Program-made: the position numbers and the translations under genes
Notes under the pieces: generated by a model
What the model saw: the letters and a program-made list of their open reading frames with translations, nothing else
What the model was told of the DNA's origin: nothing
Database searches by the model: none
In this document: one piece after another, positions 1-64,000 of the stretch
Numbering within the stretch: position 1 is the first letter of the stretch
How the letters are laid out: each line of letters opens with the position of its first letter
Source: Synergistaceae bacterium
GTDB taxonomy: Bacteria > Synergistota > Synergistia > Synergistales > Aminobacteriaceae
Reading direction: 5' to 3'
Assembly: GCA_018436595.1 (NCBI GenBank)
Contig: JAHDLC010000035.1
Span: 1-64,000 of the forward strand
Length of the DNA stretch: 64,000 nucleotides

Positions 1-194
1 ACGTGGCCCGGGCGGGAGCGGACATCAGCGAGCAGGTGGAGAACATCAACCGGTCCATGGAGGAGCAGGGGCGGGTGACGGAATCCATCGCGAAGGCGGC
101 CGAAGAGCTTGTGGGGCTGTCGGAGGAGATGCAGAAGTCCGCGTCCCGGTTCAGGGTCGATGCGGAAGAGAAGGGGCTTGCACCGGCGGAGTGA
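1..194 (+). CDS. Methyl-accepting chemotaxis protein, C-terminal fragment
   Basis: The reading frame is open from the window edge and stops at 192-194, so only the last ~63 codons of a larger gene are visible. The residues are a heptad-like, Glu/Ala/Ser-rich helix (EQVENINRSMEEQGRVTES and following) of the kind found at the membrane-distal end of chemoreceptor signalling domains, after the CheA/CheW-contacting tip. The gene directly downstream is cheW, which fits. The ligand-binding half lies outside the window, so the stimulus cannot be inferred. Confidence 0.75.
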   Translation, partial: VARAGADISEQVENINRSMEEQGRVTESIAKAAEELVGLSEEMQKSASRFRVDAEEKGLAPAE

Positions 195-253
195 CCGTTT
201 TTTCCCGGAAACATTCCATCGGCTTATCAGGAGATAAAAAAGGAGGAAAAAAC

Positions 254-718
254 GTGGCGGAACAGCAGCTTGTGGTCTTCGGGCTCGGCAAAGAAGAATT
301 CGGCATCGACATATCCAGGGTGAGGGAGATAGTGCGCCTTCAGAACATCACGGCCATACCCCAGTCCATGGATTTCGTCGAGGGGATAGTGAACCTCAGG
401 GGGCAGATCGTTCCCATCGTGGACCTGTGCAAACGGTTCCGGGTGGGTGACTCCAGCTCCGTTGAAGAGGCTGCAAGGCGCATTATCGTGGTGAACATGG
501 CCGAGCAGAACATCGGTGTCCTGGTGGACGGCGTGTCGGAAATTCTCCGCATCCCGGACGAATCCATCGAGCCCACCCCGCCCATCGTGGCCGGAGGAAT
601 CGCCGCCGACTTCATCCGGGGCGTGGCTAAGGTGGATAACCGGCTCATCATCGTTCTCGACATCGACAAGGTCTTCTCCGTGGAGGAAAAGGCCGTTCTC
701 GCCGAAGCCGTCGAATAG
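254..718 (+). CDS. cheW: CheW chemotaxis coupling protein
   Basis: A 154-residue single-domain CheW that would link chemoreceptors to the kinase CheA in the cytoplasmic array. Typical features are the opening strand QLVVFGLGKEEFGIDI, the REIVR segment, VEGIVNLRGQIVPIVDL in the first beta-barrel, and IGVLVDGVSEILRI in the second. A longer frame begins at 191, but the GTG at 254 is preceded by AAAGGAGG at 239-246 with good spacing and starts at the family's usual N-terminus, so I use it. It follows the chemoreceptor gene by 59 bases and is probably co-transcribed. A strong terminator follows the stop. Confidence 0.93.
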   Translation: MAEQQLVVFGLGKEEFGIDISRVREIVRLQNITAIPQSMDFVEGIVNLRGQIVPIVDLCKRFRVGDSSSVEEAARRIIVVNMAEQNIGVLVDGVSEILRIPDESIEPTPPIVAGGIAADFIRGVAKVDNRLIIVLDIDKVFSVEEKAVLAEAVE

Positions 719-736
719 CGGGACGGAGCAACGCTG

Positions 737-767
737 CGGGGGGCCGGATTTCCGGCCCCCCGTTTTT
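737..767 (+). terminator. Rho-independent terminator of cheW
   Basis: A 12-bp perfect stem (CGGGGGGCCGGA at 737-748 with its complement at 751-762) is followed by TTTTT on the + strand. It lies between convergent genes; on the - strand no T-run follows, so it mainly serves cheW. Confidence 0.85.
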
Positions 768-769
768 GG

Positions 770-1216
770 TCAGTCCTTTTTTTCAGGATAGTAGGCCACG
801 ATGCACAGCGTGGCTTTCCCTTCCCCGGAGTTGTGGAAGGAGTGGGGCCGGTCCGCCCGGTGGCGGAGAGAGTCCCCCGGGGAGAGATAGTATTCTTCCT
901 GCCCCGTTTTCACTGTGATCCACCCTTCGAAGACATGGATGTACTCTATCGTGCCGGGGTCGTGGGAGTCGGAAAAGGAGAAGGCTCCCCGCTCCATTTC
1001 CACGGAAAACAGCTCGAAGGGAACGGATCCGTCGGAGGGAAAAAGAGGGTAGACCCGAAAAAGGCCGTTATCCCCTACCAGGGGGGCTGTTTGATCCCTG
1101 GAGGTGACCGCCGTCACGGCAGGATTGTCCGGACCGGAGGTTCGGAGGACATCCGGAAATTCATGAGACACTCCCATGGCCGAAAACCAGGCGTTCCGTT
1201 CTATTGTGCCGGCCAT
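770..1216 (-). CDS. Cupin-domain protein, probable sensor part of an XRE-cupin type regulator
   Basis: 148 residues. Residues ~65-145 form a cupin_2 barrel: SHDPGTIEYIHVFEG is the first metal-binding box and SPGDSLRHRADRPHSFHN the second. The stretch before it (PLFPSDGSVPFELFSVEMERGAF) is like the linker and barrel entry of HTH-XRE/cupin transcription factors, but the usual N-terminal helix-turn-helix of ~60 residues is absent. An in-frame TGA lies three codons upstream of the ATG, and the space to the next gene (~235 bases) shows no HTH in another frame. It is therefore a stand-alone cupin or a truncated regulator. It is divergent from the KDPG aldolase gene. Confidence 0.7.
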   Translation of the reverse strand: MAGTIERNAWFSAMGVSHEFPDVLRTSGPDNPAVTAVTSRDQTAPLVGDNGLFRVYPLFPSDGSVPFELFSVEMERGAFSFSDSHDPGTIEYIHVFEGWITVKTGQEEYYLSPGDSLRHRADRPHSFHNSGEGKATLCIVAYYPEKKD

Positions 1217-1349
1217 TGCTTCTCACCCCCGGAGAAGATGGGTCACGAATACTCTTCCCTGCAGTCCTCCAAAGCCGAAGTCTTGTCTGTTCGGTTCTTT
1301 CGGAAACACTCTATCACTCCGGGGAATAACGGTCAACGGAGGCTTTTTA

Positions 1350-1368
1350 CCCGAAACATCGTTTTATT
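1350..1368. promoter_or_regulatory. KdgR/IclR-like operator candidate
   Basis: Read on the - strand the site is AATAAAACGATGTTTCGGG. It matches the recalled enterobacterial KdgR consensus AATRAAAYRNYRTTTYATT at 16 of 19 positions. It sits 15 bases upstream of the -35 box of the KDPG aldolase promoter. No KdgR gene is in the window, so the assignment rests on sequence likeness and on the adjacent 2-keto-3-deoxygluconate pathway. Confidence 0.35.
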
Positions 1369-1383
1369 CAGTGAAAAACCCTC

Positions 1384-1413
1384 TTGACGGGAGGAAGCCC
1401 TATTGTCTATTCT
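1384..1413 (+). promoter_or_regulatory. Sigma-70-type promoter for KDPG aldolase gene
   Basis: TTGACG at 1384-1389 and TATTCT at 1408-1413, spaced 18 bases. It is followed by AAAGGAG and the ATG at 1453. Confidence 0.5.
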
Positions 1414-1452
1414 TGGTGCGGATTTCCATTACGGAAAGGAGACAGGCATTTC

Positions 1453-2412
1453 ATGAACGACATACTGCAGCGCATCGGCGAGCTGGGCATTGTCCCGGTC
1501 GTGAAGCTCGAAAGGGCGGAGGACGCCGTTCCCCTGGGCAGGGCTCTCCTGGAGGGAGACCTCCCCATTGCGGAGGTGACCTTCCGCACCGACGCCGCCG
1601 AAGAGTCCATCAGGACTCTTTCGAAGGAGCTTCCGGAGCTCCTGGTGGGCGCGGGAACGGTCCTGACGAAGGAACAGGTCAGGCGGGCGGTGGACGCGGG
1701 AGCGAAATTCATCGTCACCCCCGGGTTCAATCCCTCCGTTGTGGACTACTGCGTGGAGAACCATATCCCCATCACCCCGGGGATCAACAGCCCTTCCCAG
1801 ATCGAAATGGCCCTCGAGCGGGGGCTCAATGTGGTGAAATTCTTTCCCGCCGAACAGTCCGGCGGACTTCCCATGCTCAAGGCCATGAGCGCTCCCTACG
1901 GTTCGGTGAAGTTCATCCCCACCGGGGGCGTCGACACGAAGAATATGCTTTCCTACCTTGCCTTCAACAAGATCCTCGCGGTGGGCGGAAGCTGGATGGT
2001 GAAGCCGGAAATGGTGGCGGCGGGCCAGTTCGACGAGATCGCCCGGATTACCCGGGAGGCGGTCTATACCATGCACGGCTTCGAGCTCGCCCATCTCGGA
2101 GTGAACTGTTCTGACGGGCAGGAAGCGGCGGACGGCGCCGAGAAGATCGCTTCCCTCCTTGGCATGGCAGTCAAGGACGGCAACAGCTCCATCTTCGCCG
2201 GAAAGGCCTTCGAGTTCATGAAGTCGCCCTACCTCGGCGAGAAGGGGCACGTGGCCATTTCCTGCAACGACGTGGGCCGGGCCCTCGCCTTCCTGAAATC
2301 CAAGGGCATCGGCTCCCTTCCCGAGACGGAGAGGAAGAAGGACGGAAGGACAGCGGCAATCTACCTGGACCTGCTCGTAGGCGGGTTCATCTTCCACCTG
2401 CTGCAGAAGTAG
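1453..2412 (+). CDS. eda: KDPG/KHG aldolase fused to a C-terminal VOC-like domain
   Basis: 319 residues. Residues 1-~212 form a class I KDPG aldolase barrel, which splits 2-keto-3-deoxy-6-phosphogluconate into pyruvate and glyceraldehyde-3-phosphate. Visible active-site elements are E41 and R45 (EVTFRT), GAGTVL, and the Schiff-base lysine K129 in VVKFFPAEQSGG, with the phosphate loop PTGGV after it. Typical Eda proteins end near residue 213. Here ~105 residues follow, and KGHVAISCNDVGRALAFLKS plus the final strands resemble half of a glyoxalase/VOC module. The start at 1453 has AAAGGAG upstream; an earlier in-frame ATG at 1384 falls on the promoter. KDG kinase is encoded convergently next door, which completes the lower Entner-Doudoroff route. 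Confidence 0.9.
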   Translation: MNDILQRIGELGIVPVVKLERAEDAVPLGRALLEGDLPIAEVTFRTDAAEESIRTLSKELPELLVGAGTVLTKEQVRRAVDAGAKFIVTPGFNPSVVDYCVENHIPITPGINSPSQIEMALERGLNVVKFFPAEQSGGLPMLKAMSAPYGSVKFIPTGGVDTKNMLSYLAFNKILAVGGSWMVKPEMVAAGQFDEIARITREAVYTMHGFELAHLGVNCSDGQEAADGAEKIASLLGMAVKDGNSSIFAGKAFEFMKSPYLGEKGHVAISCNDVGRALAFLKSKGIGSLPETERKKDGRTAAIYLDLLVGGFIFHLLQK

Positions 2413-2430
2413 ATTCCTGAGGAAACGGAA

Positions 2431-2459
2431 CGGGGGAGGCCCTTCAAGGGCCTCCCCCG
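2431..2459. terminator. Bidirectional hairpin between eda and kdgK
   Basis: CGGGGGAGGCCCTT (2431-2444) and its complement (2446-2459) form a GC-rich stem between two convergent stop codons. T-runs are poor on both sides, so it may end transcripts weakly in both directions. Confidence 0.6.
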
Positions 2460-2489
2460 CTGTTCATTCCGTACCCGGTCTCTTATTCT

Positions 2490-3521
2490 TTACCTCTGGA
2501 CCCTTCCGGAGGCGTCGCCCCCCGCCAGGTTGAGCACGTCCTCCCTGGAGACCCTGTTGAAGTCGCCGTAGATGGTGTGCTTGAGGGCCGAAGCCGCCAC
2601 GGCGAACTCCAGGGCCTCCTGGGGTGTCTTCAGGTTGTTCAGTCCCCAGATGAGCCCCGAGCCGAAGGAGTCGCCGCCGCCGATGCGGTCCACGATATCC
2701 CGGATCTCGTATTTCTTGCTGGCGAAGAAATTCCCCTTGTTGTCAGCCAGGACGGCGGACCAGCCGTTCCAGTCGGCGCTCACGCTTTCCCGGAGACTCA
2801 CGGCGAGGTACTTCATGTTGGGGTAGGATGCCATGACCTTCTCCGCGAGAACCCTGTACTTGGACACGTCAAGCTCGCCGGAGGTGACGTCCACGTCGAT
2901 CTCGATGCCGAGGCACTTCTGGCAGTCCTCCTCGTTGGCGATGGTGACGTCCACGTATTTGGCGAACTCGGTCATGACTTCCTTGGCCGTCTTGCCCCAC
3001 TTCCAGAGCTTCTTGCGGTAGTTGAGGTCGCAGGAGACAGTGATGCCCTTCGCCTTGCAGGCCTTCACGGCTTCGAGAGCCACGGCGGCCGTGCCCTCCG
3101 CCAGGGAGGGGGTGATGCCGGTGGTGTGAAACCAGGTGGCCCCGTCCAGGATCCTGTCCCAGTCGAAGTCGCCGGGCTTCACTTCGGCGATGGAGGATCC
3201 CGCGCGGTCGTAGACCACCTTCGAGGGGCGCATGGATGAACCCGTCTCGGTGAAATAGATGCCGAGGCGGTCTCCCTTGCGGGCGATGAAGCTGGTGTCG
3301 ATGCCGAAGGAGCGCATTTCCTTCACCATGGCATCGCCCACGGGGTTCGAGGGGGCGGCGGTGACGTAGGAGACCTTCTCGCCGTAGTTGGCCAGGGAGA
3401 CGGCCACGTTGGCCTCGGCGCCGCCGAAGGTGGCCACCAGGCTGCTGGTCTGGAAGAGGACTTCGTGATCGGGGGGAGTGAGCCGAAGCATGATCTCTCC
3501 GAATGTGACAAAGCGGGACAT
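2490..3521 (-). CDS. kdgK: 2-keto-3-deoxygluconate kinase, PfkB family
   Basis: 343 residues. It would phosphorylate 2-keto-3-deoxygluconate with ATP to KDPG, the substrate of the neighbouring aldolase. The PfkB N-terminal signature is [16 protein letters not shown] (sugar binding), and the C-terminal signature is [16 protein letters not shown] with the catalytic Asp in GGGDSF. An upstream in-frame ATG at 3542 exists, but CAAGGAGG lies just 5' of the ATG at 3521, so the shorter start is preferred. Fructokinase-like sugar kinases share this fold; the KDG assignment rests on overall likeness and on eda beside it. Confidence 0.88.
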
Positions 3522-3537
3522 TGTATCGACCTCCTTG

Positions 3538-3550
3538 AACAATAATTGTT
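3538..3550. repeat. 13-bp perfect palindrome in the kdgK leader
   Basis: AACAATAATTGTT lies between the promoter and ribosome site of kdgK. It could be a small operator half-site; no matching copy was found near eda. Confidence 0.3.
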
Positions 3551-3589
3551 TCGTTTGTTAAAACGCCGGTTCTGTGAGTGGATCAAAAT

Positions 3590-3618
3590 ACACTATCGCC
3601 TTTTCGGTTCTTTGTCAA
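3590..3618 (-). promoter_or_regulatory. Promoter of kdgK
   Basis: On the - strand TTGACA (3613-3618), a 17-base spacer and TAGTGT (3590-3595). The 5' leader is about 60 bases. Confidence 0.6.
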
Positions 3619-3646
3619 TAAAGAAAAGGGCCCCGCGGGGCCCTTT
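3616..3646 (-). terminator. Terminator of the MOSC-FdhD gene
   Basis: A 10-bp perfect stem AAAGGGCCCC (3625-3634 with 3637-3646) is followed on the - strand by TTCTTTATT. It begins two bases after the MOSC-FdhD stop codon and runs into the kdgK -35 box. Confidence 0.75.
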
Positions 3647-3647
3647 C

Positions 3648-4883
3648 TCAGGCGTCCGGCATCACTCTGTCGGGCCGGGTGTAGACGTTCATCCTCCCGT
3701 TCCGGATGAACCCCGCGAGGGTGACTCCTCCCCGTTCCGCCGCTTCCGCACCCTCCGCGATGGCTGCGGAGATGCTGCCGAGGAACGGTATTCCCGCTCC
3801 CACGGCCTTGTGCACCATGTCCTCGGGAAGGCGCCCCGAGACCACCAGGGCCGTTTCCCCTAGGGGAACGGCATGGAGCACCGCCCACCCCACCGCCTTG
3901 TCCACGGCGTTGTGCCGCCCGATATCCTCGGTGAGGAAGAGCCGCCTTCCCGTCCGGTGGATGAGGGCCGCCGCGTGGGTGCCTCCCGTGGCCCTGAAGA
4001 CGGGAGCCTCCCCGAGCCAGTCCGCCCCGTCCTGCAGGGCGGAGGCCGGGATGGACCAGTTTCCGGATTCTACGGGGCCGAGTGCCGGGCCCGCGTCTTT
4101 CTCCAGGAGGGCCGAGGCTGAGGACGAAAGAATCCGCTGCAGCAGCGGAAGTCCGGCGGTCATCTTCTTCCGGGCGACCCGGACCTCCCCCGGGAGGATT
4201 TCAAGGCTGGCGATGTCCTCACGGCCGTCGATGAGCCTCCGGCACTTCAGGTGCCCCACCGCCCAGTACCGCTCTTCTCCGGGGGTACACACGGCGGTTA
4301 CCTGTTCCTCTCCGTCGAGCACCAGTGTGACCCTGGCTTCCCGGAGCATGCTGTCCGTCACCGTTTCCCCCTTCCCGCCGGCGATGCGGGTGATCTCCCG
4401 GAGGACGAGGCGTTCGGGCAGTTCCTCGGGAACGAATTCCACGGCGTCTCCCACCCTGACCGGCCCCTCGGTGAGGACTTCGCAGAAGATGCCCAGCCTG
4501 GGCATGATGCAGTCGCCGGCGGCCTCGTAGATGGCGCACCGGGAGTGGCACTCCTTCCCGATCTGGGTCACCCTGAGGAGGGCCGTCCCGATCCTGAGAA
4601 GGTCGCCGAGAACCAGGGCCTTGAGGTCGATGCCTTCCGTGACAATGTTTTCGGCGAAGGCGCCGTGGAAGAGGGTGGGGATGGACCGCTTCATGACCTC
4701 GATGTCCGCCTCGTCCAGCAGGCTCACCTGCCGGTGGGCGAAGCCGAAGTGGCCGTCCCCTTCGAGTCCCTTTCCGGGAACAAGCCGTCCCTCACCCCGG
4801 TCTTTTTTCTGCACTCCCTTTGCAGGGGCCGTGCAGACGGCCCTGATGACTCCCCGGAGGGCGGGGGCGCTAGAAGAGGGCAT
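3648..4883 (-). CDS. MOSC domain-FdhD fusion protein (molybdenum cofactor sulfur handling)
   Basis: 411 residues with two modules. Residues ~8-150 are a MOSC domain (GKGLEGDGHFGFAHRQVSLL, then TQIGKECHSRCAIYEAAGDC and IMPRLGIFCEV), a fold tied to molybdopterin sulfur transfer. Residues ~155-405 resemble FdhD, the sulfurtransferase that sulfurates the Mo-bisMGD cofactor of formate dehydrogenase: FRATGGTHAAAL, LTEDIGRHNAVDKAVG, VSGRLPEDMVHKAVGAGIPF, GFIRNGRMNVY. The redox CxxC loop expected of E. coli FdhD between these blocks is not visible; the stretch VARKKMTAGLPLLQRI has no cysteine. The start overlaps the upstream M20 gene by 14 bases with GGAGAGG as ribosome site, implying translational coupling. 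No formate dehydrogenase is in the window. Confidence 0.82.
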   Translation of the reverse strand: MPSSSAPALRGVIRAVCTAPAKGVQKKDRGEGRLVPGKGLEGDGHFGFAHRQVSLLDEADIEVMKRSIPTLFHGAFAENIVTEGIDLKALVLGDLLRIGTALLRVTQIGKECHSRCAIYEAAGDCIMPRLGIFCEVLTEGPVRVGDAVEFVPEELPERLVLREITRIAGGKGETVTDSMLREARVTLVLDGEEQVTAVCTPGEERYWAVGHLKCRRLIDGREDIASLEILPGEVRVARKKMTAGLPLLQRILSSSASALLEKDAGPALGPVESGNWSIPASALQDGADWLGEAPVFRATGGTHAAALIHRTGRRLFLTEDIGRHNAVDKAVGWAVLHAVPLGETALVVSGRLPEDMVHKAVGAGIPFLGSISAAIAEGAEAAERGGVTLAGFIRNGRMNVYTRPDRVMPDA

Positions 4884-6000
4884 GCGGAATCCTCTCCAGG
4901 ATGCCCATAAGGAGGGCGAAACGGGAGGAAATCTCCCCGATCTCCACGTATTCCGTCACGGCGTGGGATCCGCCCCCCACGGGGCCGAGGCCGTCCACCG
5001 TGGGGACGTCCAGGGCGGCGGTGAAATTGCCGTCCGAGCCGCCGCCGGTGCCCTGCCAGCGAACCTCCACCCCGGCCTCGCGGCCTGCCTCTTCCACCAG
5101 GGCGCAGAGTTTCATGGTCTTCGGCGACGGGTTCATGGGAGGCCGGGTGAGGAAGAAGTCGGCTTCCACGTTGATGCCGGGCGTGGCGGGGTGTGCCTTC
5201 AGCTCGGCGATTTTCGCCTCGATGCGGTTCTTTTCCTCCGGGATCTTGATCCGGACGTCCACGGTCATGGTGGCTTTTTCGGGCACCACGTTGGGGGTCG
5301 TGCCGCCGGAGACCACGCCGGCGTTGAGGGTGGTGCCCTTCCCGAAATCGGTGAGGCCGTGGAGGCCGATAATCCAGTGGGCCATCTCGTTCACGGCGCT
5401 CACGCCCTTTTCCGGTTCCACTCCCGCGTGGGCGGCCTTGCCGTGGAAGGTGACGTCAATCCGGCCAAGGCCTTTCCGTTCGTTCATCAGGTTTCCGTTG
5501 GGCCGGGCGGGCTCCAGGATCACCGCCGTGCGGCTTTCGCGGGCCAGTTCTTCGATCCAGGGGCGGGCCCTGCGGGAACCGATCTCCTCCTCGCTGTTGT
5601 AGACGATGCAGAAGGAGCCGGGGGCTCCTTCCTCCGTGATGGCCCGGGCGGCGTAAAGGCCGAAGAGAAGCCCCCCCTTCATGTCGTTCACGCCGGGGCC
5701 GTAGGCCCGTTTTTCATCCCGGGCAAAGGGCCGCTCCGCCACGGTTCCCTTGGGAAAAACCGTGTCGAGGTGCCCGAGGAGAAGGGAATCGTAGGGGGCT
5801 TCGCCGTTGGTTATTTTGAGACTGGGACCCACCGCGGGGCCGAAATCCTTCTTCTCCACCTTCCAGCCGATGCCGGCGAAGGCTTTTTCAAAGAACGAGG
5901 CCACCTCGGCCACGCCTTCGGTGTCTTTGGACTGGCTGTCGATGTTCACCAGGTACTCGAGGTCTTTCAGAAACTGGTCGAGGTTGAACGAAATCTTCAT
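4870..6000 (-). CDS. M20 family metallopeptidase, carboxypeptidase G2-like
   Basis: 376 residues. Zinc-peptidase motifs are in order: LLLGHLDTVFPKG (His-x-Asp), AYGPGVNDMKGGLL (bridging Asp), YNSEEEIGS (catalytic Glu pair), AVILEPAR, and a C-terminal GGGSHAVTEYVE (last His). The dimerisation insert KGLGRIDVTFHGKAAHAG is present. The layout fits glutamate carboxypeptidase/ArgE-type enzymes that remove C-terminal Glu or deacylate amino acids; the substrate is not decidable. The frame extends upstream across zupT, but AAAGGAGG precedes the ATG at 6000 and the start residues match the family. No signal peptide, so cytoplasmic. Confidence 0.88.
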   Translation of the reverse strand: MKISFNLDQFLKDLEYLVNIDSQSKDTEGVAEVASFFEKAFAGIGWKVEKKDFGPAVGPSLKITNGEAPYDSLLLGHLDTVFPKGTVAERPFARDEKRAYGPGVNDMKGGLLFGLYAARAITEEGAPGSFCIVYNSEEEIGSRRARPWIEELARESRTAVILEPARPNGNLMNERKGLGRIDVTFHGKAAHAGVEPEKGVSAVNEMAHWIIGLHGLTDFGKGTTLNAGVVSGGTTPNVVPEKATMTVDVRIKIPEEKNRIEAKIAELKAHPATPGINVEADFFLTRPPMNPSPKTMKLCALVEEAGREAGVEVRWQGTGGGSDGNFTAALDVPTVDGLGPVGGGSHAVTEYVEIGEISSRFALLMGILERIPHALF

Positions 6001-6020
6001 TGGACTGTTTCCTCCTTTGG

Positions 6021-6836
6021 TCAGATAAAAAGCAGCAGGCTTACGGCCATGATCATCATGCCCACAATGAGCCCGTAGATGGAAACATGGTGTTCCCCGT
6101 ATTTCCGCGCCGAGGGAAGGAGCTGGTCCACGGAGATGAAGACCATGATCCCCGCCACGGCGGCGAAGATGAGGCCGAAAAGGGTATCGCTCAGGAAGGG
6201 CATGAGGACGAGATAGGCAAGCAGCGCCCCCACCGGTTCCGCCAGGCCGGAGAGGAAGGAGAGCCGGAAGGCCTTCCTTCTGCTCCCCGTGGCGTAATAG
6301 ATCGGCACGGAGACGGCGATTCCCTCGGGGATGTTGTGGACGGCAATGGCCGCCGCGATGGGAACGCCGAGTCGGGGCTCCTGGATGGCGGCCATGAAGG
6401 TGGCGATTCCCTCGGGGAAGTTGTGGATCGCGATGGCGAGGGCCGTGAGAATACCCATGCGCATGAGGGCGTTCTCCTGCCCCTTCTGTCCAGCCGCACC
6501 GCGCATTTCCTCCACCCTGTGCATCTCGTGGGGATTTTCGTGGGACGGGACGAACTTGTCGATGAGCATCACGGCGAACATGCCGGTGAAGAAGGCGATC
6601 ACGGTGACCCATGCGCCCTTCACATCTCCAAGGTCTGCCTGGAGGGCTTCCCGGGCCTTGAAGTAGATTTCCACCATGGAGACGTACATCATGACCCCTG
6701 CCGAGAGACCGAGGGAGAAGGCGAGGAAGCGGGTGTTGGTCTTCTTCGTGAAGAAGGCCAGGGCGCTTCCCACCCCCGTGGACAGCCCCGCGAAGAGGGT
6801 CAGTCCGAAAGCGAACAGAATGTTTTCCATTTCCAT
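6021..6836 (-). CDS. zupT: ZIP family divalent metal transporter, ZupT/GufA-like
   Basis: ~271 residues with about eight membrane helices. The paired ZIP metal sites are clear: ALAIAIHNFPEGIATFMA and AIAIAVHNIPEGIAVSVP, each with HNxPEG, followed by LSGLAEPVGALLAYLV. Such proteins import Zn(II), Fe(II) or Mn(II). Three close ATGs (6839, 6836, 6830) follow AGGAGG; 6836 has the best spacing. It is 20 bases from the downstream M20 gene and 71 bases after a ZnuA-like gene, so a metal-uptake operon with a zinc peptidase is plausible. Confidence 0.88.
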   Translation of the reverse strand: MEMENILFAFGLTLFAGLSTGVGSALAFFTKKTNTRFLAFSLGLSAGVMMYVSMVEIYFKAREALQADLGDVKGAWVTVIAFFTGMFAVMLIDKFVPSHENPHEMHRVEEMRGAAGQKGQENALMRMGILTALAIAIHNFPEGIATFMAAIQEPRLGVPIAAAIAVHNIPEGIAVSVPIYYATGSRRKAFRLSFLSGLAEPVGALLAYLVLMPFLSDTLFGLIFAAVAGIMVFISVDQLLPSARKYGEHHVSIYGLIVGMMIMAVSLLLFI

Positions 6837-6907
6837 CATAATCCTCCTGAAATGTGCGGTTCGACAGAAAACACCATACCGAAAGGAAGCTCCGGGGTCA
6901 AGACGAA

Positions 6908-7789
6908 CTACCGCGCCGCCTCGGCGATGGCCCGGGCAACTGTCCTGAGGTTTTCCTCCCATTCCTCCGACAGGGGGTTTACCGCCTCCACCGCCGCGCC
7001 GATGCTCCGGGCGATGATTTCCGCGCTTCTTCCCGAGAACTGGGGCGAGACGAAGACCACCTTCACTCCCCGCCGCTTCGCCTCAGTGATCACCGCGGCC
7101 ATATCGGCAGCCTTCGGCTCCTTTCCGTCAACCTCTATGGCCACCTCTTCCAGGCCGTACTCCCTGGCAAGGTACCCCCAGGCCGGGTGAAAGACAAGAA
7201 AGGCCGCCCCTTCTCTGCCCCGGAAGAGCTCCCGGAACTCCCCGTCCAGGGCGTCAAGCCGTTTCAGGAAATTTCCGAGATTGCGGCCGAAGTATTCCGC
7301 TCCCTCCGGGTCCAGTTCCGCCAGGGCGGTGCAGGTGTTTTCCGCTATTGTCCGGGCCTCCCTGATTCCGTTCCACACGTGGGGATCGTTTCCGCCGTGA
7401 TTGTGGGCATGGCCGTGTTCATGGGTATGGCCATGATGCTCTTCATCCTTTCCCCTGATTTTCTCAATTCCCAGGTCCGCCGGAAAGATCCTGAGGGACG
7501 GGTTGAGCTGTCTGACCCTCGGCAGGAGGGATTCCTCGAAGGGCAGGCCGATGGACAGGTACCCGTCAGCCCGGGAGAGGGCGGCCATCTGGGCCGGAAG
7601 GGGCTCGAAGGTGTGGGGATCCCGGTTTTTTTCCACGAGAACGGATATTTCGACCCGTTCCCCGCCGACCTGTTCAGCAAAGAATTTCTGGGGAAGCACG
7701 GAGACGAACACGGTTGTTTTCGCCGTCGCCGGAAACGCTCCGGCAAGAATGGCCAGGGCCGCGAGTACGGCCTGCAGCTTTTTTTTCAT
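6908..7789 (-). CDS. znuA: ZnuA-like zinc-binding lipoprotein/periplasmic protein
   Basis: 293 residues with an N-terminal signal peptide (MKKKLQAVLAALAILAGAFP, then cleavage near TAKTT). It belongs to the cluster A-I solute-binding family: TVFVSVLPQKFFAEQVGG at the start, DPHTFEP with the first His ligand, and a His/Glu-rich loop EEHHGHTHEHGHAHNHGG at ~120-137 typical of zinc chaperone loops. Further on are DPHVWNG, FLVFHPAWGYLA with a second His ligand, and KVVFVSPQFSGRSAE. The ABC permease and ATPase normally adjacent are absent here; a znuC-znuB pair lies 28 kb away in this window. Ribosome site GGGGAGG at the ATG. Confidence 0.88.
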   Translation of the reverse strand: MKKKLQAVLAALAILAGAFPATAKTTVFVSVLPQKFFAEQVGGERVEISVLVEKNRDPHTFEPLPAQMAALSRADGYLSIGLPFEESLLPRVRQLNPSLRIFPADLGIEKIRGKDEEHHGHTHEHGHAHNHGGNDPHVWNGIREARTIAENTCTALAELDPEGAEYFGRNLGNFLKRLDALDGEFRELFRGREGAAFLVFHPAWGYLAREYGLEEVAIEVDGKEPKAADMAAVITEAKRRGVKVVFVSPQFSGRSAEIIARSIGAAVEAVNPLSEEWEENLRTVARAIAEAAR

Positions 7790-7908
7790 GATGACCTCCC
7801 CGGAACGGCACGCTGGCCGTTTCCTTTCTCCCCTTCCGGGGAGTGAGAATAGTATAACCTCAGGAAGCGGAAAAACGGAAGGTGTCCGGAAGGGGCTCTC
7901 AGGGCAGG

Positions 7909-7943
7909 AAAAAAGCGGGGAGACCCGCTGAAGAGTCCCCCCG
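7909..7943 (-). terminator. Terminator of the first TRAP operon
   Basis: On the - strand an imperfect GCGGGG-CCCCGC based stem is followed by TTTTTT (A-run at 7909-7914). It lies about 35 bases after the dctM stop. Confidence 0.7.
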
Positions 7944-7977
7944 CAATTCCGAACAGCGCCGCGCCTGTTCCGTCCGT

Positions 7978-9261
7978 CTATCCGAAGACCAGGTCGGGCA
8001 GGACCAGGACGATCCGGGGGAAGAGAACGAGGACGATCACCAGGGCAAGGAGGGTAAGGTAAAAGGGAATGGCCTCCCTGGCGGTCTCCTGGGGTGTGCA
8101 TCCCATGATCTCCGACGTGGAGTACAGGGCCACGCCCACCGGCGGCGTCATGATTCCCGCGGTCAGGGTGGTCATCATGATGACCCCGAAATGGACGGGG
8201 TCGATGCCGAGCCTCGAAATCACCGGAATGAACACCGGCGTCAGGAGCATGGCGCAGACAGTGGTCTCCACGAACATTCCGGCCAGAATCAGCAGCAGGA
8301 TGATCAGGAAGAGGAGAAGATGGCTGTTCGACGTGATGCCGATGAGGAATTCCGCGATGGTTTGGGGAACCCGCCCGTAGACGATGGCATACCCGAAGGT
8401 TCCCGACAGGCCGAGGATGAGCATGAGGACGCCGATGTCCACGGCGCTCTGCTCCACCGCCTCCAGGAAGCTCTTCCAGGTCATCTCCCGGTAGATGAAG
8501 ACCCCGACGAAAATGGCGTACCCCGCGGCGAAGGCCCCCGCCTCCGAGGGTGTGAAGAGGCCGAACCGGATTCCCACGATGAGGATGACGGGGAAGATCA
8601 GGGCAAAGATGTTCTCCCACAGGGCGGACACCACCTCCCGGGCATTCGGCTTCCGTACGTCCTTCCGGGCCACGTAGCCCCGCCGCTTGGCCGTGAAGTT
8701 CACGGTGAACATCATCATGGCCATCATGAGGAGTCCGGGGATGATGCCTCCCACAAAGAGGCGGCCGATGGACACCTCTCCCACGGAGCCGTAGATGATG
8801 AAGCCCATGCTCGGCGGGATAGTGCAGGTGATCATGGCGGTCAGGCCGTTGACCGCCGCGCCGTAGCCCCGGGAATACCCCTGTTTGATCATCTCCGGGC
8901 CGAGGATTCTGCACTCCATGACGGCGTCGGCGTTGGCCGATCCGGACACGCCCCCCATGAGGGTGCTCAGGATGACGCTGACCTGGGCGAGGCTGCCCGC
9001 CATGTGCCCCACGAGCACCCGGGAGAGCTTCACCAGCCGGGCGGTGATGCCCGTGGCGTTCATGAGGTTTCCGGCGAAGATGAAGAGAGGGATGGCCAGG
9101 AGGGTGAAGCTCTGGGTCTGGGCCACGATGCGCTGCACCGAGATGGAAATGGGGATGTTGGGCGTGGCCAGCATGAAGGCGAAGCCCGCCAGCCCGATGG
9201 CGAAGGCCACGGGCATGCCGAGGAAGAGGAGCACCAGGAAAACGCCGACGAGAAGAAGCAT
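7978..9261 (-). CDS. dctM: TRAP transporter large permease subunit DctM
   Basis: 427 residues, about 12 membrane helices. DctM hallmarks: LLLVGVFLVLLFLGMPVAFAIG at the N-terminus, IPLFIFAGNLMN, GGVSGSANADAVM, IPPSMGFIIYGSV, FTPSEAGAFAAGYA, and MFVETTVCAMLLTPVFIP. It forms the sodium-coupled translocation channel with DctQ and receives substrate from DctP. It follows dctQ by 16 bases. The substrate is unknown; amino or keto acids are usual for this family. Confidence 0.93.
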   Translation of the reverse strand: MLLLVGVFLVLLFLGMPVAFAIGLAGFAFMLATPNIPISISVQRIVAQTQSFTLLAIPLFIFAGNLMNATGITARLVKLSRVLVGHMAGSLAQVSVILSTLMGGVSGSANADAVMECRILGPEMIKQGYSRGYGAAVNGLTAMITCTIPPSMGFIIYGSVGEVSIGRLFVGGIIPGLLMMAMMMFTVNFTAKRRGYVARKDVRKPNAREVVSALWENIFALIFPVILIVGIRFGLFTPSEAGAFAAGYAIFVGVFIYREMTWKSFLEAVEQSAVDIGVLMLILGLSGTFGYAIVYGRVPQTIAEFLIGITSNSHLLLFLIILLLILAGMFVETTVCAMLLTPVFIPVISRLGIDPVHFGVIMMTTLTAGIMTPPVGVALYSTSEIMGCTPQETAREAIPFYLTLLALVIVLVLFPRIVLVLPDLVFG

Positions 9262-9277
9262 ACCGTCCTCCTCCTTC

Positions 9278-9787
9278 CTACGCCACGTCCCGCCCGCCGC
9301 CCCGGAGGGTGGACGGGAAGTCGGTGATCTGCAGATGAAGCCTGATGCCCGTGGAGATGATCATCAGGAAGGCGCTCACGGGAAGGGATGCGGTGACGAA
9401 GGAATAGCTCAGGGTGATGTTCTGGAACTGCCGTTTGAAATTTGAGATGCAGAGGGGGATTCCGTAGGCGATGAGCACCGCCAGGAAGAGGATGATGATC
9501 ACGGACCACGCGACGGCGAGGGTTTTCTGCGTCTTCAGAGGCAGCCGCGACGTCAGGAAATCGACGTTGATCACCCTGTTTTTCCGGATCCCCACGTCCG
9601 CCCCGAGGAAGGCACCCCAGGCGAACAGGAGGAGGGAAATGTCCACCGCCCAGTTAATGGGGCGGCCGACGAACCTGCCTATGGCGGAAACGAAAATCAG
9701 GACGGTGATGGCGCAAAGGGTGAAAGAAATAAACCGCTCCTCGATCGTGCAGACGCAGCGGTAGGTTTTTTTCAGAGCTTCAAGCAT
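9278..9787 (-). CDS. dctQ: TRAP transporter small permease subunit DctQ
   Basis: 169 residues with four predicted membrane helices (ISFTLCAITVLIFVSAIGRF, INWAVDISLLLFAWGAFLGA, a third around LAVAWSVIIILFLAVLIAYG, a fourth near SLPVSAFLMIISTGI). RKNRVINVDFLTSRLP after helix 2 is the usual DctQ segment. It sits between dctP and dctM, in the order dctP-dctQ-dctM. Confidence 0.9.
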   Translation of the reverse strand: MLEALKKTYRCVCTIEERFISFTLCAITVLIFVSAIGRFVGRPINWAVDISLLLFAWGAFLGADVGIRKNRVINVDFLTSRLPLKTQKTLAVAWSVIIILFLAVLIAYGIPLCISNFKRQFQNITLSYSFVTASLPVSAFLMIISTGIRLHLQITDFPSTLRGGGRDVA

Positions 9788-9828
9788 GTCCGTGTGCAGC
9801 CTCCTTCCGGCGCCGGGAAAAAGGGAAA

Positions 9829-9860
9829 GGCAACCGCCCCGGAAAGGCGGCGGCTGCCGG
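9829..9860 (-). terminator. Intercistronic hairpin between dctP and dctQ
   Basis: GGCAACCGCC and GGCGGCGGCTGCC arms form a stem; on the - strand CTTTCCCTTTTT follows. Inside the operon this probably lowers permease expression relative to the binding protein, or stabilises the dctP transcript. Confidence 0.5.
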
Positions 9861-9898
9861 TGAATCGACCGTACGGCGCAGGATATTCCGGCCGGAAA

Positions 9899-10894
9899 TT
9901 ATTCCTTGCCGATTTCCTTGTAGATTGCCTTCCGCTGCTCGGCGAAGCCCAGTTCGTCGTAGGCTGCCTCGGAAGCCTTCTTGAAGGCCGCCAGATCCAC
10001 TTCCACGACCTCCATGCCTTCCTTGACCATCATGCCCTCGAAGACGTCGGACTTCTCGATGACTTCGGCGGCGGTAATCTTTCCCTGCTTCTCGAACTCC
10101 TCGAGAAGAAGGGCCTGGTAGGACGCCGGAAGGGTGCTGAACCACTTCTCTCCGACGATGAGTCCGTTGAGGAGCTGGAAGTGGGCGGTCTTGTTGATGT
10201 ACTTCAGGACTTCGTACACGCGCAGGCCGTAGCTGGCGGAATGCTGGGCCTCGCAGCCGTCGATGGCCTTCTGCTGCACGGCGTTGTACACGTCGGTCCA
10301 TCCCATGGTGACAGGGGTGGCGCCGAGAGCGGCCACTGACCGTGACCAAGCGGGAGCGCCGGGGGTGCGGATCCGGACGCCTTTCAGATCTTCGGGCTTT
10401 TTGACGGGCTTGTTGGTGAGGAAGTGGCGGGCGCCGTCGAACCAGTTGAAGGAGAGGACACGGATGCCGTTCTCTTCCGCCAGCTTTTTGACGTTCTCTT
10501 TCCAGAAGTTCGTCTGCTGGACCTTCATGACCTCGTCGTAGTTATCGGCGAAGTAGGCCATGCCCACGATGCCGATGTTCTTCACGTAGTTGGCCATCCG
10601 TCCGGCGTCGGTGACCACCGCCACGTTGACGCCCTGGATCGCCTGCTCGATGACGTCCTCGTCACTGCCGAGCTGGGCGCTGGGGAACACCTTCACGGTC
10701 AGCTTGCCGCCGGTTCTCTCGGCCACGCGCTTCGCGAGGGCGTAAAAGCCCTGGCAGAAAGGATGGGAATCGGCGAGCTGAGTGGACACCATGAGCTCGT
10801 AGGATTTTCCGTCCCCCTCCACCTCCGCGGCCATGGACATGGCGCCGGAAGCGATGAACGCAAGACATACCAGCAGGAACAACGCTTTCTTCAT
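9899..10894 (-). CDS. dctP: TRAP transporter substrate-binding protein DctP
   Basis: 331 residues with a Sec signal peptide (MKKALFLLVCLAFIASGAMS, cleavage near MAAEVE). DctP features: STQLADSHPFCQGFYALAKR, LTVKVFPSAQLGSDEDVIEQ, and the carboxylate-binding arginine in GVRIRTPGAPAWSRSVAALG, then PVTMGWTDVYNAVQQKAIDG. It binds its organic acid in the periplasm and hands it to DctQM. A good GGGAGG lies before the ATG and the 5' leader from the mapped promoter is ~160 bases. The ligand cannot be read from sequence. Confidence 0.93.
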   Translation of the reverse strand: MKKALFLLVCLAFIASGAMSMAAEVEGDGKSYELMVSTQLADSHPFCQGFYALAKRVAERTGGKLTVKVFPSAQLGSDEDVIEQAIQGVNVAVVTDAGRMANYVKNIGIVGMAYFADNYDEVMKVQQTNFWKENVKKLAEENGIRVLSFNWFDGARHFLTNKPVKKPEDLKGVRIRTPGAPAWSRSVAALGATPVTMGWTDVYNAVQQKAIDGCEAQHSASYGLRVYEVLKYINKTAHFQLLNGLIVGEKWFSTLPASYQALLLEEFEKQGKITAAEVIEKSDVFEGMMVKEGMEVVEVDLAAFKKASEAAYDELGFAEQRKAIYKEIGKE

Positions 10895-11063
10895 GTTTCA
10901 TTCCTCCCTGAATGTATTAATTACGGGCCTGGCGGCCGGTAATCCGGACGATGGATTCCCCGGGAAAAGAGGCCGGCGGAGAACCTTTTTTTGAACGGGA
11001 GCAGTTCGGAACAAAAAATCAAGCAATTCAAAGTAGCCCGAATGTACGGTCTGATATGTTAGT

Positions 11064-11092
11064 ATCTTAGGCATCGGGCGGAATTTTGTCAA
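11064..11092 (-). promoter_or_regulatory. Promoter of the first TRAP operon
   Basis: On the - strand TTGACA (11087-11092), 17 bases, TAAGAT (11064-11069). The -35 box directly abuts a triple 15-bp repeat. Confidence 0.7.
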
Positions 11093-11137
11093 GATATGTG
11101 CGGCCCGGATATGTGCGGCCCGGATATGTGCGGCCCA
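11093..11137. repeat. Three tandem 15-bp repeats at the TRAP promoter
   Basis: GATATGTGCGGCCCG is repeated at 11093, 11108 and 11123 without interruption; the last copy differs at its final base. One and a half helical turns separate the copies. The array ends immediately beside the -35 box, where an activator would bind. Confidence 0.85.
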
Positions 11138-11182
11138 GGAGGCAATGTCCTTTTTTTCCGGAGAGAAATTCAGGAAAAGCTA

Positions 11183-11211
11183 TTGACATTGATAGGTTGT
11201 GCTGATATAAA
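11183..11211 (+). promoter_or_regulatory. Promoter of the serine biosynthesis operon
   Basis: TTGACA (11183-11188), 17 bases, TATAAA (11206-11211): near consensus. Transcription would start near 11218, about 27 bases before the leader-peptide ATG. Confidence 0.8.
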
Positions 11212-11244
11212 GTGAACAACTTTTTTTTCGGGGAGCTGCCGCTT

Positions 11245-11361
11245 ATGAACTTTGTGTGTCTTTTCGGGATTCTTGGTACGGGGTCATCTTCCTCCTCCTC
11301 TTCCGGCTGGTCCGGAAGGGCTGGTCTTCCCGTGCCGGCGGGGAAGGCGCCGCAGCCTTAG
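11245..11361 (+). CDS. Serine-rich leader peptide (transcription attenuator)
   Basis: A 38-codon reading frame, too short for normal gene callers. ATG at 11245, GGGGAG ribosome site at 11230-11235, TAG at 11359-11361. The peptide reads MNFVCLFGILGTG, then seven consecutive serines (11284-11304; codons TCA, TCT, TCC three times, TCT, TCC), then GWSG and a Pro/Ala/Gly-rich tail. Downstream come an intrinsic terminator (11408-11439) and the serine operon. This is the classical layout of his/trp/thr leaders: scarce charged seryl-tRNA would stall the ribosome in the run and change RNA folding. A short stem CTTCCGG/CCGGAAG (11300-11306/11312-11318) follows the run. CCGGAAGGG at 11312-11320 repeats the terminator's 5' arm and could pair with its 3' arm as antiterminator. 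The sequence is direct; the mechanism is inferred. Confidence 0.8.
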   Translation: MNFVCLFGILGTGSSSSSSSGWSGRAGLPVPAGKAPQP

Positions 11362-11407
11362 ATCAAGACACCGCGACAGAAACGCAGGATTCGATCGCAG
11401 GAAATAC

Positions 11408-11439
11408 AGGCCGGAAGGGAAATCCCTTCCGGCCTTTTT
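11408..11439 (+). terminator. Attenuator terminator before the serine operon
   Basis: Stem AGGCCGGAAGGGA (11408-11420) with TCCCTTCCGGCCT (11423-11435), then TTTTT. It lies 24 bases upstream of the first structural gene, so it must be read through for expression. Confidence 0.85.
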
Positions 11440-11462
11440 CATTTCGAAGGAGGGATACATCC

Positions 11463-12605
11463 ATGCAGCCCCATCTTTTCACCCCCGGACCGGTCTCCAT
11501 ACCCCACGAAATACGGCAGAGAGGCGCCGCACCCCTGGTCAGCCATCGAAGCGAGCCTTTCTTCTCCCTCCTGGAGGAGATTTCGGCCCGCCTGAAGAGG
11601 CTTCTGAGGGCGAAAGAGCCTCCGGTGCTCTTCCCAGGCTCGGGAACGGGAGCCCTCGAAGCCCTGGCAGCCAACCTCATCGCCCCAGGCGACCGGGTGA
11701 TTTCCTTCTCCTGCGGCGCCTTCGGTGACCGGTTCCGGGAGATCGCCGGCCGACGGGGAGCCGAGGTCATTCCCGCAGACATTCCCTGGGGGCGGGGCGC
11801 CACCCCGGACGACGTGAAGGACGCCCTGGCTCGGAGCCCCGATCCCGCCGTCGTTCTTTTCACCCACAACGAGACCTCCACCGGCGCCGTCACGCCTCTC
11901 GGGGAGTGCATCGCCGCCCTTCCTCACGACGGGCCCCTCGTGCTCGTGGACGCCGTCAGCTCTCTCGGCGCGCTGCCCTGCTTTCCCGAAGAATGGGGCA
12001 TCGACGGCCTTGCCTCCTGCTCCCAGAAGGGACTGCTCACACCTCCGGGCATCGCCGTGGCGGCCCTGTCTCCCCGGGGCTGGGCGAGGGCGGGATCCCG
12101 CCCCTGCCCTTCCTACTATTTCGACCTTTCACTGCACCGGAGGTTCCTGGAGAAAGAACGGCCCCAGAACCCCTACACCCCTCCGGTCACCCTGCTCTGC
12201 AGTCTTGCCGAAGCACTTCGGTTCCTGGAGGACTTCGGCTTCGGGAAATGGTTCCGGCTGAAGGCCAGAACGGCCGAAACCTTTGAGACCGCCTGTAAGG
12301 CCATGGGCCTTCCCCTCTTCGTGGAGGGCCCTGCCTTCCGCTCCCCCGCCGTCACGGCGGTGAAGGTGCCCGGAGGAAAGGGAAAGGAAATGAAGCATGC
12401 CCTGGAAACTCTCGGGGTGGAGGCCGCCGCCGGACAGGGAAAGGAACCCTCCCTGCTCCGGGTGGCCCATTACAGCCCGGGAGGATGGCCTGAACTCTCA
12501 CTTATCGCCGGAAGCATCTACGGAGCCGGGAAGATGTGCGGCCTGGACCTTCGGCCCGATTTTTCGGAAGCTGCCTGGAACTGCTGGACAAGGGAAGGGG
12601 AATGA
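11463..12605 (+). CDS. Class V aminotransferase, probable phosphoserine (serine-pyruvate type) aminotransferase
   Basis: 380 residues, fold-type I PLP enzyme of the serine-pyruvate/alanine-glyoxylate group. Visible elements: FTPGPVSIP, FPGSGTGALEALAAN (cofactor phosphate loop), THNETSTGAVTP, the PLP-ring Asp in LVDAVSSLGA, and the Schiff-base lysine K189 in SCSQKGLLTPPG. In many bacteria without a classical SerC, a member of this group transaminates 3-phosphohydroxypyruvate. Position before serA supports that role; alanine-glyoxylate or serine-glyoxylate activity is possible. Start chosen for GAAGGAGGG at 11447-11455. The downstream serA start overlaps its stop codon. Confidence 0.88.
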   Translation: MQPHLFTPGPVSIPHEIRQRGAAPLVSHRSEPFFSLLEEISARLKRLLRAKEPPVLFPGSGTGALEALAANLIAPGDRVISFSCGAFGDRFREIAGRRGAEVIPADIPWGRGATPDDVKDALARSPDPAVVLFTHNETSTGAVTPLGECIAALPHDGPLVLVDAVSSLGALPCFPEEWGIDGLASCSQKGLLTPPGIAVAALSPRGWARAGSRPCPSYYFDLSLHRRFLEKERPQNPYTPPVTLLCSLAEALRFLEDFGFGKWFRLKARTAETFETACKAMGLPLFVEGPAFRSPAVTAVKVPGGKGKEMKHALETLGVEAAAGQGKEPSLLRVAHYSPGGWPELSLIAGSIYGAGKMCGLDLRPDFSEAAWNCWTREGE

Positions 12606-14254
12606 CGGAAATGAAAGTGCTCGTGACGGATACCGTATCGGAAGCGGGAATCAGTCTGCTCCGGAAGGAGAAGGAGCTCCAGGTGGAAGTGCGGCTCGGC
12701 CTCTCCAGGGAAGAACTGCTGGAGGCGGTGGCCGATGCGGACGGCATGCTGACCAGGAGCGGTACGCCCCTCGACGGGGAGGTGCTTGGAGCGGCGAAGA
12801 AACTCCGGGCCGTGGCCAGGGCAGGTGTCGGCGTGGACAACATCGACCTGGCGGCGGCGAGCCGCCGGGGGATCGTGGTGATCAACGCCCCCACCGGAAA
12901 CACTCTCGCGGCGACGGAGCACACTCTGGCCATGATGCTCTCCCTTGTGCGGAAGGTACCCCAGGCGTGGAACTCCCTGGCGTCGGGCGAATGGAAGCGG
13001 AGCCGGTTCATGGGCATGCAGCTCTCGGGAAAGCGGCTTCTGGTCATCGGCCTCGGGAGGATCGGAACCCAGGTGGCCCTGCGGTGCCGGGCCTTCGGCA
13101 TGGAGGTGTCCGCCTACGACCCCTACATATCGAAGGAAAAGGCGGACCGCGCGGGGGTCCGGCTCCTGGATGACCTTTCCGGGGCTCTTTCCCTTGCCGA
13201 CGTGGTCACCCTCCACGTCCCTCTCACCGCCGAGACCAGGCGGCTGCTCGACGGCCGGCTTCTCAAAGCCTGCAAGCGGGGAGCCTTCCTGGTGAACTGC
13301 GCCCGGGGCGGCCTGGTGGACGAAGAAGCCGTCGCAGACGGCGTACGCTCCGGCCTTCTCGCCGGGGCCGCCTTCGACGTGTTCGACGGCGAGCCGGTCC
13401 GAACGGACCATCCCCTCCTCGCACCGGACATCCGGGAGAAAGTCATCCTCACCCCCCACATCGGGGCCAACACGGAAGAGGCACAGTCAGCCGTGGCGGT
13501 GATCGCCGCATCCAATCTCGCTGCCGCTCTCCTGGGCAGGCCCTATGAGCACGCGGTGAACCTTCCCTTCTCCGAGCAGCTTCTCTCCGACGGGCGGAGG
13601 GCCTATCTCTCCCTCGCCCGGAAGATGGGGTACCTCGCCGCCCACCTTCTCCGGGAGCCGGTGAAGGAGATCCGGGTCACCCTCCGGGGGCCCCTCTTCT
13701 CGAAAGGGGACGACCCCATCTGCTTCGAAGTGCCCTACCACTACTCTCCCTTCACCGTGGCGGGGCTCAAGGGCATGCTCGAGGTCTCCCACGGGCCGGA
13801 GGTGAACTACATGTCCGCTCCCCTCCTGGCCTCAGACAAGGGAATCGCCGTGGAGGAGAGCCGGGGGGAGGGAGGCACCTACAAGAACCTCCTGGAAGTG
13901 ACCATCAGTGCCGAAGGCTCCCGTGAAGGGGTCACCGTATCAGGCACGGTCACCGAGGAAGGCCGCCAGCGGGTGGTGAACCTCAACGGCTACTGGATCG
14001 AGTTCGTCCCCGAGGGAACGGTGCTCCTGTTCAGCAACCACGACCGCCCGGGGGTCATCGGGAAGGTGGGGACCATCCTCGGCGAGGCGGGGTCCAACAT
14101 CGCCAACTTCGCCCTGGGGAGGAAAAACGGCAGCGGTCTTGCCGTGGGGGCGCTCCAGATCGACAACGACATCCCGCCGAAGGTCATCGAGACCTTCAAG
14201 GCCGACGCGGACCTTCTCTGGGCAGTGAAGGTGAACTTCTCCGAGGCCCTGTGA
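12602..14254 (+). CDS. serA: D-3-phosphoglycerate dehydrogenase
   Basis: 550 residues, the long SerA type. Order: N-terminal substrate domain (GMLTRSGTPLD, ARAGVGVDNIDLAAA), NAD-binding domain (LLVIGLGRIGTQVALRCRAF), catalytic Arg/Glu/His residues in VNCARGGLVDEEAVADG, DVFDGEP and LTPHIGANTEEAQ, an intervening ASB domain (~310-460), and a C-terminal ACT domain (LLFSNHDRPGVIGKVGTILG, NIANFALGR). The ACT domain commonly confers serine feedback. It oxidises 3-phosphoglycerate to 3-phosphohydroxypyruvate. ATG 12602 overlaps the previous stop as ATGA; ATG 12611 is an alternative with better spacing to AGGGAAGGGG. Confidence 0.95.
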   Translation: MTEMKVLVTDTVSEAGISLLRKEKELQVEVRLGLSREELLEAVADADGMLTRSGTPLDGEVLGAAKKLRAVARAGVGVDNIDLAAASRRGIVVINAPTGNTLAATEHTLAMMLSLVRKVPQAWNSLASGEWKRSRFMGMQLSGKRLLVIGLGRIGTQVALRCRAFGMEVSAYDPYISKEKADRAGVRLLDDLSGALSLADVVTLHVPLTAETRRLLDGRLLKACKRGAFLVNCARGGLVDEEAVADGVRSGLLAGAAFDVFDGEPVRTDHPLLAPDIREKVILTPHIGANTEEAQSAVAVIAASNLAAALLGRPYEHAVNLPFSEQLLSDGRRAYLSLARKMGYLAAHLLREPVKEIRVTLRGPLFSKGDDPICFEVPYHYSPFTVAGLKGMLEVSHGPEVNYMSAPLLASDKGIAVEESRGEGGTYKNLLEVTISAEGSREGVTVSGTVTEEGRQRVVNLNGYWIEFVPEGTVLLFSNHDRPGVIGKVGTILGEAGSNIANFALGRKNGSGLAVGALQIDNDIPPKVIETFKADADLLWAVKVNFSEAL

Positions 14255-14889
14255 TGAAGCGGGTCTTTCTCGTACGGCACGGGGAAACGGACTGGAACAG
14301 GGAAGGACGGTTCCAGGGCCAGATGGACATCCCCCTGAACGGAACGGGGCTGGTCCAGGCCCGTTCCGTCGCGGAGGCGCTGAAAGACGTTTCCCTGGAC
14401 AGGATCGTGACGAGTCCCCTCTCCAGGGCCAGGGAGACCGCCCGCCCTCTTGCGGAAGTGAAGGAACTGCGGGCGGAACTGTCCGAAGGGCTCATAGAAA
14501 TAGGGCACGGCCTCTGGGAAGGCCGCACCTACGGCGAAGTGGAGGCGGAGTGGCCGGGAAGGCTCGAAGCCTGGCACACCCGGCCCGAAACGGTGGTCAT
14601 GCCCGGAGGGGAGAGCCTCGAGGACGTGCAGAACCGCGCCTGGCCCGCCCTGCTTCGGATTGCGGAAGGAAAGGGTGAAAACATCGCTGTTTTCACCCAC
14701 GACGCCGTGCTGAAAGTCCTGCTGATGAACGTGCTGGACTGTCCTCTCTCAAGCTTCTGGAAGTTTCAGCTCGCCAACGGAAGCATCACCCTCCTCGAGC
14801 GTACGGACAGGGGATGGCGGATTCCCCTGATGGGCGAGGCGGGGCACCTGGGCAATCCCTTTCTCCGGGAAGAGCAGAAAGGCCTGTAA
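14254..14889 (+). CDS. Histidine phosphatase (PGAM) family protein, probable phosphoserine phosphatase
   Basis: 211 residues. The catalytic motif VFLVRHGETDWNREGRFQG holds the phospho-accepting His; the second RHG-type elements are SPLSRARETA, the acid EIGHGLWEGRTY, and the C-terminal His in VFTHDAVLKVLL. The family includes phosphoglycerate mutases, CobC and the metal-independent phosphoserine phosphatase PspA of Hydrogenobacter. Its place as third gene of a serine operon, overlapping the serA stop (TGATG), makes phosphoserine phosphatase the best guess. No HAD-type SerB is in the window. A GTG at 14251 is an alternative start. Confidence 0.82.
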   Translation: MKRVFLVRHGETDWNREGRFQGQMDIPLNGTGLVQARSVAEALKDVSLDRIVTSPLSRARETARPLAEVKELRAELSEGLIEIGHGLWEGRTYGEVEAEWPGRLEAWHTRPETVVMPGGESLEDVQNRAWPALLRIAEGKGENIAVFTHDAVLKVLLMNVLDCPLSSFWKFQLANGSITLLERTDRGWRIPLMGEAGHLGNPFLREEQKGL

Positions 14890-14907
14890 AAAGTGCAGGC
14901 AGGTTCC

Positions 14908-14940
14908 GGGGGGCCGGGGGAAGAACCTCAGCCCCCGGAA
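14908..14940. terminator. Hairpin between convergent serine operon and class III PLP gene
   Basis: TTCCGGGGG and CCCCCGGAA arms around an ~15-base loop, between two convergent stops. No T-run is adjacent on either strand, so efficiency is uncertain. Confidence 0.4.
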
Positions 14941-16305
14941 CTACCAGCCCTTGACCGTTTCGAAGATGCTGTCGGGGATGTCCCCGGCGAAGAAGTCCTC
15001 AAAGGATTCTTCGATGATGTCCATGGCGCTGTCGGCCTGTTCCTTCGTGATCACCAGGGGAGGCTGGATTCTCAGGACGCTTCCGCTGAAGAAGGAGAGG
15101 AGGAGTCCCCTTTCCCAGGCACGGTAGCAGATCTTGGCGGCCGCTTCCCCGTGCCGTTCTTTCGTGTCGCGGTTCTTGACGAGGTCTACGCCGATGGAGA
15201 GGCCGATGCCCCTGACGTCGCCGATGATTTCATATTTTTTCTGCATTTCGAGGAAGCGGTTTTGAATGCGCGCCCCCACGTCCACCGCGTTCTGAAGGAG
15301 GTTTTCCTCCCTGATGACGGAGATGGTGGCCAGCGCCGCCGCGCAGCAGACAGGGCTGCCTGCCGCAGTGAAAAGGTGCGCGGGAGCCTGCCATTTTTCC
15401 ATCAGGTCCGCCCTCGCGACCACGGCTCCGAGGGGCAGGCCGGACGCAATAGCCTTTCCCATGACGATGGCGTCGGGGACCACATCGAAGTTTTCGATGC
15501 CGAACCATTTCCCGGTGCGGCCGAAACCCTGCTGCACCTCCTCAGAGACGAGGAGAATTCCGTATTCGTCACAGAGCTTCCGAAGGGACTGCATGTACTT
15601 CTTCGGCGGAACCACAAGGCCCGAATCACCCTGGATCGGCTCGATTACTATGGCGGCCGTCTCGTCGGGGGGGATGTTCGTGGAAAAGGCGATCCGTATC
15701 TGTTCGATGGCGAAGTCTGCGACCTCATCCCCGGTCATTCCCGGGAAGGGCGTACGGTAAGGGTCGGGATAGGGAACATGGTAAATGTCGGGAAGCAGCG
15801 GACCGAGTCCCCTGTGCATGGGCAGGCTCACGGCGCTCATGGAAAGGGCTCCGTAGGTGCTGCCGTGGTACGCCCTGAGATAGGCAAGGATTTTCGGGCG
15901 GCCTGTTGCGATACGGGCCAGTTTTATGATCCCGTCGTTGGCGTCCGACCCCGCCAGGCCGTAATAGGCCCTCTTGCGGAACGTTCCCGGGGTAATGGAG
16001 AGAAGCTCCTTTGTCAGCTCGATAATCGGTTCATGGTACATGTAGACATGGGTATACAGAATGAGGTCCTCCGTCTGCTTCCGGATCGCCTCCACAACTT
16101 TCGGATGGCAGTGCCCCGTGTTCACCGCACCGGCACTTGCAAGAAAATCGATATACATGTTTCCGTCCACATCTTCAATGGTGGCGCCCCTTCCTCTTCT
16201 GACCACAAGAGGATAATACGGCAGTTTCGCGGCAGGGGACGTAATGGCCCTGTCTTCCTCGACCAGGCGGAGGCAGCGGCTGATATCTCTTTTTCCGGTA
16301 AACAT
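14941..16305 (-). CDS. Class III PLP-dependent aminotransferase or amino-acid racemase
   Basis: 454 residues. Class III landmarks: DVDGNMYIDFLASAGAVNTG, YHEPIIELTKELLSI, GLAGSDANDGIIKLAR, AYHGSTYGALSMS, and the PLP lysine K284 in VMGKAIASGLPLGAVV. The Asp that pairs with the pyridine nitrogen (usual motif DEVQ) is Glu255 here (SEEVQQGFGRTG). This class holds 4-aminobutyrate, ornithine and 2,2-dialkylglycine enzymes as well as broad-specificity amino-acid racemases, so reaction type is open. It is the last gene after ortA-ortB-dctQ-dctM-dctP, behind a terminator-like hairpin. A role in converting the imported substrate, or the alanine made by OrtAB, is an inference. ATG with AAGGAG 11 bases upstream. 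Confidence 0.8.
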   Translation of the reverse strand: MFTGKRDISRCLRLVEEDRAITSPAAKLPYYPLVVRRGRGATIEDVDGNMYIDFLASAGAVNTGHCHPKVVEAIRKQTEDLILYTHVYMYHEPIIELTKELLSITPGTFRKRAYYGLAGSDANDGIIKLARIATGRPKILAYLRAYHGSTYGALSMSAVSLPMHRGLGPLLPDIYHVPYPDPYRTPFPGMTGDEVADFAIEQIRIAFSTNIPPDETAAIVIEPIQGDSGLVVPPKKYMQSLRKLCDEYGILLVSEEVQQGFGRTGKWFGIENFDVVPDAIVMGKAIASGLPLGAVVARADLMEKWQAPAHLFTAAGSPVCCAAALATISVIREENLLQNAVDVGARIQNRFLEMQKKYEIIGDVRGIGLSIGVDLVKNRDTKERHGEAAAKICYRAWERGLLLSFFSGSVLRIQPPLVITKEQADSAMDIIEESFEDFFAGDIPDSIFETVKGW

Positions 16306-16361
16306 TTCGGGTTCATCTCCTTGCAGTTGGTTTCAGGGGCGGCGATTTTCGCGCAACAGTG

Positions 16362-16405
16362 AAAAAAGGCGGGAGGCATGCCGGGCAAACCCGATGCCTC
16401 CCGCC
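16362..16405 (-). terminator. Terminator-like hairpin between dctP and the class III PLP gene
   Basis: A 12-bp perfect stem (GGCGGGAGGCAT 16368-16379 with 16394-16405) is followed on the - strand by TTTTTT. With no clear promoter after it, the class III gene may depend on read-through. Confidence 0.75.
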
Positions 16406-16422
16406 TCTCCAGGGAGCAACGA

Positions 16423-17454
16423 TCAGCGGGCTATGCCCGACTCCTTGTAGATACGGTCCATAAGATCCTTGCCGACGATCTCTTCCATCTTGGGCCACAC
16501 TACCTTACGGACATGGCCCGCTACCGCGTCAAGCTGTTCCTGGGAGAGCATCACGATCTCCCAGCCGTATTCCTTGACGAGCTTCTGACGGTACTCCTCG
16601 TCGGCCTCTTCAGCCCGGGCCCACTGTATTTCCGACTCTTCCTGGGCCGCCTTCAGCATGACGTCCTGGTCTTCCTTGGAAAGCTTGTTCCAGAGGTCCA
16701 TATTGATGGCAAACCACCAGGACTCAAAGAAGTCGTTGTACTGGATCCAGACCTTGTTGACGTCCTTGAACTGCCATGCCTGGAAAGGGGGCCCTCCCAT
16801 CTGGCCGTCGGCGATTCCGGTCTGGATGGCGCTGTAGGCTTCGGCATAGGGTATGGGGGTGGCGATGTAGCCGAGAGCCTCGTAGGTCCACTCGCAGGGC
16901 TTGATGGGCATGACGCGGACCTTCAGGCCGTGGCTGGCTCCCGGTTCGGCGAATTTCTCCGGAACCTTGTTGAGGGAGACGCCGGACATGCCGATGGGAA
17001 CCACGGAAAGGGCCTTGATATTGTGCTTCGCCCACAGGTCCTGGATGATCTTGTAGGCCCAGCCGTCCGGTCCGTAGACCTTCTGGGCTTCCTTCGCGTT
17101 CGTGACGATGTAGGGGAAGTAGTAGGCCAGGTTCAGCTGGGGATCGAAATTCGCGTTGGCCTGGGCCATGCTCATCTCGATGGTGCCGCGCTGGACCATT
17201 TCGAATATCTCGGTCCAGTCCCCCAGGACGCCTCCGGAGAAGACGTCGATCTTGATCCTTCCGTTGGTCCCGTCAAAGACCTTCTGCGCGAACGATTTTG
17301 CCCTCAGGTCATAATCGCTGTCAACGGGATGAACCTGGGCAAGCCGCATCTTGAACTGGGGCTCTGCAGCTGACGAAATCCCGAAGAAGGCGACGAGGAA
17401 CGAAAGAGCAACAAGGCAAACCAGGAGTTTTTTTGTTGTGCCGGTAAACTTCAT
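16423..17454 (-). CDS. dctP: TRAP transporter substrate-binding protein DctP (second system)
   Basis: 343 residues with signal peptide (KKLLVCLVALSFLVAFFGI, cleavage after ISSA). Family signs: FKMRLAQVHPVDSDYDLRAK, IKIDVFSGGVLGDWTEIFEM, GLKVRVMPIKPCEWTYEALG with the ligand-binding Arg, and AEAYSAIQTGIADGQMGGPP. AAAAGGAGGG precedes the ATG at 17454. An upstream ATG at 17532 in the same frame also has AGGAG nearby but would put 26 residues in front of the signal peptide, so I reject it. The ortAB genes in the same operon suggest an amino-acid-like ligand such as 2,4-diaminopentanoate or 2-amino-4-ketopentanoate (inference). Confidence 0.92.
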   Translation of the reverse strand: MKFTGTTKKLLVCLVALSFLVAFFGISSAAEPQFKMRLAQVHPVDSDYDLRAKSFAQKVFDGTNGRIKIDVFSGGVLGDWTEIFEMVQRGTIEMSMAQANANFDPQLNLAYYFPYIVTNAKEAQKVYGPDGWAYKIIQDLWAKHNIKALSVVPIGMSGVSLNKVPEKFAEPGASHGLKVRVMPIKPCEWTYEALGYIATPIPYAEAYSAIQTGIADGQMGGPPFQAWQFKDVNKVWIQYNDFFESWWFAINMDLWNKLSKEDQDVMLKAAQEESEIQWARAEEADEEYRQKLVKEYGWEIVMLSQEQLDAVAGHVRKVVWPKMEEIVGKDLMDRIYKESGIAR

Positions 17455-17576
17455 GCTTTCCCTCCTTTTCTTGATCCGAAAAAAGTTGCTTCCGATTGTT
17501 GTCCGACATGGACTGAACGCTGTTCGAGACATTTTTTCTCCTATCCCCTCCTTTGTCTCACCGGATGACGGTTCAA

Positions 17577-18881
17577 CTACTTGATTCCCATGATCAGCCT
17601 GGGAAGGAAAAGCGAAAGGTCAGGCACATAGGTTGTCAGGATGATGACGGGAATAAACCCGAAGAACATATAGATGAGGGCCGGTTTCAGGTATTCGTCT
17701 ATCTGGACGTTGCCGACCCTGCCTCCGAGATAGAGAATGGGTGCCGTTGGAGGCGTCACGTTGCCGAGGCCCAGGTTCGTCCCGAGAATGGCCGCGAAAT
17801 GAATGGGGTGCACGCCTATCCTCAGCATGAGTGGCATGAGAAGCGGAGCGGCGAGCATGGTTCCGCTCAGGTCGTCCATGAGCATGCCGATGATGATCAG
17901 GAATATGTTCACCATGAAGAGGATGACGTACTTGTTGTCCGAGGTTCCCAGCAGGAAGTTGGCAATTTTCATGGGGACCTGCTGCATGGTGTACAGGCGG
18001 CCGAGGATGGTGACGAAGAACAGCATGAGCACGATGACGCCGCTCGTCGTGGCCGCTGCCTTGAGGGACCGGAAGAATACTGTCATGGTCAGTTCCCTGT
18101 GGACGAAAAAGCCCACGACGATGGCATAGAACACGGCAACGGCGGCGGCTTCCGTGGGCGTGGTGACTCCGCCGTATATGCCCCCGAGGATAATGACGGG
18201 CATGAGAAGGCTCCAGAATCCTTTCTTCCCGGCCTTCAAGACAAGCCTGTTTCTCTCCTTCGGCGGAAGTGGATCGTCCACTTTGATGGCGGGGAATCTG
18301 CCCACCATGAAGTAGTTGATGATGCAGAAAATAGTGGTGGTGAGAATTCCGGGAATCACCGTGGAGAGGAAGCACGCCGCTACGGACTGCTGGGTCACCC
18401 ACCCGTAAAGGATCATGGGGACGCTCGGAGGAATAAGCTGGCCCAGGACCGATGCGCAGCTGAGCATCCCTGTGGAGTAGCCTCTCGGGTAACCCAGCTT
18501 TTCAAGGCGCGGGATCATGATGCCGCCGATGCATGCCACCGCCGAGGAGGCGGTGCCGGAGATTGCGCCGAATATGGCGCAGGCGACGATGCTTGCTGCT
18601 CCCATTCCCCCCCTGAGGCGTCCCAGCATGGAGTTGGCGAAGTTCGTCAGCCGTTCGGCGATGCCCGCGGAGCTCATGAGGGCTCCGGCGATGATAAAGA
18701 ACGGGATGGAGAGAATGGTCAGGGAGTTCAGCCCCCGGAAGCCGATGGTCATGAGGAAGGAGAAGTCCGGGAAATAAATGACCCCCATGTATATGGCCGC
18801 CAGCATGAAGCAGAACGGAACCGGAATTCCGATGACGATGCTGGAAATCAAAATCAAAAGGTCGATGGCTATATGATCCAT
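17577..18881 (-). CDS. dctM: TRAP transporter large permease DctM (second system)
   Basis: 434 residues, about 12 membrane helices. Marks: LLILISSIVIGIPVPFCFML, IPFFIIAGALMSSAGIAERL, AIFGAISGTASSAVACIGGI, LIPPSVPMILYGW, TTPTEAAAVAVFYAIVVG and MLMDDLSGTMLAAPLLMPLM, all positioned as in DctM. It lies between dctQ (21 bases upstream) and dctP (122 bases downstream); this P-last order differs from the first TRAP operon. Confidence 0.92.
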   Translation of the reverse strand: MDHIAIDLLILISSIVIGIPVPFCFMLAAIYMGVIYFPDFSFLMTIGFRGLNSLTILSIPFFIIAGALMSSAGIAERLTNFANSMLGRLRGGMGAASIVACAIFGAISGTASSAVACIGGIMIPRLEKLGYPRGYSTGMLSCASVLGQLIPPSVPMILYGWVTQQSVAACFLSTVIPGILTTTIFCIINYFMVGRFPAIKVDDPLPPKERNRLVLKAGKKGFWSLLMPVIILGGIYGGVTTPTEAAAVAVFYAIVVGFFVHRELTMTVFFRSLKAAATTSGVIVLMLFFVTILGRLYTMQQVPMKIANFLLGTSDNKYVILFMVNIFLIIIGMLMDDLSGTMLAAPLLMPLMLRIGVHPIHFAAILGTNLGLGNVTPPTAPILYLGGRVGNVQIDEYLKPALIYMFFGFIPVIILTTYVPDLSLFLPRLIMGIK

Positions 18882-18902
18882 GATGGTCCTCCTTCGCCGC
18901 CG

Positions 18903-19433
18903 CTATTCATCGTAGGGTGCCCTGGGCAGTGCAAGGCTGGGTTTCCCTGCCGCCTGGCGGATATTGTCGAGCAGTTCGATGAAGAAATAGAACGCCATGA
19001 GCGCTGCGGAAGCAAGAAGGCTCATCTGGGAGTACACCATGGGGATCATCAGGGCCGGAGACCGTTCCCACGACTTGATGGACCATGCGATGTAGTTCCA
19101 GCACCAGTGTGTCATCACGCACGCAAGGATGAATGTGATGAGGGTGACGAAGGTCTGGATCTTGCGGTATGTTCTCTCGTTTTTCATGACGGAGTGGATG
19201 AGGTCCGCCCTGATGTGGTTCCGCTCCCTTGCGCCGGAGGCGGATCCCATCATGTACATCCAGAAGCCGGTCATGGTCGCGAGTTCTTCCACGCCCATGA
19301 GGGGCATCTTGAAGATGTATCGGAGGGCGACCTGTGTCAGCACGAGGGCGACCAGGATAATTGTGCTGGTGATCATTATGAAGTTTTCTATCTTTCTGAG
19401 AAAAATCCAGAGCATGTCAAATATTTTTTTCAT
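18903..19433 (-). CDS. dctQ: TRAP transporter small permease DctQ (second system)
   Basis: 176 residues, four predicted membrane helices, including FIMITSTIILVALVLTQVAL and IQTFVTLITFILACVMTHWC. MPLMGVEELATMTGFWMYMM and ERNHIRADLIHSVM are DctQ-type segments. ATG 19433 has AGGAG eight bases upstream; an upstream ATG at 19451 precedes that site and is rejected. It follows ortB by 30 bases. Confidence 0.88.
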   Translation of the reverse strand: MKKIFDMLWIFLRKIENFIMITSTIILVALVLTQVALRYIFKMPLMGVEELATMTGFWMYMMGSASGARERNHIRADLIHSVMKNERTYRKIQTFVTLITFILACVMTHWCWNYIAWSIKSWERSPALMIPMVYSQMSLLASAALMAFYFFIELLDNIRQAAGKPSLALPRAPYDE

Positions 19434-19463
19434 TCCATCAGCTCCTCGCATTTCCCCTGCGGA

Positions 19464-20870
19464 TCAGAGAGAGTTCAGCACGCCGCTCACAAAATCCGTG
19501 CCGCGGCTCACTTCGTCGGCAAGGAACTGCAGGTCGGTCTCTGAAAGGTCGGAGGGACGGAGTCCCCTGTTCTTGAGCGCGTTCCTGATAAGGGAGGCTC
19601 TCAGCGGATCGAGGTCCACTTCGCGGGCGCAGATCCTGTCCGGGTGAGACGGAAAAACGATGGTTTTTCCCGCTTTTTCGGACGCCGGATCCCCTGTTTC
19701 GATGCGGATCCCGTTTTCCTTCGCGAAGGCGAGCTGGGCGTAATGGTGCTTTCCGGCCCCGGTGTACTCAGTCTCCTGGACGACGATGATCTGGTCCTCG
19801 TCGAATTCTCTCGCGAGAGCAAAGGCGGCCGTCAGGGCAGTATTCCCTGCGGGGCCCCGCTCAAGCCCTTCGAGCACGGCCAGGGCTTCGGTGATATAGA
19901 AGACTTCCCCCTGGTTGACGGTGACATACCGTTCAAGATAGCGCAGGGGCCGGGCGGCGTTGCGGGGAACGTCGGACCGGTCGGGCCACGTGGCGAAAGG
20001 TACGCCGAAGCCCGTGTGCCCCGTGGTGAAGGATTTCAGGTTGAAATCCCTGTCGCTGGCCATGTGAAGTCCTTCCAGGTTGACGCTGGCGCCGATGATC
20101 TTCACATCCTCCGCCCCGGCCTTCCGGAGCCCCCTGGCAGTCCCGGTGACGTTGCCTCCTCCCGCGTGGGTAATGACGACCGCGGCGGGGAGACCACCAT
20201 GAAGCTTCCTGCACTGCTCGGCGATTTCCCAGCCGATGGTCTCGATGCCGGCGATGCTCAGGGGCGTATAAAGAGACGCATTGAAAAAACCGGTTTCTTC
20301 CAGTACCCGCAGCAGGTAATAAAAGAGTTCGGGACCGACGCTCGTCTGGATAACCTCGGCGCCCAGGGCCTCGCACTTTCTCGTCTTCTCGACGATCTCC
20401 GGCTGGCCTCTCCCGAGGCTGTCGAAGACCTCCTGGACGATGATGGTCTTCAGGTTGCGGATATTCGCCTGGGACACCAGGGCGGCGCCGTAGTTTCCGC
20501 TCGTGGCGGCCGCCACGCCGGGAAACCCCTTCGCCTGGGCGAAATGGCACGAAACGGAGGCTCTCCTGTCCTTGAAGCTCCCGGACGGATTTGCGGCCTC
20601 GTCCTTGATCATGATGCGGGCACCCTTTCCCTTCGGAGAAAGAGCCCGTACAGTGCGTGTAAGATTGTGGAGCTCTATGAGGGGGGTATCGCCGACGTGG
20701 GCTTCCCTCTGGATCTTTCGTATTTCGTCCAGGGTATAGCCGTACTGGTTCATCATCCCCTCGTAGTCGAAGGAAAGCTTTCCCTGCTCAAACTGGGCAA
20801 AATCCATGAGAAGGGATTTCTTCATTATTTCGATTTTGCGGGCCATGACGCTTTCATAGGTGTTATTCAT
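19464..20870 (-). CDS. ortB: 2-amino-4-ketopentanoate thiolase, beta subunit
   Basis: 468 residues, fold-type II PLP enzyme related to threonine synthase and cysteine synthase. PLP lysine in DEAANPSGSFKDRRASVS; ATSGNYGAAL follows, and a glycine-rich phosphate loop THAGGGNVTGTARG. OrtAB cleaves 2-amino-4-ketopentanoate with CoA to acetyl-CoA and alanine in the oxidative ornithine pathway of amino-acid fermenters. The identification rests on the pairing with a short OrtA-like gene whose end overlaps the ATG by 8 bases (GGAGG before ATG 20870). Other ornithine genes (oraSE, ord, or-2) are not in the window. Diaminopropionate ammonia-lyase is the main alternative by fold, but it has no OrtA partner. 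Confidence 0.85.
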   Translation of the reverse strand: MNNTYESVMARKIEIMKKSLLMDFAQFEQGKLSFDYEGMMNQYGYTLDEIRKIQREAHVGDTPLIELHNLTRTVRALSPKGKGARIMIKDEAANPSGSFKDRRASVSCHFAQAKGFPGVAAATSGNYGAALVSQANIRNLKTIIVQEVFDSLGRGQPEIVEKTRKCEALGAEVIQTSVGPELFYYLLRVLEETGFFNASLYTPLSIAGIETIGWEIAEQCRKLHGGLPAAVVITHAGGGNVTGTARGLRKAGAEDVKIIGASVNLEGLHMASDRDFNLKSFTTGHTGFGVPFATWPDRSDVPRNAARPLRYLERYVTVNQGEVFYITEALAVLEGLERGPAGNTALTAAFALAREFDEDQIIVVQETEYTGAGKHHYAQLAFAKENGIRIETGDPASEKAGKTIVFPSHPDRICAREVDLDPLRASLIRNALKNRGLRPSDLSETDLQFLADEVSRGTDFVSGVLNSL

Positions 20871-21168
20871 CCGACGTCCTCCATAATGACCGCAAAGCAT
20901 CGCCAAGACCGATAAATTCCGGAATCTGGGGACCAAACGAATGGGTGAAGGGGGGATTTTCCGCCACCAGCGTTCCCTGCAGCACCCGGCCGCAGGTTGA
21001 AACCACAGTTGCAGGCTCTCCGACCGGGGCGTCTTCCTGGAGGATGCCTTTCGCCTTTACCCGGAGGGGAACCCTGCGGGTCTCCGGCGGAAGATGTTCC
21101 GGCCTTTCGCCGGGTTCCAGAAGGATCCATTCAATCTGAACCCAGCTTCCTTTTCTGATAATGTCCAT
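20863..21168 (-). CDS. ortA: 2-amino-4-ketopentanoate thiolase, alpha subunit
   Basis: 101 residues. Small beta-rich protein with KGSWVQIEWILLEPGERPEH, VPLRVKAKGILQEDAPVGEP, and GRVLQGTLVAENPPFTHSFG, as in OrtA proteins that always precede ortB. AAAGGAG lies before the ATG at 21168. The frame is open further upstream to 21321 but without a ribosome site or conservation. It is first in the operon ortA-ortB-dctQ-dctM-dctP-class III PLP gene. Confidence 0.85.
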   Translation of the reverse strand: MDIIRKGSWVQIEWILLEPGERPEHLPPETRRVPLRVKAKGILQEDAPVGEPATVVSTCGRVLQGTLVAENPPFTHSFGPQIPEFIGLGDALRSLWRTSDE

Positions 21169-21312
21169 GATGCCGGTCTCCTTTCTGTGATTCTCGTCAG
21201 GGGGTACAAAAACTGAGGTTTCCAGAAGGCATGTGCGGAAAGCCGGGCCCGTCCTTTTCGGGGCATGGGGGTTCTGGAGCTGTCTCTTTACCGGCACCGG
21301 AATCCTTTTGAT

Positions 21313-21341
21313 ACGATACACCAGATCCGCTTATTTTTCAA
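21313..21341 (-). promoter_or_regulatory. Promoter of the ortAB-TRAP operon
   Basis: On the - strand TTGAAA (21336-21341), 17 bases, TATCGT (21313-21318). About 140 bases of leader precede ortA. Confidence 0.5.
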
Positions 21342-21423
21342 TTCAGACGCCATGAAATGTTTCTTTTGTTTCAGCAATAGTAATAATGCCGTATTTTTAA
21401 TAAAATACCATAACATTCACATA

Positions 21424-21457
21424 AAACATGCCCCCGGAAAGATCCGGGGGCATGTTT
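21424..21457 (-). terminator. Terminator of kbl-tdh
   Basis: A 14-bp perfect stem (AAACATGCCCCCGG, 21424-21437 with 21444-21457), six-base loop, T-rich 3' side on the - strand, four bases after the tdh stop. Confidence 0.9.
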
Positions 21458-21460
21458 GTC

Positions 21461-22405
21461 TTATTTCTTTTCCTTCAGTCGGCGGAGCATGTCCTCTGTC
21501 ATCCGGTCCAGGTCGTACTCAGGGGCGAACCCCCACTCCTCCCGGGCCGCGGTGCAGTCCAGCGAGTCGGGCCAGGATTCGGCGATGCCCTGCCGGAGAG
21601 GGTCCACGTCATACTCCATGGTGAATCCGGGCATGATCTTGCGGATGGACGCGGCGATCTGCTCCGGTTCGAAGCTCATGGCGGAGATGTTGAAGGCGTT
21701 CCGATGGACCAGCTTCGACGGGTCGGCTTCCATGAGCTTCACCACCGCCGTGAGGGCGTCGGGCATGTACATCATGTCCATGTAGGTCCCCTTCGCGATG
21801 AAGCTGGTGTAGCTGCCTTTCTTAATGGCGTCGTAGTAGATGTGCACCGCGTAGTCCGTGGTGCCGCCGCCGGGAAGGGCCTCGTAGCTGATCAGCCCCG
21901 GGAAGCGGAGCCCCCGGGTGTCCATGCCGAATTTTTTGTGGTAGTAGTCGCAGAGCAGCTCCATGGTCACCTTGGCCACGCCGTAGATGGTGGTGGGCCG
22001 CTGGAGAGTGTCCTGGGGCGTGTTCTTCGCCGGAGTCGAGGGGCCGAAGGCCGCGATGGAACTGGGGAAGAAGAAGGCCGCTCCCCGCTCCCGGGCTGCC
22101 TCCAGGGCGGTGCGGGAACCCTCCACGTTGACGTCCCATGACCACTGGGGGTCGGCTTCCCCTCTGGCGGAGAGGACCCCGGCCAGGTGGATCACCGTGT
22201 CCGCCCGGAAAGAACCAAGGAGATCCGAGAAGGCCTTTCCGTCCCTCACGTCGAGCAGCCCGAAGGGGCCGCCCTCCGAGACGGGGCCGGGAACGGCCCT
22301 GCAGTCGGTGGCCAGCACGTTCTCAGCCCCGTAGATTTTCCTCAGGCAGGGGGTCAGCTCGACACCGATCTGGCCGCCGGCTCCCGTAATGATGATTCTC
22401 TTCAT
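21461..22405 (-). CDS. tdh: L-threonine 3-dehydrogenase, short-chain (epimerase-like) type
   Basis: 314 residues of the extended SDR/UDP-galactose-epimerase fold. Gly-rich NAD site ITGAGGQIG; catalytic pair in [20 protein letters not shown] (Tyr-x3-Lys); and the signature [20 protein letters not shown] typical of NAD-dependent threonine dehydrogenases of this fold. It oxidises threonine to 2-amino-3-ketobutyrate. Its ATG overlaps the kbl stop (ATGA), so the two steps are translationally coupled. Confidence 0.92.
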
Positions 22406-23589
22406 TTGAGAATCCCCATTTCCCTGCCCACGGCGGTGAACTGCTCCACGGCGAACCGCAGGTCATCCTCGGAATGGGCCGCCGAGACCATGGCCCGGAT
22501 GCGGGCGGTTCCCCTGGGAACCGTGGGGAAGACGATGGCGGTGGCAAAAACGCCCCGCTCGAAGAGCTTCGCGCTGAAGGCCTTGGCGTCGGATGCCTCG
22601 CCGATGATCACCGGGGTGATGGGCGTTTCGCTGCTGCCCGTGTCGAAGCCCAGGGCTTTCAGTTCCTTCTTCAGGAAGTCCCCGTTGCTCCACAGCTTCT
22701 TCACCAGGGTCTCGCTCTCCTGGAGAATTTCCACGGAAGCGAGGTTGGCCGCCACGTCGGGAATGGTGAGGGCGCTGCTGAAGAGGTTCGGGCGGGCCTT
22801 CTGGCGCAGGTAGTCCACGAGCACGGCGCTCCCGGCCGCCATGCCGCCCATGACGCCGAAGGCCTTGGACATGGTGCCGATTTCCACGTCAACCCGGCCG
22901 TGGAGGCCGAAATGGTCCACGATGCCCCGGCCGCCCCGGCCGAGGACGCCTTCGCCGTGGGCGTCATCCACCGCCACGATCACGCCGTGTTTCTCGCACA
23001 GCTCCACGATCTCGGGCAGCTTCGCCACGTCGCCGTCCATGGAAAACACGCCGTCGGTGATGAGGAGCTTCTTTCCCTTTACGTCACCGTTCTCCTCGAG
23101 TTTTTTCTTCAGGTCGGCCATGTCGGAGTGTTCGTACCGGACCACCTTCGCCTTCGACAGCCTGCAGGCGTCGATGATGGATGCGTGGTTCAGGGAGTCG
23201 CTGAAGATGAGGTCGTCAGCGCCCCCCGCCAGGGTGGGGATCACCGTGAGGTTGGCGCAGAAGCCGGACTGGATCACGATGGCGGCCTCGGCCCCCTTGA
23301 AGGCGGCGAGTTTTTTCTCCAGCTCGATATGGGGCGACATGGTGCCGGCGATGGTCCTCACTGCGCCGGGACCCACGCCGTATTTATCGGTGTATTCCTT
23401 TACCTTGACGACCAGCCGGGGATCGTTGCAGAGGCCGAGGTAGTTGTTGGAGCAGAGATTCAGGTATTTTTTCCCGTCGATATGAACCCACGCCCCCTGG
23501 GGGCTTTCAAGCGTCCGGATGGTGCCGTAGAGCCCCGCCTGCTTCATTGCGTCGAGCTCTTCCGAGAGGAACTTCATGGGAACGGCCAT
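22402..23589 (-). CDS. kbl: 2-amino-3-ketobutyrate CoA ligase (glycine C-acetyltransferase)
   Basis: 395 residues, alpha-oxoamine synthase family. Signatures: [52 protein letters not shown], the PLP-binding [15 protein letters not shown], and the lysine in [12 protein letters not shown]. It thiolyses 2-amino-3-ketobutyrate with CoA into glycine and acetyl-CoA. The ATG at 23589 has AAAAGGAG; the frame opens earlier at 23658 over the promoter. It is first gene of kbl-tdh; a GntR regulator is divergent. Confidence 0.94.
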
Positions 23590-23628
23590 GGTAACCACTC
23601 CTTTTCGTTTTTTTGAATCACCGCCCCA

Positions 23629-23658
23629 AGTATGGTAACGAACGGACATCCCTGTCAA
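23629..23658 (-). promoter_or_regulatory. Promoter of kbl-tdh
   Basis: On the - strand TTGACA (23653-23658), 18 bases, CATACT (23629-23634). Two TATAAT boxes on the + strand (23664-23669, 23684-23689) may serve the divergent regulator, though no good -35 pairs with them. Confidence 0.55.
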
Positions 23659-23737
23659 TGGAGTATAATTTCCATGGCCTTCCTATAATCTTCGCGGAAA
23701 AAATATATTATTCCGGCTGCACCAAGGAGGAATTCCC

Positions 23738-24427
23738 ATGAACGAAGAAATGACCCTCGAAGCCCTGGCGGAGCGCATGAGCGGCGACAGCTCGGCCCCC
23801 TACTACATTGCCGGTGTGCTTCGGGAGGCCATCTACCGGGGCATTCTTCCCGAGGGGAAGTCCCTCCACCAGGCCCAGCTCGCCCTCCGGCTCGGCGTCA
23901 GCCCCATTCCTCTCCGGGAGGCCCTGCGTCTGCTCGAGACCGAGGGGCTTGTGGCCTTCCAGGGATACCGGGGCGCCGTGGTCACCGCCCTGTCGGTGGA
24001 AGAGGCGAGAGAACTCTACGAAATGGTCTCCGCCCTGGAGACGAGCCTCCTGAGGATCGCCTTCCCCCGCATCACCAGGCGCATCGTGGACGACGCCGGG
24101 AAAATTCTCGATCTCATGGACGATGAGCAGGACTGCATCCGCTGGCGGGACCTCAACCAGATGTTCCATAACCTGCTCTTCGAGCCCGCCGACCGTCCCC
24201 TCACCCTGGACATGCTCGCCAGGCTCCGCCAGAAAACAGACCGGAACATCCGCATCCACCTCGCCTCCATGCGGGAGGAGTCCCAGCGGCAGCACCGGGC
24301 CATCCTCGCCGCCGTGGCCGGACGGAACCTGTCCGGTGCCCTGGAAGCTCTCGCCGATCACCTGGCCTACACGTCCAACGACCTCCAGTCCTGCATGAGG
24401 CTCGAACAGGGAAACAGAAAACGATAG
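23738..24427 (+). CDS. GntR family regulator (FadR/FCD-type)
   Basis: 229 residues. N-terminal winged helix: VLREAIYRGILPEGKSLHQA, LALRLGVSPIPLREALRLLE, and TEGLVAFQGYRGAVV; then an all-helical FCD-like ligand domain with metal-binding candidates in DLNQMFHNLLF and SQRQHRAILAAV. Divergent from kbl-tdh with a 148-base shared promoter region, so it likely controls threonine catabolism, with an unknown effector. AAGGAGG before the ATG. Confidence 0.88.
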   Translation: MNEEMTLEALAERMSGDSSAPYYIAGVLREAIYRGILPEGKSLHQAQLALRLGVSPIPLREALRLLETEGLVAFQGYRGAVVTALSVEEARELYEMVSALETSLLRIAFPRITRRIVDDAGKILDLMDDEQDCIRWRDLNQMFHNLLFEPADRPLTLDMLARLRQKTDRNIRIHLASMREESQRQHRAILAAVAGRNLSGALEALADHLAYTSNDLQSCMRLEQGNRKR

Positions 24428-24672
24428 CTGGTCCGGAAAGGGCGCATTGTCCCCTGCCCTGGAAAGCCCGCGGGGTATCTTCACCCGGAGAAAAATCCGT
24501 TGTTTCTGCTGCGGAGAAAGTGCCTCCATGCCGTCTGACTGCGCTGTTTTTCCCGGGATCGTGTAAAATAGAACGTATTCGTCCGTGAGGTCAGAATTGT
24601 CCGACCTTTTGTGTGTCCTGTGTTTTGAACCGATCTTCCTGAGAGTGGGATTCATCCCCGGAGGTACCAGCG

Positions 24673-25980
24673 ATGTCTTTTCTCAACAACGTGCTCGCGA
24701 TTTTTATCCTGATTCTTGTCAGCGCCTTCTTTGCCGTATCGGAGATTTCCCTCGCCGCATCGCGGAAAATCAAGCTCAAGCTCCTGCTGAAGAAAGGCGA
24801 CCACCGGGCCCAGAGAGTGCTTGACCTGCAGGAGAACCCGGGCCATTATTTCACCGTCATCCAGATCGGCCTGAACGCTGTGGCCATCCTGGGCGGCGTC
24901 ATGGGCGAGTCCGCCCTTTCCCCATACATTTCTTCCTGGCTGCACCACCTGTATGACGGTCCCGCGCTCCAGACGGTTTCCTTTGCCGTTTCCTTCTCTT
25001 TCGTGACGGGGGCTTTCGTCCTTTTTGCCGATCTTATCCCGAAAAGAACCGGGATGATCGAGCCCGAACGGATCGCCATGGCGGTTGCCGCTCCCATGAC
25101 CGTCTGCATGAAGCTCTTCGCTCCCCTGGTGTGGTTCTTCAACGGTCTTGCGGACATGCTGTTCAGGCTGTTCCGCGTTCCCATCGTCCGGCGGGAGGAC
25201 ATCACGTCCGACGACGTCATGGCCATGGCCGACGCGGGAGCCCAGGCGGGGGTGTTCCTGAACAAGGAGCAGCACCTCATCGCCAACGTCTTCGAGCTGG
25301 ACACGAGAGGGGTTGCCTCGGCCATGTCGTCGAGGAACGACATCGTTTTCCTCACCCTGGGCGAGTCCGAAGAGAGCCTCTACGCAAAGATAACGGAGAG
25401 GCCCCACGGAAAGTATCCCGTCTGCGAGCGGGATTCCATCGACACGGTCATGGGGTACGTGGACTCCAAGGATCTCCTCCCCAGGATCGCGAAGGGGAGC
25501 AAGATCTCCCTGCGGACCGACCCCATCGTCCGCAAGATCCTCATCCTGCCCGATACGCTGACTCTTTTCGAGGCCCTCGAGCGGTTCCGCGACGCCAGGG
25601 AAGACATGGCCGTCATCGTGAACGAATATGCCCTGGTCGTGGGGCTGCTGACGCTTCAGGACGTGATGAGCACCGTCATGGGCGAGCTCATCAGTCCCTT
25701 CCAGGAAGAGCTCATCGTGCAGCGGGACGAGAATTCCTGGCTGGTGGACGGCACCACCCCCATAGAGGACGTGATGCAGGCCCTGGATATCGACGAGTTC
25801 GAGGGGTGGGAGAATTATGAGACCATCGCCGGATTCATCATGTACATGCTCAGGAGGGTTCCCAAGCGGACCGACAAGGTAGAGTACGGCGACCATGCCT
25901 TTGAAGTTGTGGATATCGACAACTACCGGATCGACCAGGTGCTGGTCACCCGCATCGGCGGGGAAGGCAGGACCGCGTAA
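24673..25980 (+). CDS. CNNM/CorC-type membrane protein with CBS pair (DUF21 family)
   Basis: 435 residues. DUF21 transmembrane part (LAIFILILVSAFFAVSEISL; HYFTVIQIGLNAVAILGGVM; GAFVLFADLIPKRTGM), then two CBS domains (~residues 205-330) and a C-terminal CorC_HlyC domain (DENSWLVDGTTPIEDVMQAL, ending in DNYRIDQVLVTRIGG). Such proteins are linked to magnesium/cobalt export or to damage resistance. Monocistronic, with terminator downstream. Ribosome site GGAGG 4 codons upstream. Confidence 0.9.
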   Translation: MSFLNNVLAIFILILVSAFFAVSEISLAASRKIKLKLLLKKGDHRAQRVLDLQENPGHYFTVIQIGLNAVAILGGVMGESALSPYISSWLHHLYDGPALQTVSFAVSFSFVTGAFVLFADLIPKRTGMIEPERIAMAVAAPMTVCMKLFAPLVWFFNGLADMLFRLFRVPIVRREDITSDDVMAMADAGAQAGVFLNKEQHLIANVFELDTRGVASAMSSRNDIVFLTLGESEESLYAKITERPHGKYPVCERDSIDTVMGYVDSKDLLPRIAKGSKISLRTDPIVRKILILPDTLTLFEALERFRDAREDMAVIVNEYALVVGLLTLQDVMSTVMGELISPFQEELIVQRDENSWLVDGTTPIEDVMQALDIDEFEGWENYETIAGFIMYMLRRVPKRTDKVEYGDHAFEVVDIDNYRIDQVLVTRIGGEGRTA

Positions 25981-26010
25981 TTCCGCAGGCTTACAGTTCG
26001 GAAGAAAATG

Positions 26011-26048
26011 ACATCCCCGGGGGCACAGTGCCTCCGGGGATGTTTTTT
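26011..26048 (+). terminator. Terminator of the CNNM gene
   Basis: ACATCCCCGG-based stem (26011-26023 with 26031-26043) and T6 on the + strand. Confidence 0.9.
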
Positions 26049-26064
26049 CGTTCGGTGTCCGATC

Positions 26065-28443
26065 TCATGCCTCCCGATGGAGGAAGATGATCTCCGCCCC
26101 GGGAGGAAGAAGGCTGTCCTTGGGCGGGTTCAGCATGACCGTCGGGGCGAGGCGTCTCAGCCCTCCCGGGTCGGTTTTCCTCCCGTCTTCGCTCCCGGGC
26201 GGGGGAACCACCCAGCCGATGGGAATGGAGCCGTTCCGGGGCATGCTGAGAAGATCCCCGAAGGAAAGGGGCGCTCCTTCCGGGTTTCCGGAAAGGGCGG
26301 CTTCCGCTGGACAGCAGACGATGTCGATGTCGCCGAACTGGATGAGGGAACGGAAGACAGGCTCGAATTCCGGCTGAAGGGCGAAGGTGGTCAGCAGCCT
26401 CCCGATGGTCAGGGGACCGATCACGTTGGAACAGTTGTGGATATTCCGCACCACCACTTCCGAATCCACGGTCAGGGTCTCCACGATCAGGCGGATGTCT
26501 TCCCGCTTCTCCTGCCCGATCAGCCTGCTGAGCATCAGGAGCTTCGACACCGTTTCCGCGTCGATCCGGTCCGCCGTGGCCGCGTTCAGCAAATGTCCGT
26601 CCGCCAGGAGAATGATCCTGTCCGTTCCGCCGATATCGATTGCCCGGCGGACTTCCTCCTCGGACCGGAAGCGGCATTCCCGGAAAAGCACGCCCTCGGG
26701 AAGGGGCGTCCTGGAATATTCAGCGTACCATGCCGCGAACTCCTCTTCCGTCTGGTTGTCGGCGATGGTGATCTTCATGGCGAGCCGGCCCAGTCCTTCG
26801 ATGATGAAGGGAAGCTTCGGGTTCACCCCCACGATGACCAGGGTCCCCGAAGGAAGGCCGCCCATGGGGCAGAACAGGGAAGGCCCCTTCCCATCCTGCC
26901 GTCCCCCCGGCGCCGAAGGATCGAAAAGGGCGGCGTCCCAGCCGTTTTCGCTCAGGACGACTATCCCGGCATCTTCCGGAAGAGGTTCATCGGGGAAGGG
27001 AACCATTCGCAGCTCACCGTTCCCGTCCCGGTACCCCACCGGGACGGACTTCGGGAAGGCCCCGGCGATGTCCCTCCAGATCATCCCCCGGCCGATGGAC
27101 GGGCTGACGTAATGAAACTCGTTCCCCTCCGCCGTCATGAGTTCGTTGAAAATATCCTCCGCGTAGGGGTTGAGGCACATGGACGAGATCAGCCTGCCGG
27201 TGAAAAAGAGGGGGTTGAAGAAGATTCTCCTGTTCTCCGAACCGAAGGGGCGGAGGAAATCGGTCACATGAAGGCTGTTCCCCAGGTCGAGATAGTTCAG
27301 GATGATCACCGGAGACCTGTCGGACTTCCATCCCTGGGTCCATCCCCGCTTCCTTCTGTCGCCCAGGAGCGTCTCCAGGGCGAGGAGGGTCCGGGTGACG
27401 ATGGGGTCGTTCAGCCTCTCGGACAGCTTTCGGTCGGAAGAGCTCTCCCCGAGAACGATCACCGCCGAGGCCCGGTGGGCCGAAATGCGTTCCAGGGCAT
27501 CCTCGTTCTGGAAGCTGCCCGTCCTGGTGATGACCCTGACGTGAGGTTTCGGCACCAGGGGCCAGCCGGAGGGCGAAGGTGGCGTCTCCCCCATCACCAC
27601 CACCTTCACGGGGTGTTTCCGCTCGGAAACACAGAAGGATTCAAGCTCGTCCAGGATATGGGGAATGCACTCGCTCCACCCGAGGAGGAGAATATGGCCC
27701 CGCTCACGGACCTCCCCGGCGTCCTTCATCTCGCCCAGCCGTTCCATGAGCTTGCCGATGATGATGGCGATGAGGATGCCGTTGAACAGGACGATCCCGA
27801 TAAATGAAAGGAGCAGCACCAGCCCCTTTACCAGGGAGTCCTGCCCCTGCATCTCGAAAATGCTGTCGGAGCTGATCATGGTGATCAGGGAAAACCAGAA
27901 GTTGCCGCCGTGTTCGGAGTTCATTCCCACCCTGTCCAGAAGAACGGTGAAGACCCACACGAAGACGAGGGAGACGAGGAGCAGCGTCAGGGACTGGCGC
28001 CAGATGGAAACTTCCATCAGGCGGCGGAAGCGGTAGGACAGCCAGCGCGCCGCTTCCGACTTCTTCAGCCGCCGGAACCGGAGCAGCCGGAAGATCCTCG
28101 GCAGGCGGAGCAGCCGGAGCATGGAGGCGCCGCCTCCGGGAAAGAGAAAGGAAAGGAAGACGTCCCAGGGGATGGTGGCCGCCCAGTCCATCCACCAGTC
28201 CCGGACATAGTCCTTTTCTTTCCCGCCGTAGGTAAAATACCGGGCCGTGAGCTCCACGGAGAAAAGGGCGGAAAAGAACAGATTCAGCCACTCAAGGAAA
28301 AGGTGGTCGAACAGGATAGACGCTATGGCGGCGAGAACCGATGCCGAAATGAGGAAGAGCAGCGCCCCCTCCACGACGGGATGCCGGAAGAAGAGGTCGA
28401 CCTTCCTGGAGTAAGCGCCCTTGTCCGCTGAGAGAATTCCCAT
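26065..28443 (-). CDS. Voltage-sensor ion channel with CASTOR/POLLUX-like RCK region
   Basis: 792 residues. Residues ~20-250 form a six-helix ion-channel domain. The fourth helix region carries repeated arginines (LLRLPRIFRLLRFRRLKK), a voltage-sensor pattern. The pore loop reads FWFSLITMISSDSIFE, so the potassium signature TVGYGD is not present. The remaining ~530 residues hold two Rossmann/RCK-like halves (GHILLLGWSECIPHILDEL; GTLVIVGVNPKLPFIIEGL) and a segment AEDIFNELMTAEGNEFHYV like the CASTOR/POLLUX family, which in plants gate nuclear ion channels. Ion selectivity and ligand are unknown. Monocistronic with its own promoter. Confidence 0.8.
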   Translation of the reverse strand: MGILSADKGAYSRKVDLFFRHPVVEGALLFLISASVLAAIASILFDHLFLEWLNLFFSALFSVELTARYFTYGGKEKDYVRDWWMDWAATIPWDVFLSFLFPGGGASMLRLLRLPRIFRLLRFRRLKKSEAARWLSYRFRRLMEVSIWRQSLTLLLVSLVFVWVFTVLLDRVGMNSEHGGNFWFSLITMISSDSIFEMQGQDSLVKGLVLLLSFIGIVLFNGILIAIIIGKLMERLGEMKDAGEVRERGHILLLGWSECIPHILDELESFCVSERKHPVKVVVMGETPPSPSGWPLVPKPHVRVITRTGSFQNEDALERISAHRASAVIVLGESSSDRKLSERLNDPIVTRTLLALETLLGDRRKRGWTQGWKSDRSPVIILNYLDLGNSLHVTDFLRPFGSENRRIFFNPLFFTGRLISSMCLNPYAEDIFNELMTAEGNEFHYVSPSIGRGMIWRDIAGAFPKSVPVGYRDGNGELRMVPFPDEPLPEDAGIVVLSENGWDAALFDPSAPGGRQDGKGPSLFCPMGGLPSGTLVIVGVNPKLPFIIEGLGRLAMKITIADNQTEEEFAAWYAEYSRTPLPEGVLFRECRFRSEEEVRRAIDIGGTDRIILLADGHLLNAATADRIDAETVSKLLMLSRLIGQEKREDIRLIVETLTVDSEVVVRNIHNCSNVIGPLTIGRLLTTFALQPEFEPVFRSLIQFGDIDIVCCPAEAALSGNPEGAPLSFGDLLSMPRNGSIPIGWVVPPPGSEDGRKTDPGGLRRLAPTVMLNPPKDSLLPPGAEIIFLHREA

Positions 28444-28571
28444 GGAGCAGCCTCCTGTGAAGGGGGTGTGCCGGGAACGGGTCCGCTGCCGTCAGCCCTT
28501 TTCGCCTTCGCCGCCGGCCGGAACGGGAGACGTTCCCTTTCGCCGCATTGTTGCCGCTGTACACTCCTGAT

Positions 28572-28601
28572 ATTGTATCCTTGATTGATGTGTTTTTGCA
28601 A
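28572..28601 (-). promoter_or_regulatory. Promoter of the channel gene
   Basis: On the - strand TTGCAA (28596-28601), 18 bases, TACAAT (28572-28577). The rest of the 335-base divergent gap to 28778 shows a TTGACA at about 28666 without a convincing -10; no other structure was recognised. Confidence 0.5.
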
Positions 28602-28778
28602 TACAACGGTCCGGGAGGGAAGGTTTTGTCAAAATGAACCTTAACAGGCCAAATGAGACAAAAAGTTGACATGCTGTTGCACTTCCCTGAAGATTGAGAT
28701 CTAAACAAAACCGCTGCAGTTATTTTCTGATGCCGGGAAATTGTAAGCAGATGAATCTGAAGAAAGGAGGGGATTATA

Positions 28779-30410
28779 TTGAACAACAGTTTTTTCATGT
28801 TCCGGGAACCGGAGAATGAGCCTCTCCTCGGCTTTGCACCGGGGACGCCGGAAAAACGGTCGTTGAAGGCCGCCCTGGCAAAGGTACGTTCCGAGGTTCC
28901 GGAGATACCCCTGATCATAGGGGGAAGAGAGTACGGAAGCGAAGAAAAGGGGCGGGTGGTGATGCCCCATGATCACGGCCACGTCCTTGCGACGCACTGC
29001 AAGGCATCGCCGGCGGACGTGGAAAGAGCCGTCAAGGAAGCGGCCAGGGCGAAGAAAGAATGGGAAAATATCCCGTGGACCGAACGGGCCGCCGTGATGC
29101 TCAAAATCGCCGAGCTCTTCACCACGGAATACAGGGACCTCCTTCTTGCCTCCACCATGCTCGGGCAGAGCAAAAACGTATTCCAGGCCCAAATCGACGC
29201 GGTGGCCGAGGCAGCGGATTTCATACGGTTCAACGTGGCCTACGCTTCCTCCATATACGCCGAACAGCCCCGCCTGGACAGGGACAGCCTCAACAGGATG
29301 GAATACCGCCCTCTCGAAGGCTTTGTTTTTGCGGTGACCCCCTTCAACTTCACTGCCATTGCGTCCAACCTCGTTCTCGCCCCCGTGCTGATGGGGAACA
29401 CGGTGCTCTGGAAACCTGCGGGCACGTCCCTGCTCTCCAGCTATTACCTGATGAAAATCTACGAGAAGGCCGGCCTTCCCGCCGGGGTGGTGAACTTCCT
29501 TCCCGGTTCGGGGGAGATGATCAGCAGAGTAGTGACAAAACACCCGGACCTGGCGGGAATACACTTCACCGGGTCCACGGACGTGTTCTCGAAGCTGTGG
29601 ATGCAGTGCGCGGAAAACCTGCGGAACTACCGGTCCTTCCCGCGGCTCGTAGGGGAGACGGGAGGGAAGAATTTTCTCGTCGTCCATCCTACGGCGGACG
29701 TGGACGCCGCCGTTACCGCCATGGTTCGGGGAGCCTTCGAATACCAGGGGCAGAAGTGCTCCGCCGTTTCGAGATGCTATATACCGAAGAGCCTCAGGGA
29801 AAAAATCCTGTCTCTGGCGGGACGGATGATCGCCGACATGAAGACGGGATCGCCGGAGGATTTCAGAAACTTCATCAACGCCGTCATCGACGAAGCCTCC
29901 TTCGACAACTGCATGAAATACATTTCGGCAGCCCGCACGTCCACCGAAGCTGACATCCTCTTCGGAGGAAGGGGCGACAAATCAGCAGGCTATTTCGTGG
30001 AGCCCACGGTCATCGAGACCACCGATCCGGAATTCGTTACCATGAGGGAGGAGATCTTCGGTCCCGTGCTCACCCTGTACACCTACGAGGATGACCGCTT
30101 CGGGGAAATCCTCGAACTGTGCGACCGCTCCTCCCCCTACGGCCTGACCGGTGCGGTGTTCGCCGCCGACAGGAAGGCCCTGGCTCTTGCCGCCCGGAAA
30201 CTGAAATATGCCGCGGGGAATTTCTACGTCAACGACAAGCCTACCGGTGCCGTGGTGGGGAAACAGCCCTTCGGAGGCTCGAGAGCGTCGGGAACCAACG
30301 ACAAGGCGGGAAGCAGGCTGAATCTCCTCCGGTGGACGAGCCCCCTCACCGTAAAGGAAAACCTCCGTCCTCCCAGGTGGTACACCTATCCTTTCATGGA
30401 CGAGGAATAG
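28779..30410 (+). CDS. 1-pyrroline-5-carboxylate dehydrogenase
   Basis: 543 residues, ALDH superfamily, similar to the stand-alone P5C dehydrogenases (ALDH4 type) rather than PutA. Markers: VTPFNFTAIASNLVLAPVLM, WKPAGTSLLSSY, HFTGSTDVF, catalytic Glu in LVGETGGKNFLVV, catalytic Cys in YQGQKCSAVSRCY, and EEIFGPVLTLYTY. It oxidises glutamate semialdehyde/P5C to glutamate with NAD(P), in proline, arginine and ornithine catabolism. The start is a TTG at 28779 with AAAGGAGG at 28763-28770; an ATG six codons in is an alternative. Ornithine or proline enzymes feeding it are not in the window. Confidence 0.9.
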   Translation: MNNSFFMFREPENEPLLGFAPGTPEKRSLKAALAKVRSEVPEIPLIIGGREYGSEEKGRVVMPHDHGHVLATHCKASPADVERAVKEAARAKKEWENIPWTERAAVMLKIAELFTTEYRDLLLASTMLGQSKNVFQAQIDAVAEAADFIRFNVAYASSIYAEQPRLDRDSLNRMEYRPLEGFVFAVTPFNFTAIASNLVLAPVLMGNTVLWKPAGTSLLSSYYLMKIYEKAGLPAGVVNFLPGSGEMISRVVTKHPDLAGIHFTGSTDVFSKLWMQCAENLRNYRSFPRLVGETGGKNFLVVHPTADVDAAVTAMVRGAFEYQGQKCSAVSRCYIPKSLREKILSLAGRMIADMKTGSPEDFRNFINAVIDEASFDNCMKYISAARTSTEADILFGGRGDKSAGYFVEPTVIETTDPEFVTMREEIFGPVLTLYTYEDDRFGEILELCDRSSPYGLTGAVFAADRKALALAARKLKYAAGNFYVNDKPTGAVVGKQPFGGSRASGTNDKAGSRLNLLRWTSPLTVKENLRPPRWYTYPFMDEE

Positions 30411-30430
30411 ACCTTTTTGGAAAACGGAAC

Positions 30431-30461
30431 GCCCGTTCCCATACAGGGGCGGGCCTTTTTT
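30431..30461 (+). terminator. Terminator of P5C dehydrogenase gene
   Basis: GCCCG-TT-CCC paired with GGG-CGGGC (30431-30454), followed by TTTTTT. Confidence 0.7.
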
Positions 30462-30637
30462 ATGCTGTCCGGGCTGCAGGATCATTCACTGCCGGCCGCG
30501 GAAATGCCGGAAAAAGGCCGCCCGGCGTTTTCCGGCAGAAGAATGTGCAACGCAACCGGAACATCCCCGAAAAGCTTCCGTTACGAATTTCCACTACACT
30601 TGATTCAAAAAGGCAGTATTTCAGAAGGAGGAAGCCG

Positions 30638-31789
30638 ATGCTGATAGCATATGCTACGGCAGGAAACGGGCACAGGTCGGCCGCGGAGGCCATAGCCGAG
30701 AGTGTCCGTGCTGCGGGAAGAGTTGCGGAAATGGCCGATGTTCTCGATTTTTCCGACCCTGTGTTCCGGTTATTTTATTCCGACGTGTACCAGATGGCAG
30801 GCGAACACTCCCACGGCATTTGCGGGGCGATGTACCGGCTCACCGACATTTCCCCCCGTAACAGTTCCATCGTCAGGATCATCGACAGGATCAGCCTGAA
30901 CAGAACACAACCCTTCGCCGATTTCATAAAAAAAACCGCACCCGAAGCCTTTATAGCCACTCACTTTCTTCCCATGTCCATCGCCGCCCGGATGAAAAGA
31001 CACGGCCAGTACGGCGGTCCGCTGTTCGCCGTCGTCACGGACTACGATCTTCATCACTTGTGGTTTTCCGAAGAGGTCGATTGTTATTTCGCCGCCAGCG
31101 GAGAAATCGTAACCAGGCTTTCCGGTATGGGAGTCCCTCCCGAAAGGATTGTGGTCTCGGGAATACCCGTCAGAAGAAAGATTGCCGAAGCGGCTCGCGG
31201 CATGGCCAGGCCGGCAGGCTCCTCTCTTTCCGTTCTCTTTCTGGCGAGCTCCATAGCGGACGACAAGGCGGTGCAGATCGTGGACCTTCTTCTTTCTCTT
31301 TCCGGAAAACTGAACCTTAAAGTCATCTGCGGAAGAAACAGGAGCCTCCTGAAAACGCTTGAAAAGCACCCGCTCCGGGGAAAAGCCGGTTTTGAAGTGC
31401 TCGGTTTCACCGAAGACATCCATCATCATTACGGTGAAGCTGATCTGCTTGTTACCAAGCCGGGAGGCTTGACGGTCGCCGAAGCTCTCTGCTTCGGCCT
31501 GCCGATGCTTTTCGTTCACCCCATACCCTTCCAGGAGACCAGAAATGCCGAGTTCATCCAGAAGCAGGGAGGCGGCTGGATTATTTCGGATCTGTTTTCC
31601 CTCGGCCGGATTGTGCGCCTCCTGTCGTGCGAAAGGGGCCTTCTGGTGAAGGCCCGAACGGCCTGTTCCGGAATTGCGCGCCCCGGGGCGGCAGAGACCA
31701 TCGTCCATGAGGTGACAAGGAGATCTTTCCGCTTTGACGGCTGCGGATTTCATGCCGGTTCCGCCCTTCAGGCGACGGGGACACTGTGA
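30638..31789 (+). CDS. MGDG synthase-like lipid glycosyltransferase (GT28)
   Basis: 383 residues. N-terminal MGDG_synth-type domain (LIAYATAGNGHRSAAEAIAE, FYSDVYQMAGEHSHGICGAMY), then a GT-B C-terminal nucleotide-sugar domain (GFTEDIHHHYGEADLLVTKP, GGLTVAEALCFGLPMLFVHP). This family glycosylates diacylglycerol or, as MurG relatives, other lipids. It overlaps the next gene at its stop. AGAAGGAGG upstream of ATG 30638; no signal peptide, probably membrane-peripheral. The acceptor is not inferable. Confidence 0.85.
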   Translation: MLIAYATAGNGHRSAAEAIAESVRAAGRVAEMADVLDFSDPVFRLFYSDVYQMAGEHSHGICGAMYRLTDISPRNSSIVRIIDRISLNRTQPFADFIKKTAPEAFIATHFLPMSIAARMKRHGQYGGPLFAVVTDYDLHHLWFSEEVDCYFAASGEIVTRLSGMGVPPERIVVSGIPVRRKIAEAARGMARPAGSSLSVLFLASSIADDKAVQIVDLLLSLSGKLNLKVICGRNRSLLKTLEKHPLRGKAGFEVLGFTEDIHHHYGEADLLVTKPGGLTVAEALCFGLPMLFVHPIPFQETRNAEFIQKQGGGWIISDLFSLGRIVRLLSCERGLLVKARTACSGIARPGAAETIVHEVTRRSFRFDGCGFHAGSALQATGTL

Positions 31790-32628
31790 TGGCAATTGAC
31801 TATAGAAGCGTGTTCGTATCGGATGTTCACCTGGGGACGCGATGGAGCAGGGCCGAAGAGCTTGCATGCTTCCTTTCCTCGATCAGGTGTGAAAAACTCT
31901 TCCTGGTGGGAGACATCATCGACGGGTGGAAGCTCAGGAACAATCCCCGCTGGCCCCGGTCCCACAATCTCGTGATCCGGAAAATACTCAGGATGGCGAA
32001 AAAAACGGAAATATTTTATATCACCGGCAATCATGACGAGTTCGTGGACGAATTCGAAGGCTACGACTTCGGCGGCATAAGGATCTGCAAAAGAGCTGTC
32101 CACATCACCGCTGACCAAAGGCGCTTCCTGGTCATCCACGGCGACGAATTCGACGTGGTCGTCAAATACAGGAAGTGGCTCGCCCTGCTCGGAGACACTG
32201 CCTACACCTTTTCGCTGTACCTCAACACTATCCTTACACTGGTACGATCCCGGCTGGGACTTCCCTACTGGTCCCTTTCGCAGTACCTGAAACACAGGGT
32301 GAAGGACGCTGTGGCCTTCGTGGGAGATTTCGAGGAAACATTGCTCGCGGAAACAAAAAGGGGACACCATCATGGGGTCATCTGCGGACACATACACCAC
32401 CCGGCGATCCGGAACCTGAAAGATGCGGTCTACTGCAATACGGGAGACTGGGTTGAAAGCTGCTCCGCTCTTGTCGAGCACCGGGACGGGTCTTTCGGGA
32501 TCGTAAGGTGGAACGGGGAAAAAATAACCGAAGATGTGTCCGAAAGGCCCAGGCTTCTTCCGGGTGCCCCCGCTTCCTCCCCCGAGGCGGCACAAGAGAA
32601 AAAGAGAAGCGTCCCCGTGGCCGTATAG
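31789..32628 (+). CDS. LpxH-like UDP-2,3-diacylglucosamine hydrolase / metallophosphoesterase (copy 1)
   Basis: 279 residues. Metallophosphoesterase motifs in order: FVSDVHLGTRW (D-x-H), LVGDIIDGWKLR (GD), ITGNHDEFVD (GNHD), VIHGDEFDVV and VICGHIHHPAI (GHxH). They match the LpxH-like group that trims UDP-diacylglucosamine in lipid A synthesis, though members with other lipid or nucleotide substrates exist. Start ATG 31789 overlaps the preceding TGA; a GTG lies at 31786. A second copy is at 49.6 kb with very similar layout. The C-terminal ~35 residues are low-complexity. Confidence 0.85.
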   Translation: MAIDYRSVFVSDVHLGTRWSRAEELACFLSSIRCEKLFLVGDIIDGWKLRNNPRWPRSHNLVIRKILRMAKKTEIFYITGNHDEFVDEFEGYDFGGIRICKRAVHITADQRRFLVIHGDEFDVVVKYRKWLALLGDTAYTFSLYLNTILTLVRSRLGLPYWSLSQYLKHRVKDAVAFVGDFEETLLAETKRGHHHGVICGHIHHPAIRNLKDAVYCNTGDWVESCSALVEHRDGSFGIVRWNGEKITEDVSERPRLLPGAPASSPEAAQEKKRSVPVAV

Positions 32629-32642
32629 CAGATCCTCACCTG

Positions 32643-32690
32643 AAGCAGTTTCTGATTTCCGGGGCGGGGGAAAACTGTCTGCTTTTACGG
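32643..32690 (+). terminator. Weak terminator after the LpxH-like gene
   Basis: AAGCAGTTT pairs imperfectly with AAACTGTCTGCTT across a GC-rich loop, then TTTTA. One bulge; low strength. Confidence 0.35.
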
Positions 32691-32721
32691 CGACATTAGA
32701 CATACAACCGAACCTCTCGAA

Positions 32722-32790
32722 GTTCTGGGAGGGCCGGTCGGTTCCAGGATGGCTTAGGCCGGGAAGTGCCGCCCGAGGGCGTCGGCGGCA
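32722..32790 (-). pseudogene. Relic 3' end of a glycerol-dehydrogenase gene
   Basis: These 69 bases match 33042-33110, the last codons, stop and start of the terminator of the gldA gene, at ~83% identity without gaps. Translated on the - strand the piece gives ADALGRHFPA and a stop, against ADALGRHFLA in the intact gene. Nothing recognisable of the remaining gene is left upstream in the - strand sense. It looks like the decayed remnant of a duplicate or of a related gene. The flanking 32629-32720 stretch shows nothing else. Confidence 0.7.
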
Positions 32791-32820
32791 ATATTCTATC
32801 TAAAACTTACCGAAATCACC

Positions 32821-32836
32821 GTTTCAAGATTGAAAC
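32821..32836. repeat. Short inverted repeat
   Basis: GTTTCAAGATTGAAAC: seven-base arms around GA. Resembles CRISPR-repeat ends, but it is a single copy and no array is present. Confidence 0.4.
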
Positions 32837-32861
32837 AGTTGTTCTTCTGACTGTCGTGTTC

Positions 32862-32902
32862 CCTCAGTCAACTACCGAGAATTCCTCGGTAGTTGACTGA
32901 GG
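32862..32902. repeat. 18-bp perfect stem-loop in an intergenic gap
   Basis: CCTCAGTCAACTACCGAG (32862-32879), five-base loop AATTC, then its perfect complement (32885-32902). No T-run follows, so it is not a standard terminator. Such isolated hairpins can be ends of IS200/IS605-type elements or palindromic mobile repeats. No transposase is near. Confidence 0.75.
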
Positions 32903-33026
32903 CGCAAGTTCTCACTCCTGGCAGATGTTTGAAATGGGAAGGGTGAGACTTTATCACGGGTGCACTGGAAGAGGGCAACCATATCGTTTTTGTTTGCTGC
33001 AAAATAGAAAGGAAAAACGAGGAATG

Positions 33027-33056
33027 AAAAAGCCCTCCCAAAACTTCGGGAGGGCT
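33027..33056 (-). terminator. Terminator of gldA
   Basis: AGCCCTCCC (33031-33039) pairs with GGGAGGGCT (33048-33056); TTTTT follows on the - strand. Confidence 0.85.
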
Positions 33057-33074
33057 GGCCGGTTCTTGGATAGC

Positions 33075-34169
33075 TTAGGCCAGGAAGTGCCGTCCGAGGG
33101 CGTCGGCGGCGAGGATGGCGGAGCACACGTCCTCAGGTGAAACGGCGAAGGGCATGTTGTGGATGGTCTCGCCGGGGGCGCAGGCGGCCCTGGCCACGTC
33201 CATGATCCGGGCCCGGTCCACTTCCTTCACGCCCATTTCCTCGAGGGTCACGGGCAGTCCCACGGAGGCGCAGAAGCCCATGACCTCGTCCAGTTCGTCC
33301 TCGGGGGCGTTCTCGAGGACGAGCTGCACCAGCGTCCCGAAGGCGACCTTCTCCCCGTGGTAGAGTCCGTGGCACTCCTCCAGGACGGTGAAGCCGTTGT
33401 GGACGGCGTGGGCGGCGCCCAGCCCGCCGCTTTCAAAGCCGAGGCCGCTGAGGAAGGTGTTGGCCTCCACGATGTTCTCCACGGCCTTCGTGCAGCTCCC
33501 GGTTTCCACGGCGAGAAGGGCCTTGAGGCCGTCTTCGAGGAGGGTGTCGTAGCAGAGTTCCGCCAGGGCGAGGGCTGCCTTTGTGGCGTGCCCGCCGGGC
33601 ATGTTGGTCTTGTCGGCGGCGATGCAGGCCCGGGCCTCGAAGTACGTTGCCAGGGCGTCTCCCATGCCGGAGACGAGCAGCCGGGCGGGGGCGTTGACGA
33701 TAACCTCGGTGTCCATGAGCACCGCGTCGGGGTTCTTCGGCAGGACGAGGTATTCACTGAAGACGCCTTCGTCCGTGTAGATCACCGACAGGGCGCTGCA
33801 GGGCGCGTCGGTGGACGCGATGGTGGGGACGATGATCACGGGCGTTTTTTCATAGTAGGCCACGGCCTTGGCGGTGTCGAGGATCTTCCCTCCGCCCACG
33901 CCGACCACGGCGTCGCATTTCTTCTCCCGGCAGACGGCCCGGATGCGGTCGATTTCGGTCTTTGAACACTCTCCGTTGAAAATCTCGAACACAAGGGAGG
34001 ATTCGTTCCCCCGGAAGCCGGCCTTGAGGGTGCTCTCAAGGCGCCCCAGCCCTCCCCTGCTGAGAAGAACGAGGAATCTGTTCCCCATGGCGCCGATGTG
34101 GTCCTTCAGCCGCTTCAGTTCTCCGTAGCCCTGGATGTACTTCCCCGGGGCGATCATGATTCTGGACAT
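33075..34169 (-). CDS. gldA: Glycerol dehydrogenase-type iron/zinc alcohol dehydrogenase
   Basis: 364 residues. NAD site: VVGVGGGKILDTAKAVAYY; PTIASTDAPCSALSVIYT typical for GldA; metal ligands in GMGDALATYFEARAC (Asp), GAAHAVHNGFTVLEE and HGLYHGEKVAFG (two His). It interconverts glycerol and dihydroxyacetone, though GldA-like enzymes can act on other hydroxy-ketones. ATG at 34169 with GAGG seven bases upstream; an in-frame GTG lies at 34178. A promoter with extended -10 and overlapping palindrome precedes it. Confidence 0.9.
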   Translation of the reverse strand: MSRIMIAPGKYIQGYGELKRLKDHIGAMGNRFLVLLSRGGLGRLESTLKAGFRGNESSLVFEIFNGECSKTEIDRIRAVCREKKCDAVVGVGGGKILDTAKAVAYYEKTPVIIVPTIASTDAPCSALSVIYTDEGVFSEYLVLPKNPDAVLMDTEVIVNAPARLLVSGMGDALATYFEARACIAADKTNMPGGHATKAALALAELCYDTLLEDGLKALLAVETGSCTKAVENIVEANTFLSGLGFESGGLGAAHAVHNGFTVLEECHGLYHGEKVAFGTLVQLVLENAPEDELDEVMGFCASVGLPVTLEEMGVKEVDRARIMDVARAACAPGETIHNMPFAVSPEDVCSAILAADALGRHFLA

Positions 34170-34183
34170 GAACAACACCTCGC

Positions 34184-34220
34184 TTGATATGATATTTCGT
34201 TCACTATTATATCATACCAA
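34184..34220. promoter_or_regulatory. gldA promoter with overlapping operator palindrome
   Basis: On the - strand an extended -10 TGATATAAT covers 34206-34214; no clear -35. The arms TTGATATGATAT (34184-34195) and ATATCATACCAA (34209-34220) are complementary at 11 of 12 positions, 13 bases apart. The right arm covers the -10 element, as a repressor operator would. Confidence 0.55.
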
Positions 34221-34250
34221 AAAGCCCCCGGAGGAACGAAATCCGGGGGC
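34219..34250 (-). terminator. Terminator of the M20 amidohydrolase gene
   Basis: GCCCCCGGA (34224-34232) with TCCGGGGGC (34242-34250), followed on the - strand by TTTTT. Confidence 0.85.
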
Positions 34251-34276
34251 GGGAGTTATTCTCTTTTCTCTTTCCG

Positions 34277-35461
34277 CTACTTCTGCCAGGTGAGGGCGAA
34301 ACCGGCGAAGAGGGCGCTTCCCAGGGGAAGGGCATCCTCGTCGATGTCGAATTTCGGGTTGTGGTGGGGGTAGACCTGCCCCTTGTCCGGGTTGCACGAT
34401 CCGTGGACGAAGAAGGTGCCCGGCACTTTTTCCAGGAAGAAGGCCACGTCCTCCCCTCCCATGGTGGGCTCGGAGATTTCCTTCACCTTGTCCGCCCCGG
34501 CGACGCCGGCGGCGAAGACCTGGAACTTTTTCGTGAACTCCGTGTCGTTTATCAGGGCGGGAGGGCCGGCCTCGTATTTCACTTCCGCCTCGCCTCGCAT
34601 TCCCTCGGCGACCCTGGACGCGATGGCTCGGATCCGCTCCTCCACGAAGGCCCGGGTGGCGGGGCTGAGGGTCCTGACGGTTCCCTCGATGGTGCAGCTC
34701 TCGGCGATGATGTTGAAGGCCCTGCCGCCCTCGATGCGGCCGATGGTGAGCACCGCCGGGTCGAGGGGCGAAAGCTCCCGGCTGAGGATGGTCTGGAGCT
34801 CCAGAACCGCCGTGGATGTCATGGTCACCGGGTCCACGGCAAGATGGGGGGTGGCCCCGTGGCCGCCCTTGCCCTTGAAGGTGATGATGAACCGGTCCAC
34901 CGCCGCCATGAGGGACCCGTACCGGACGCCGATCTCGCCGAAGCCGATGTCCTTCCAGAGGCAGCCCGTGTGGAGGCCGATGAGGGCGTCCACGGCAGGG
35001 TTTTCAAGGGCGCCGTCGTCAATCATGGCCTTCGCTCCGAGGACGTTCTCCTCCGCCGGCTGGAAGATGAACTTCACCGTGCCGGCAAGGTCGTTCTTTC
35101 GAGCGAGAAGGAGCTTCGCGGCGCCCAGGGCTATGGCGGTATGGGCGTCGTGGCCGCAGGCGTGCATGAGGCCGTTCTTCGAGGCGAAGGGAAGCCCAGT
35201 CTCTTCCTTGATGGGGAGGGCGTCGCAGTCGGCCCGGACGGCCAGCGTCTTCCCGGGAAGGGCTCCCCGAACGAGGGCCGTCACGCCCCATCCTCCCACT
35301 TTTTCCCGAATGTCCTCCGCGCCCATTTTTTTCAGTTCCTGCACGATAAAGGCGGCGGTTTTCGGCGTTTCAAGACCCAGTTCCGGAATTTCGTGAAGCG
35401 AGCGCCGCCATGCGGTGATCTCTTCAGACAGAGCCCGCGCTTCCTCGAGAATGGCGTTCAT
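34277..35461 (-). CDS. M20D family amidohydrolase (N-acyl-amino-acid or hippurate hydrolase type)
   Basis: 394 residues. Motifs of the AbgB/IAA-amino-acid hydrolase family: WRRSLHEIPELGLETPKTAA, VRADCDALPIKEETGLPFAS, MHACGHDAHTAIALGAAKLL, FQPAEENVLGAKAMIDDGAL, LHTGCLWKDIGFGEIG, KGKGGHGATPHLAVDP and TMGGEDVAFFLEKVPGTFF. Metal-binding His and Glu residues are all visible. It would release amino acids from N-acyl derivatives. No signal peptide. Divergent from znuC. Starts at ATG 35461. Confidence 0.9.
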   Translation of the reverse strand: MNAILEEARALSEEITAWRRSLHEIPELGLETPKTAAFIVQELKKMGAEDIREKVGGWGVTALVRGALPGKTLAVRADCDALPIKEETGLPFASKNGLMHACGHDAHTAIALGAAKLLLARKNDLAGTVKFIFQPAEENVLGAKAMIDDGALENPAVDALIGLHTGCLWKDIGFGEIGVRYGSLMAAVDRFIITFKGKGGHGATPHLAVDPVTMTSTAVLELQTILSRELSPLDPAVLTIGRIEGGRAFNIIAESCTIEGTVRTLSPATRAFVEERIRAIASRVAEGMRGEAEVKYEAGPPALINDTEFTKKFQVFAAGVAGADKVKEISEPTMGGEDVAFFLEKVPGTFFVHGSCNPDKGQVYPHHNPKFDIDEDALPLGSALFAGFALTWQK

Positions 35462-35632
35462 GGTATCTCCCCCGTTCGTTTGAAGGTTGAAACACCTCTA
35501 TTTTACCTCATCTTCAGGCCTTTCAACCGGGTCCGAAGTGGGGTACACTTGCGGCAGCGGTCCGAGGAAGAAAGAACCGGGGCGGGATGTGCCGGGACCC
35601 GCGGAAAGCACAAGGGAAGGAATCGTGATGTC

Positions 35633-36430
35633 ATGTCTGAGATGAAAAACGCCCTCTCGTTCAGGGGCGTGAACTTTTCCTTTGGAACGGACTCTGTCCT
35701 CCGGGACGTGACCTTTTCCGTTCCGCAAGGGGAATTCCTGATCATTATCGGCCCCAACGGGGGAGGCAAGACCACACTGCTGAAGCTCGCCCTGGGGCTG
35801 CTCGTCCCGGATTCGGGAACGGTCTCCGTCTTCGGGAAGAAGCCCGGTGAGGACCGGTCCGTGGCGGGGTACGTCCCCCAGGACACGGGACGAAACAGGG
35901 ACTTCCCCATCACTGCCCTGGAGGTGGTGCTCCAGGGAAGGCTCGGGTTTCCGGGGGCGAAGCTTTCCTACGGCGGAAAGGACCGGGAGGCCGCCATGGA
36001 GGCGCTGAAGGCCCTGAAGATGGAGTCCCTGGCGGGGCGGTCCATGGGGGAGCTGTCCCAGGGGCAGCGGCAGAGGGTGCTCATCGCCAGGGGGCTGGCC
36101 TCTGACCCCGGCATCCTCTTTCTCGACGAGCCCCTCGCGAGCATCGACCCCGAGACCAGGGACATGCTGCTGACCCTTCTGGGGGAACTCTGCGGACGGC
36201 TGACGGTGGTGATGGTGAGCCACGACATGTCCGCCGTCTCGGCCCATGCCACCGCCGTGGCCTGCGTGAACCGGAAGGTGTTTTACCATGATTCGGCGGA
36301 GATCGGCCCCGATGCCATGGAGCAGGTCTGGGGAAGGTGTCCCGTGGAGCTTGTGGCCCACGGAATCCCCCACCGGGTACTGGCCGTCCATGACCACGAT
36401 CACGGCGGGGAGCCGTGCAGCCATGACTGA
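35633..36430 (+). CDS. znuC: ABC transporter ATPase, ZnuC-like
   Basis: 265 residues. Walker A GPNGGGKTTLL, Q-loop YVPQDTGRNRDFPITALEVV, signature GELSQGQRQRVLIARGLAS, Walker B ILFLDEPLASID, H-loop VMVSHDM. DFPxTxxEVVxxGR is characteristic of manganese/zinc (cluster A-I) ATPases. The C-terminal tail is His-rich (HDHDHGGEPCSHD), as in zinc systems. Overlaps znuB by 8 bases. AAGGGAAGGA lies 11 bases before the ATG. No binding protein adjoins; znuA at 6.9 kb may supply it. Confidence 0.88.
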   Translation: MSEMKNALSFRGVNFSFGTDSVLRDVTFSVPQGEFLIIIGPNGGGKTTLLKLALGLLVPDSGTVSVFGKKPGEDRSVAGYVPQDTGRNRDFPITALEVVLQGRLGFPGAKLSYGGKDREAAMEALKALKMESLAGRSMGELSQGQRQRVLIARGLASDPGILFLDEPLASIDPETRDMLLTLLGELCGRLTVVMVSHDMSAVSAHATAVACVNRKVFYHDSAEIGPDAMEQVWGRCPVELVAHGIPHRVLAVHDHDHGGEPCSHD

Positions 36431-37229
36431 CCTGCTGCAGTTCGAGTTCATGCGGAACGCCCTCTGGGCCGCCCTGCTCTGCAGCGGCCTGTGCGGCATC
36501 CTTGGGACCATGGTGGTGGTGAAGCGGTACGTGATCCTCGCCGGGGGTGTGGCCCATGCGGCCTACGGCGGGGTGGGACTCGCCCTTTTCCTCGGGATTT
36601 CTCCCAGGCTGGGCGCCGTGGGGTTCTCCCTGGCCCTGGCCCTGCTCATGGCCTGGGTCATGCTGAAGAAGGCCTCCCGGGCGGATGCCATCATCGGCGT
36701 TATCTGGGCCGCCGGCATGGCGGCGGGGATCATCTTCGCAGACCTCACCCCGGGCTACGGTTCGGATCTTATGAGCTACCTCTTCGGCAGCATCCTTACC
36801 GTGGCCAGGGAGGACCTGCTGCTCATGGCGGGGCTGCTGGCGGTGACCCTGTTCGTCGGGATGCTCTGGAGCCGCGAAATTGCCGCCTTCTCCTACGACG
36901 AGGATTTCGCCCGGACGAGGGGCGTGCCGGTGACACTGCTCCATTTCGTGGTGGTGGTGCTCATCTCCGTGGCGGTGGTGCTCATCATCCGGGTGGTGGG
37001 GCTTATCCTGGTGATCGCCCTGCTGACCATCCCCCCGTCGGTGGCGGAAAAATATTCCAGGTCCCTCTGGACCATGATGGGGGTCTCCTGCCTCCTCAGC
37101 GCCGCCTTCTCCCTCGGGGGGCTCGCCCTGGCCGTGCGGTTCAACCTCACCGCGGGGGCGGTGATCATCCTGGTGGCGTCGGCGGTCTACCTGGCGTCCC
37201 TGCTGCTCCCTTCCGGCGGAAGAAGGTAG
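36423..37229 (+). CDS. znuB: ABC metal permease, ZnuB-like
   Basis: 268 residues, seven to nine membrane helices, ABC-3 family. LLQFEFMRNALWAALLCSGL at the start, YVILAGGVAHAAYGGVGLAL (coupling region), SYLFGSILTVAREDLLLMAG, YDEDFARTRGVPVTLLHFVV, and VVGLILVIALLTIPPSVAEK. It forms the membrane pore for zinc or manganese import with ZnuC. Start ATG 36423 overlaps the znuC stop. Confidence 0.9.
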   Translation: MTDLLQFEFMRNALWAALLCSGLCGILGTMVVVKRYVILAGGVAHAAYGGVGLALFLGISPRLGAVGFSLALALLMAWVMLKKASRADAIIGVIWAAGMAAGIIFADLTPGYGSDLMSYLFGSILTVAREDLLLMAGLLAVTLFVGMLWSREIAAFSYDEDFARTRGVPVTLLHFVVVVLISVAVVLIIRVVGLILVIALLTIPPSVAEKYSRSLWTMMGVSCLLSAAFSLGGLALAVRFNLTAGAVIILVASAVYLASLLLPSGGRR

Positions 37230-37292
37230 GAACCTTCCTCCGCCGTTTCCGTTTTTCCGTTGAACTGTATTTTGCCGGCCTTTTTTTTCCTG

Positions 37293-39194
37293 TCAGCAGG
37301 CGGATTCAGCAGCCCGGGCCCTTCGTTTCTGCAGGAAAAAGACCAGGGCGAAAATGGACACTCCGAGAGCGTCCCAGATTCGTCCCGGTATGAAAAGGGG
37401 ACCGGCGCACAGCACGAGGAGGATCCGTTCGTAGAAGAAGAGCGACGTGCTGAGGTATCCCTCGATGGCCGCAGCGAGGCTTGTCAGGGCGAACATGACG
37501 ACAACCGTTGTGATGGCGAAATCAAGAAGGGAGCCCTGGAGCAGCATTTCCGGCCGGTAGTAGAAAAGGAAGGGGAGGATGTAGAGCCCCTTGGAGAATT
37601 TGAAGCTCGTGAACATGGTCCGCCAGGGATCCGCTTTTGCTATCCCGGCCGCGACGATGGCCGCCAGTCCGACAGGGGGTGTTATCTCCGAATTTATGCT
37701 GAACCAGATCATGATGAAGTGGGCGACCATGAGGGGAAAGCCCATATCCAGGAGCGCCGGGCCGACGGATATGGCCGTGATGATGTATGCGGCGCTGCTG
37801 GCCAGTCCCATGCCGAGAACCGTGGAGATGAGGCAGACGAGGATGATGGCGATGAAGGGGCTTCCCTGCGACAGGGCCGAGAAGAACCAGGAAAATTTAA
37901 GTCCGACCCCGGTCAGCCCTACGATGGAGAGAATAATGCCGATGCACCCGGTAAGGCTTCCGATGCTCAGGAGATACTTTCCTCCGAGGACCATGCACTC
38001 GTAGAAATTTGTAAGGTCGATTCTCCGGGTTTTGCAGCCGTGGGTGACCAGGAGAGCGCCTATTCCCGCCAGCGCCGCCGTGCCGGGGGCGTATCCCATG
38101 GCCATGACCACAACGATCAGCACGAGGGCGAAGAAATAGTGCCAGCCGTCACGGAGCACTGTTCCTACAGGTTCGATATCTTCGGATTCTGCTCTTCCTA
38201 TGCGGTGTTTTTTCGCTTCAAAGTGGATGAAGAGAAAGACTGTGGCGAAATAGAGGAGAATAGGCGTCGTCGCAACGGTGGCGATGGTAATGTAGGGAAT
38301 TTGGGTGAACTCGGCCATGAGGAAGGCGATGGCTCCCATGATCGGGGGCATGATCTGTCCTCCCGTGGATGCGGCGGCTTCGACCGCCCCTGCGACGTGG
38401 GGCCTGTACCCAACCCTGATCATCATGGGAATGGTGAACACGCCGGTGGAGGAGACATTCGCTATGGCGCTTCCAGAAATGGAACCGATCATGGCGCTGC
38501 CTATGACGGCGGCTTTTGCCGGTCCTCCCACGGTGTTTTTCGTCAGGGCGAAGGCGAGGCGAATAAAGAATTCTCCGGCTCCCGTCTTCTCAAGGAAGGC
38601 TCCGAAGATGATGAAGGGAGCCACGTAGAGGATCATCATCCGGGCGGACAGTCCGTAAAATCCCTCAAGCCCGGCGTAGATGCTGTTGACCACCCCCGCG
38701 AGATCTGCTCCCCTGTGTCCGAAGGCACCGGGTATAAGGTTGCCGAAAAAGGCGTATGCCAGGAGCACAAGCGAGACAGAAGTCAGTGCCCATCCGATGA
38801 CCCGCCGTCCGATATCGAGGGCGACGAGTATCATGGCCGTTCCCATGATGACGTCGAGAGGTTCGAGGCTGCCGAGGCGCATAAACCGCTCGTTGTAGTC
38901 ATACATGGCGTAGATCGAAGCTGCGATGGTGAGGGCTAGAACGAGTACATCCATCCCCAGGGAGAGGCGCCGGTGTCCCGGATTCCGTGAGAAGGGATAG
39001 ATGACGGCCGTGAGAATGCAGACCGTCATCAGGAAGACGGCGTGTTTTATCACCACGTCCGTTCCTATGAAGACAGTCCAGTAGAGAATGAGAAACGAGA
39101 GGAACGCCAGGCCGAAGTTGACGAGATGAAGAGACGGACCGGAAAAGGATCGTTCAATGTTTGCCGTTTCAGTTTGCGGATTTCGCTTCTCCAT
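37293..39194 (-). CDS. Fused DctQ-DctM TRAP permease (TAXI type)
   Basis: 633 residues with ~16 membrane helices. An N-terminal four-helix DctQ-like part (residues ~25-160) is fused to a DctM part containing PFIIFGAFLEKTGAGEFFIR, SAMIGSISGSAIANVSSTGV, AAASTGGQIMPPIMGAIAFL and SEITPPVGLAAIVAAGIAKA. This fused form pairs with TAXI binding proteins, here directly upstream. AAAGGAG precedes ATG 39194, right after an intercistronic hairpin. An in-frame ATG at 39212 lies inside the hairpin and is rejected. Confidence 0.93.
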   Translation of the reverse strand: MEKRNPQTETANIERSFSGPSLHLVNFGLAFLSFLILYWTVFIGTDVVIKHAVFLMTVCILTAVIYPFSRNPGHRRLSLGMDVLVLALTIAASIYAMYDYNERFMRLGSLEPLDVIMGTAMILVALDIGRRVIGWALTSVSLVLLAYAFFGNLIPGAFGHRGADLAGVVNSIYAGLEGFYGLSARMMILYVAPFIIFGAFLEKTGAGEFFIRLAFALTKNTVGGPAKAAVIGSAMIGSISGSAIANVSSTGVFTIPMMIRVGYRPHVAGAVEAAASTGGQIMPPIMGAIAFLMAEFTQIPYITIATVATTPILLYFATVFLFIHFEAKKHRIGRAESEDIEPVGTVLRDGWHYFFALVLIVVVMAMGYAPGTAALAGIGALLVTHGCKTRRIDLTNFYECMVLGGKYLLSIGSLTGCIGIILSIVGLTGVGLKFSWFFSALSQGSPFIAIILVCLISTVLGMGLASSAAYIITAISVGPALLDMGFPLMVAHFIMIWFSINSEITPPVGLAAIVAAGIAKADPWRTMFTSFKFSKGLYILPFLFYYRPEMLLQGSLLDFAITTVVVMFALTSLAAAIEGYLSTSLFFYERILLVLCAGPLFIPGRIWDALGVSIFALVFFLQKRRARAAESAC

Positions 39195-39210
39195 TGGAGC
39201 GGCTCCTTTC

Positions 39211-39247
39211 AAAAAGCCGGGCGCATGGATGGAAACATGCGCCCGGC
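39211..39247 (-). terminator. Intercistronic terminator-like hairpin in the TAXI-TRAP operon
   Basis: GCCGGGCGCATG (39216-39227) pairs perfectly with 39236-39247, then TTTTT on the - strand. It lies between the binding protein and the permease and likely sets their ratio. Confidence 0.75.
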
Positions 39248-39267
39248 AGCAAAACGATTATTTTCCG

Positions 39268-40227
39268 CTATTTCAGAACTCCGGCTTCTTTAAAGAACTT
39301 CTCTGCGCCCGGGTGAAGAGGAATGGGTATCCATCTGGCCGCATTTTCAAGAGACATCCCCTTGCCCGCCGCGTGAACTTTTGCCATGTACTTCAGCCCA
39401 TCGGGGCTGTAGGCGGCCTTCACCATCTCGTACACCACGTTTTCATCCACGTCGGCCCGAACGCCCCACATGGCTCCTGAGCCAACGGTTTCAACGTCCG
39501 CATCCACGCCTTTATAGGTCCCGGCGGGAAGGGAAAGGGGAAGGTACTGGGGTTTTTCTGCGATCAGCTTGTCCCTGAAACCGGGGGCGAAGGTGATGAG
39601 CACCAGGTCATGGGTAAGTGCAAGCTCGGAGATTGTGGGTGTGGGAAGGGTCGAGACTTCCATGACGGCGTCCACCTGGCCGGCCTTCAGGGCTTCCATG
39701 GCCTCCCTTGCGGGGAGGTAGACGACTTTCTTGAAATCCTTTTCGGGGTCAAGACCGTGGGCCCGGACCCAGTCGAAGAACTGCTGGTGCATGGAGCCTC
39801 CGGGGGACCCTGCACAGACGACCTTTCCCTTCAGGTCGAGGTAGGTTTTGATCCCCGTGGATGCGAGGGTGTAGGGCTGGCCGTACTGGAGATACAGAAT
39901 GCCCATGCCGCGCATCTTGTTGAAAGCCTTCTTGTAGGGGGCTTTGCCTTCGAAGGCGAGGGGCGGGTCGATGGTGTTGAGCATGCCGATCTCGGCCTGC
40001 CCCGAATCGAGCCTGTTGATGTTCTCATTGACTCCGCCTGAAGTGACGGCGGTTACCTCCACTCCGGGGGCATTCTTGGTCACGAAGTCGGCAAGGCCTC
40101 CGCCGATCGCGTAGAACCCGCCTCCCATAGAACCGGTGGAGAAATTGAGCTGCACCGTCGCCGCAAACGCGGCCGTTCCGAAAAGAAGGAGCACCGCAAC
40201 TGCCAATGCAGATCTGAATACCTTCAT
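39268..40227 (-). CDS. TAXI family TRAP solute-binding protein
   Basis: 319 residues with signal peptide (VFRSALAVAVLLLFGTAAFA, cleavage before ATVQ). TAXI features: LNFSTGSMGGGFYAIGGGLA, VTAVTSGGVNENINRLDSGQ, AEIGMLNTIDPPLAFEG, GKVVCAGSPGGSMHQQFFDW, VYLPAREAMEALKAGQVDAV. It delivers a glutamate-like or other organic acid to the fused permease. ATG at 40227 with AGGAGG. Confidence 0.92.
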   Translation of the reverse strand: MKVFRSALAVAVLLLFGTAAFAATVQLNFSTGSMGGGFYAIGGGLADFVTKNAPGVEVTAVTSGGVNENINRLDSGQAEIGMLNTIDPPLAFEGKAPYKKAFNKMRGMGILYLQYGQPYTLASTGIKTYLDLKGKVVCAGSPGGSMHQQFFDWVRAHGLDPEKDFKKVVYLPAREAMEALKAGQVDAVMEVSTLPTPTISELALTHDLVLITFAPGFRDKLIAEKPQYLPLSLPAGTYKGVDADVETVGSGAMWGVRADVDENVVYEMVKAAYSPDGLKYMAKVHAAGKGMSLENAARWIPIPLHPGAEKFFKEAGVLK

Positions 40228-40296
40228 GCTGTTACCTCCTTTTGTCCCGCTCTGTTGTTTCTGTCAATGCAACCTTCGCAGCGCTGTATCGTTTCC

Positions 40297-40698
40297 TTAT
40301 TCCTGGCTGAAGACCTTCCGCAGCTCCGGCTTCAGGAAGGACTGAACTTCAAGGGCATATCCCTCCGGATCTTCGAAGAAAAAGGCCTCTATGGAAATTT
40401 CCGGTTTGAGGAGCAGTTCCGACGTGATTGTTACATTTTCCCTGCGCAGGTGCTCCCACCACTCCCGAACATCGTTCACCACAAGAGTGACGAGAACGCT
40501 GCTCTCGTTCACCGGTGCGGAACAGTGTCCGTGGTTCTCGTCGACGATGCCGAGAAAGGCCGTGCCCTGCACCCTGTATATCCGGCAGGTCCCCTGGTCG
40601 TCGGCGAGCTCGAATCCCATGATCCTCTCGTAGAAATCCCGCGCTCTTTCAAAGTTCCTGTAGTAGAAAAACGTGATCTGCGAACAAATTTCAGGCAT
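40297..40698 (-). CDS. VOC (glyoxalase/dioxygenase superfamily) protein
   Basis: 133 residues, two beta-alpha-beta-beta-beta halves: QITFFYYRNFERARDFYERI, AFLGIVDENHG, VTLVVNDVREWWEHLRRENV, and the metal-acid strand FFFEDPEGYALEVQSFL. Function unresolved (isomerase, lyase or dioxygenase possible). Two starts are plausible: ATG 40698, preferred because it matches the fold's N-terminus, and ATG 40737, two bases after the upstream stop. It lies in the GntR-VOC-TAXI transcription unit, so it may act on the imported compound. Confidence 0.75.
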   Translation of the reverse strand: MPEICSQITFFYYRNFERARDFYERIMGFELADDQGTCRIYRVQGTAFLGIVDENHGHCSAPVNESSVLVTLVVNDVREWWEHLRRENVTITSELLLKPEISIEAFFFEDPEGYALEVQSFLKPELRKVFSQE

Positions 40699-40738
40699 TC
40701 CGAAGTCCCCCTGTTCATTGTTTTCCGCGGCCTTCATT

Positions 40739-41461
40739 TCAGCGGCGTTCAACCGGTTCCGCAGGCGCTGCGGCTCCTTCCGTCGATCTGTCCCCCTTCC
40801 AGTATTCGCAGTTTTCGAGGACATGAATTTCGATGATCTTCCGGGTGTGCTCCCCGTCGCGCGATTTCACGGCCTCCACTATCTCCTGGTGCTGCTCCCA
40901 GCTTGGACGGCGGGGGTGATGGGGTGTTTCCACGTCCTCCACTCCCGTGTAGAACGTGGCGTAGAGAAGGGTGTACATGATGGAGCGCCAGTAGACGGGG
41001 CTGAACGCCCTCGTGATGTAGCCGTTTCCCGCGAGCTCCACGAGGGTGAAGTGGAAAAGTCCGTTGAGGGATGCGTACTCCCCTTTCCGTATACCCGTAT
41101 CGAAAAGTTCCCGCTGCCGGCGGATAATGTCCGTGAGGTTTTCGATAGCGTGCTCCGGACACTTTTCAGCGAGCAGAAATCCTGCCATTCCTTCCAGGGC
41201 GGCACGGGCATAAAAAACGTCCCGCATATCATTCCCGGAGAGTACCGGGAGGACATACCCCTTCCTTCCCGGAGTCTTGAAGAGAACGCCTTCGGCAACG
41301 AGGCGTCCCAGGGCGGTGCGGAGGGGAGTGCGGCTCATTCCGAACCGCTCGGTGAGGTCCGTTTCGTAAATGCGTTCTCCTGGGCGTATTTCCCTGGTGC
41401 GAATCAGCTCGAAAAGTGTCTGGAACGCCCGCTCCTCTGCTTGCTGGCTTTTTTTTGCCAT
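40739..41461 (-). CDS. GntR family regulator (FCD type) of the TAXI-TRAP unit
   Basis: 240 residues. Winged helix: FELIRTREIRPGERIYETDL, TERFGMSRTPLRTALGRLVA, EGVLFKTPGRKGYVLPV; FCD domain with NGLFHFTLVELAGNGYITRA and SWEQHQEIVEAVKSRDGEH (metal-site His candidates). First gene of the unit GntR-VOC-TAXI-DctQM. A near-perfect palindromic operator lies in its own leader, implying autorepression relieved by the imported substrate. ATG 41461 with AAGGGGA; an earlier frame start at 41509 falls in the operator. Confidence 0.88.
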   Translation of the reverse strand: MAKKSQQAEERAFQTLFELIRTREIRPGERIYETDLTERFGMSRTPLRTALGRLVAEGVLFKTPGRKGYVLPVLSGNDMRDVFYARAALEGMAGFLLAEKCPEHAIENLTDIIRRQRELFDTGIRKGEYASLNGLFHFTLVELAGNGYITRAFSPVYWRSIMYTLLYATFYTGVEDVETPHHPRRPSWEQHQEIVEAVKSRDGEHTRKIIEIHVLENCEYWKGDRSTEGAAAPAEPVERR

Positions 41462-41484
41462 AGGCTCGTCCCCTTGTGGATGTT

Positions 41485-41511
41485 TTATGGATACACATTG
41501 TGTATCCATAA
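41485..41511. promoter_or_regulatory. 27-bp perfect palindromic operator
   Basis: Arms TTATGGATACACA and TGTGTATCCATAA flank a single central T; one further flanking base pair also matches. It sits just downstream of the promoter at about +10 to +36, where bound repressor would block transcription. GGATACA/TGTATCC half-sites suit a GntR-family protein. Confidence 0.8.
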
Positions 41512-41527
41512 AGTCGATCTATCCTGC

Positions 41528-41555
41528 ATTATAGATCGTGTTAAAAATATGTCAA
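41528..41555 (-). promoter_or_regulatory. Promoter of the GntR-VOC-TAXI unit
   Basis: On the - strand TTGACA (41550-41555), 16 bases, TATAAT (41528-41533). Confidence 0.8.
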
Positions 41556-41576
41556 TCCGTTTCTTCCCCCGTACAA

Positions 41577-41610
41577 AAGCAAAAGGAGAGAGAACATCAT
41601 ATTCTCTCTC
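41577..41610 (-). terminator. Terminator of the DegT-ROK-pssA-psd unit
   Basis: GGAGAGAGAA (41584-41593) with TTCTCTCTCC (41601-41610), then CTTTTGCTTTTG on the - strand. About 30 bases after the DegT-like stop. Confidence 0.7.
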
Positions 41611-41640
41611 CACGTATGGGTGCCGGGAAAAAAAGTGAGG

Positions 41641-42645
41641 TCACCCTCCCTGATACAAGGGCTGTGAGGCTTTCCATTCCAGGTATATTGCGGAAAGCTG
41701 ATTCAGGCTGTTTTCCTCCATCCTCTCATCGCAGGGCAGGATTACCACTTTTCCGCTCCTGGCCTGCGGCACTCCCGGAGGAAGCTCCCAGGAAAGAGGG
41801 GGCTCGAATCCGGCGGCCCGAAGTCTTCTTTCAAGCTCCGCTCCGCCCTTTTCCGTCCGGACCGGCAGACCGAGAGGAACGGCGTCCCTGCCTGAAGGAA
41901 GAGGAATACCGAGAAGCCCGGCCAGGAGTCGGCAGTTGTTTCTCCTGGCGCCGGGTATGGACACCCACTCTGTTCTTTCAAGGATGAACCGCCCCGCTTC
42001 GGAAGGCGCCCTGACGGCTGAATCGCCGTCCAGCAGTTCTTCTCCCCTGAGGAGAAGTTCCCGGGATCCCGAGATCATGCCCAGGGTCTTTGCGGAGATG
42101 AAAGCCTCGAGAGGGGGCTCCAGTTCGGTCTTCAGCGGTATGCGGGAGAGGAGCAGTGCACCGTCGGGTACAGGAAGAAGTTTCCGGAAGCTGTAGAGGA
42201 CGAAATCGCCGAAGGATCCCACCCCGGGGGTGAAGAGAGCGTGGGCACAGTCCTCTACTATGATGGGTCGTTTTTCCGCCGGAAGGGCCTCCAGGACCCG
42301 TTCCGCCGCTCTGTTGGGGAAGCCGCAGAAATGGATGTACAGGAAGAGATCTCCCGGCGCTGTTCCTGAAGAGGAGATTTCGTCGGGGGAAGAGTAGAAT
42401 CTCACCTCGAACCCTCTCCGCAGCAGGGGCAGCGCGAGGGAGGCGCAGCACAGGGACGGAAGCCAGGCACGGCCTGACATCCGTGACGGCGGGAGAGAGT
42501 CCAGTGCCGTGGCCAGGGCCATCCTGCCCGTGCCCACGGAAAGGGAGAACCTCCCGTCCAGGGGAAGGATGCCGAGAAGGTGCCCGGAAACCGGGGGAGC
42601 CTGGAGTATGTCCCGGGGAAGGCGGAATTCGGCGGGAAATTTCAC
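41641..42645 (-). CDS. DegT/DnrJ-like PLP-fold protein
   Basis: 334 residues. VEDCAHALFTPGVGSFGDFV followed by LYSFRKLLPVPDGALLLS matches the cofactor Asp/His and Schiff-base Lys block of DegT/DnrJ/EryC1 sugar aminotransferases. The rest is divergent, shorter than the usual ~380 residues, and the N-terminal glycine/threonine block is reduced to SVGTGRMALATAL. Start GTG 42645 without an obvious ribosome site. It is the last gene after ROK, pssA and psd. A cell-envelope sugar modification is possible; substrate unknown. Confidence 0.6.
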   Translation of the reverse strand: MKFPAEFRLPRDILQAPPVSGHLLGILPLDGRFSLSVGTGRMALATALDSLPPSRMSGRAWLPSLCCASLALPLLRRGFEVRFYSSPDEISSSGTAPGDLFLYIHFCGFPNRAAERVLEALPAEKRPIIVEDCAHALFTPGVGSFGDFVLYSFRKLLPVPDGALLLSRIPLKTELEPPLEAFISAKTLGMISGSRELLLRGEELLDGDSAVRAPSEAGRFILERTEWVSIPGARRNNCRLLAGLLGIPLPSGRDAVPLGLPVRTEKGGAELERRLRAAGFEPPLSWELPPGVPQARSGKVVILPCDERMEENSLNQLSAIYLEWKASQPLYQGG

Positions 42646-42685
42646 TTTCGTTCGGGAACCCGGCGCTGAACTCCGGGAGGGGGGA

Positions 42686-43552
42686 TCAGTCCCGGGTCAG
42701 GGCGGCCGCGCCGATGGTGGCGGCGTCGTTCCCGAGGAGACTCAGCCTGAGGTCCAGGGTCTTCCGGAAAGGGGCGGCGAGGTAGTCCAGCACCCGCGGC
42801 CTGAGGACGGCGAGAAAATCCTCTCCCCTGCTCAGCCCTCCGCCGAGGATGACGGCCTGGGGATCCAGGAGGTGGATTGCTGAGGCGATGCCCTTGGCGA
42901 GGTGGTCGAGTCCCCTGTCCCAGAGGGGGGCTACCGTGGGGTTGGTCCTGCGGGTCCACAGGTATTTCAGGTCAGGCTGGAGCCCCATGGCTGTGGCCTG
43001 GCGCTCGAGGGCGTCGGCTCCGCTGATCCCCTCGAGGTGGCCGTGGGAGCCGCAGCCGCAGGGTTCGCCCGACCCCACCACCAGGTGTCCCGGTTCTCCC
43101 GCCATGCCGTGAAAGCCCTTCAGGATCCTTCCGCCGATGACGATGGCCCCGCCGATGCCCGTTCCGAGGGCCAGGAGAAGAAAATCGTCCATGCCGACGG
43201 CGGCTCCGCCCCATCCCTCGCCGAGGGCGTGGCAGTTGGCGTCGTTTTCCATGGCCACGGGGAGGCCGATTTTCGAGGAGAGCATTTTCCGGAGGGGAAG
43301 GCCGTTCCAGCCCGAAAAGTTGGGAAGGAGCAGGGCCGTCTCCCGGGCGGCGTCGAGCACCCCCGGGATGCCGACTCCCACTGGGCAGCCGCTGCAGGCA
43401 CCAAGGGACTTCGCCATGGCGGCGATCTGGGAGAGAACCCCGTCAGGTTCCCGCCCGGAAGTGGGCTCGGAGATCCTCCGCAGGATATGGCCGTCCTCCA
43501 CGAGGGCGGCGGCTATCTTGTGTCCTCCGAGGTCCACTCCCACCGCTTTCAT
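42686..43552 (-). CDS. ROK family sugar kinase (glucokinase-like)
   Basis: 288 residues. ATP motif VGVDLGGHKIAAALVEDG; sugar-binding AMENDANCHALGEGWGGAAV with catalytic Asp; LLLALGTGIGGAIVIGGRIL; the zinc site PCGCGSHGHLEGISG; C-terminal VILGGGLSRGEDFL. It phosphorylates glucose or an amino sugar such as N-acetylmannosamine. It sits seven bases after pssA in the same transcription unit. Confidence 0.88.
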   Translation of the reverse strand: MKAVGVDLGGHKIAAALVEDGHILRRISEPTSGREPDGVLSQIAAMAKSLGACSGCPVGVGIPGVLDAARETALLLPNFSGWNGLPLRKMLSSKIGLPVAMENDANCHALGEGWGGAAVGMDDFLLLALGTGIGGAIVIGGRILKGFHGMAGEPGHLVVGSGEPCGCGSHGHLEGISGADALERQATAMGLQPDLKYLWTRRTNPTVAPLWDRGLDHLAKGIASAIHLLDPQAVILGGGLSRGEDFLAVLRPRVLDYLAAPFRKTLDLRLSLLGNDAATIGAAALTRD

Positions 43553-43559
43553 GGCCGGT

Positions 43560-44339
43560 CTACTGCTCCACCCGCTTCGGTGCGGAACGCTTGTGGATCA
43601 TGGGTCCCGTAAGGACGTACACAAGGCATCCCAGCACGAGAATGGAGGCGATCCACGCTGCGTACGTGTCGCTGAGAATCCACAGCAGAAGAACCACCAG
43701 GGCCGCAGGGGCGAAGTACTTCACCTTGTTCGACGGCTTGGGGTAGCGGAGGTTCGAGAGCTGCAGGGAGATCATGACGAGGATCAGGAACTGGAAAACC
43801 AGGGAGACCGGACCCGTGACCAGGATGTGGTCATCCGGGTACAGTACCTGGGCGGCAAAGGCGGAAAGGGCGATCCACGACGAGTTGACGGTGATGGGGA
43901 GGCCGATGAAGCCTCCCTGGCCCCGGAGGGGGTCCTTCAGACGGAACTTGGAAAGCCGCAGGGCCCCAGAGAAGACGATGGCCGATGGCAGGATGGTTCT
44001 CCAGAAGGGGCTGGGCCCGTGGAGCAGCAGGGCGTACATCAGCACCGCCGGGGCGGCTCCGAAGGCCGAAAAATCTACGAAGGTGTCGAGTTCGGCGCCG
44101 AAGTCGGTGGAGCCCTTGAGCCACCGGGCGAGGTTGCCGTCCAGTCCGTCCAGGATGAGGGCGAGCATGATGTACTGGGCGGAGCGGGCCAGGAGGGCCG
44201 GCACGCCGAGCCGCATGGATTCCAGGGTGGAAAGGATGCTGGCGAAGCCGAAGAAGAGCGCCGAAAGGGTCACCAGGGTCGGGACGATACGGCGCCAGTT
44301 GGCCAGGGTCCGGAGCTTCTGGAGGTGGTCCTTCGTCAT
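43560..44339 (-). CDS. pssA: CDP-diacylglycerol-serine O-phosphatidyltransferase
   Basis: 259 residues, seven to eight membrane helices. CDP-alcohol phosphotransferase motif LDGLDGNLARWLKGSTDFGA then ELDTFVDF, with all conserved Asp residues and Gly/Arg. It makes phosphatidylserine from CDP-diacylglycerol and serine; SerA and partners upstream in the window supply serine. It starts two bases after psd, consistent with coupled phosphatidylethanolamine synthesis. Confidence 0.92.
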   Translation of the reverse strand: MTKDHLQKLRTLANWRRIVPTLVTLSALFFGFASILSTLESMRLGVPALLARSAQYIMLALILDGLDGNLARWLKGSTDFGAELDTFVDFSAFGAAPAVLMYALLLHGPSPFWRTILPSAIVFSGALRLSKFRLKDPLRGQGGFIGLPITVNSSWIALSAFAAQVLYPDDHILVTGPVSLVFQFLILVMISLQLSNLRYPKPSNKVKYFAPAALVVLLLWILSDTYAAWIASILVLGCLVYVLTGPMIHKRSAPKRVEQ

Positions 44340-44341
44340 GA

Positions 44342-45022
44342 TTACCGGTTCTCCCTGTTCACGATCCGGGCGATGACGGTCTGGCCTGCGGTCACCTGTT
44401 CGCCTATTTGGGCGAGAATCTCGATGTCACCCTTGGGGAAGTACATATCGAGCCGGGAGCCGAACTTCATCATGCCGAATCTCTGGCCTCTCCTCACGGA
44501 CACCGTCTTGTCGGGACGGAGCCAGTAGACAACCCTGCGGCACACGGGCCCCACGATCTGCGTCATGAGGCATGACGTTCCCTCTCCCTTGACGAGGATG
44601 GTATTGTGCTGGTTCACGTCGGAAGATTTTTCGTCGAAGGTGAAGAGTCTCTTTCCGGGGAAGTAGCCGAGGAAGGTGGAGGAGCCCCCGATGGGGAAAC
44701 GGTTCACGTGGACGTCGAGAAGACTGAGGAAGATGCTGATGCGCACGGTGTCTGTCTTCAGGTATTCACCTTCGTAGACTTCGGCGATCTTGGCAAGCTT
44801 GCCGCTGGCCGCCGCGACGACCAGCCCCGGGTCGGACGGTGTGGCCCTGTCGGGATCCCGGAAGAAAAAGAGCATGTAGCCGGCCGAAATATTGGCCAGC
44901 AGCAGTCCCAGGAACAGGGACGTACCGCCGGAAACGCCGAAGAGCAGGAAAAGCAGGCACATGACCGCTCCGAACGCTGCCGAAGCAAAAAGAAACGGTT
45001 TTACCTCTGGACGGAATTTCAT
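44342..45022 (-). CDS. psd: Phosphatidylserine decarboxylase (short type)
   Basis: 226 residues, short Psd related to archaetidylserine decarboxylase. Two N-terminal membrane segments (FLFASAAFGAVMCLLFLLFG and GTSLFLGLLLANISAGYMLF), FFRDPDRATPSDPGLVVAAA, the active-site His in LLDVHVNRFPIGG, NTILVKGEG, and the autoprocessing site RFGMMKFGSRLDMYFP where cleavage at Gly-Ser makes the pyruvoyl group. It converts phosphatidylserine to phosphatidylethanolamine. First gene of the psd-pssA-ROK-DegT unit. Confidence 0.92.
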   Translation of the reverse strand: MKFRPEVKPFLFASAAFGAVMCLLFLLFGVSGGTSLFLGLLLANISAGYMLFFFRDPDRATPSDPGLVVAAASGKLAKIAEVYEGEYLKTDTVRISIFLSLLDVHVNRFPIGGSSTFLGYFPGKRLFTFDEKSSDVNQHNTILVKGEGTSCLMTQIVGPVCRRVVYWLRPDKTVSVRRGQRFGMMKFGSRLDMYFPKGDIEILAQIGEQVTAGQTVIARIVNRENR

Positions 45023-45057
45023 AAAATAAAGCCCCCTTGTTTTCTGTTTGTCGAATA

Positions 45058-45086
45058 ATTATACCGTACATGGCTGGAGAGGTCAT
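45058..45086 (-). promoter_or_regulatory. Promoter of psd-pssA-ROK-DegT
   Basis: On the - strand ATGACC (45081-45086), 17 bases, TATAAT (45058-45063). Confidence 0.55.
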
Positions 45087-45235
45087 CTGAAATCCGGACA
45101 GTTCCCCGAATGTTGCGTCAGTACATTTACGGAATTTTTCTCTTTTGCGGGAAAGCGCGGCAGGAGCCCGCAGGTTGACCGGCGATTTCCAATGGGGTAT
45201 AAGGGGGACGCGGCGAAAGCCGCAGGAGGACCCGA

Positions 45236-45994
45236 ATGGAGAACCGCGAATTTTTTCCCGGACGGGAATCCGGCGAGGGAAGGACGGGCACTCCCCTTTT
45301 CCGGGCATCGTCAATCACGAAAATCTATCACCAGGGAACCCAGACCGAGGTCCGCGCCCTTGACGGGGTGGATCTCGAACTCTTCGACGGCGAGCTGGCG
45401 GTGCTCCTCGGCGCTTCGGGAAGCGGCAAGTCCACCCTGCTCAACATCCTCGGCGGCCTCGATATCCCCACGGGGGGGCGCCTTTTCTACAGGGAGGACG
45501 AGCTCACCGGCGCCGACGAGGATCTGCTCACCGCCTTCCGCAGAGATTCCGTGGGCTTTGTCTTCCAGTTCTACAATCTCATCCCCAGCCTGACCGCACG
45601 GGAAAACGTGGCCCTGGTGACGGAAATCGCCCCGGATCCCATGACCCCCGAGGAGGCCCTCGAACTTGTCGGACTGGAGGACAGGATGGACCATTTCCCC
45701 TCCCAGCTCTCCGGAGGGCAGCAGCAGCGGGTGGCCATCGCCCGGGCCATCGCGAAACGTCCGGAAGTCCTCCTGTGCGACGAACCCACCGGGGCCCTTG
45801 ACGTCACGACCGGCATCACCGTCCTCGAGGCGGTGGAAAAGGTGAACAGGGAACTGGGGACCCTTGCGGTGGTGATCACCCACAACGCCGCCATCGCTTC
45901 CATGGCCGATCGGGTGATCTTCCTCTCCGGCGGGAAGATCACGTCCATCCGGGGGAACGAGCGCCGCATGCCGGCACGTTCCCTCTCCTGGTGA
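45236..45994 (+). CDS. ABC transporter ATPase, MacB/LolD type
   Basis: 252 residues. Walker [21 protein letters not shown]-loop [18 protein letters not shown], signature [18 protein letters not shown], Walker [15 protein letters not shown]-loop VVITHNAA. Such ATPases power FtsX-like permeases that extrude lipids, lipoproteins or drugs. Downstream are an FtsX-like permease and an HlyD-like adaptor, so this is a tripartite exporter. GCAGGAGG before the ATG. Confidence 0.9.
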
Positions 45995-45999
45995 GCGTC

Positions 46000-48363
46000 A
46001 TGCGGGCTCTCGACAGGAAGCTCCTCCGGGATCTTTCCGGGATGAAGGGACAGATGACGGCCATAGCCCTCGTCATGGCCTGCGGCCTCTCAATGATGAT
46101 CATGGCCAGGGGGCTCGTGGTCTCCCTGGAGGAGACGGAGCGAAGATACTACGGCACGTCCCGGTTCGCCGACGTTTTCTGCGAGCTGAAGCGGGCGCCT
46201 CTCTCCCTCGAATCCTCCCTGGCCGCCCTGCCCGGAGTTGCCGCGGCGGAAACGCGGGCCCGGGGCGTTTTGACCCTGGACATTCCGGGAATGAGGGAGC
46301 CCGTGGACGGCATGATCTTTTCCCTTCCGGAGGACCGTCCCCAGCGGCTGAACCTCCTTCACCTGAAGGCGGGACGGCTGCCTGCCCCGGGCAGCCGGGA
46401 CGAAATAGCCGTGAGCAGCGGCTTCGCGGGCGCCCACGGTTTTGTGCCCGGGGACGAGCTTGCCGGGACGGTCTACGGTGTCCGCCGCCGGTTCCGGATC
46501 ACCGGCATCGCCATGTCTCCGGAGTTCATCTATGAAACCCGGGCGGGAGAGATGCTCCCTGACCCGAGGCGGTTCGGCGTTTTCTGGATGAACAGCGGGG
46601 AGCTGTCCCGGGCCCTCGGCCTGGAAGGGGCCTTCAACAGCCTTTCGGTGCGGCTCTCCCCGGGGGCCGACGGAGATGAGACCAAGGCCGGCATCGACAG
46701 GCTGCTCGAGCCCTATGGGGGGCTCACCGCCTACGACCGGGGGGATCATCCCTCCGCGAAGCTCATGAGGGACGAAATCCGGCAGCTGAAGGGGTTTTCC
46801 GTGGCCTTCCCGGCGGTATTCCTCGCCGTGGCGGCCTTCATGACCAGCGCCGCCCTCACCCGCCTCGTGAAGCTCCAGAGGCAGCAGATCGCCCAGTTGA
46901 AAGCCTTCGGCTACTCCCCCTTTTCCGTGGGAGCCCATTTCCTGAAATTCGCCCTCGTCCCCGCCGTCGCCGCCACCCTCCTCAGCCTGACCTTCGGCAT
47001 GTGGGCGGGGCGGGCTTTCGTCTCCCTTTACCACCGGTTCTTCCAGCTTCCCTACCTGGAGTTCATCCCCGACTGGGGGGCCCTGGCCGCCGGGATAGCA
47101 GCGACCGCCGCCGCCGTCGTCCTGGGGGTCCTCAGCGCGGTGCGCCGGGCGGCCTCCCTCCCTCCGGCGGAAGCCATGCGGCCCGAGCCGCCGGCGGACT
47201 TCTCCCCCTCCCGTCTCGAGAAGATGGGGATCCACAGGCTTGTTCCTCCCTCCTTCCGCATGGCCCTGAGAAACCTGGAGCGGAGGCCCTGGCAGGCCTT
47301 CTTCACGGCCCTGGGCCTGTCCCTCGCCGCCGCGATTCCCGTCCTTCCCGGCGCCATGGCGGACGGTGTTGACTACCTCATGGAATTCCAGTGGTCCCTC
47401 GCCCAGCGGCAGGATGCCACGGCGGCCCTTCTCGAGCCCGGCGGGCCGGATGCCTTCTCCTCCCTGGAACGTCTTCCGGGGGTGCTCTCCGCTGAACCCT
47501 TCCGGGCCGTTCCCGTGGTGCTGAGGACCGGCCATCGAAAGTGGAGAACCGCCGTCACGGGCCTTCCCCGGAATCCGGAGCTCAACCGCCTTCTCGACCG
47601 GGACGGCAGGGAGATTTCCCTGCCTCCGGCAGGGCTCGTCATGTCGGAAAAGCTGGCGGACATTCTCGAGCTGTCCCCCGGGGACGGGGTAACCGCTGAA
47701 GTGCGGGAGGGGCGGCGTCCCGTGGTGCGGACGGTGCTCTCCGGCACGGTGTCGGACTACGCCGGCGTGGCGGTCTACATGGAGATCGACGCCCTCCGGA
47801 AGCTCCTCGGCGAACAGGGAACGGTGAGCGGCGCCTATCTTGCCGTAGATTCCCTCCGGTGGAACGACTTCCTCGCCGAGGTGAAGAAAACGCCCCGGAT
47901 AGCCTCCGTGGGGTCCACCGCCGCCGTGCTGGAGAATTTCCGCCGGACCACCGCGGAGATGATGGGCATGTCCCAGGCGGTCTACTATGTTTTTTCCATC
48001 ATCGTCTCCTTCGGGGTCATCTACAACGGCGCCCGGATCGCCCTCTCGGAGAGGGGAAGGGACCTCGCCACCCTCCGGGTTCTCGGGTTCACAAAACGGG
48101 AAGTGTCGGGGATTCTCGTCCTGGAGCTCGCCCTGCTGACCCTCGCGGCGGTAGGGCCGGGGCTGGTACTCGGGCGGTGGCTCACCGAAGCCGTCATGGA
48201 ATCGGCGGGAAGCGAGACCATGCGGTTTCCCGTGATCATCACCGGGCGGACCTACGTCATGGCCGCCGTCACGGTACTGTTCTCATCCCTTTTTTCCTTT
48301 GCCGTGGTGACGAGAAGAATAGCCTCCCTGGACCTGCTCGGCGTGCTGAAATCAGGAGAATGA
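46000..48363 (+). CDS. ABC transporter permease, FtsX/MacB-like (two FtsX repeats)
   Basis: 787 residues. An N-terminal helix and large extracytoplasmic domain are followed by an FtsX triplet (~270-400; VFLAVAAFMTSAALTRLVKL, LKAFGYSPFSVGAHFLKFAL), a second periplasmic domain, and a final triplet (~650-787; VIYNGARIALSERGRDLATL, RVLGFTKREVSGILVLELAL). Two FtsX units in one chain fit the longer MacB-like/LolCE-type group. A GTG at 45991 overlaps the ATPase stop, but GGTGAG lies just before ATG 46000, so the latter is used. The substrate is unknown. Confidence 0.88.
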   Translation: MRALDRKLLRDLSGMKGQMTAIALVMACGLSMMIMARGLVVSLEETERRYYGTSRFADVFCELKRAPLSLESSLAALPGVAAAETRARGVLTLDIPGMREPVDGMIFSLPEDRPQRLNLLHLKAGRLPAPGSRDEIAVSSGFAGAHGFVPGDELAGTVYGVRRRFRITGIAMSPEFIYETRAGEMLPDPRRFGVFWMNSGELSRALGLEGAFNSLSVRLSPGADGDETKAGIDRLLEPYGGLTAYDRGDHPSAKLMRDEIRQLKGFSVAFPAVFLAVAAFMTSAALTRLVKLQRQQIAQLKAFGYSPFSVGAHFLKFALVPAVAATLLSLTFGMWAGRAFVSLYHRFFQLPYLEFIPDWGALAAGIAATAAAVVLGVLSAVRRAASLPPAEAMRPEPPADFSPSRLEKMGIHRLVPPSFRMALRNLERRPWQAFFTALGLSLAAAIPVLPGAMADGVDYLMEFQWSLAQRQDATAALLEPGGPDAFSSLERLPGVLSAEPFRAVPVVLRTGHRKWRTAVTGLPRNPELNRLLDRDGREISLPPAGLVMSEKLADILELSPGDGVTAEVREGRRPVVRTVLSGTVSDYAGVAVYMEIDALRKLLGEQGTVSGAYLAVDSLRWNDFLAEVKKTPRIASVGSTAAVLENFRRTTAEMMGMSQAVYYVFSIIVSFGVIYNGARIALSERGRDLATLRVLGFTKREVSGILVLELALLTLAAVGPGLVLGRWLTEAVMESAGSETMRFPVIITGRTYVMAAVTVLFSSLFSFAVVTRRIASLDLLGVLKSGE

Positions 48364-48382
48364 AGAAAGGACGGTAAGGTGC

Positions 48383-49618
48383 ATGGACACGACTTCGGGA
48401 CGGACCAACAACAACAGGGGAAGAATCCGGAGGTTGGTCAGGAAGGCGGTGTACGCCCTCCTCGCCATAGCCGCCGCGGCCTGGGGAGCCGTTCTGCTGA
48501 TGCCCTCCCCCGTTCCGGTGAAGGTCATGGAAGTTGCCGCCGGACCCTTCTCCGTCACCGTCTCGGAAGAAGGAAAGACGGCCATCCGGAACCGGTACAC
48601 CGTGTCCGCCCCCGTGACGGGATATCTGAACAGGACGGTCCTCCGGGCGGGCGACCGGGTCCGGCGGGGGGAAACCGTTCTGGCTGTCCTCGATGGCGAA
48701 CCGTCGGGGCTCCTCTCCCCCAGGGCCCTCGCCGAGGCGGAGGCCCGCCTTCGGGCGGCGGAGGCGGCCCGGTCCCTGCGGAAGGCCGAGCTTGACCGGG
48801 CGAGGGTGGGCTATGACCTGGCAAAAAAACAGTTCGAGCGGATAGACCGCCTCCTGCCCTCCGGGGGCATTGCGAAGCAGGACTGGGACGTGGCGGAAAA
48901 CAGGATGCAGCTTCTCTCCAGGGACGTGAAGGCGGCGGAGTTCGCCCTCCGCATGGCGGAGTTCGACGCGGAGCAGGCCCGGTCCTCCCTCATACAGGGT
49001 CCGGAAAAGGGGAAACCCTCCGAACCGGTGCGGGTCCTCTCTCCCGTGGACGGGTACGTGCTGAAGGTCTTCGAGGAGAGTGCCAGGCCGGTGCAGGCCG
49101 GAACGCCCCTCCTCGAGGTGGGGGACCCGGATGACCTGGAGGGCGAGGCGGACCTGTTCTCCGCCGATGCCGCCGGGGTGGTGCCCGGAATGGAGGCTTC
49201 CATCGACGGCTGGGGGGGAGACAGGTCCCTGAGAGGCCGGGTGTCCGCAGTGGAGCGCAGCGGCTTCACCAAGGTGTCCGCCCTCGGCGTGGAGGAGCAG
49301 CGGGTGAAGGTGCGGGTGGACATACTGGATCCCGTTCCTCCCGGCTACCTGCTGGGAGACCGGTTCCGCATCGTGGTGCGCATCGTGGTGCGGTCGGATG
49401 GCGGGGTGCTCCAGGTGCCCCTCAGCGCCCTCTTCCGGCGGGGGACGGAATGGCATGTCTTTACCGCCGGGGGAGGAACGGCCCGGGATCGGAAGGTGGA
49501 AACGGGCGACAGCAACGGAATCATGGCGGAAGTGCTTTCGGGGCTCAAAGAGGGGGAACGGGTGATTCTTCACCCGTCGGAGAAAATCCGGGACGGAGTG
49601 AAGGTGGTGCAGGAATAG
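48383..49618 (+). CDS. HlyD/RND-type periplasmic adaptor protein
   Basis: 411 residues. N-terminal membrane helix (residues ~20-40), lipoyl halves (SVTVSEEGKTAIRNRYTVSA, PVTGYLNRTVLRAGDRVRRG), a long coiled coil at ~115-200 (LAEAEARLRAAEAARSLRKA and on), and beta-barrel segments ending in IRDGVKVVQE. It would bridge the inner-membrane exporter to an outer-membrane channel. IVVRIVVR at ~331-338 is a 12-base tandem duplication. The gene follows the permease by 20 bases; no TolC-like gene is present. Confidence 0.88.
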   Translation: MDTTSGRTNNNRGRIRRLVRKAVYALLAIAAAAWGAVLLMPSPVPVKVMEVAAGPFSVTVSEEGKTAIRNRYTVSAPVTGYLNRTVLRAGDRVRRGETVLAVLDGEPSGLLSPRALAEAEARLRAAEAARSLRKAELDRARVGYDLAKKQFERIDRLLPSGGIAKQDWDVAENRMQLLSRDVKAAEFALRMAEFDAEQARSSLIQGPEKGKPSEPVRVLSPVDGYVLKVFEESARPVQAGTPLLEVGDPDDLEGEADLFSADAAGVVPGMEASIDGWGGDRSLRGRVSAVERSGFTKVSALGVEEQRVKVRVDILDPVPPGYLLGDRFRIVVRIVVRSDGGVLQVPLSALFRRGTEWHVFTAGGGTARDRKVETGDSNGIMAEVLSGLKEGERVILHPSEKIRDGVKVVQE

Positions 49619-49622
49619 GGTG

Positions 49623-50420
49623 TCAGTCAGCCGCCGGAACGCCGAGGACTCTCTCCGCGGAACGGGGGGCGGGGGATTCCCCCTTCCGGTCGAACCACCG
49701 GATGATCTCCATGACACCGTCGAGGTGCTCCACCAGGGCCGAGCAGTGATCCACCCAGTCGCCGCAGTTGAAGTACTTTACTCCCTGGAAGGCCCGGACC
49801 GCCGGGTTGTGGATATGGCCGCAGATAATTCCCGAGGCGTCCATTTCCCTGACCGAGCGGGCGATACGGCTCTCGTAGCGGCTGAAATACTTTACCGCCT
49901 TTTTCACCCTGTCCTTGAGAAAGGAGGAAAGGGACCAGTACTCCCGTCCGGCGAGAGAACGGAAAAAGTTGATACCAGTGTTCAGATGCTGGGTGAAGCT
50001 GTAGGCCCTGTCGCCGGCCCAGGCAAGCCAGCGGCTGTAGAGCATCACGACGTCGAACTGGTGCCCGTGGACTACGAGGTACCTTCTGCCGTCGGCCCCG
50101 GTGTGGACAGCCTCGGAACGGATCCTGACACCTCCGAGGGACTGGCCGTCGAACCGGTTCATGAACTCGTCGTGATTGCCGGGGATATAGGTCACTGAGG
50201 TTTTTCCCGCGAGAGAGAGGATGGACCGGAGTACCGACGAGTGGGATGCAGGCCATGATCCTCCGGGCCCCATGTTCCACCCGTCGATGATGTCCCCCAC
50301 GAGGTACAGATTGTCGCACTCTACGGAGGAAAGAAAGCCGGAGATGTTGGCGGCCCTGCACCAGCGGGTTCCGAGATGGAGGTCTGAGAGAAAGATCGAT
50401 CGGTATTTCAGCGGGGTCAT
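49623..50420 (-). CDS. LpxH-like metallophosphoesterase (copy 2)
   Basis: 265 residues, clearly paralogous to copy 1 at 31.8 kb. Motifs: FLSDLHLGTRW, LVGDIIDGWNMG, IPGNHDEFMN, VVHGHQFDVVM and IICGHIHNPAV. Start ATG 50420 is preceded by GGAAGGG. It converges on the adaptor gene and follows the TamB-like gene by ~70 bases; with that gene it may be part of the outer-membrane lipid machinery. Confidence 0.85.
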   Translation of the reverse strand: MTPLKYRSIFLSDLHLGTRWCRAANISGFLSSVECDNLYLVGDIIDGWNMGPGGSWPASHSSVLRSILSLAGKTSVTYIPGNHDEFMNRFDGQSLGGVRIRSEAVHTGADGRRYLVVHGHQFDVVMLYSRWLAWAGDRAYSFTQHLNTGINFFRSLAGREYWSLSSFLKDRVKKAVKYFSRYESRIARSVREMDASGIICGHIHNPAVRAFQGVKYFNCGDWVDHCSALVEHLDGVMEIIRWFDRKGESPAPRSAERVLGVPAAD

Positions 50421-50493
50421 CCCTTCCTTTCCGAGGCGCCTCCGAGGACGCCGCTTCCCATTATACAGCAAGGGAAATGTCCGGTCTCGCCGG

Positions 50494-53400
50494 TCACTCC
50501 TGGGAACCTCCGTCGTCGGTTCCCGGACGGATGATCTGCTTCATGATGTTCTCCAGGAGCTGCTTTTTCACCTGGTCCTCGGTGCTGGTGGAGGTGTCCT
50601 TGCCTTCCCCGGTGGGGATTTCCACGGTGATTTTGATCGTGGTTTCGTTTTTCCCGGAACCGTTGGGCCTGGGTATGGACGCGGGGGCCGCCGGGGAGGT
50701 CACCTTGAGGTCGGTGAGCACCGGGGCGTCCCAGGTTCCCCGGAGATTGAAGGACGTCTCCCGGAAGTCCCGGACGGACATGCCCCCCAGGAGGCCCGAG
50801 AGGAACTTCTGGAGGAATGCCGGGTCGGTGAGGGGATTCCCGTCCACGGCGATGATGCCCTGGAGGGCGCCGAGAAATGCATTCAGGGCCCGGACGTTGA
50901 TGTCCCCAACGCACTTGAGGTCCAGGGGAGAATCGTTCCACCCCAGGGACCCACTGGCGGAGAAGTACCTGTAGACGTTGTCCCCCACGGGAGCGGAAAC
51001 CCTGCTTCCCGGAAGGAGGAAGATATTTCTTCCGTCGAGGTTGAAGCTTGCCAGCACGGAGCTGAATTTCACCGCTCCCGTGTCGGAGACCGTCTTCAGG
51101 GCGTCGAACCCCGACACCGTGCCGTCCTTGGCGGAGAGCTGCCCGCTGCCGAAGACCATTCCCACCATGCCCCCGGTGCCGCTTGCCCTCGCCGTGAGGT
51201 CCGCCTTTCCGGTCACTGAGCCCTTTCCCCCGAGTATCCTCTCCGTGGCGCTCCCCAGGTCCATTCCCTTCACGGTGAGATTTCCCTCCCACCGCATGGT
51301 GGCCGGATCGACCATGCCGGAGACGGCGGCGGGCCCTCCGTGGTACTGAGCTTTCCCGTCCCTGATGGTGATTCTGCCGTCCTTCCAGGAGAATGGGATG
51401 TCCACGGCGGTGACGTCCGTGCGGTAAAAGCCGAGGGAGGAAGAGCGGATATGCCCCTCCCATGCACTTCCCTTTTCATTGAGGAGCCCTCTGGCGGTGA
51501 AATCCGCCTCCCCTGAGACCATGCCCGCCGACTGGGCGGACAGACCGGCGGCGGTTGCGCCAAGGTCGATCTTTTTGCTGTTCTTGAGGGTAATCTCCGT
51601 TCCCCTGGGCGTAAAGGCCATTTTCCCCTCCACGGCGAGGATGCTCTTGCCGAGGGCTCCTTCGGCGGCCAGGGCATAGGCGCCCTTTCCGTCAGGTTTC
51701 AGCGAGAAAGCGGCCTTTTCCATCAGGAGTCCGGAGAAAGTGATGAGGGGAGAGGTCCCCGAGAAGACGGCGGACAGCTTTCCTCCGATGGTCCCGGAGA
51801 GGGAGACCTTTGCCGCTGCCGTGCCGCCGAGGCTCACGTCGGGGAAGAAGGCCCCCGAGAGCTTCCGGAGGTCAAGTTCACGCGATGAGGCCGAAAGGCT
51901 GATTTTCCCTTTCTGCTTCAGTTCCAGGGTCCCTTCCGCGGTGACCGGGGCGTCCAGGACCCGGGCGGAAAAGGATGTCAGCCTGAGGCTGGAGAGGGTT
52001 CCCTCAGCCTGTGCCGCCAGGGAGCGGACGGAAAGTCCCCCGGCTGAGAGTTCCGGTCCGTTCAGGGACAGGGAGAGGGATGGGGAGGATGCCTTTCCTG
52101 AAAGGGAGAATTCCCCTCCGACGGTCCCGGAAGCGGAGGAAGGAGAGGTCCCCAGGTCCGCAGCGGCCTGCCTGAGGGCCAGCCCCGAGAAGGCCCCCCG
52201 GAAATTCAGGGACGGGGAATGGGCCAGGGAGGAGATCTTTCCCGAGAACTGCACCTTTCCTCCCCAGAGGGAGGCCGCGGCCTCCGAAAGGGAGAGCTCG
52301 CCGCCGGAAAACCGGCCTTTCAGCACCGCTCCCCGGAGAGGAAGGATTTTGGAAAGAGGGGTGTCCCTGCCCCTGAGGTCGAACTCCACCACCGGCGCGG
52401 CCAGGGGTGACCGGGCGGACCACTTCAGGTCCGCCGTGCCCGAGGCGTCCAGGGGCTTTGACGACGAGGCGAGGGACTCGATGAAGGCCCATCGGATGTT
52501 CTTTCCCTCTCCTGAGAAAGCCATAGCCGGTGCGTCTCCTGAAAGCCCCGACAGGGTCCCCTTCCCTGAGACCGTCCCTCCTCCCGGAACCGACAGGGAG
52601 ACCGACGATACGTTCAGACCATCCGCCGTTCCGGTGAAGGCGGCGGCAAGATTCTCCGCAGGGGTGCCCAGGACGGTCAGCTTCGGGGCGGAGAGATCTC
52701 CGGAAAGGGTCATTTCCCCTTCGAAGGGATATTTCAGGGAGAGCTTTCCCGTTCCCGTGCCGGAGAGCTCAAGGCCGGGAACGTAAACCGCGCCGGAGGA
52801 TTTCAGGTCGAACCGGTCGGAACGGATCTCCAGGGCGGTTTCAGTCCGTTCATTTTCGTCGACGGCAACCTTCCCCGATGCGCTGAAGGAGGAGCCGAGC
52901 CATTTTCCCGTCGCCCTGAGGTCGATGAGGTTCCCCCCGGTCAGATCGAGACCCCCTTTCAGTTCCGTCACGGGGAAGCCTTCGAGCACCGCCTTCGGCG
53001 AGGCAAAGGCGACGGTGCCTCCCAGCCTGTCGAAGGGGCCTTCGAGATCGACCCTGAGCGACGAGATGACACCCCTGCCGAAGGAAAGCCAGGAGAAGAA
53101 TCGGGTCCACTCTTTGAAATCCGCGTTTTTGAGCCCCAGCTTGATCTCCGCCACCGGGACCGGAGCGAAGAACACGGAAAGGCTGCCCTCCACGGGGGAC
53201 GAAAAGACCGTCCCGCCCGCGGGGGAAAGGGTTGCCTTCTCCCCGTCGGCGGACCAGTGGAAACGTCCTTCCGTGAGGAGATCCCAGATGTCGCCTTCGA
53301 GTATCTCCCCCTCCCCGGACAGGAGAAGTTTCCCGCCGGGACGGCTTGCCGTTATGGTGGAGGCGACGGTGCCCTTCATGGAAAAGGGAACGGAAAGAAG

Positions 53401-54096
53401 GGAGCCGGCTTTTTCGAGGTCCAGGTTCTCCACATTTCCTTCCAGGAAGAACTCCGGGTACATTTCCCCTGAAAGGCTTGCCGCAGTGCTGCCCGCCTTC
53501 AGGTAGCCGTTTGTGAGGAAAATCTTTTCGTCCTCGGCAAGGGATCCTCCCAGTTCCACGGGGGTGCCCAGAAAATTGCCCCGTGCCTCGAGAGTGACCG
53601 TTCCCTGCCCGGGAGTCAGCCGGAGAAGGTCAAGCTTCAGCTTTCCCAGGGGAGTGGAGATCTCCGAAGGGGAGACAATGACCACGGGGAGGTCGAGGGG
53701 CTTTCCTCCCGGTGCCGACGGGAGCTCGGTTTTGCCGGCGGCGGCGAAGAGGGGTTCCGCTGCCACGAAGCCGTTCTTCAGCGAAATCCTGTCGATTCCC
53801 GAAGATCCCCTCAGCAGCGAGAGCAACGAGAGGGAGACGGTGAGACTGTCCGCCCGAAGAATTTCATCGTTCTCGAAGGAAAGGCGGACATCCCAGGCCG
53901 TGAAGCCGGTGACCGGATTGCCGGAAAACCGCCCGGCCTCGAGGCTCCAGCCCGGCAGATCCCTGAGGGAGTCGTTGAGAGACGTTTTAAAGAGATCCGT
54001 TCCCGCGTCTTTCCCCGAGATGAGGAACAGGACGGCCGCCGCCGGAACGGCGAGGAGAAAGAAAAAAAGAACGGCCTTTTTTCCTGGTTTGCTCAT
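50494..54096 (-). CDS. TamB/AsmA-like giant envelope protein
   Basis: 1,200 residues. A single N-terminal membrane helix (KKAVLFFFLLAVPAAAVLFL) is followed by very long repetitive beta-strand-rich sequence with alternating Gly/Ser/Leu/Thr, as in the AsmA-like clan of bridge proteins that carry phospholipids between the membranes. C-terminal parts (GSGQLSAKDGTVSGFDALKT and later) resemble the AsmA-like C-terminal domain. It supports a diderm envelope. Which clan member it is (TamB, YhdP, AsmA) is uncertain. Confidence 0.75.
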   Translation of the reverse strand: MSKPGKKAVLFFFLLAVPAAAVLFLISGKDAGTDLFKTSLNDSLRDLPGWSLEAGRFSGNPVTGFTAWDVRLSFENDEILRADSLTVSLSLLSLLRGSSGIDRISLKNGFVAAEPLFAAAGKTELPSAPGGKPLDLPVVIVSPSEISTPLGKLKLDLLRLTPGQGTVTLEARGNFLGTPVELGGSLAEDEKIFLTNGYLKAGSTAASLSGEMYPEFFLEGNVENLDLEKAGSLLSVPFSMKGTVASTITASRPGGKLLLSGEGEILEGDIWDLLTEGRFHWSADGEKATLSPAGGTVFSSPVEGSLSVFFAPVPVAEIKLGLKNADFKEWTRFFSWLSFGRGVISSLRVDLEGPFDRLGGTVAFASPKAVLEGFPVTELKGGLDLTGGNLIDLRATGKWLGSSFSASGKVAVDENERTETALEIRSDRFDLKSSGAVYVPGLELSGTGTGKLSLKYPFEGEMTLSGDLSAPKLTVLGTPAENLAAAFTGTADGLNVSSVSLSVPGGGTVSGKGTLSGLSGDAPAMAFSGEGKNIRWAFIESLASSSKPLDASGTADLKWSARSPLAAPVVEFDLRGRDTPLSKILPLRGAVLKGRFSGGELSLSEAAASLWGGKVQFSGKISSLAHSPSLNFRGAFSGLALRQAAADLGTSPSSASGTVGGEFSLSGKASSPSLSLSLNGPELSAGGLSVRSLAAQAEGTLSSLRLTSFSARVLDAPVTAEGTLELKQKGKISLSASSRELDLRKLSGAFFPDVSLGGTAAAKVSLSGTIGGKLSAVFSGTSPLITFSGLLMEKAAFSLKPDGKGAYALAAEGALGKSILAVEGKMAFTPRGTEITLKNSKKIDLGATAAGLSAQSAGMVSGEADFTARGLLNEKGSAWEGHIRSSSLGFYRTDVTAVDIPFSWKDGRITIRDGKAQYHGGPAAVSGMVDPATMRWEGNLTVKGMDLGSATERILGGKGSVTGKADLTARASGTGGMVGMVFGSGQLSAKDGTVSGFDALKTVSDTGAVKFSSVLASFNLDGRNIFLLPGSRVSAPVGDNVYRYFSASGSLGWNDSPLDLKCVGDINVRALNAFLGALQGIIAVDGNPLTDPAFLQKFLSGLLGGMSVRDFRETSFNLRGTWDAPVLTDLKVTSPAAPASIPRPNGSGKNETTIKITVEIPTGEGKDTSTSTEDQVKKQLLENIMKQIIRPGTDDGGSQE

Positions 54097-54209
54097 GTCC
54101 TACGTTTCCTTTCGGCTGGTGCTGTTTTCAGTTCCGCTGCTCTTCGGCAGACATTATATACCGGGGCGGCGACGGTGCAATCATAGGGGAGGACCGCCGG
54201 GAACACCAG

Positions 54210-54400
54210 AGAAGGATTACTGATATATTAAAGAGCGAATAGTCATATCTGTTCAACCTACATATGGCGGCCCGTGGAGAGGTGTGGAAATGTGGATATG
54301 TGGAGAAGTTGGTGGATAACATCCAAAAAGACGGCAAAAAAGGGTTGAAAAAAGGGGATTTGTGGATAACCCGGCGGCCTGTGGACATTTTTTCGGAGAC
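54210..54400. other. Candidate replication origin (oriC) with DnaA-box cluster
   Basis: A 349-base gene-free gap between 54097 and 54445. Six DnaA-box-like 9-mers on one strand (TGTGGATAA is the complement of TTATCCACA): TGTGGAAAT 54283, TGTGGATAT 54291, TGTGGAGAA 54299, GGTGGATAA 54311, a perfect TGTGGATAA 54361, and TGTGGACAT 54380. The first three are spaced eight bases apart. An AT-rich stretch (~54220-54266), unlike its GC-rich surroundings, adjoins them and could be the unwinding element. rsmG-parA-parB and parS sites follow at 56-62 kb. dnaA itself is not in the window. Confidence 0.65.
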
Positions 54401-54445
54401 ACTAGGAAAGTGGGGGACAAAAAAGCGGCAGGCCCCGTCTGTGTT

Positions 54446-55234
54446 TCACCCGTCGGAATCACGGCTGACCTGGAGAAAGGAGGCCACGGGAATTTCGCAT
54501 CCCCGGGGAGAAAGAACAAGCTTCCCCCGGACAGTCACCCGATCGCCCTTCCTGAGGCCCAGAAGGGCCTCCGTGCGGGAATTCCTGTAGGCGGTGACCG
54601 TAAGCCTTCCCTGGGAAAGGAGTATCCTCCGCCCCCGCTCCTCCACCCTCTCCAGGGTCATCCGTACCGTGACGAAGCTGCCGGCAAGGACCGTCGCCTC
54701 GCTCCACACCTGGGAAGGGTTGAAAATCCTGTTTTCCGAACGGCTCCAGAGCCCCGCGCCGCTCCTGGCGGCCTCCTCCATGGCGGAAAAAATTCTGGGG
54801 GCGTGCTTTCCGTTGGGGGGAATGATCAGCGGCAGGGCAAATCCTCGTCGCACCAGCTCCTCGTTCACCAGCAGCTCTCCTTCCGGAAGAGCCACCCAGA
54901 CATAGGCAAGGAGCCTTTCGTAGCGGTCCCTGAGCTCCTCGTCGAATTCCAGGCGGAGGGGGCCGGAAGAAATGAGGTCCCGGTTTGCCCCGGCCGCTTC
55001 AAGGGCCAGTTCTTCCTCTCCGCGGCGGGGATGGTGGAGTTCCGGGGTGTCGATGAGAAGATAGCGGATGGTGGTCCGCTCTCCGTTCAGGGGAACGGAA
55101 ATGGTGTCTCCGTCGTGAACCTCGATGCCCGCCGAGGAGAGAAGCTCATGGGCGTCCGGACCGCCCATAAGCCCGGCAAGGGAGAGTATTGCCGCCGAAA
55201 GGAGGGCCGCAGCCGTGGAGAGGATGCGGATCAT
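54446..55234 (-). CDS. Secreted thermonuclease-family protein with C-terminal OB-like extension
   Basis: 262 residues with signal peptide (LSTAAALLSAAILSLAGLMG). SNase fold: IEVHDGDTISVPLNG (catalytic Asp), TIRYLLIDTPELHH (Arg and Asp), EELRDRYERLLAYVWVALPE (Arg/Glu), and VNEELVRRGFALPL. About 90 further residues after the nuclease core resemble an OB-like strand set (LAGSFVTVRMTLERVEERGR and later). A nuclease active on DNA or RNA outside the cytoplasm is likely. Confidence 0.82.
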   Translation of the reverse strand: MIRILSTAAALLSAAILSLAGLMGGPDAHELLSSAGIEVHDGDTISVPLNGERTTIRYLLIDTPELHHPRRGEEELALEAAGANRDLISSGPLRLEFDEELRDRYERLLAYVWVALPEGELLVNEELVRRGFALPLIIPPNGKHAPRIFSAMEEAARSGAGLWSRSENRIFNPSQVWSEATVLAGSFVTVRMTLERVEERGRRILLSQGRLTVTAYRNSRTEALLGLRKGDRVTVRGKLVLSPRGCEIPVASFLQVSRDSDG

Positions 55235-55989
55235 GGCGCCTTCACCCGGTCCTGCAGGGGATATACCCGCCAGAGAAGGTCAGGGCACGTCCACGGCGTG
55301 CCCCCGGACGCCACGTACCGGATTGCCGCAGCTCCATCCGTTCCCGGAGCCTGCGGGAGGACGAGATAGGAAATGCCCGCCCTCCGGTAGACGTCGGGCA
55401 GAAAGGGAATTCCGGGTCCCTGGAGCACTACCGTTTTCTCCGCCGGCCGGGGAAGGAGGGAGAAAAAGGCCCGCGTTCTGAAGACCTCGGCGGTGAGCCA
55501 CACCCAGCCCGAGGAGTTCAGGTGCTGGGAGGCCGTCCATTCAGGGAAAACGTTCAGACCCCGCCTGCCGTCGTCGAAGACGGAAACGTTCCAGTTCCAG
55601 TCCCGGAGAAAATCGGTGACCCAGGGATCGGGGGTCACAAGAGACACCCTGTCCCCTCCGGGAAGGGGCAGGAGGCTTTCCAGGGGAAGGCCCTCCCCCG
55701 TCGCAGGGGCGAGGGCGGCAGCGGCCGCCGAAGCGGCGGCATATTCCTGGGGGAAAGGCGAGACGAGAAGCCTGGCGAGGTCCCGGGCTCCCGAGGCAAG
55801 AAGGCGCCTCGTATGGTCCTCCCGGGGAGAAAGGGAGGCGCCGCCGAAGGGCGGTACCGCTCCGAGCCCCCAGCGCCCGTCTTTCAGGACCACGGCGCTT
55901 CCCTTCCAGCCAAGGACAAGGGATTCCACTTTCCCTTCCCCGGCTGAAAGGAGCCGGTCCTGGATTTTCTCGTACAGGCCCATGGTCAT
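55231..55989 (-). CDS. DUF4213/DUF364-like (putative metal-chelating) protein
   Basis: 252 residues. The N-terminal stretch KVESLVLGWKGSAVVLKDGR resembles the DUF4213 domain, and the C-terminal half (VVLQGPGIPFLPDVYRRAGI) a Rossmann-like DUF364 domain, but the match is loose. Members are linked to heavy-metal chelation. The stop overlaps the start of the nuclease gene by four bases, so the two are coupled. ATGs at 55989 and 55983 are both possible. I am not sure of the family. Confidence 0.5.
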   Translation of the reverse strand: MTMGLYEKIQDRLLSAGEGKVESLVLGWKGSAVVLKDGRWGLGAVPPFGGASLSPREDHTRRLLASGARDLARLLVSPFPQEYAAASAAAAALAPATGEGLPLESLLPLPGGDRVSLVTPDPWVTDFLRDWNWNVSVFDDGRRGLNVFPEWTASQHLNSSGWVWLTAEVFRTRAFFSLLPRPAEKTVVLQGPGIPFLPDVYRRAGISYLVLPQAPGTDGAAAIRYVASGGTPWTCPDLLWRVYPLQDRVKAP

Positions 55990-56072
55990 CCCCCCTTTTC
56001 CTCCATTCTATACTCCCCGGATGTCCGGGGAAAGGGCGCACCCCGGGAAGAAAGGGGTATAATGTTCCCCGT

Positions 56073-56777
56073 ATGAACTCTGGAACGAAAGGGGACACGC
56101 CGGTGGACCACGTGGATGAACAGATCCTCTCCTCCCGGGGCGAAATCCTGAAACGGTACGGGGATCTCCTCGCCTCCTACGGCGGGAAAATTCGCCTGAC
56201 CGGACCCAGCGATCCTGAAATACTCTGGAACGACCACATTCTTGACTGCCTTTTCACCGTTTCCATCCTGCCGGAAAAGGGGCAGGTCCTCGACGTGGGC
56301 TCTGGAGGCGGACTTCCCGGCCTGGTCTGGGCCATCTGCCGTCCCGATCTGGAAGTGACCCTCCTTGACAGCGTAAAAAAGAAATGCGGCGCCCTGGAGG
56401 AGATGGCGTCGGCGCTGGAACTTCCCAATGTCCGGGTCGTGTGGGGAAGGTGCGAGGAATACGCTCTTCGGGAACGGGAAACCTTCTCCCTCGCTGGCGC
56501 CAGGGCAGTAGCCGGAACGGGAATTCTCCTCGAATATCTCGCCCCCTTCGTCGCCGTGGGCGGAACCGTACTCGCCATGAAGGGGCCTCTGTATACCGAA
56601 GAAATCGAGCCGCTCCAGGGACGGTGGAACCGGCTCGGTCTCGCCGCTCCCTCCATTGTTCCCTACGGCGGGGATGAAAAAAAGAGATTTCTTCTTCTCT
56701 GGAAGAAAAACGCCCCCTGTTCCTCCCGGTTTCCCCGGAAGACGGGCATGGCGGAAAAAACATTCTGGTGGAGGTGA
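56073..56777 (+). CDS. rsmG: 16S rRNA (guanine527-N7)-methyltransferase RsmG
   Basis: 234 residues. GidB family: NDHILDCLFTVSILPEKGQV, SAM site LDVGSGGGLPGLVWAI, LLDSVKKKCGALEEMASALE, ARAVAGTGILLEYLAPFVAV, and GGDEKKRFLLLWKK near the end. It methylates G527 in the 530 loop of 16S rRNA. First of rsmG-parA-parB, a common origin-proximal trio. The last ~20 residues are not conserved. Confidence 0.93.
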   Translation: MNSGTKGDTPVDHVDEQILSSRGEILKRYGDLLASYGGKIRLTGPSDPEILWNDHILDCLFTVSILPEKGQVLDVGSGGGLPGLVWAICRPDLEVTLLDSVKKKCGALEEMASALELPNVRVVWGRCEEYALRERETFSLAGARAVAGTGILLEYLAPFVAVGGTVLAMKGPLYTEEIEPLQGRWNRLGLAAPSIVPYGGDEKKRFLLLWKKNAPCSSRFPRKTGMAEKTFWWR

Positions 56778-56784
56778 CGCCCCC

Positions 56785-57555
56785 ATGCTCATTCTCACGG
56801 TTTCAAACCAAAAGGGCGGAGTAGGAAAAACGACCACGTGTGTCAATCTTGCGGCTGAACTGGGCCGCCTCGGCTATTCCGTCCTGGCTGTGGACATCGA
56901 CCCCCAGGCGAACTGCACCAGCGGCCTGGGCATATCGCCCGAAGACTTCGAACTCAGCCTCTACGACGTGCTTCTCGGCGAGGCCGAGGCCAAGGACGCC
57001 GTCCTTCCCACACAGTGGGAAGGGGTCTCCATTCTTCCCGCCACCATCGACCTTGCGGGAGCGGAAATAGAACTCGCCAGCGTCATAAGCAGGGAGACGA
57101 GGCTGAGGCGGCACCTCCGGTCCCTCGACAGTTTCGACTTAGCCATCGTGGACTGCCCTCCCTCCCTCGGCATGCTCACCATCAATGCCCTGGTCGCCTC
57201 CGACAAGCTCATCATACCCATCCAGTGCGAATATTACGCCCTGGAAGGAGTCGGACAGCTTTCGAAAACCGTTGGTCTCGTCCGGGACAGCCTCAATCCG
57301 GAACTCGAAATCAGCGGAGTGCTCCTGACCATGTACGATTCGAGAACCAGGCTTTCCAACGAGGTGGCCGAGGAGGTTCGCCGCCAGTTCGGCAGCGTGG
57401 CCTTCTCCTCCGTCATTCCGAGGAACGTCAGGCTGTCCGAAGCTCCGAGCCATGCGGCCCCCATAGGTTACTACGACCCCTCCTCCACCGGGGCGCAGGC
57501 ATACGGAGATCTTGCCAGGGAGGTGTCAGGACTGTGGCTAAAGCGCGCGCACTAG
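56785..57555 (+). CDS. parA: Chromosome partitioning ATPase ParA (Soj)
   Basis: 256 residues. Deviant Walker A SNQKGGVGKTTTCVNLAAEL, VDIDPQANCTSGLG (Walker A' region), IVDCPPSLGMLTINAL (Walker B), and PIQCEYYALEGVGQL. With ParB and parS it segregates the chromosome origin. Ribosome site GGTGGAGG 10 bases upstream. Stop overlaps the parB start by 22 bases. Confidence 0.95.
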   Translation: MLILTVSNQKGGVGKTTTCVNLAAELGRLGYSVLAVDIDPQANCTSGLGISPEDFELSLYDVLLGEAEAKDAVLPTQWEGVSILPATIDLAGAEIELASVISRETRLRRHLRSLDSFDLAIVDCPPSLGMLTINALVASDKLIIPIQCEYYALEGVGQLSKTVGLVRDSLNPELEISGVLLTMYDSRTRLSNEVAEEVRRQFGSVAFSSVIPRNVRLSEAPSHAAPIGYYDPSSTGAQAYGDLAREVSGLWLKRAH

Positions 57556-58427
57556 GCAAGGGACTCGGTGCCCTCTTCACACCACCGGCTGAATCTCCCC
57601 TTCAGCCCGGAGGCGGGCAGGGGGAAATCACGTCCCTTCCGGTAGACAGAATCCGTCCGAACCCGGCACAGCCCAGACGGGACATGGATGAAGCGGCCCT
57701 CGATTCCCTCGCGGAATCCATACGGAATCACGGAGTCGTCCAGCCGCTCATCGTCAGGCCCCTCCAGGAAGAAGGAACCTACGAGATCGTGGCGGGCGAG
57801 AGACGGTGGCGGGCGGCCCGCTCCGCCGGGCTCACGCAGGTACCGGTTCGGGTAATGGAAGGGAGTGACCGGGAACTGCGGGAGATATCCCTGGTGGAGA
57901 ATATTCAGAGGGAAGACCTGTCCCCCCTGGAGATTGCCTCGGCCATTACGGAGCTTATCCAGCACCACTCCCTCACCCAGGAGGAAGTGGCCGAACGCAT
58001 CGGCTGGAGCAGGACCGCCGTGACGAACAAGCTCCGCCTTCTCCAGCTTCCCGAAGAGATACGGAACATGCTCTCCGAGAGCCTTCTGTCCGAAGGACAC
58101 TGCAGGGCCCTCCTCTCGGTGGACTCTCCCTCCATGATGATCGCCCTAGCACGGACGGCCGAAGAACGGGGCATGTCCGTCCGGCAGCTGGAAGAGGCGG
58201 TAAAGCGGTCAAAGCTGCAGGTGCCGGAGATTTCAGCGGCCAAACGGGCCTCTTTCGTCATACCGGAACCGGTGCAGTCATCTCTCAGGGGGCTTGGAAT
58301 CTCTCTTCGGGTGACGGGAAACCCGAACCGCATGAAAGTGTCTCTCGACGGGCTGAACAAAAGCCAGATGGAGGCCTTTGTTCGCCTTCTCGAAGAACGG
58401 GGGGAAGAACTATTTCCCGGGAAATAG
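57534..58427 (+). CDS. parB: Chromosome partitioning protein ParB (Spo0J)
   Basis: 297 residues. LGKGLGALF (ParA-stimulating N-terminus), CTP-binding boxes YEIVAGERRWRAARSAGL and ISLVENIQREDLSPLEIA, helix-turn-helix VAERIGWSRTAVTNKLRLLQ, and C-terminal dimerisation segment MEAFVRLLEERGEELF. It loads at parS sites, of which three lie in the next 3.3 kb. GTG 57534 with GGGAGGTG upstream. The stop overlaps an 18-bp palindrome that recurs at 63.03 kb. Confidence 0.95.
   Translation: MAKARALGKGLGALFTPPAESPLQPGGGQGEITSLPVDRIRPNPAQPRRDMDEAALDSLAESIRNHGVVQPLIVRPLQEEGTYEIVAGERRWRAARSAGLTQVPVRVMEGSDRELREISLVENIQREDLSPLEIASAITELIQHHSLTQEEVAERIGWSRTAVTNKLRLLQLPEEIRNMLSESLLSEGHCRALLSVDSPSMMIALARTAEERGMSVRQLEEAVKRSKLQVPEISAAKRASFVIPEPVQSSLRGLGISLRVTGNPNRMKVSLDGLNKSQMEAFVRLLEERGEELFPGK
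58410..58427. repeat. 18-bp palindrome, copy 1
   Basis: CTATTTCCCGGGAAATAG, identical to 63029-63046. This copy spans the parB stop codon. Confidence 0.9.
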
Positions 58428-58437
58428 GTGATAAAAG

Positions 58438-58650
58438 GTGAACAAATTCAATGATGTAGTAATGTTTGGAAAAATCATATCGACGGGATTCCTTATCGGC
58501 GGATATGTGTTTCTTGGCGTCTATATTGCCCGAAGACTTGTAGCCTCGGGGTATCCCAACTGGCTCAATGCAGCCCTTCCTGCCGTTCTCGCCCTCTTCG
58601 GCCTCGCCCAGGGGTGGTTTCTTGTCCGGGAAATAATGAGAAAAAAATAG
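58438..58650 (+). CDS. Small AtpZ/AtpI-like membrane protein
   Basis: 70 residues with two membrane helices (IISTGFLIGGYVFLGVYIAR and LNAALPAVLALFGLAQGWFL) around a short loop SGYPNWLN. This fits the AtpZ/AtpI family that helps assemble or supply cations to ATP synthase, but ATP synthase genes are not in the window. GTG start with AAAAGG close upstream. Lower GC than parB. Confidence 0.5.
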   Translation: MNKFNDVVMFGKIISTGFLIGGYVFLGVYIARRLVASGYPNWLNAALPAVLALFGLAQGWFLVREIMRKK

Positions 58651-58656
58651 CAAACA

Positions 58657-58672
58657 GGTTTCACGTGAAACA
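58657..58672. promoter_or_regulatory. parS: parS site 1
   Basis: GGTTTCACGTGAAACA, 15 of 16 bases of the consensus TGTTTCACGTGAAACA; 230 bases after parB. Confidence 0.85.
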
Positions 58673-58700
58673 GAACGAAGAAGAGGAAGGATGATGGACC

Positions 58701-59183
58701 ATGGAAAACATTTTCGCCCCTTGGAGAATGGCCTATATCCAGGTATCAAAAAAGCAGGACGGCTGCATCTTCTGCGATTTCCCGCCGGAACACCGTGACG
58801 AGGAACGGCTCATTCTTCACAGGGGAAAAACATGCTTCGTTATTTTCAACGCCTTTCCGTATAATCCCGGCCATCTAATGGTGGCTCCCTACCGACATAC
58901 AGCCGAATACGAACTCCTTACCGACGATGAGATGCTCGAGATGCACCGGCTGGGAGGAAAGTGCATTTCGGTGCTGAAAAAAGTGATGAACCCCCAGGGC
59001 TTCAACCTCGGCATCAACCTCGGAAAAGTAGCCGGCGCAGGCTTCGATGGCCACCTCCACCTCCACATCGTTCCGAGATGGAACGGAGACACCAATTTCA
59101 TGCCCGTGTTCGCTGATGTTCGTGTCGTCGCCGAGGAGCTGGCGGCAACCTATGGACGGATGAAGGAAGCCTGGAATGAATGA
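58701..59183 (+). CDS. HIT family nucleotide hydrolase/phosphorylase
   Basis: 160 residues. CIFC zinc-type start (GCIFCDF), LILHRGKTCFVIFNAFPYNP, HLMVAPYRH, and the histidine triad FDGHLHLHIVPRW. It belongs to the Ap4A hydrolase/phosphorylase-like branch. The NE stop overlaps the yigZ ATG (ATGA), so the two are coupled. Confidence 0.9.
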   Translation: MENIFAPWRMAYIQVSKKQDGCIFCDFPPEHRDEERLILHRGKTCFVIFNAFPYNPGHLMVAPYRHTAEYELLTDDEMLEMHRLGGKCISVLKKVMNPQGFNLGINLGKVAGAGFDGHLHLHIVPRWNGDTNFMPVFADVRVVAEELAATYGRMKEAWNE

Positions 59184-59815
59184 GTGACCTGTTCATCGAG
59201 CCTGCCCGCGAAACCGTCACGGAAGCGAAAATCCAGAAATCCCGCTTCATAGCCCATGTATGCATCAGCACCGATGAAACCCGGGCTCGTGAAAGAATTA
59301 AAATCATTTCATCGGAGCACCGACAGGCAAACCACAATTGCTGGGCGTACCGGGTAGGTACCCTGAAAAGAGAGGAATACTTCTCCGACGACGGCGAACC
59401 GGCCGGAACGGCGGGAAAACCCATTCTCGGAGCTATTCTCCGGCAGGAAATGACGAATGTCCTGGTGGTGGTGACCCGGTATTTCGGCGGCATCAAGCTT
59501 GGTGTACGGGGCCTCATAGAAGCCTATGGAAACACAGCCTCGGAAGGACTTCTTGCCTCCGGGAAAATTTCCCGAAGGATACGGACGACCTATGAAGTCC
59601 GGATGCCCTATGACATGGCCAAGCTGATGGACCGTCTGCTGGATTCCTGCGATACGGGGGTGGAATTTCGCACCTCCGGGTACGGTGCTGACGTGACGGT
59701 ACAGTGCGCCGTCCCTCTCGACTGTGCTCAAAAGGTCGAATCAACCCTCGACGAGTGGAAGAACGCACGGAGAATCATTGACTGGGAGAGAAACAGCGGA
59801 ACTCCAGGAGTGTAA
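59180..59815 (+). CDS. YigZ/IMPACT family protein
   Basis: 211 residues. N-terminal UPF0029/Impact domain: IQKSRFIAHVCISTDETRAR, FSDDGEPAGTAGKPILGAIL, VLVVVTRYFGGIKLGVRGLI; and a C-terminal DUF1949-like ferredoxin-fold half. These proteins are linked to translation control or proline-peptide handling, without settled activity. ATG at 59180 overlaps the HIT stop. Confidence 0.9.
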   Translation: MSDLFIEPARETVTEAKIQKSRFIAHVCISTDETRARERIKIISSEHRQANHNCWAYRVGTLKREEYFSDDGEPAGTAGKPILGAILRQEMTNVLVVVTRYFGGIKLGVRGLIEAYGNTASEGLLASGKISRRIRTTYEVRMPYDMAKLMDRLLDSCDTGVEFRTSGYGADVTVQCAVPLDCAQKVESTLDEWKNARRIIDWERNSGTPGV

Positions 59816-60375
59816 TTTCCGAAGCCGGTAATTTTTTTTCCCGAATCGAAGAGTCCCGGCAGGAAGAGTATAAAAGCCTGCAGCGACGCCCCCTTTTCTA
59901 GGGTGACAAAAGAGAAGAACCCTCGTTTCAAAAAAGAATATCCTCCTCTCGATCTTCCGCCTGACGATGAATTGAAACACTACGGACTGCAATGAACACC
60001 TTTTCAACAATCAGGTGAAGTTCCCTGCATCCCGGGAAGTCTCCCCACTGAAGAAGACATGCCGTCTTTCAGCCTCGGGAAATAGATACATCGACAAGAA
60101 TCCGCTGACTGCAGCGGAATGGGCATATATATTTCCACATCCGGAAACGAAAAGGATGGATCTGATCCGCCTAAAAACCCTCCTGATTCCGGAGAAATAC
60201 TCCGATTTCTGCTACTGAGCGAACAAAGGTCAGACTAGATCAATGACAAGATACACACTTCGGATCCTATATACCCGAAAAATCACCGGAAAAACTTCAT
60301 CAACCCGCGAGAACGGCCGGAAAAGGAATCCGTTGCGGGAAAACGTACCTCAGACGATCTTTTTCCATCAGACTC
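59816..60375. other. AT-richer gap between yigZ and bioY
   Basis: 560 bases without a convincing gene. A frame continuous with yigZ runs through its stop to 59995 and ends in a protein-like tail (YPPLDLPPDDELKHYGLQ); a GTG at 59903 could start a 30-residue peptide but has a poor ribosome site. A 67-codon frame from GTG 60015 also lacks a ribosome site. They may be decayed genes. No RNA gene seen. Confidence 0.5.
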
Positions 60376-60404
60376 TTGAAAAATTCTATGTCAACCAATA
60401 AAAT
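60376..60404 (+). promoter_or_regulatory. bioY promoter with operator-like inverted repeat
   Basis: TTGAAA (60376-60381), 17 bases, TAAAAT (60399-60404). TGTCAACC (60389-60396) and GGTAGACA (60409-60416) are complementary at 7 of 8 positions and flank the -10 box. It resembles a biotin-repressor (BirA) operator, but the 12-base spacing is shorter than the usual 14-16. Confidence 0.5.
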
Positions 60405-60430
60405 AAAAGGTAGACAGGAGATGATTTCTC

Positions 60431-60979
60431 GTGAAAATCCGTTTTCAAACCCTCATTCTGGCTGCTTTTTTTACCGGTCTGACTGCGGTCGGCGCATTTG
60501 TACGAATCCCCCTTCCAATAGTACCAATCACACTCCAGGTTCTCATGGTTCTTCTTTCGGGCCTGCTGCTTCCACCAGGGGGCGCACTCTTTTCCCAATC
60601 GGCCTATATACTCCTTGGACTTGCCGGAATTCCCATATTTGCCGGAGGAGGAGGAATATCGTATATCATTGCCCCGACATTCGGCTATTTGCTGGGCCAG
60701 ATTCCCGCCTCATGGGCCATATCCATGCTCGTTCAAAGAGGTGAAAGAACATTTTTCTCGATGTTTCTGGCGTCAATCGCCGGCATTGGGATCATATATA
60801 CACTCGGTGCGGTTCTCCTTTTTCTGAATCTCACTCTCCTTGCAGGAAAATCAATCGGCTTTGTTCAGATTCTAAAAATAGGGGTCTATCCCTTCATACT
60901 ACCGGACCTCCTGAAAGCCGGTGTGGCTTCAATAGTGGCCCTGAAAATCAGAAGAGTACTGCACACCCGGTTTTTTTAA
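60431..60979 (+). CDS. bioY: Biotin ECF transporter S component BioY
   Basis: 182 residues, six membrane helices. BioY signatures: FVRIPLPIVPITLQVLMVLL, LLGLAGIPIFAGGGGISYII, PTFGYLLGQIPASWAI, and VYPFILPDLLKAGVASIVAL. It captures biotin in the membrane, working alone or with shared EcfAAT. GTG start 60431 with AGGAG ~10 bases upstream. GC lower than the window's average. Confidence 0.93.
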   Translation: MKIRFQTLILAAFFTGLTAVGAFVRIPLPIVPITLQVLMVLLSGLLLPPGGALFSQSAYILLGLAGIPIFAGGGGISYIIAPTFGYLLGQIPASWAISMLVQRGERTFFSMFLASIAGIGIIYTLGAVLLFLNLTLLAGKSIGFVQILKIGVYPFILPDLLKAGVASIVALKIRRVLHTRFF

Positions 60980-61199
60980 GGAAATGGGCAGTCTGCAGGT
61001 AAGCATCGTTTCGCAATTCGCAGCCGGAAAAAATTCTGAGAATAGCGTTCAGGTCATTTCCTTACGAGGTTCTTTCTTTTCAGGCTAGCAGGGATGGAAT
61101 TCCCTCGGCTTTCCATCGTATACCCATCAACAACCCTGGTACTTCACGCCCATCTTCCAGAAACCATCAGAAAATGTGACCTGATCGAATACCTACCAG

Positions 61200-61246
61200 T
61201 AGAATCCGGGATTCCGAAGTGTATTTGAACGGAATCCCGGATTCTA
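61200..61246. repeat. 17-bp perfect inverted repeat with nested palindromes
   Basis: TAGAATCCGGGATTCCG (61200-61216), 13-base loop, and its perfect complement (61230-61246). Each arm contains GAATCC-G-GGATTC. No T-run. It lies in the 644-base gene-free stretch 60980-61623, which otherwise holds parS site 2. Confidence 0.75.
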
Positions 61247-61478
61247 TTAGTATTCTTGATTTTGAACACATCAAATTGGTAATCGAGAAAGATAACCTCG
61301 TTAGAAAGAACAGCCATCAAAGAAACACAATAATCAACACCTCAATCGAAATTTCGCCTGTCTGAACTCCATACCAGTCAATCAATACAGGGGTTTAACG
61401 AAAATCAGGTGCTCTCGGTAAGAAAGAAAAACTTGAAGTAACAACAAGCATCGCAAAGGGGTGGAGTAGGGAGCAACA

Positions 61479-61518
61479 AACAGGATGCAATGTTTCACGT
61501 GAAACATTGCATCCTGTT
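61479..61518. promoter_or_regulatory. parS: parS site 2 at the centre of a perfect 40-bp palindrome
   Basis: TGTTTCACGTGAAACA (61491-61506) is the exact parS consensus. The flanks AACAGGATGCAA (61479-61490) and TTGCATCCTGTT (61507-61518) are perfect complements, so all 40 bases are self-complementary. Confidence 0.93.
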
Positions 61519-61623
61519 ATATTAAACTGCTATTAAATATAGAGAGGGGTTTTTAGAGAAATGCGTTCAGCGAAAGCCATATTCGGGAGAAAAAAGGAGA
61601 AGAAGCAAATGACCATATCTGAC

Positions 61624-63009
61624 CTATAGGTTCGTGGAGACTAGAGAATCAATCTTTTGGATGTAATGTTTCACGTTAAACTTTCGTGCAGCCCCTCCGT
61701 AGTTCATGTATCGTACCGTGCCAAATACCGGACGTTCCGGCCATGGCCTGTCGTGGAGGCCTCCGATGGCCCATGAAATTCCTGCAATGCCGTTCGGATC
61801 CCGTCCGTCGAGTTCGTAGCGATCGTTCAGGAAAAGGGCCGTTATGAAGGCCTCCTCCGGGGAGGGGGACCACTCAAGTATTTTCTTTGCCCAATACATC
61901 CGGGCCCAGCCATGCATTTTCCCGCGGGACGTCATTTCTCTTTGGGCGGCATTCCACAGGGGATCTGAAGTCCGTGCTTTCTCGAGGGTATGAATGTCGT
62001 ATAGGACAGGCCGGGAGTCTTTTCGATGAGCGTCCAGGGTTTTCCGTGACCATTCCGGTAGACCCCCGTAGGTTCCGGCCGCTTCTTCGAAGTGGCAGAA
62101 ATTGTCGGCCAGTTCCCGCCGTATGATGAGTTCTTCAAGAAATGCCTTTGAAGATTCGGTTTCCGGGGTGGCTGATACGGCGAAAGCTGCCCGCTGGGCT
62201 GAAAGATGACCGAAATGGAGCCAGGGCGATAGTCCGGAAAGACCATCAAGGCCCGGATCGTTCCGTTCCTGCCCGTACCGTTCCAGGCCCTCACGAAGAA
62301 AGATCCGCAGCCGTTCCGATGCGGCGTGTTCCCCAGGGGTAATCCACTCAAGGGGATCACCGGTATCGGGCGCGGACAGGGAGGCCGGAAATGTTCCCGG
62401 AAAAGCGAAGGGAGCTGCTCCTTCCATGTTCATCGGGGGCATCGGTTCAATTTCGGGAATATCAGTCAGCCACTCGGGAAGCAGTGGGGAAACTTTCCTT
62501 CGGAAAGTGGCCGCACTGTACTCTTTTTTCGGCGATGCGATCCAGGAAGGGACGATATTGTGGGCGTCAGTCTCCGCAACAGGACAGGAGGCTGTTTTCA
62601 GGAGCTCCGTTTTCCAGCTCCGCTTTTCCGGGTAGGGGTCGAAATCAGTCACGATGAGGGCGGCATTCATGGAATGTGCCCGTTTTCCCGCTGTAATGCC
62701 CGGTTTTCCGGTGAGAATCTCCAGTGGAATGTTCTTTGCCGCGAGTGACCCGGCAACTTGCCGCAGCCCTTCGGCAAGAAAGCCGTAGTGCCGCGAAGAG
62801 GCGCCGGAAAAGGCAGGCGCCAGGCAAAAAAATACCCGAAGCGGGCGGGAGAGAGCTGATGCTGCATGGGCGGCAGCCAGAAGAGCCCAGTTGTCAGCGG
62901 CCCTCTGGTCCCGGGACATCCAGTAGATCACGGGGCCGTTTCCTGAGTGGCCGTCCTTGAGAAGGCGGGTTCGCCTGGAAATATCGCGGGGCAGATGTGG
63001 AAGAGTCAT
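61624..63009 (-). CDS. phr: Class II CPD photolyase
   Basis: 461 residues. Class II marks: VIYWMSRDQRAADNWALLAA, IVTDFDPYPEKRSWKTELL, SPWLHFGHLSAQRAAFAV, ELADNFCHFEEAAGTYGGLP, KMHGWARMYWAKKILEWSPS and ELDGRDPNGIAGISWAIGGL, then HDRPWPERPVFGTVRYMN. It repairs cyclobutane pyrimidine dimers using FADH and light. The ATG region has AAAGG. A parS-like site lies in the last codons. An 18-bp palindrome is 20 bases upstream of the start. Confidence 0.93.
   Translation of the reverse strand: MTLPHLPRDISRRTRLLKDGHSGNGPVIYWMSRDQRAADNWALLAAAHAASALSRPLRVFFCLAPAFSGASSRHYGFLAEGLRQVAGSLAAKNIPLEILTGKPGITAGKRAHSMNAALIVTDFDPYPEKRSWKTELLKTASCPVAETDAHNIVPSWIASPKKEYSAATFRRKVSPLLPEWLTDIPEIEPMPPMNMEGAAPFAFPGTFPASLSAPDTGDPLEWITPGEHAASERLRIFLREGLERYGQERNDPGLDGLSGLSPWLHFGHLSAQRAAFAVSATPETESSKAFLEELIIRRELADNFCHFEEAAGTYGGLPEWSRKTLDAHRKDSRPVLYDIHTLEKARTSDPLWNAAQREMTSRGKMHGWARMYWAKKILEWSPSPEEAFITALFLNDRYELDGRDPNGIAGISWAIGGLHDRPWPERPVFGTVRYMNYGGAARKFNVKHYIQKIDSLVSTNL
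61667..61682. promoter_or_regulatory. parS: parS-like site 3 inside the photolyase gene
   Basis: TGTTTCACGTTAAACT, 14 of 16 bases of the parS consensus, within the C-terminal coding region. Confidence 0.65.
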
Positions 63010-63028
63010 TAATTGTATGCATTCCTTT

Positions 63029-63046
63029 CTATTTCCCGGGAAATAG
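63029..63046. repeat. 18-bp palindrome, copy 2
   Basis: CTATTTCCCGGGAAATAG, identical to 58410-58427. It lies upstream of the photolyase start and just past the slyD terminator. Confidence 0.9.
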
Positions 63047-63053
63047 GGTATGA

Positions 63054-63080
63054 AAAAGGCCTGCCGGAGGCAGGCCTTTT
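63054..63080 (-). terminator. Terminator of the SlyD-type gene
   Basis: A 12-bp stem (AAAAGGCCTGCC 63054-63065 with 63069-63080) and T5 on the - strand, directly after the stop codon. Confidence 0.9.
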
Positions 63081-63081
63081 C

Positions 63082-63510
63082 TTATTCCAGGATTTCCATC
63101 AGTTCGACCTTGAAGGTGAGCTCTTTTCCCGCGAGCCGGTGGTTCGCGTCCAGCTCTACGGAATCTTCCCCCACCGAGGTAACCGTAACGCTCATGGGGG
63201 TTCCTCCCCGGGTCATCATCTGGAGGCTGTCTCCCACGGAAGGCTCGTAGTTTTCCGGCATCACGTCCCGGGAGACGGAGAACACCCTGTCGTTCCGTTT
63301 CGTACCGTAGGCCAGGTCCGGAGGGAGAACGAGGGTCCGCTCCTCTCCCACTCTCATCCCTTCAACTCCCTTGTCGAATCCGGGGATCATCTGTCCGGCT
63401 CCCACGGTGAACTCCAGGGGGCTCCGTCCCCTGGACGAATCGAACACTTCTCCGTCGGAGAGGGTTCCGGTGTAATGGACCCGGATCTTTTTCCCTTTTT
63501 CTGCGATCAT
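63082..63510 (-). CDS. FKBP-type peptidyl-prolyl isomerase, SlyD-like
   Basis: 142 residues. KGKKIRVHYTGTLSDGEVFD, PLEFTVGAGQMIPGFDKGVE, LPPDLAYGTK of the FKBP core, interrupted by an insert-in-flap region (SRDVMPENYEPSVGDSLQMM), and the closing DANHRLAGKELTFKVELMEI. No signal peptide, so a cytoplasmic folding helper. It lacks the His-rich metal tail of E. coli SlyD. AAAGGAG before ATG 63510. Confidence 0.9.
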   Translation of the reverse strand: MIAEKGKKIRVHYTGTLSDGEVFDSSRGRSPLEFTVGAGQMIPGFDKGVEGMRVGEERTLVLPPDLAYGTKRNDRVFSVSRDVMPENYEPSVGDSLQMMTRGGTPMSVTVTSVGEDSVELDANHRLAGKELTFKVELMEILE

Positions 63511-63583
63511 GTGCTGCTCCTTTCTCCGCCTCTCTGACGGAAGGAAATGCTCCGGCCGTTCGGCCCGGAAAAAGAGTCCCTGT

Positions 63584-63612
63584 ATTGTACGTGCTGGCCT
63601 GTTCCGTGGCAA
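63584..63612 (-). promoter_or_regulatory. Promoter of the SlyD-type gene
   Basis: On the - strand TTGCCA (63607-63612), 17 bases, TACAAT (63584-63589). Confidence 0.65.
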
Positions 63613-63740
63613 GGCGATGATTTCCCCTCGTTCGGCGGCAGCTCTTGCCCTTCGGGGGCTGAATTAGGATGTACAATACAGGGGGACGGGGTGTTTTGAC
63701 CAGGCGCATGAGCCACCTGACGGGCAGGGGGGGAGTGGCA

Positions 63741-64000
63741 GTGAAGATAGCGAAGGACAAGTTGGAGGACGCGGTACGGAACGGCATCCTTTCCGAAAGC
63801 CAGGCGGAAAGTCTCTGGGAGTTTCTTCTGGAAAAAAGCGAGGATGATCCTTCTTTCAAGGTGACCCACATCCTGTATTACCTCGGCGGGCTTATCGCCA
63901 TCGGGGCCATGACCCTCTTCATGAATCTCGGATGGGAGGTTTTCGGCGGGTGGGGAATTTTCGCCATCGCCGCCGCCTATGCCCTTTTCGGTCTGCTGTT
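63741..64000 (+). CDS. Membrane protein, N-terminal fragment (DUF2157-like)
   Basis: The frame runs off the window. The first ~35 residues are a soluble helical region (KLEDAVRNGILSESQAESLW, EFLLEKSEDDPSF), then membrane helices begin (THILYYLGGLIAIGAMTLFM). This arrangement resembles DUF2157-type membrane proteins. GTG 63741 has GGGGGGAG six bases upstream; ATG 63708 in the same frame is an alternative. Confidence 0.55.
   Translation, partial: MKIAKDKLEDAVRNGILSESQAESLWEFLLEKSEDDPSFKVTHILYYLGGLIAIGAMTLFMNLGWEVFGGWGIFAIAAAYALFGLL

Follow-up and report, generated by a model that had tools for sequence, protein, structure and literature searches.

A run of seven consecutive serine codons in a short reading frame upstream of serA raises the question of whether a serine biosynthesis operon in the phylum Synergistota is controlled by transcription attenuation, with the ribosome that translates this frame acting as the sensor of seryl-tRNA charging. 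The locus lies in a 64,000-nucleotide stretch of DNA (the window) from a Synergistota genome; its serA gene is 93% identical to serA of JAAYJB010000016.1 ('Synergistaceae bacterium'). The leader region has TRAP transporter genes, encoded on the opposite strand, on one side and an aminotransferase-serA-phosphatase operon on the other side. The original prediction had named a promoter, a Shine-Dalgarno (SD) sequence, a 38-codon frame with seven Ser codons plus one more, a hairpin after the run and an intrinsic terminator, followed by these three genes. Each of these features was found where it had been placed, and the gene order was confirmed, with serA passing TIGR01327.

Layout of the serA leader region and the proposed mechanism

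The leader region and the operon contain the following features:

11183–11211, plus strand: sigma-70-like promoter, with TTGACA as the −35 element (11183–11188) separated by 17 nt from TATAAA (11206–11211)
11230–11235, plus strand: SD sequence of the leader, GGGGAG; GGGGAG, AGGGAG or AGGAG is found at the equivalent site in relatives
11245–11361, plus strand: leader peptide ORF of 38 amino acids (MNFVCLFGILGTGSSSSSSSGWSGRAGLPVPAGKAPQP), with ATG at 11245 and TAG at 11359–11361; Ser-rich orthologous ORFs occur at about 70 loci
11284–11304, plus strand: seven consecutive Ser codons (TCA TCT TCC TCC TCC TCT TCC), the proposed sensing site, with in-frame Ser enrichment and TCN bias
11298–11307, plus strand: segment A (CTCTTCCGGC), which forms the 5′ side of the post-run hairpin and is additionally complementary to the terminator 5′ arm over 10 bp
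11312–11320, plus strand: segment B (CCGGAAGGG), 3′ arm of the post-run hairpin A:B, with an alternative pairing with segment C
11326–11346, plus strand: second hairpin C:D (CTTCCC..GGGGAAG) with an invariant GCCGGC in the loop, candidate antiterminator strand of the window's clade
11408–11435, plus strand: intrinsic terminator E:F of 12 bp with a loop of 4, followed by a T tract; covaries between relatives
11463–12605, plus strand: class V aminotransferase (PF00266), scoring under all NCBIfam equivalog cut-offs
12602–14254, plus strand: serA, D-3-phosphoglycerate dehydrogenase with an ACT domain (TIGR01327, 565 bits against a cut-off of 454; PF01842)
14254–14889, plus strand: histidine-phosphatase-superfamily protein (PF00300), scoring over the threshold of CobC (alpha-ribazole phosphatase) and under that of PspA (phosphoserine phosphatase)

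The TATAAA element was passed over by the promoter scanner because the scanner demands a final T. A TATAA box is kept in 10 relatives, and TTGACATTGATAG in the nearest. Immediately 5′ of the promoter, a unit of about 16 nt (atatgtgcggcccgg) is repeated three times in tandem (11095–11140) and is absent from the equivalent site in the close relatives that were read. Eight T residues in a row (11221–11228) would be among the first transcribed bases; the T run is retained here in close relatives and could allow slippage or reiterative transcription. On the minus strand, ARAGORN called a 93-nt tRNA-Val (9596–9688) inside a reading frame adjoining the TRAP transporter genes, which is probably a false call. 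The eighth Ser codon of the leader (11311–11313) lies just past the run of seven, and the hairpin directly 3′ of the run is CTTCCGG-CTGGT-CCGGAAG. The terminator ends 27 nt 5′ of the aminotransferase start at 11463, and an SdsR match to the terminator region, sub-threshold at E 0.21, was dismissed. The core leader motif has a single mismatch-free occurrence in its own genome.

The top NCBIfam matches of the aminotransferase were the BhcA, pyridoxamine-pyruvate and PhnW types, with SerC very weak, and it is from operon context that this enzyme is presumed to catalyze the phosphoserine aminotransferase step. As none of the NCBIfam equivalog cut-offs is reached, this group may have a phosphoserine transaminase that forms a class V lineage of its own. 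Operon context likewise points to the third gene product as the presumed phosphoserine phosphatase.

According to our model, the region very probably acts as a ribosome-mediated transcription attenuator, with seryl-tRNA charging as the signal and the serine biosynthesis operon as the target. In this model, RNA polymerase would start near 11218 and a ribosome would translate the 38-codon leader. When Ser-tRNA is ample, the ribosome would pass the Ser codons and reach the stop codon, where it would cover or disturb the segment just past the run; terminator E:F would then form and transcription would end. When Ser-tRNA is short, the ribosome would stall within the Ser run, 10–40 nt before the antiterminator segment. 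The free segment would pair with the emerging 5′ arm of the terminator (E), the terminator would not form and the operon would be transcribed. It is from the leader, the conservation of its Ser codons, the terminator, and the complementarity and position of the post-run segment that we infer ribosome stalling, termination and a response to serine.

Conservation and codon content of the leader

A comparison of the upstream regions of serA-type operons in related genomes had been suggested along with the original prediction of a seryl leader-peptide attenuator, and it bore this prediction out, as the Ser run, frame, stop codon and terminator were conserved in relatives. The search set was 188 genomes of the phylum, in which the aminotransferase was matched in 73 and SerA in 87, and 84 serA-operon loci were usable, each having 220 nt or more 5′ of the first gene. 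About 70 of these 84 loci, all in an order-level group, contained a short ORF with 4–9 Ser per 10 codons followed by a terminator, and the leader was found in every one of the nine families of the order with a serA match. Among 72 candidate-leader loci, 71 had a terminator located between leader and first gene, with a few misplaced by the automatic search. Over the 84 upstream regions, the best Ser count per 10 codons of a short ORF averaged 5.3, compared with 2.75 for dinucleotide shuffles and 2.5 for the reverse strand, and 38 genomes exceeded all 200 shuffles. The Ser-rich leader is not a product of chance.

In two congeners (G001 and G002, loci L028 and L027) the aminotransferase was unmatched, and the leader and terminator still precede serA. 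These genomes represent a natural shortening of the operon in which the leader, the terminator and serA remain. Operons consisting of serA only also carry the leader (G010, G030, G032, G046, G047 and G051–G053). As the leader stays with serA when the aminotransferase is unmatched and in serA-only operons, we conclude that the element belongs to the serA operon. The Ser leader was absent from the serA-bearing genomes G027 (L038), G143, G144, G145, G168 and G171 and from all four genomes of family f11, and an Rfam scan found no Rfam element upstream of serA in the leaderless loci L038, L087, L089, L106, L220 and L221. Among approximately 70 loci from other phyla, a set skewed to Firmicutes and methanogens, no comparable leader adjoined serA.

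Codon statistics were computed for an 18-codon leader core and weighted by genus. Ser accounted for 41% of codons in frame compared with 4.4% and 5.0% in the other two frames. AGY codons were also in excess in frame (4.6% compared with 0.3% and 2.1%) in a core that was picked by TCN codons only, indicating that Ser decoding rather than a TCC repeat was selected. TCN codons constituted 72% of the Ser codons in the genes for the aminotransferase and SerA but 88% of those in the leaders (p = 2e-15). It is at the TCN serine codons that ribosomes slow down when B. subtilis is starved of serine (PMC3862929).

These data also bear on explanations that would leave the Ser codons without a regulatory function. 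TCC/TCT repeats occur elsewhere in the genome, and the TCC run might be one more low-complexity tract with no regulatory role. However, the run is in frame with a start, a stop and a terminator over about 30 genera and AGY is found among its Ser codons, so that this explanation has next to no credibility. It is highly improbable that the ORF encodes a small functional peptide and that the terminator is unregulated. The peptide tail SGWSGRAGLPxPA is conserved in the nearest clade as a functional peptide might be, but this conservation coincides with RNA pairing segments, such as the invariant CCG at the Pro codon. Moreover, across families Ser richness alone is kept while peptide length, ends and most non-Ser residues diverge, and the ORF followed by a terminator is 5′ of serA operons in nearly every case.

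Control by an RNA that binds a ligand or a tRNA (a riboswitch or a T-box), with the Ser ORF being incidental, has a precedent in that some serine genes of Firmicutes are under T-box control, and our own scan found T-boxes upstream of serA in two Firmicutes loci. In contrast, no T-box, as defined by stem I, a specifier loop and an antiterminator carrying the T-box sequence, was detected in the window or its tested relatives, with the Firmicutes loci as positive controls, and no Rfam family reached its cut-off in the window or the tested relatives. Covariance models for the serC RNA motif (RF00517), His_leader and other Rfam amino-acid leaders had no match in the window. The conserved RNA between relatives was confined to the pairing segments, and we consider control by such an RNA very unlikely. 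Sensing of seryl-tRNA by a translating ribosome is the explanation that we retain.

Ser was not the only amino acid enriched in the leader cores. Gly constituted 16.9% of codons in frame, whereas the two other frames had 6.1% and 4.6%; for Cys the in-frame value was 6.1% compared with 1.5% and 0.9%; relative to a composition shuffle of the non-Ser leader codons, Cys was enriched 2.7-fold and Gly 1.9-fold. Cys makes up 1.2% of the aminotransferase and SerA, and core Cys was present in 51 of 67 leaders. Glycine and cysteine both derive from serine, and the ilvGMEDA leader, in which Ile, Val and Leu codons jointly stall the ribosome, provides a model for sensing of several amino acids. It is conceivable, though somewhat doubtful, that the ribosome would stall at Gly and Cys codons near the Ser run as well, such that serine would be sensed jointly with its products. 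The in-frame enrichment of both residues, their excess over the shuffle and that of Cys over the structural genes argue for this possibility. On the other hand, GGN codons may be retained for hairpin pairing with TCC, Ile, Phe and Met were likewise above expectation, and the sole Cys of the window leader is well 5′ of the Ser run. A fuller version, which we regard as speculative and rather unlikely, is that the attenuator might read the charging of tRNAs for Ser, Gly and Cys, hence the whole serine-derived family, with its use of the six Ser codons weighted to the starvation-sensitive TCN set, as a phylum-specific arrangement.

Predicted pairing with the 5′ arm of the terminator

A central feature of the original prediction was that CCGGAAGGG occurs both after the Ser run and in the terminator 5′ arm, so that the terminator 3′ arm would have two partners. 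Both copies (11312–11320 and within the terminator 5′ arm) are present in the sequence, but the B:F switch did not survive comparison with relatives. In the window's clade the terminator covaries between GGAAGGG/CCCTTCC and GGGAGA/TCTCCC, the latter in family f10, whereas segment B is unchanged. We rejected pairing between 11312–11320 and the terminator 3′ arm as a general mechanism because it is unconserved in f10. Conserved throughout the order instead is an alternative pairing, between the terminator 5′ arm and a segment 3′ of the Ser run.

This pairing was examined by comparing the terminator 5′ arm (E) of each genome with the RNA between its Ser run and terminator, using its own arm and the arms of other genera. 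The post-run segment paired better with its own E than with those of other genera (31 genera; KS p = 6e-5 and 7e-6), and with an upstream extension of the E arm the own pairing had the advantage in 25 of 30 genera (p = 3e-5). The pairing segment started at a median of 24 nt past the last Ser codon and ended at a median of 12.5 nt before the leader stop codon; it was located 25–50 nt past the Ser run in 87% of loci compared with 30% of shuffles. In most genera the predicted antiterminator is a single helix of 8–14 bp. In the genus of G134, CCGGUCCCGAAACG pairs with CGUUUCAGGGACCGG (−32 kcal/mol including flanking pairs), and in the related G169 the corresponding pair is CCGGUCUCGAAGCG and CGUUUCGGAGAUCGG, such that antiterminator and terminator arm changed together. 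The mismatched-genome test detected no conserved region 1:2 hairpin, which would lie between the Ser run and the antiterminator segment.

Judging from ribosome footprint sizes, the antiterminator segment would be free when the ribosome stalls on the Ser codons and would be covered or abutted once the ribosome reaches the stop codon. In partition-function calculations, which agree with this, the median cost of freeing E was 8.5 kcal/mol when the ribosome was placed on Ser, 2.4 kcal/mol when it was at the stop codon and 5.2 kcal/mol for shuffled sequences, although part of the stall-versus-stop difference is built in because less upstream RNA is available for pairing in the stop state.

For the window's own clade there are two candidate antiterminators. 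Ten near relatives share CTCTTCCGG..TGGTCCGG, GCCGGC in the second hairpin's loop and GGCCGG within the terminator arm. This pattern suggests pairing of GCCGGC (D) with E within a his-like series, in which A:B, C:D and E:F would alternate with B:C and D:E. The downstream antiterminator of this clade is weak, at about −15 kcal/mol, which is no better than with the arms of many other genera. Alternatively, the end of the Ser run could possibly pair with E, a stronger predicted helix of 8–12 bp (−13 to −21 kcal/mol); in the window this 10-bp pairing competes with hairpin A:B. Our preference for D:E, because hairpin A:B should form first and thereby leave the Ser-run end occupied, is tentative, as the data fit either pairing.

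Taken together, a short ORF with a ribosome-binding site and predicted translation lies between the promoter and the first gene, it contains a conserved run of codons for the amino acid that the operon produces, an intrinsic terminator separates it from the first structural gene, and a helix that would compete for the terminator 5′ arm is found across about 30 genera considered jointly. In its predicted anatomy, the element has every attenuator feature that was sought across the order.

Relation to known attenuators and serine leaders

The classical leader-peptide attenuators are those of his, trp, thr, leu, ilv and phe operons, mostly in Proteobacteria and with predicted examples in Actinobacteria and Firmicutes. 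Serine control was previously known to involve T-boxes and feedback inhibition, and the Synergistota are known as amino acid fermenters. Candidate leaders in Actinobacteria concern other amino acids as well as another phylum (PMC1262725), and his leader candidates have been described in Firmicutes (PMC9413887, PMC2965389). The Synergistota leader differs from those of Proteobacteria, Actinobacteria and Firmicutes in its seryl specificity, its association with a serA operon and its order-wide distribution in another phylum.

Several systems resemble it in part. Serine T-box leaders of Firmicutes, for example in Paenibacillus (PMC8002221), also sense tRNA-Ser charging and control serine genes, but they bind uncharged tRNA directly, whereas the Synergistota element has no T-box by a scan that finds T-boxes in other phyla. 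The serC RNA motif RF00517 of Alphaproteobacteria, a short two-stem element proposed to hide a ribosome-binding site (PMC1273637), is similarly positioned 5′ of serC-serA genes but has neither a leader peptide nor a terminator. The TCN codon sensor of B. subtilis sinR (PMC3862929) likewise uses slow TCN decoding as a serine signal, but acts inside a coding sequence without a leader or terminator. Within Rfam and the open papers covered here, we found no serine leader peptide, seryl attenuator or Synergistota attenuator, in keeping with the original suggestion that a seryl leader for serA is apparently undescribed.

The approximately 70 natural variants provide material for studying the joint evolution of leader, antiterminator and terminator, and TCN versus AGY usage in the leaders constitutes a natural test of codon choice in starvation sensing. 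A close likeness is to the his attenuator, with its seven-codon run, six segments (A:B, C:D and E:F), extra hairpin and terminator before the first gene. The window leader shares the seven-codon run for the product of the operon, the extra hairpin before the terminator and the position of the terminator, and differs in amino acid, operon and phylum and in having no sequence similarity to Rfam His_leader. With the trp, thr, leu, ilv and pheA attenuators of Proteobacteria it has in common a leader ORF, regulatory codons, a terminator and an antiterminator that pairs with the terminator 5′ arm. On this anatomical evidence, the seryl serA leader is predicted to work like the his and trp attenuators while lying outside every Rfam leader family by sequence, and an order-wide seryl attenuator in Synergistota would extend the mechanism by one amino acid and one phylum.
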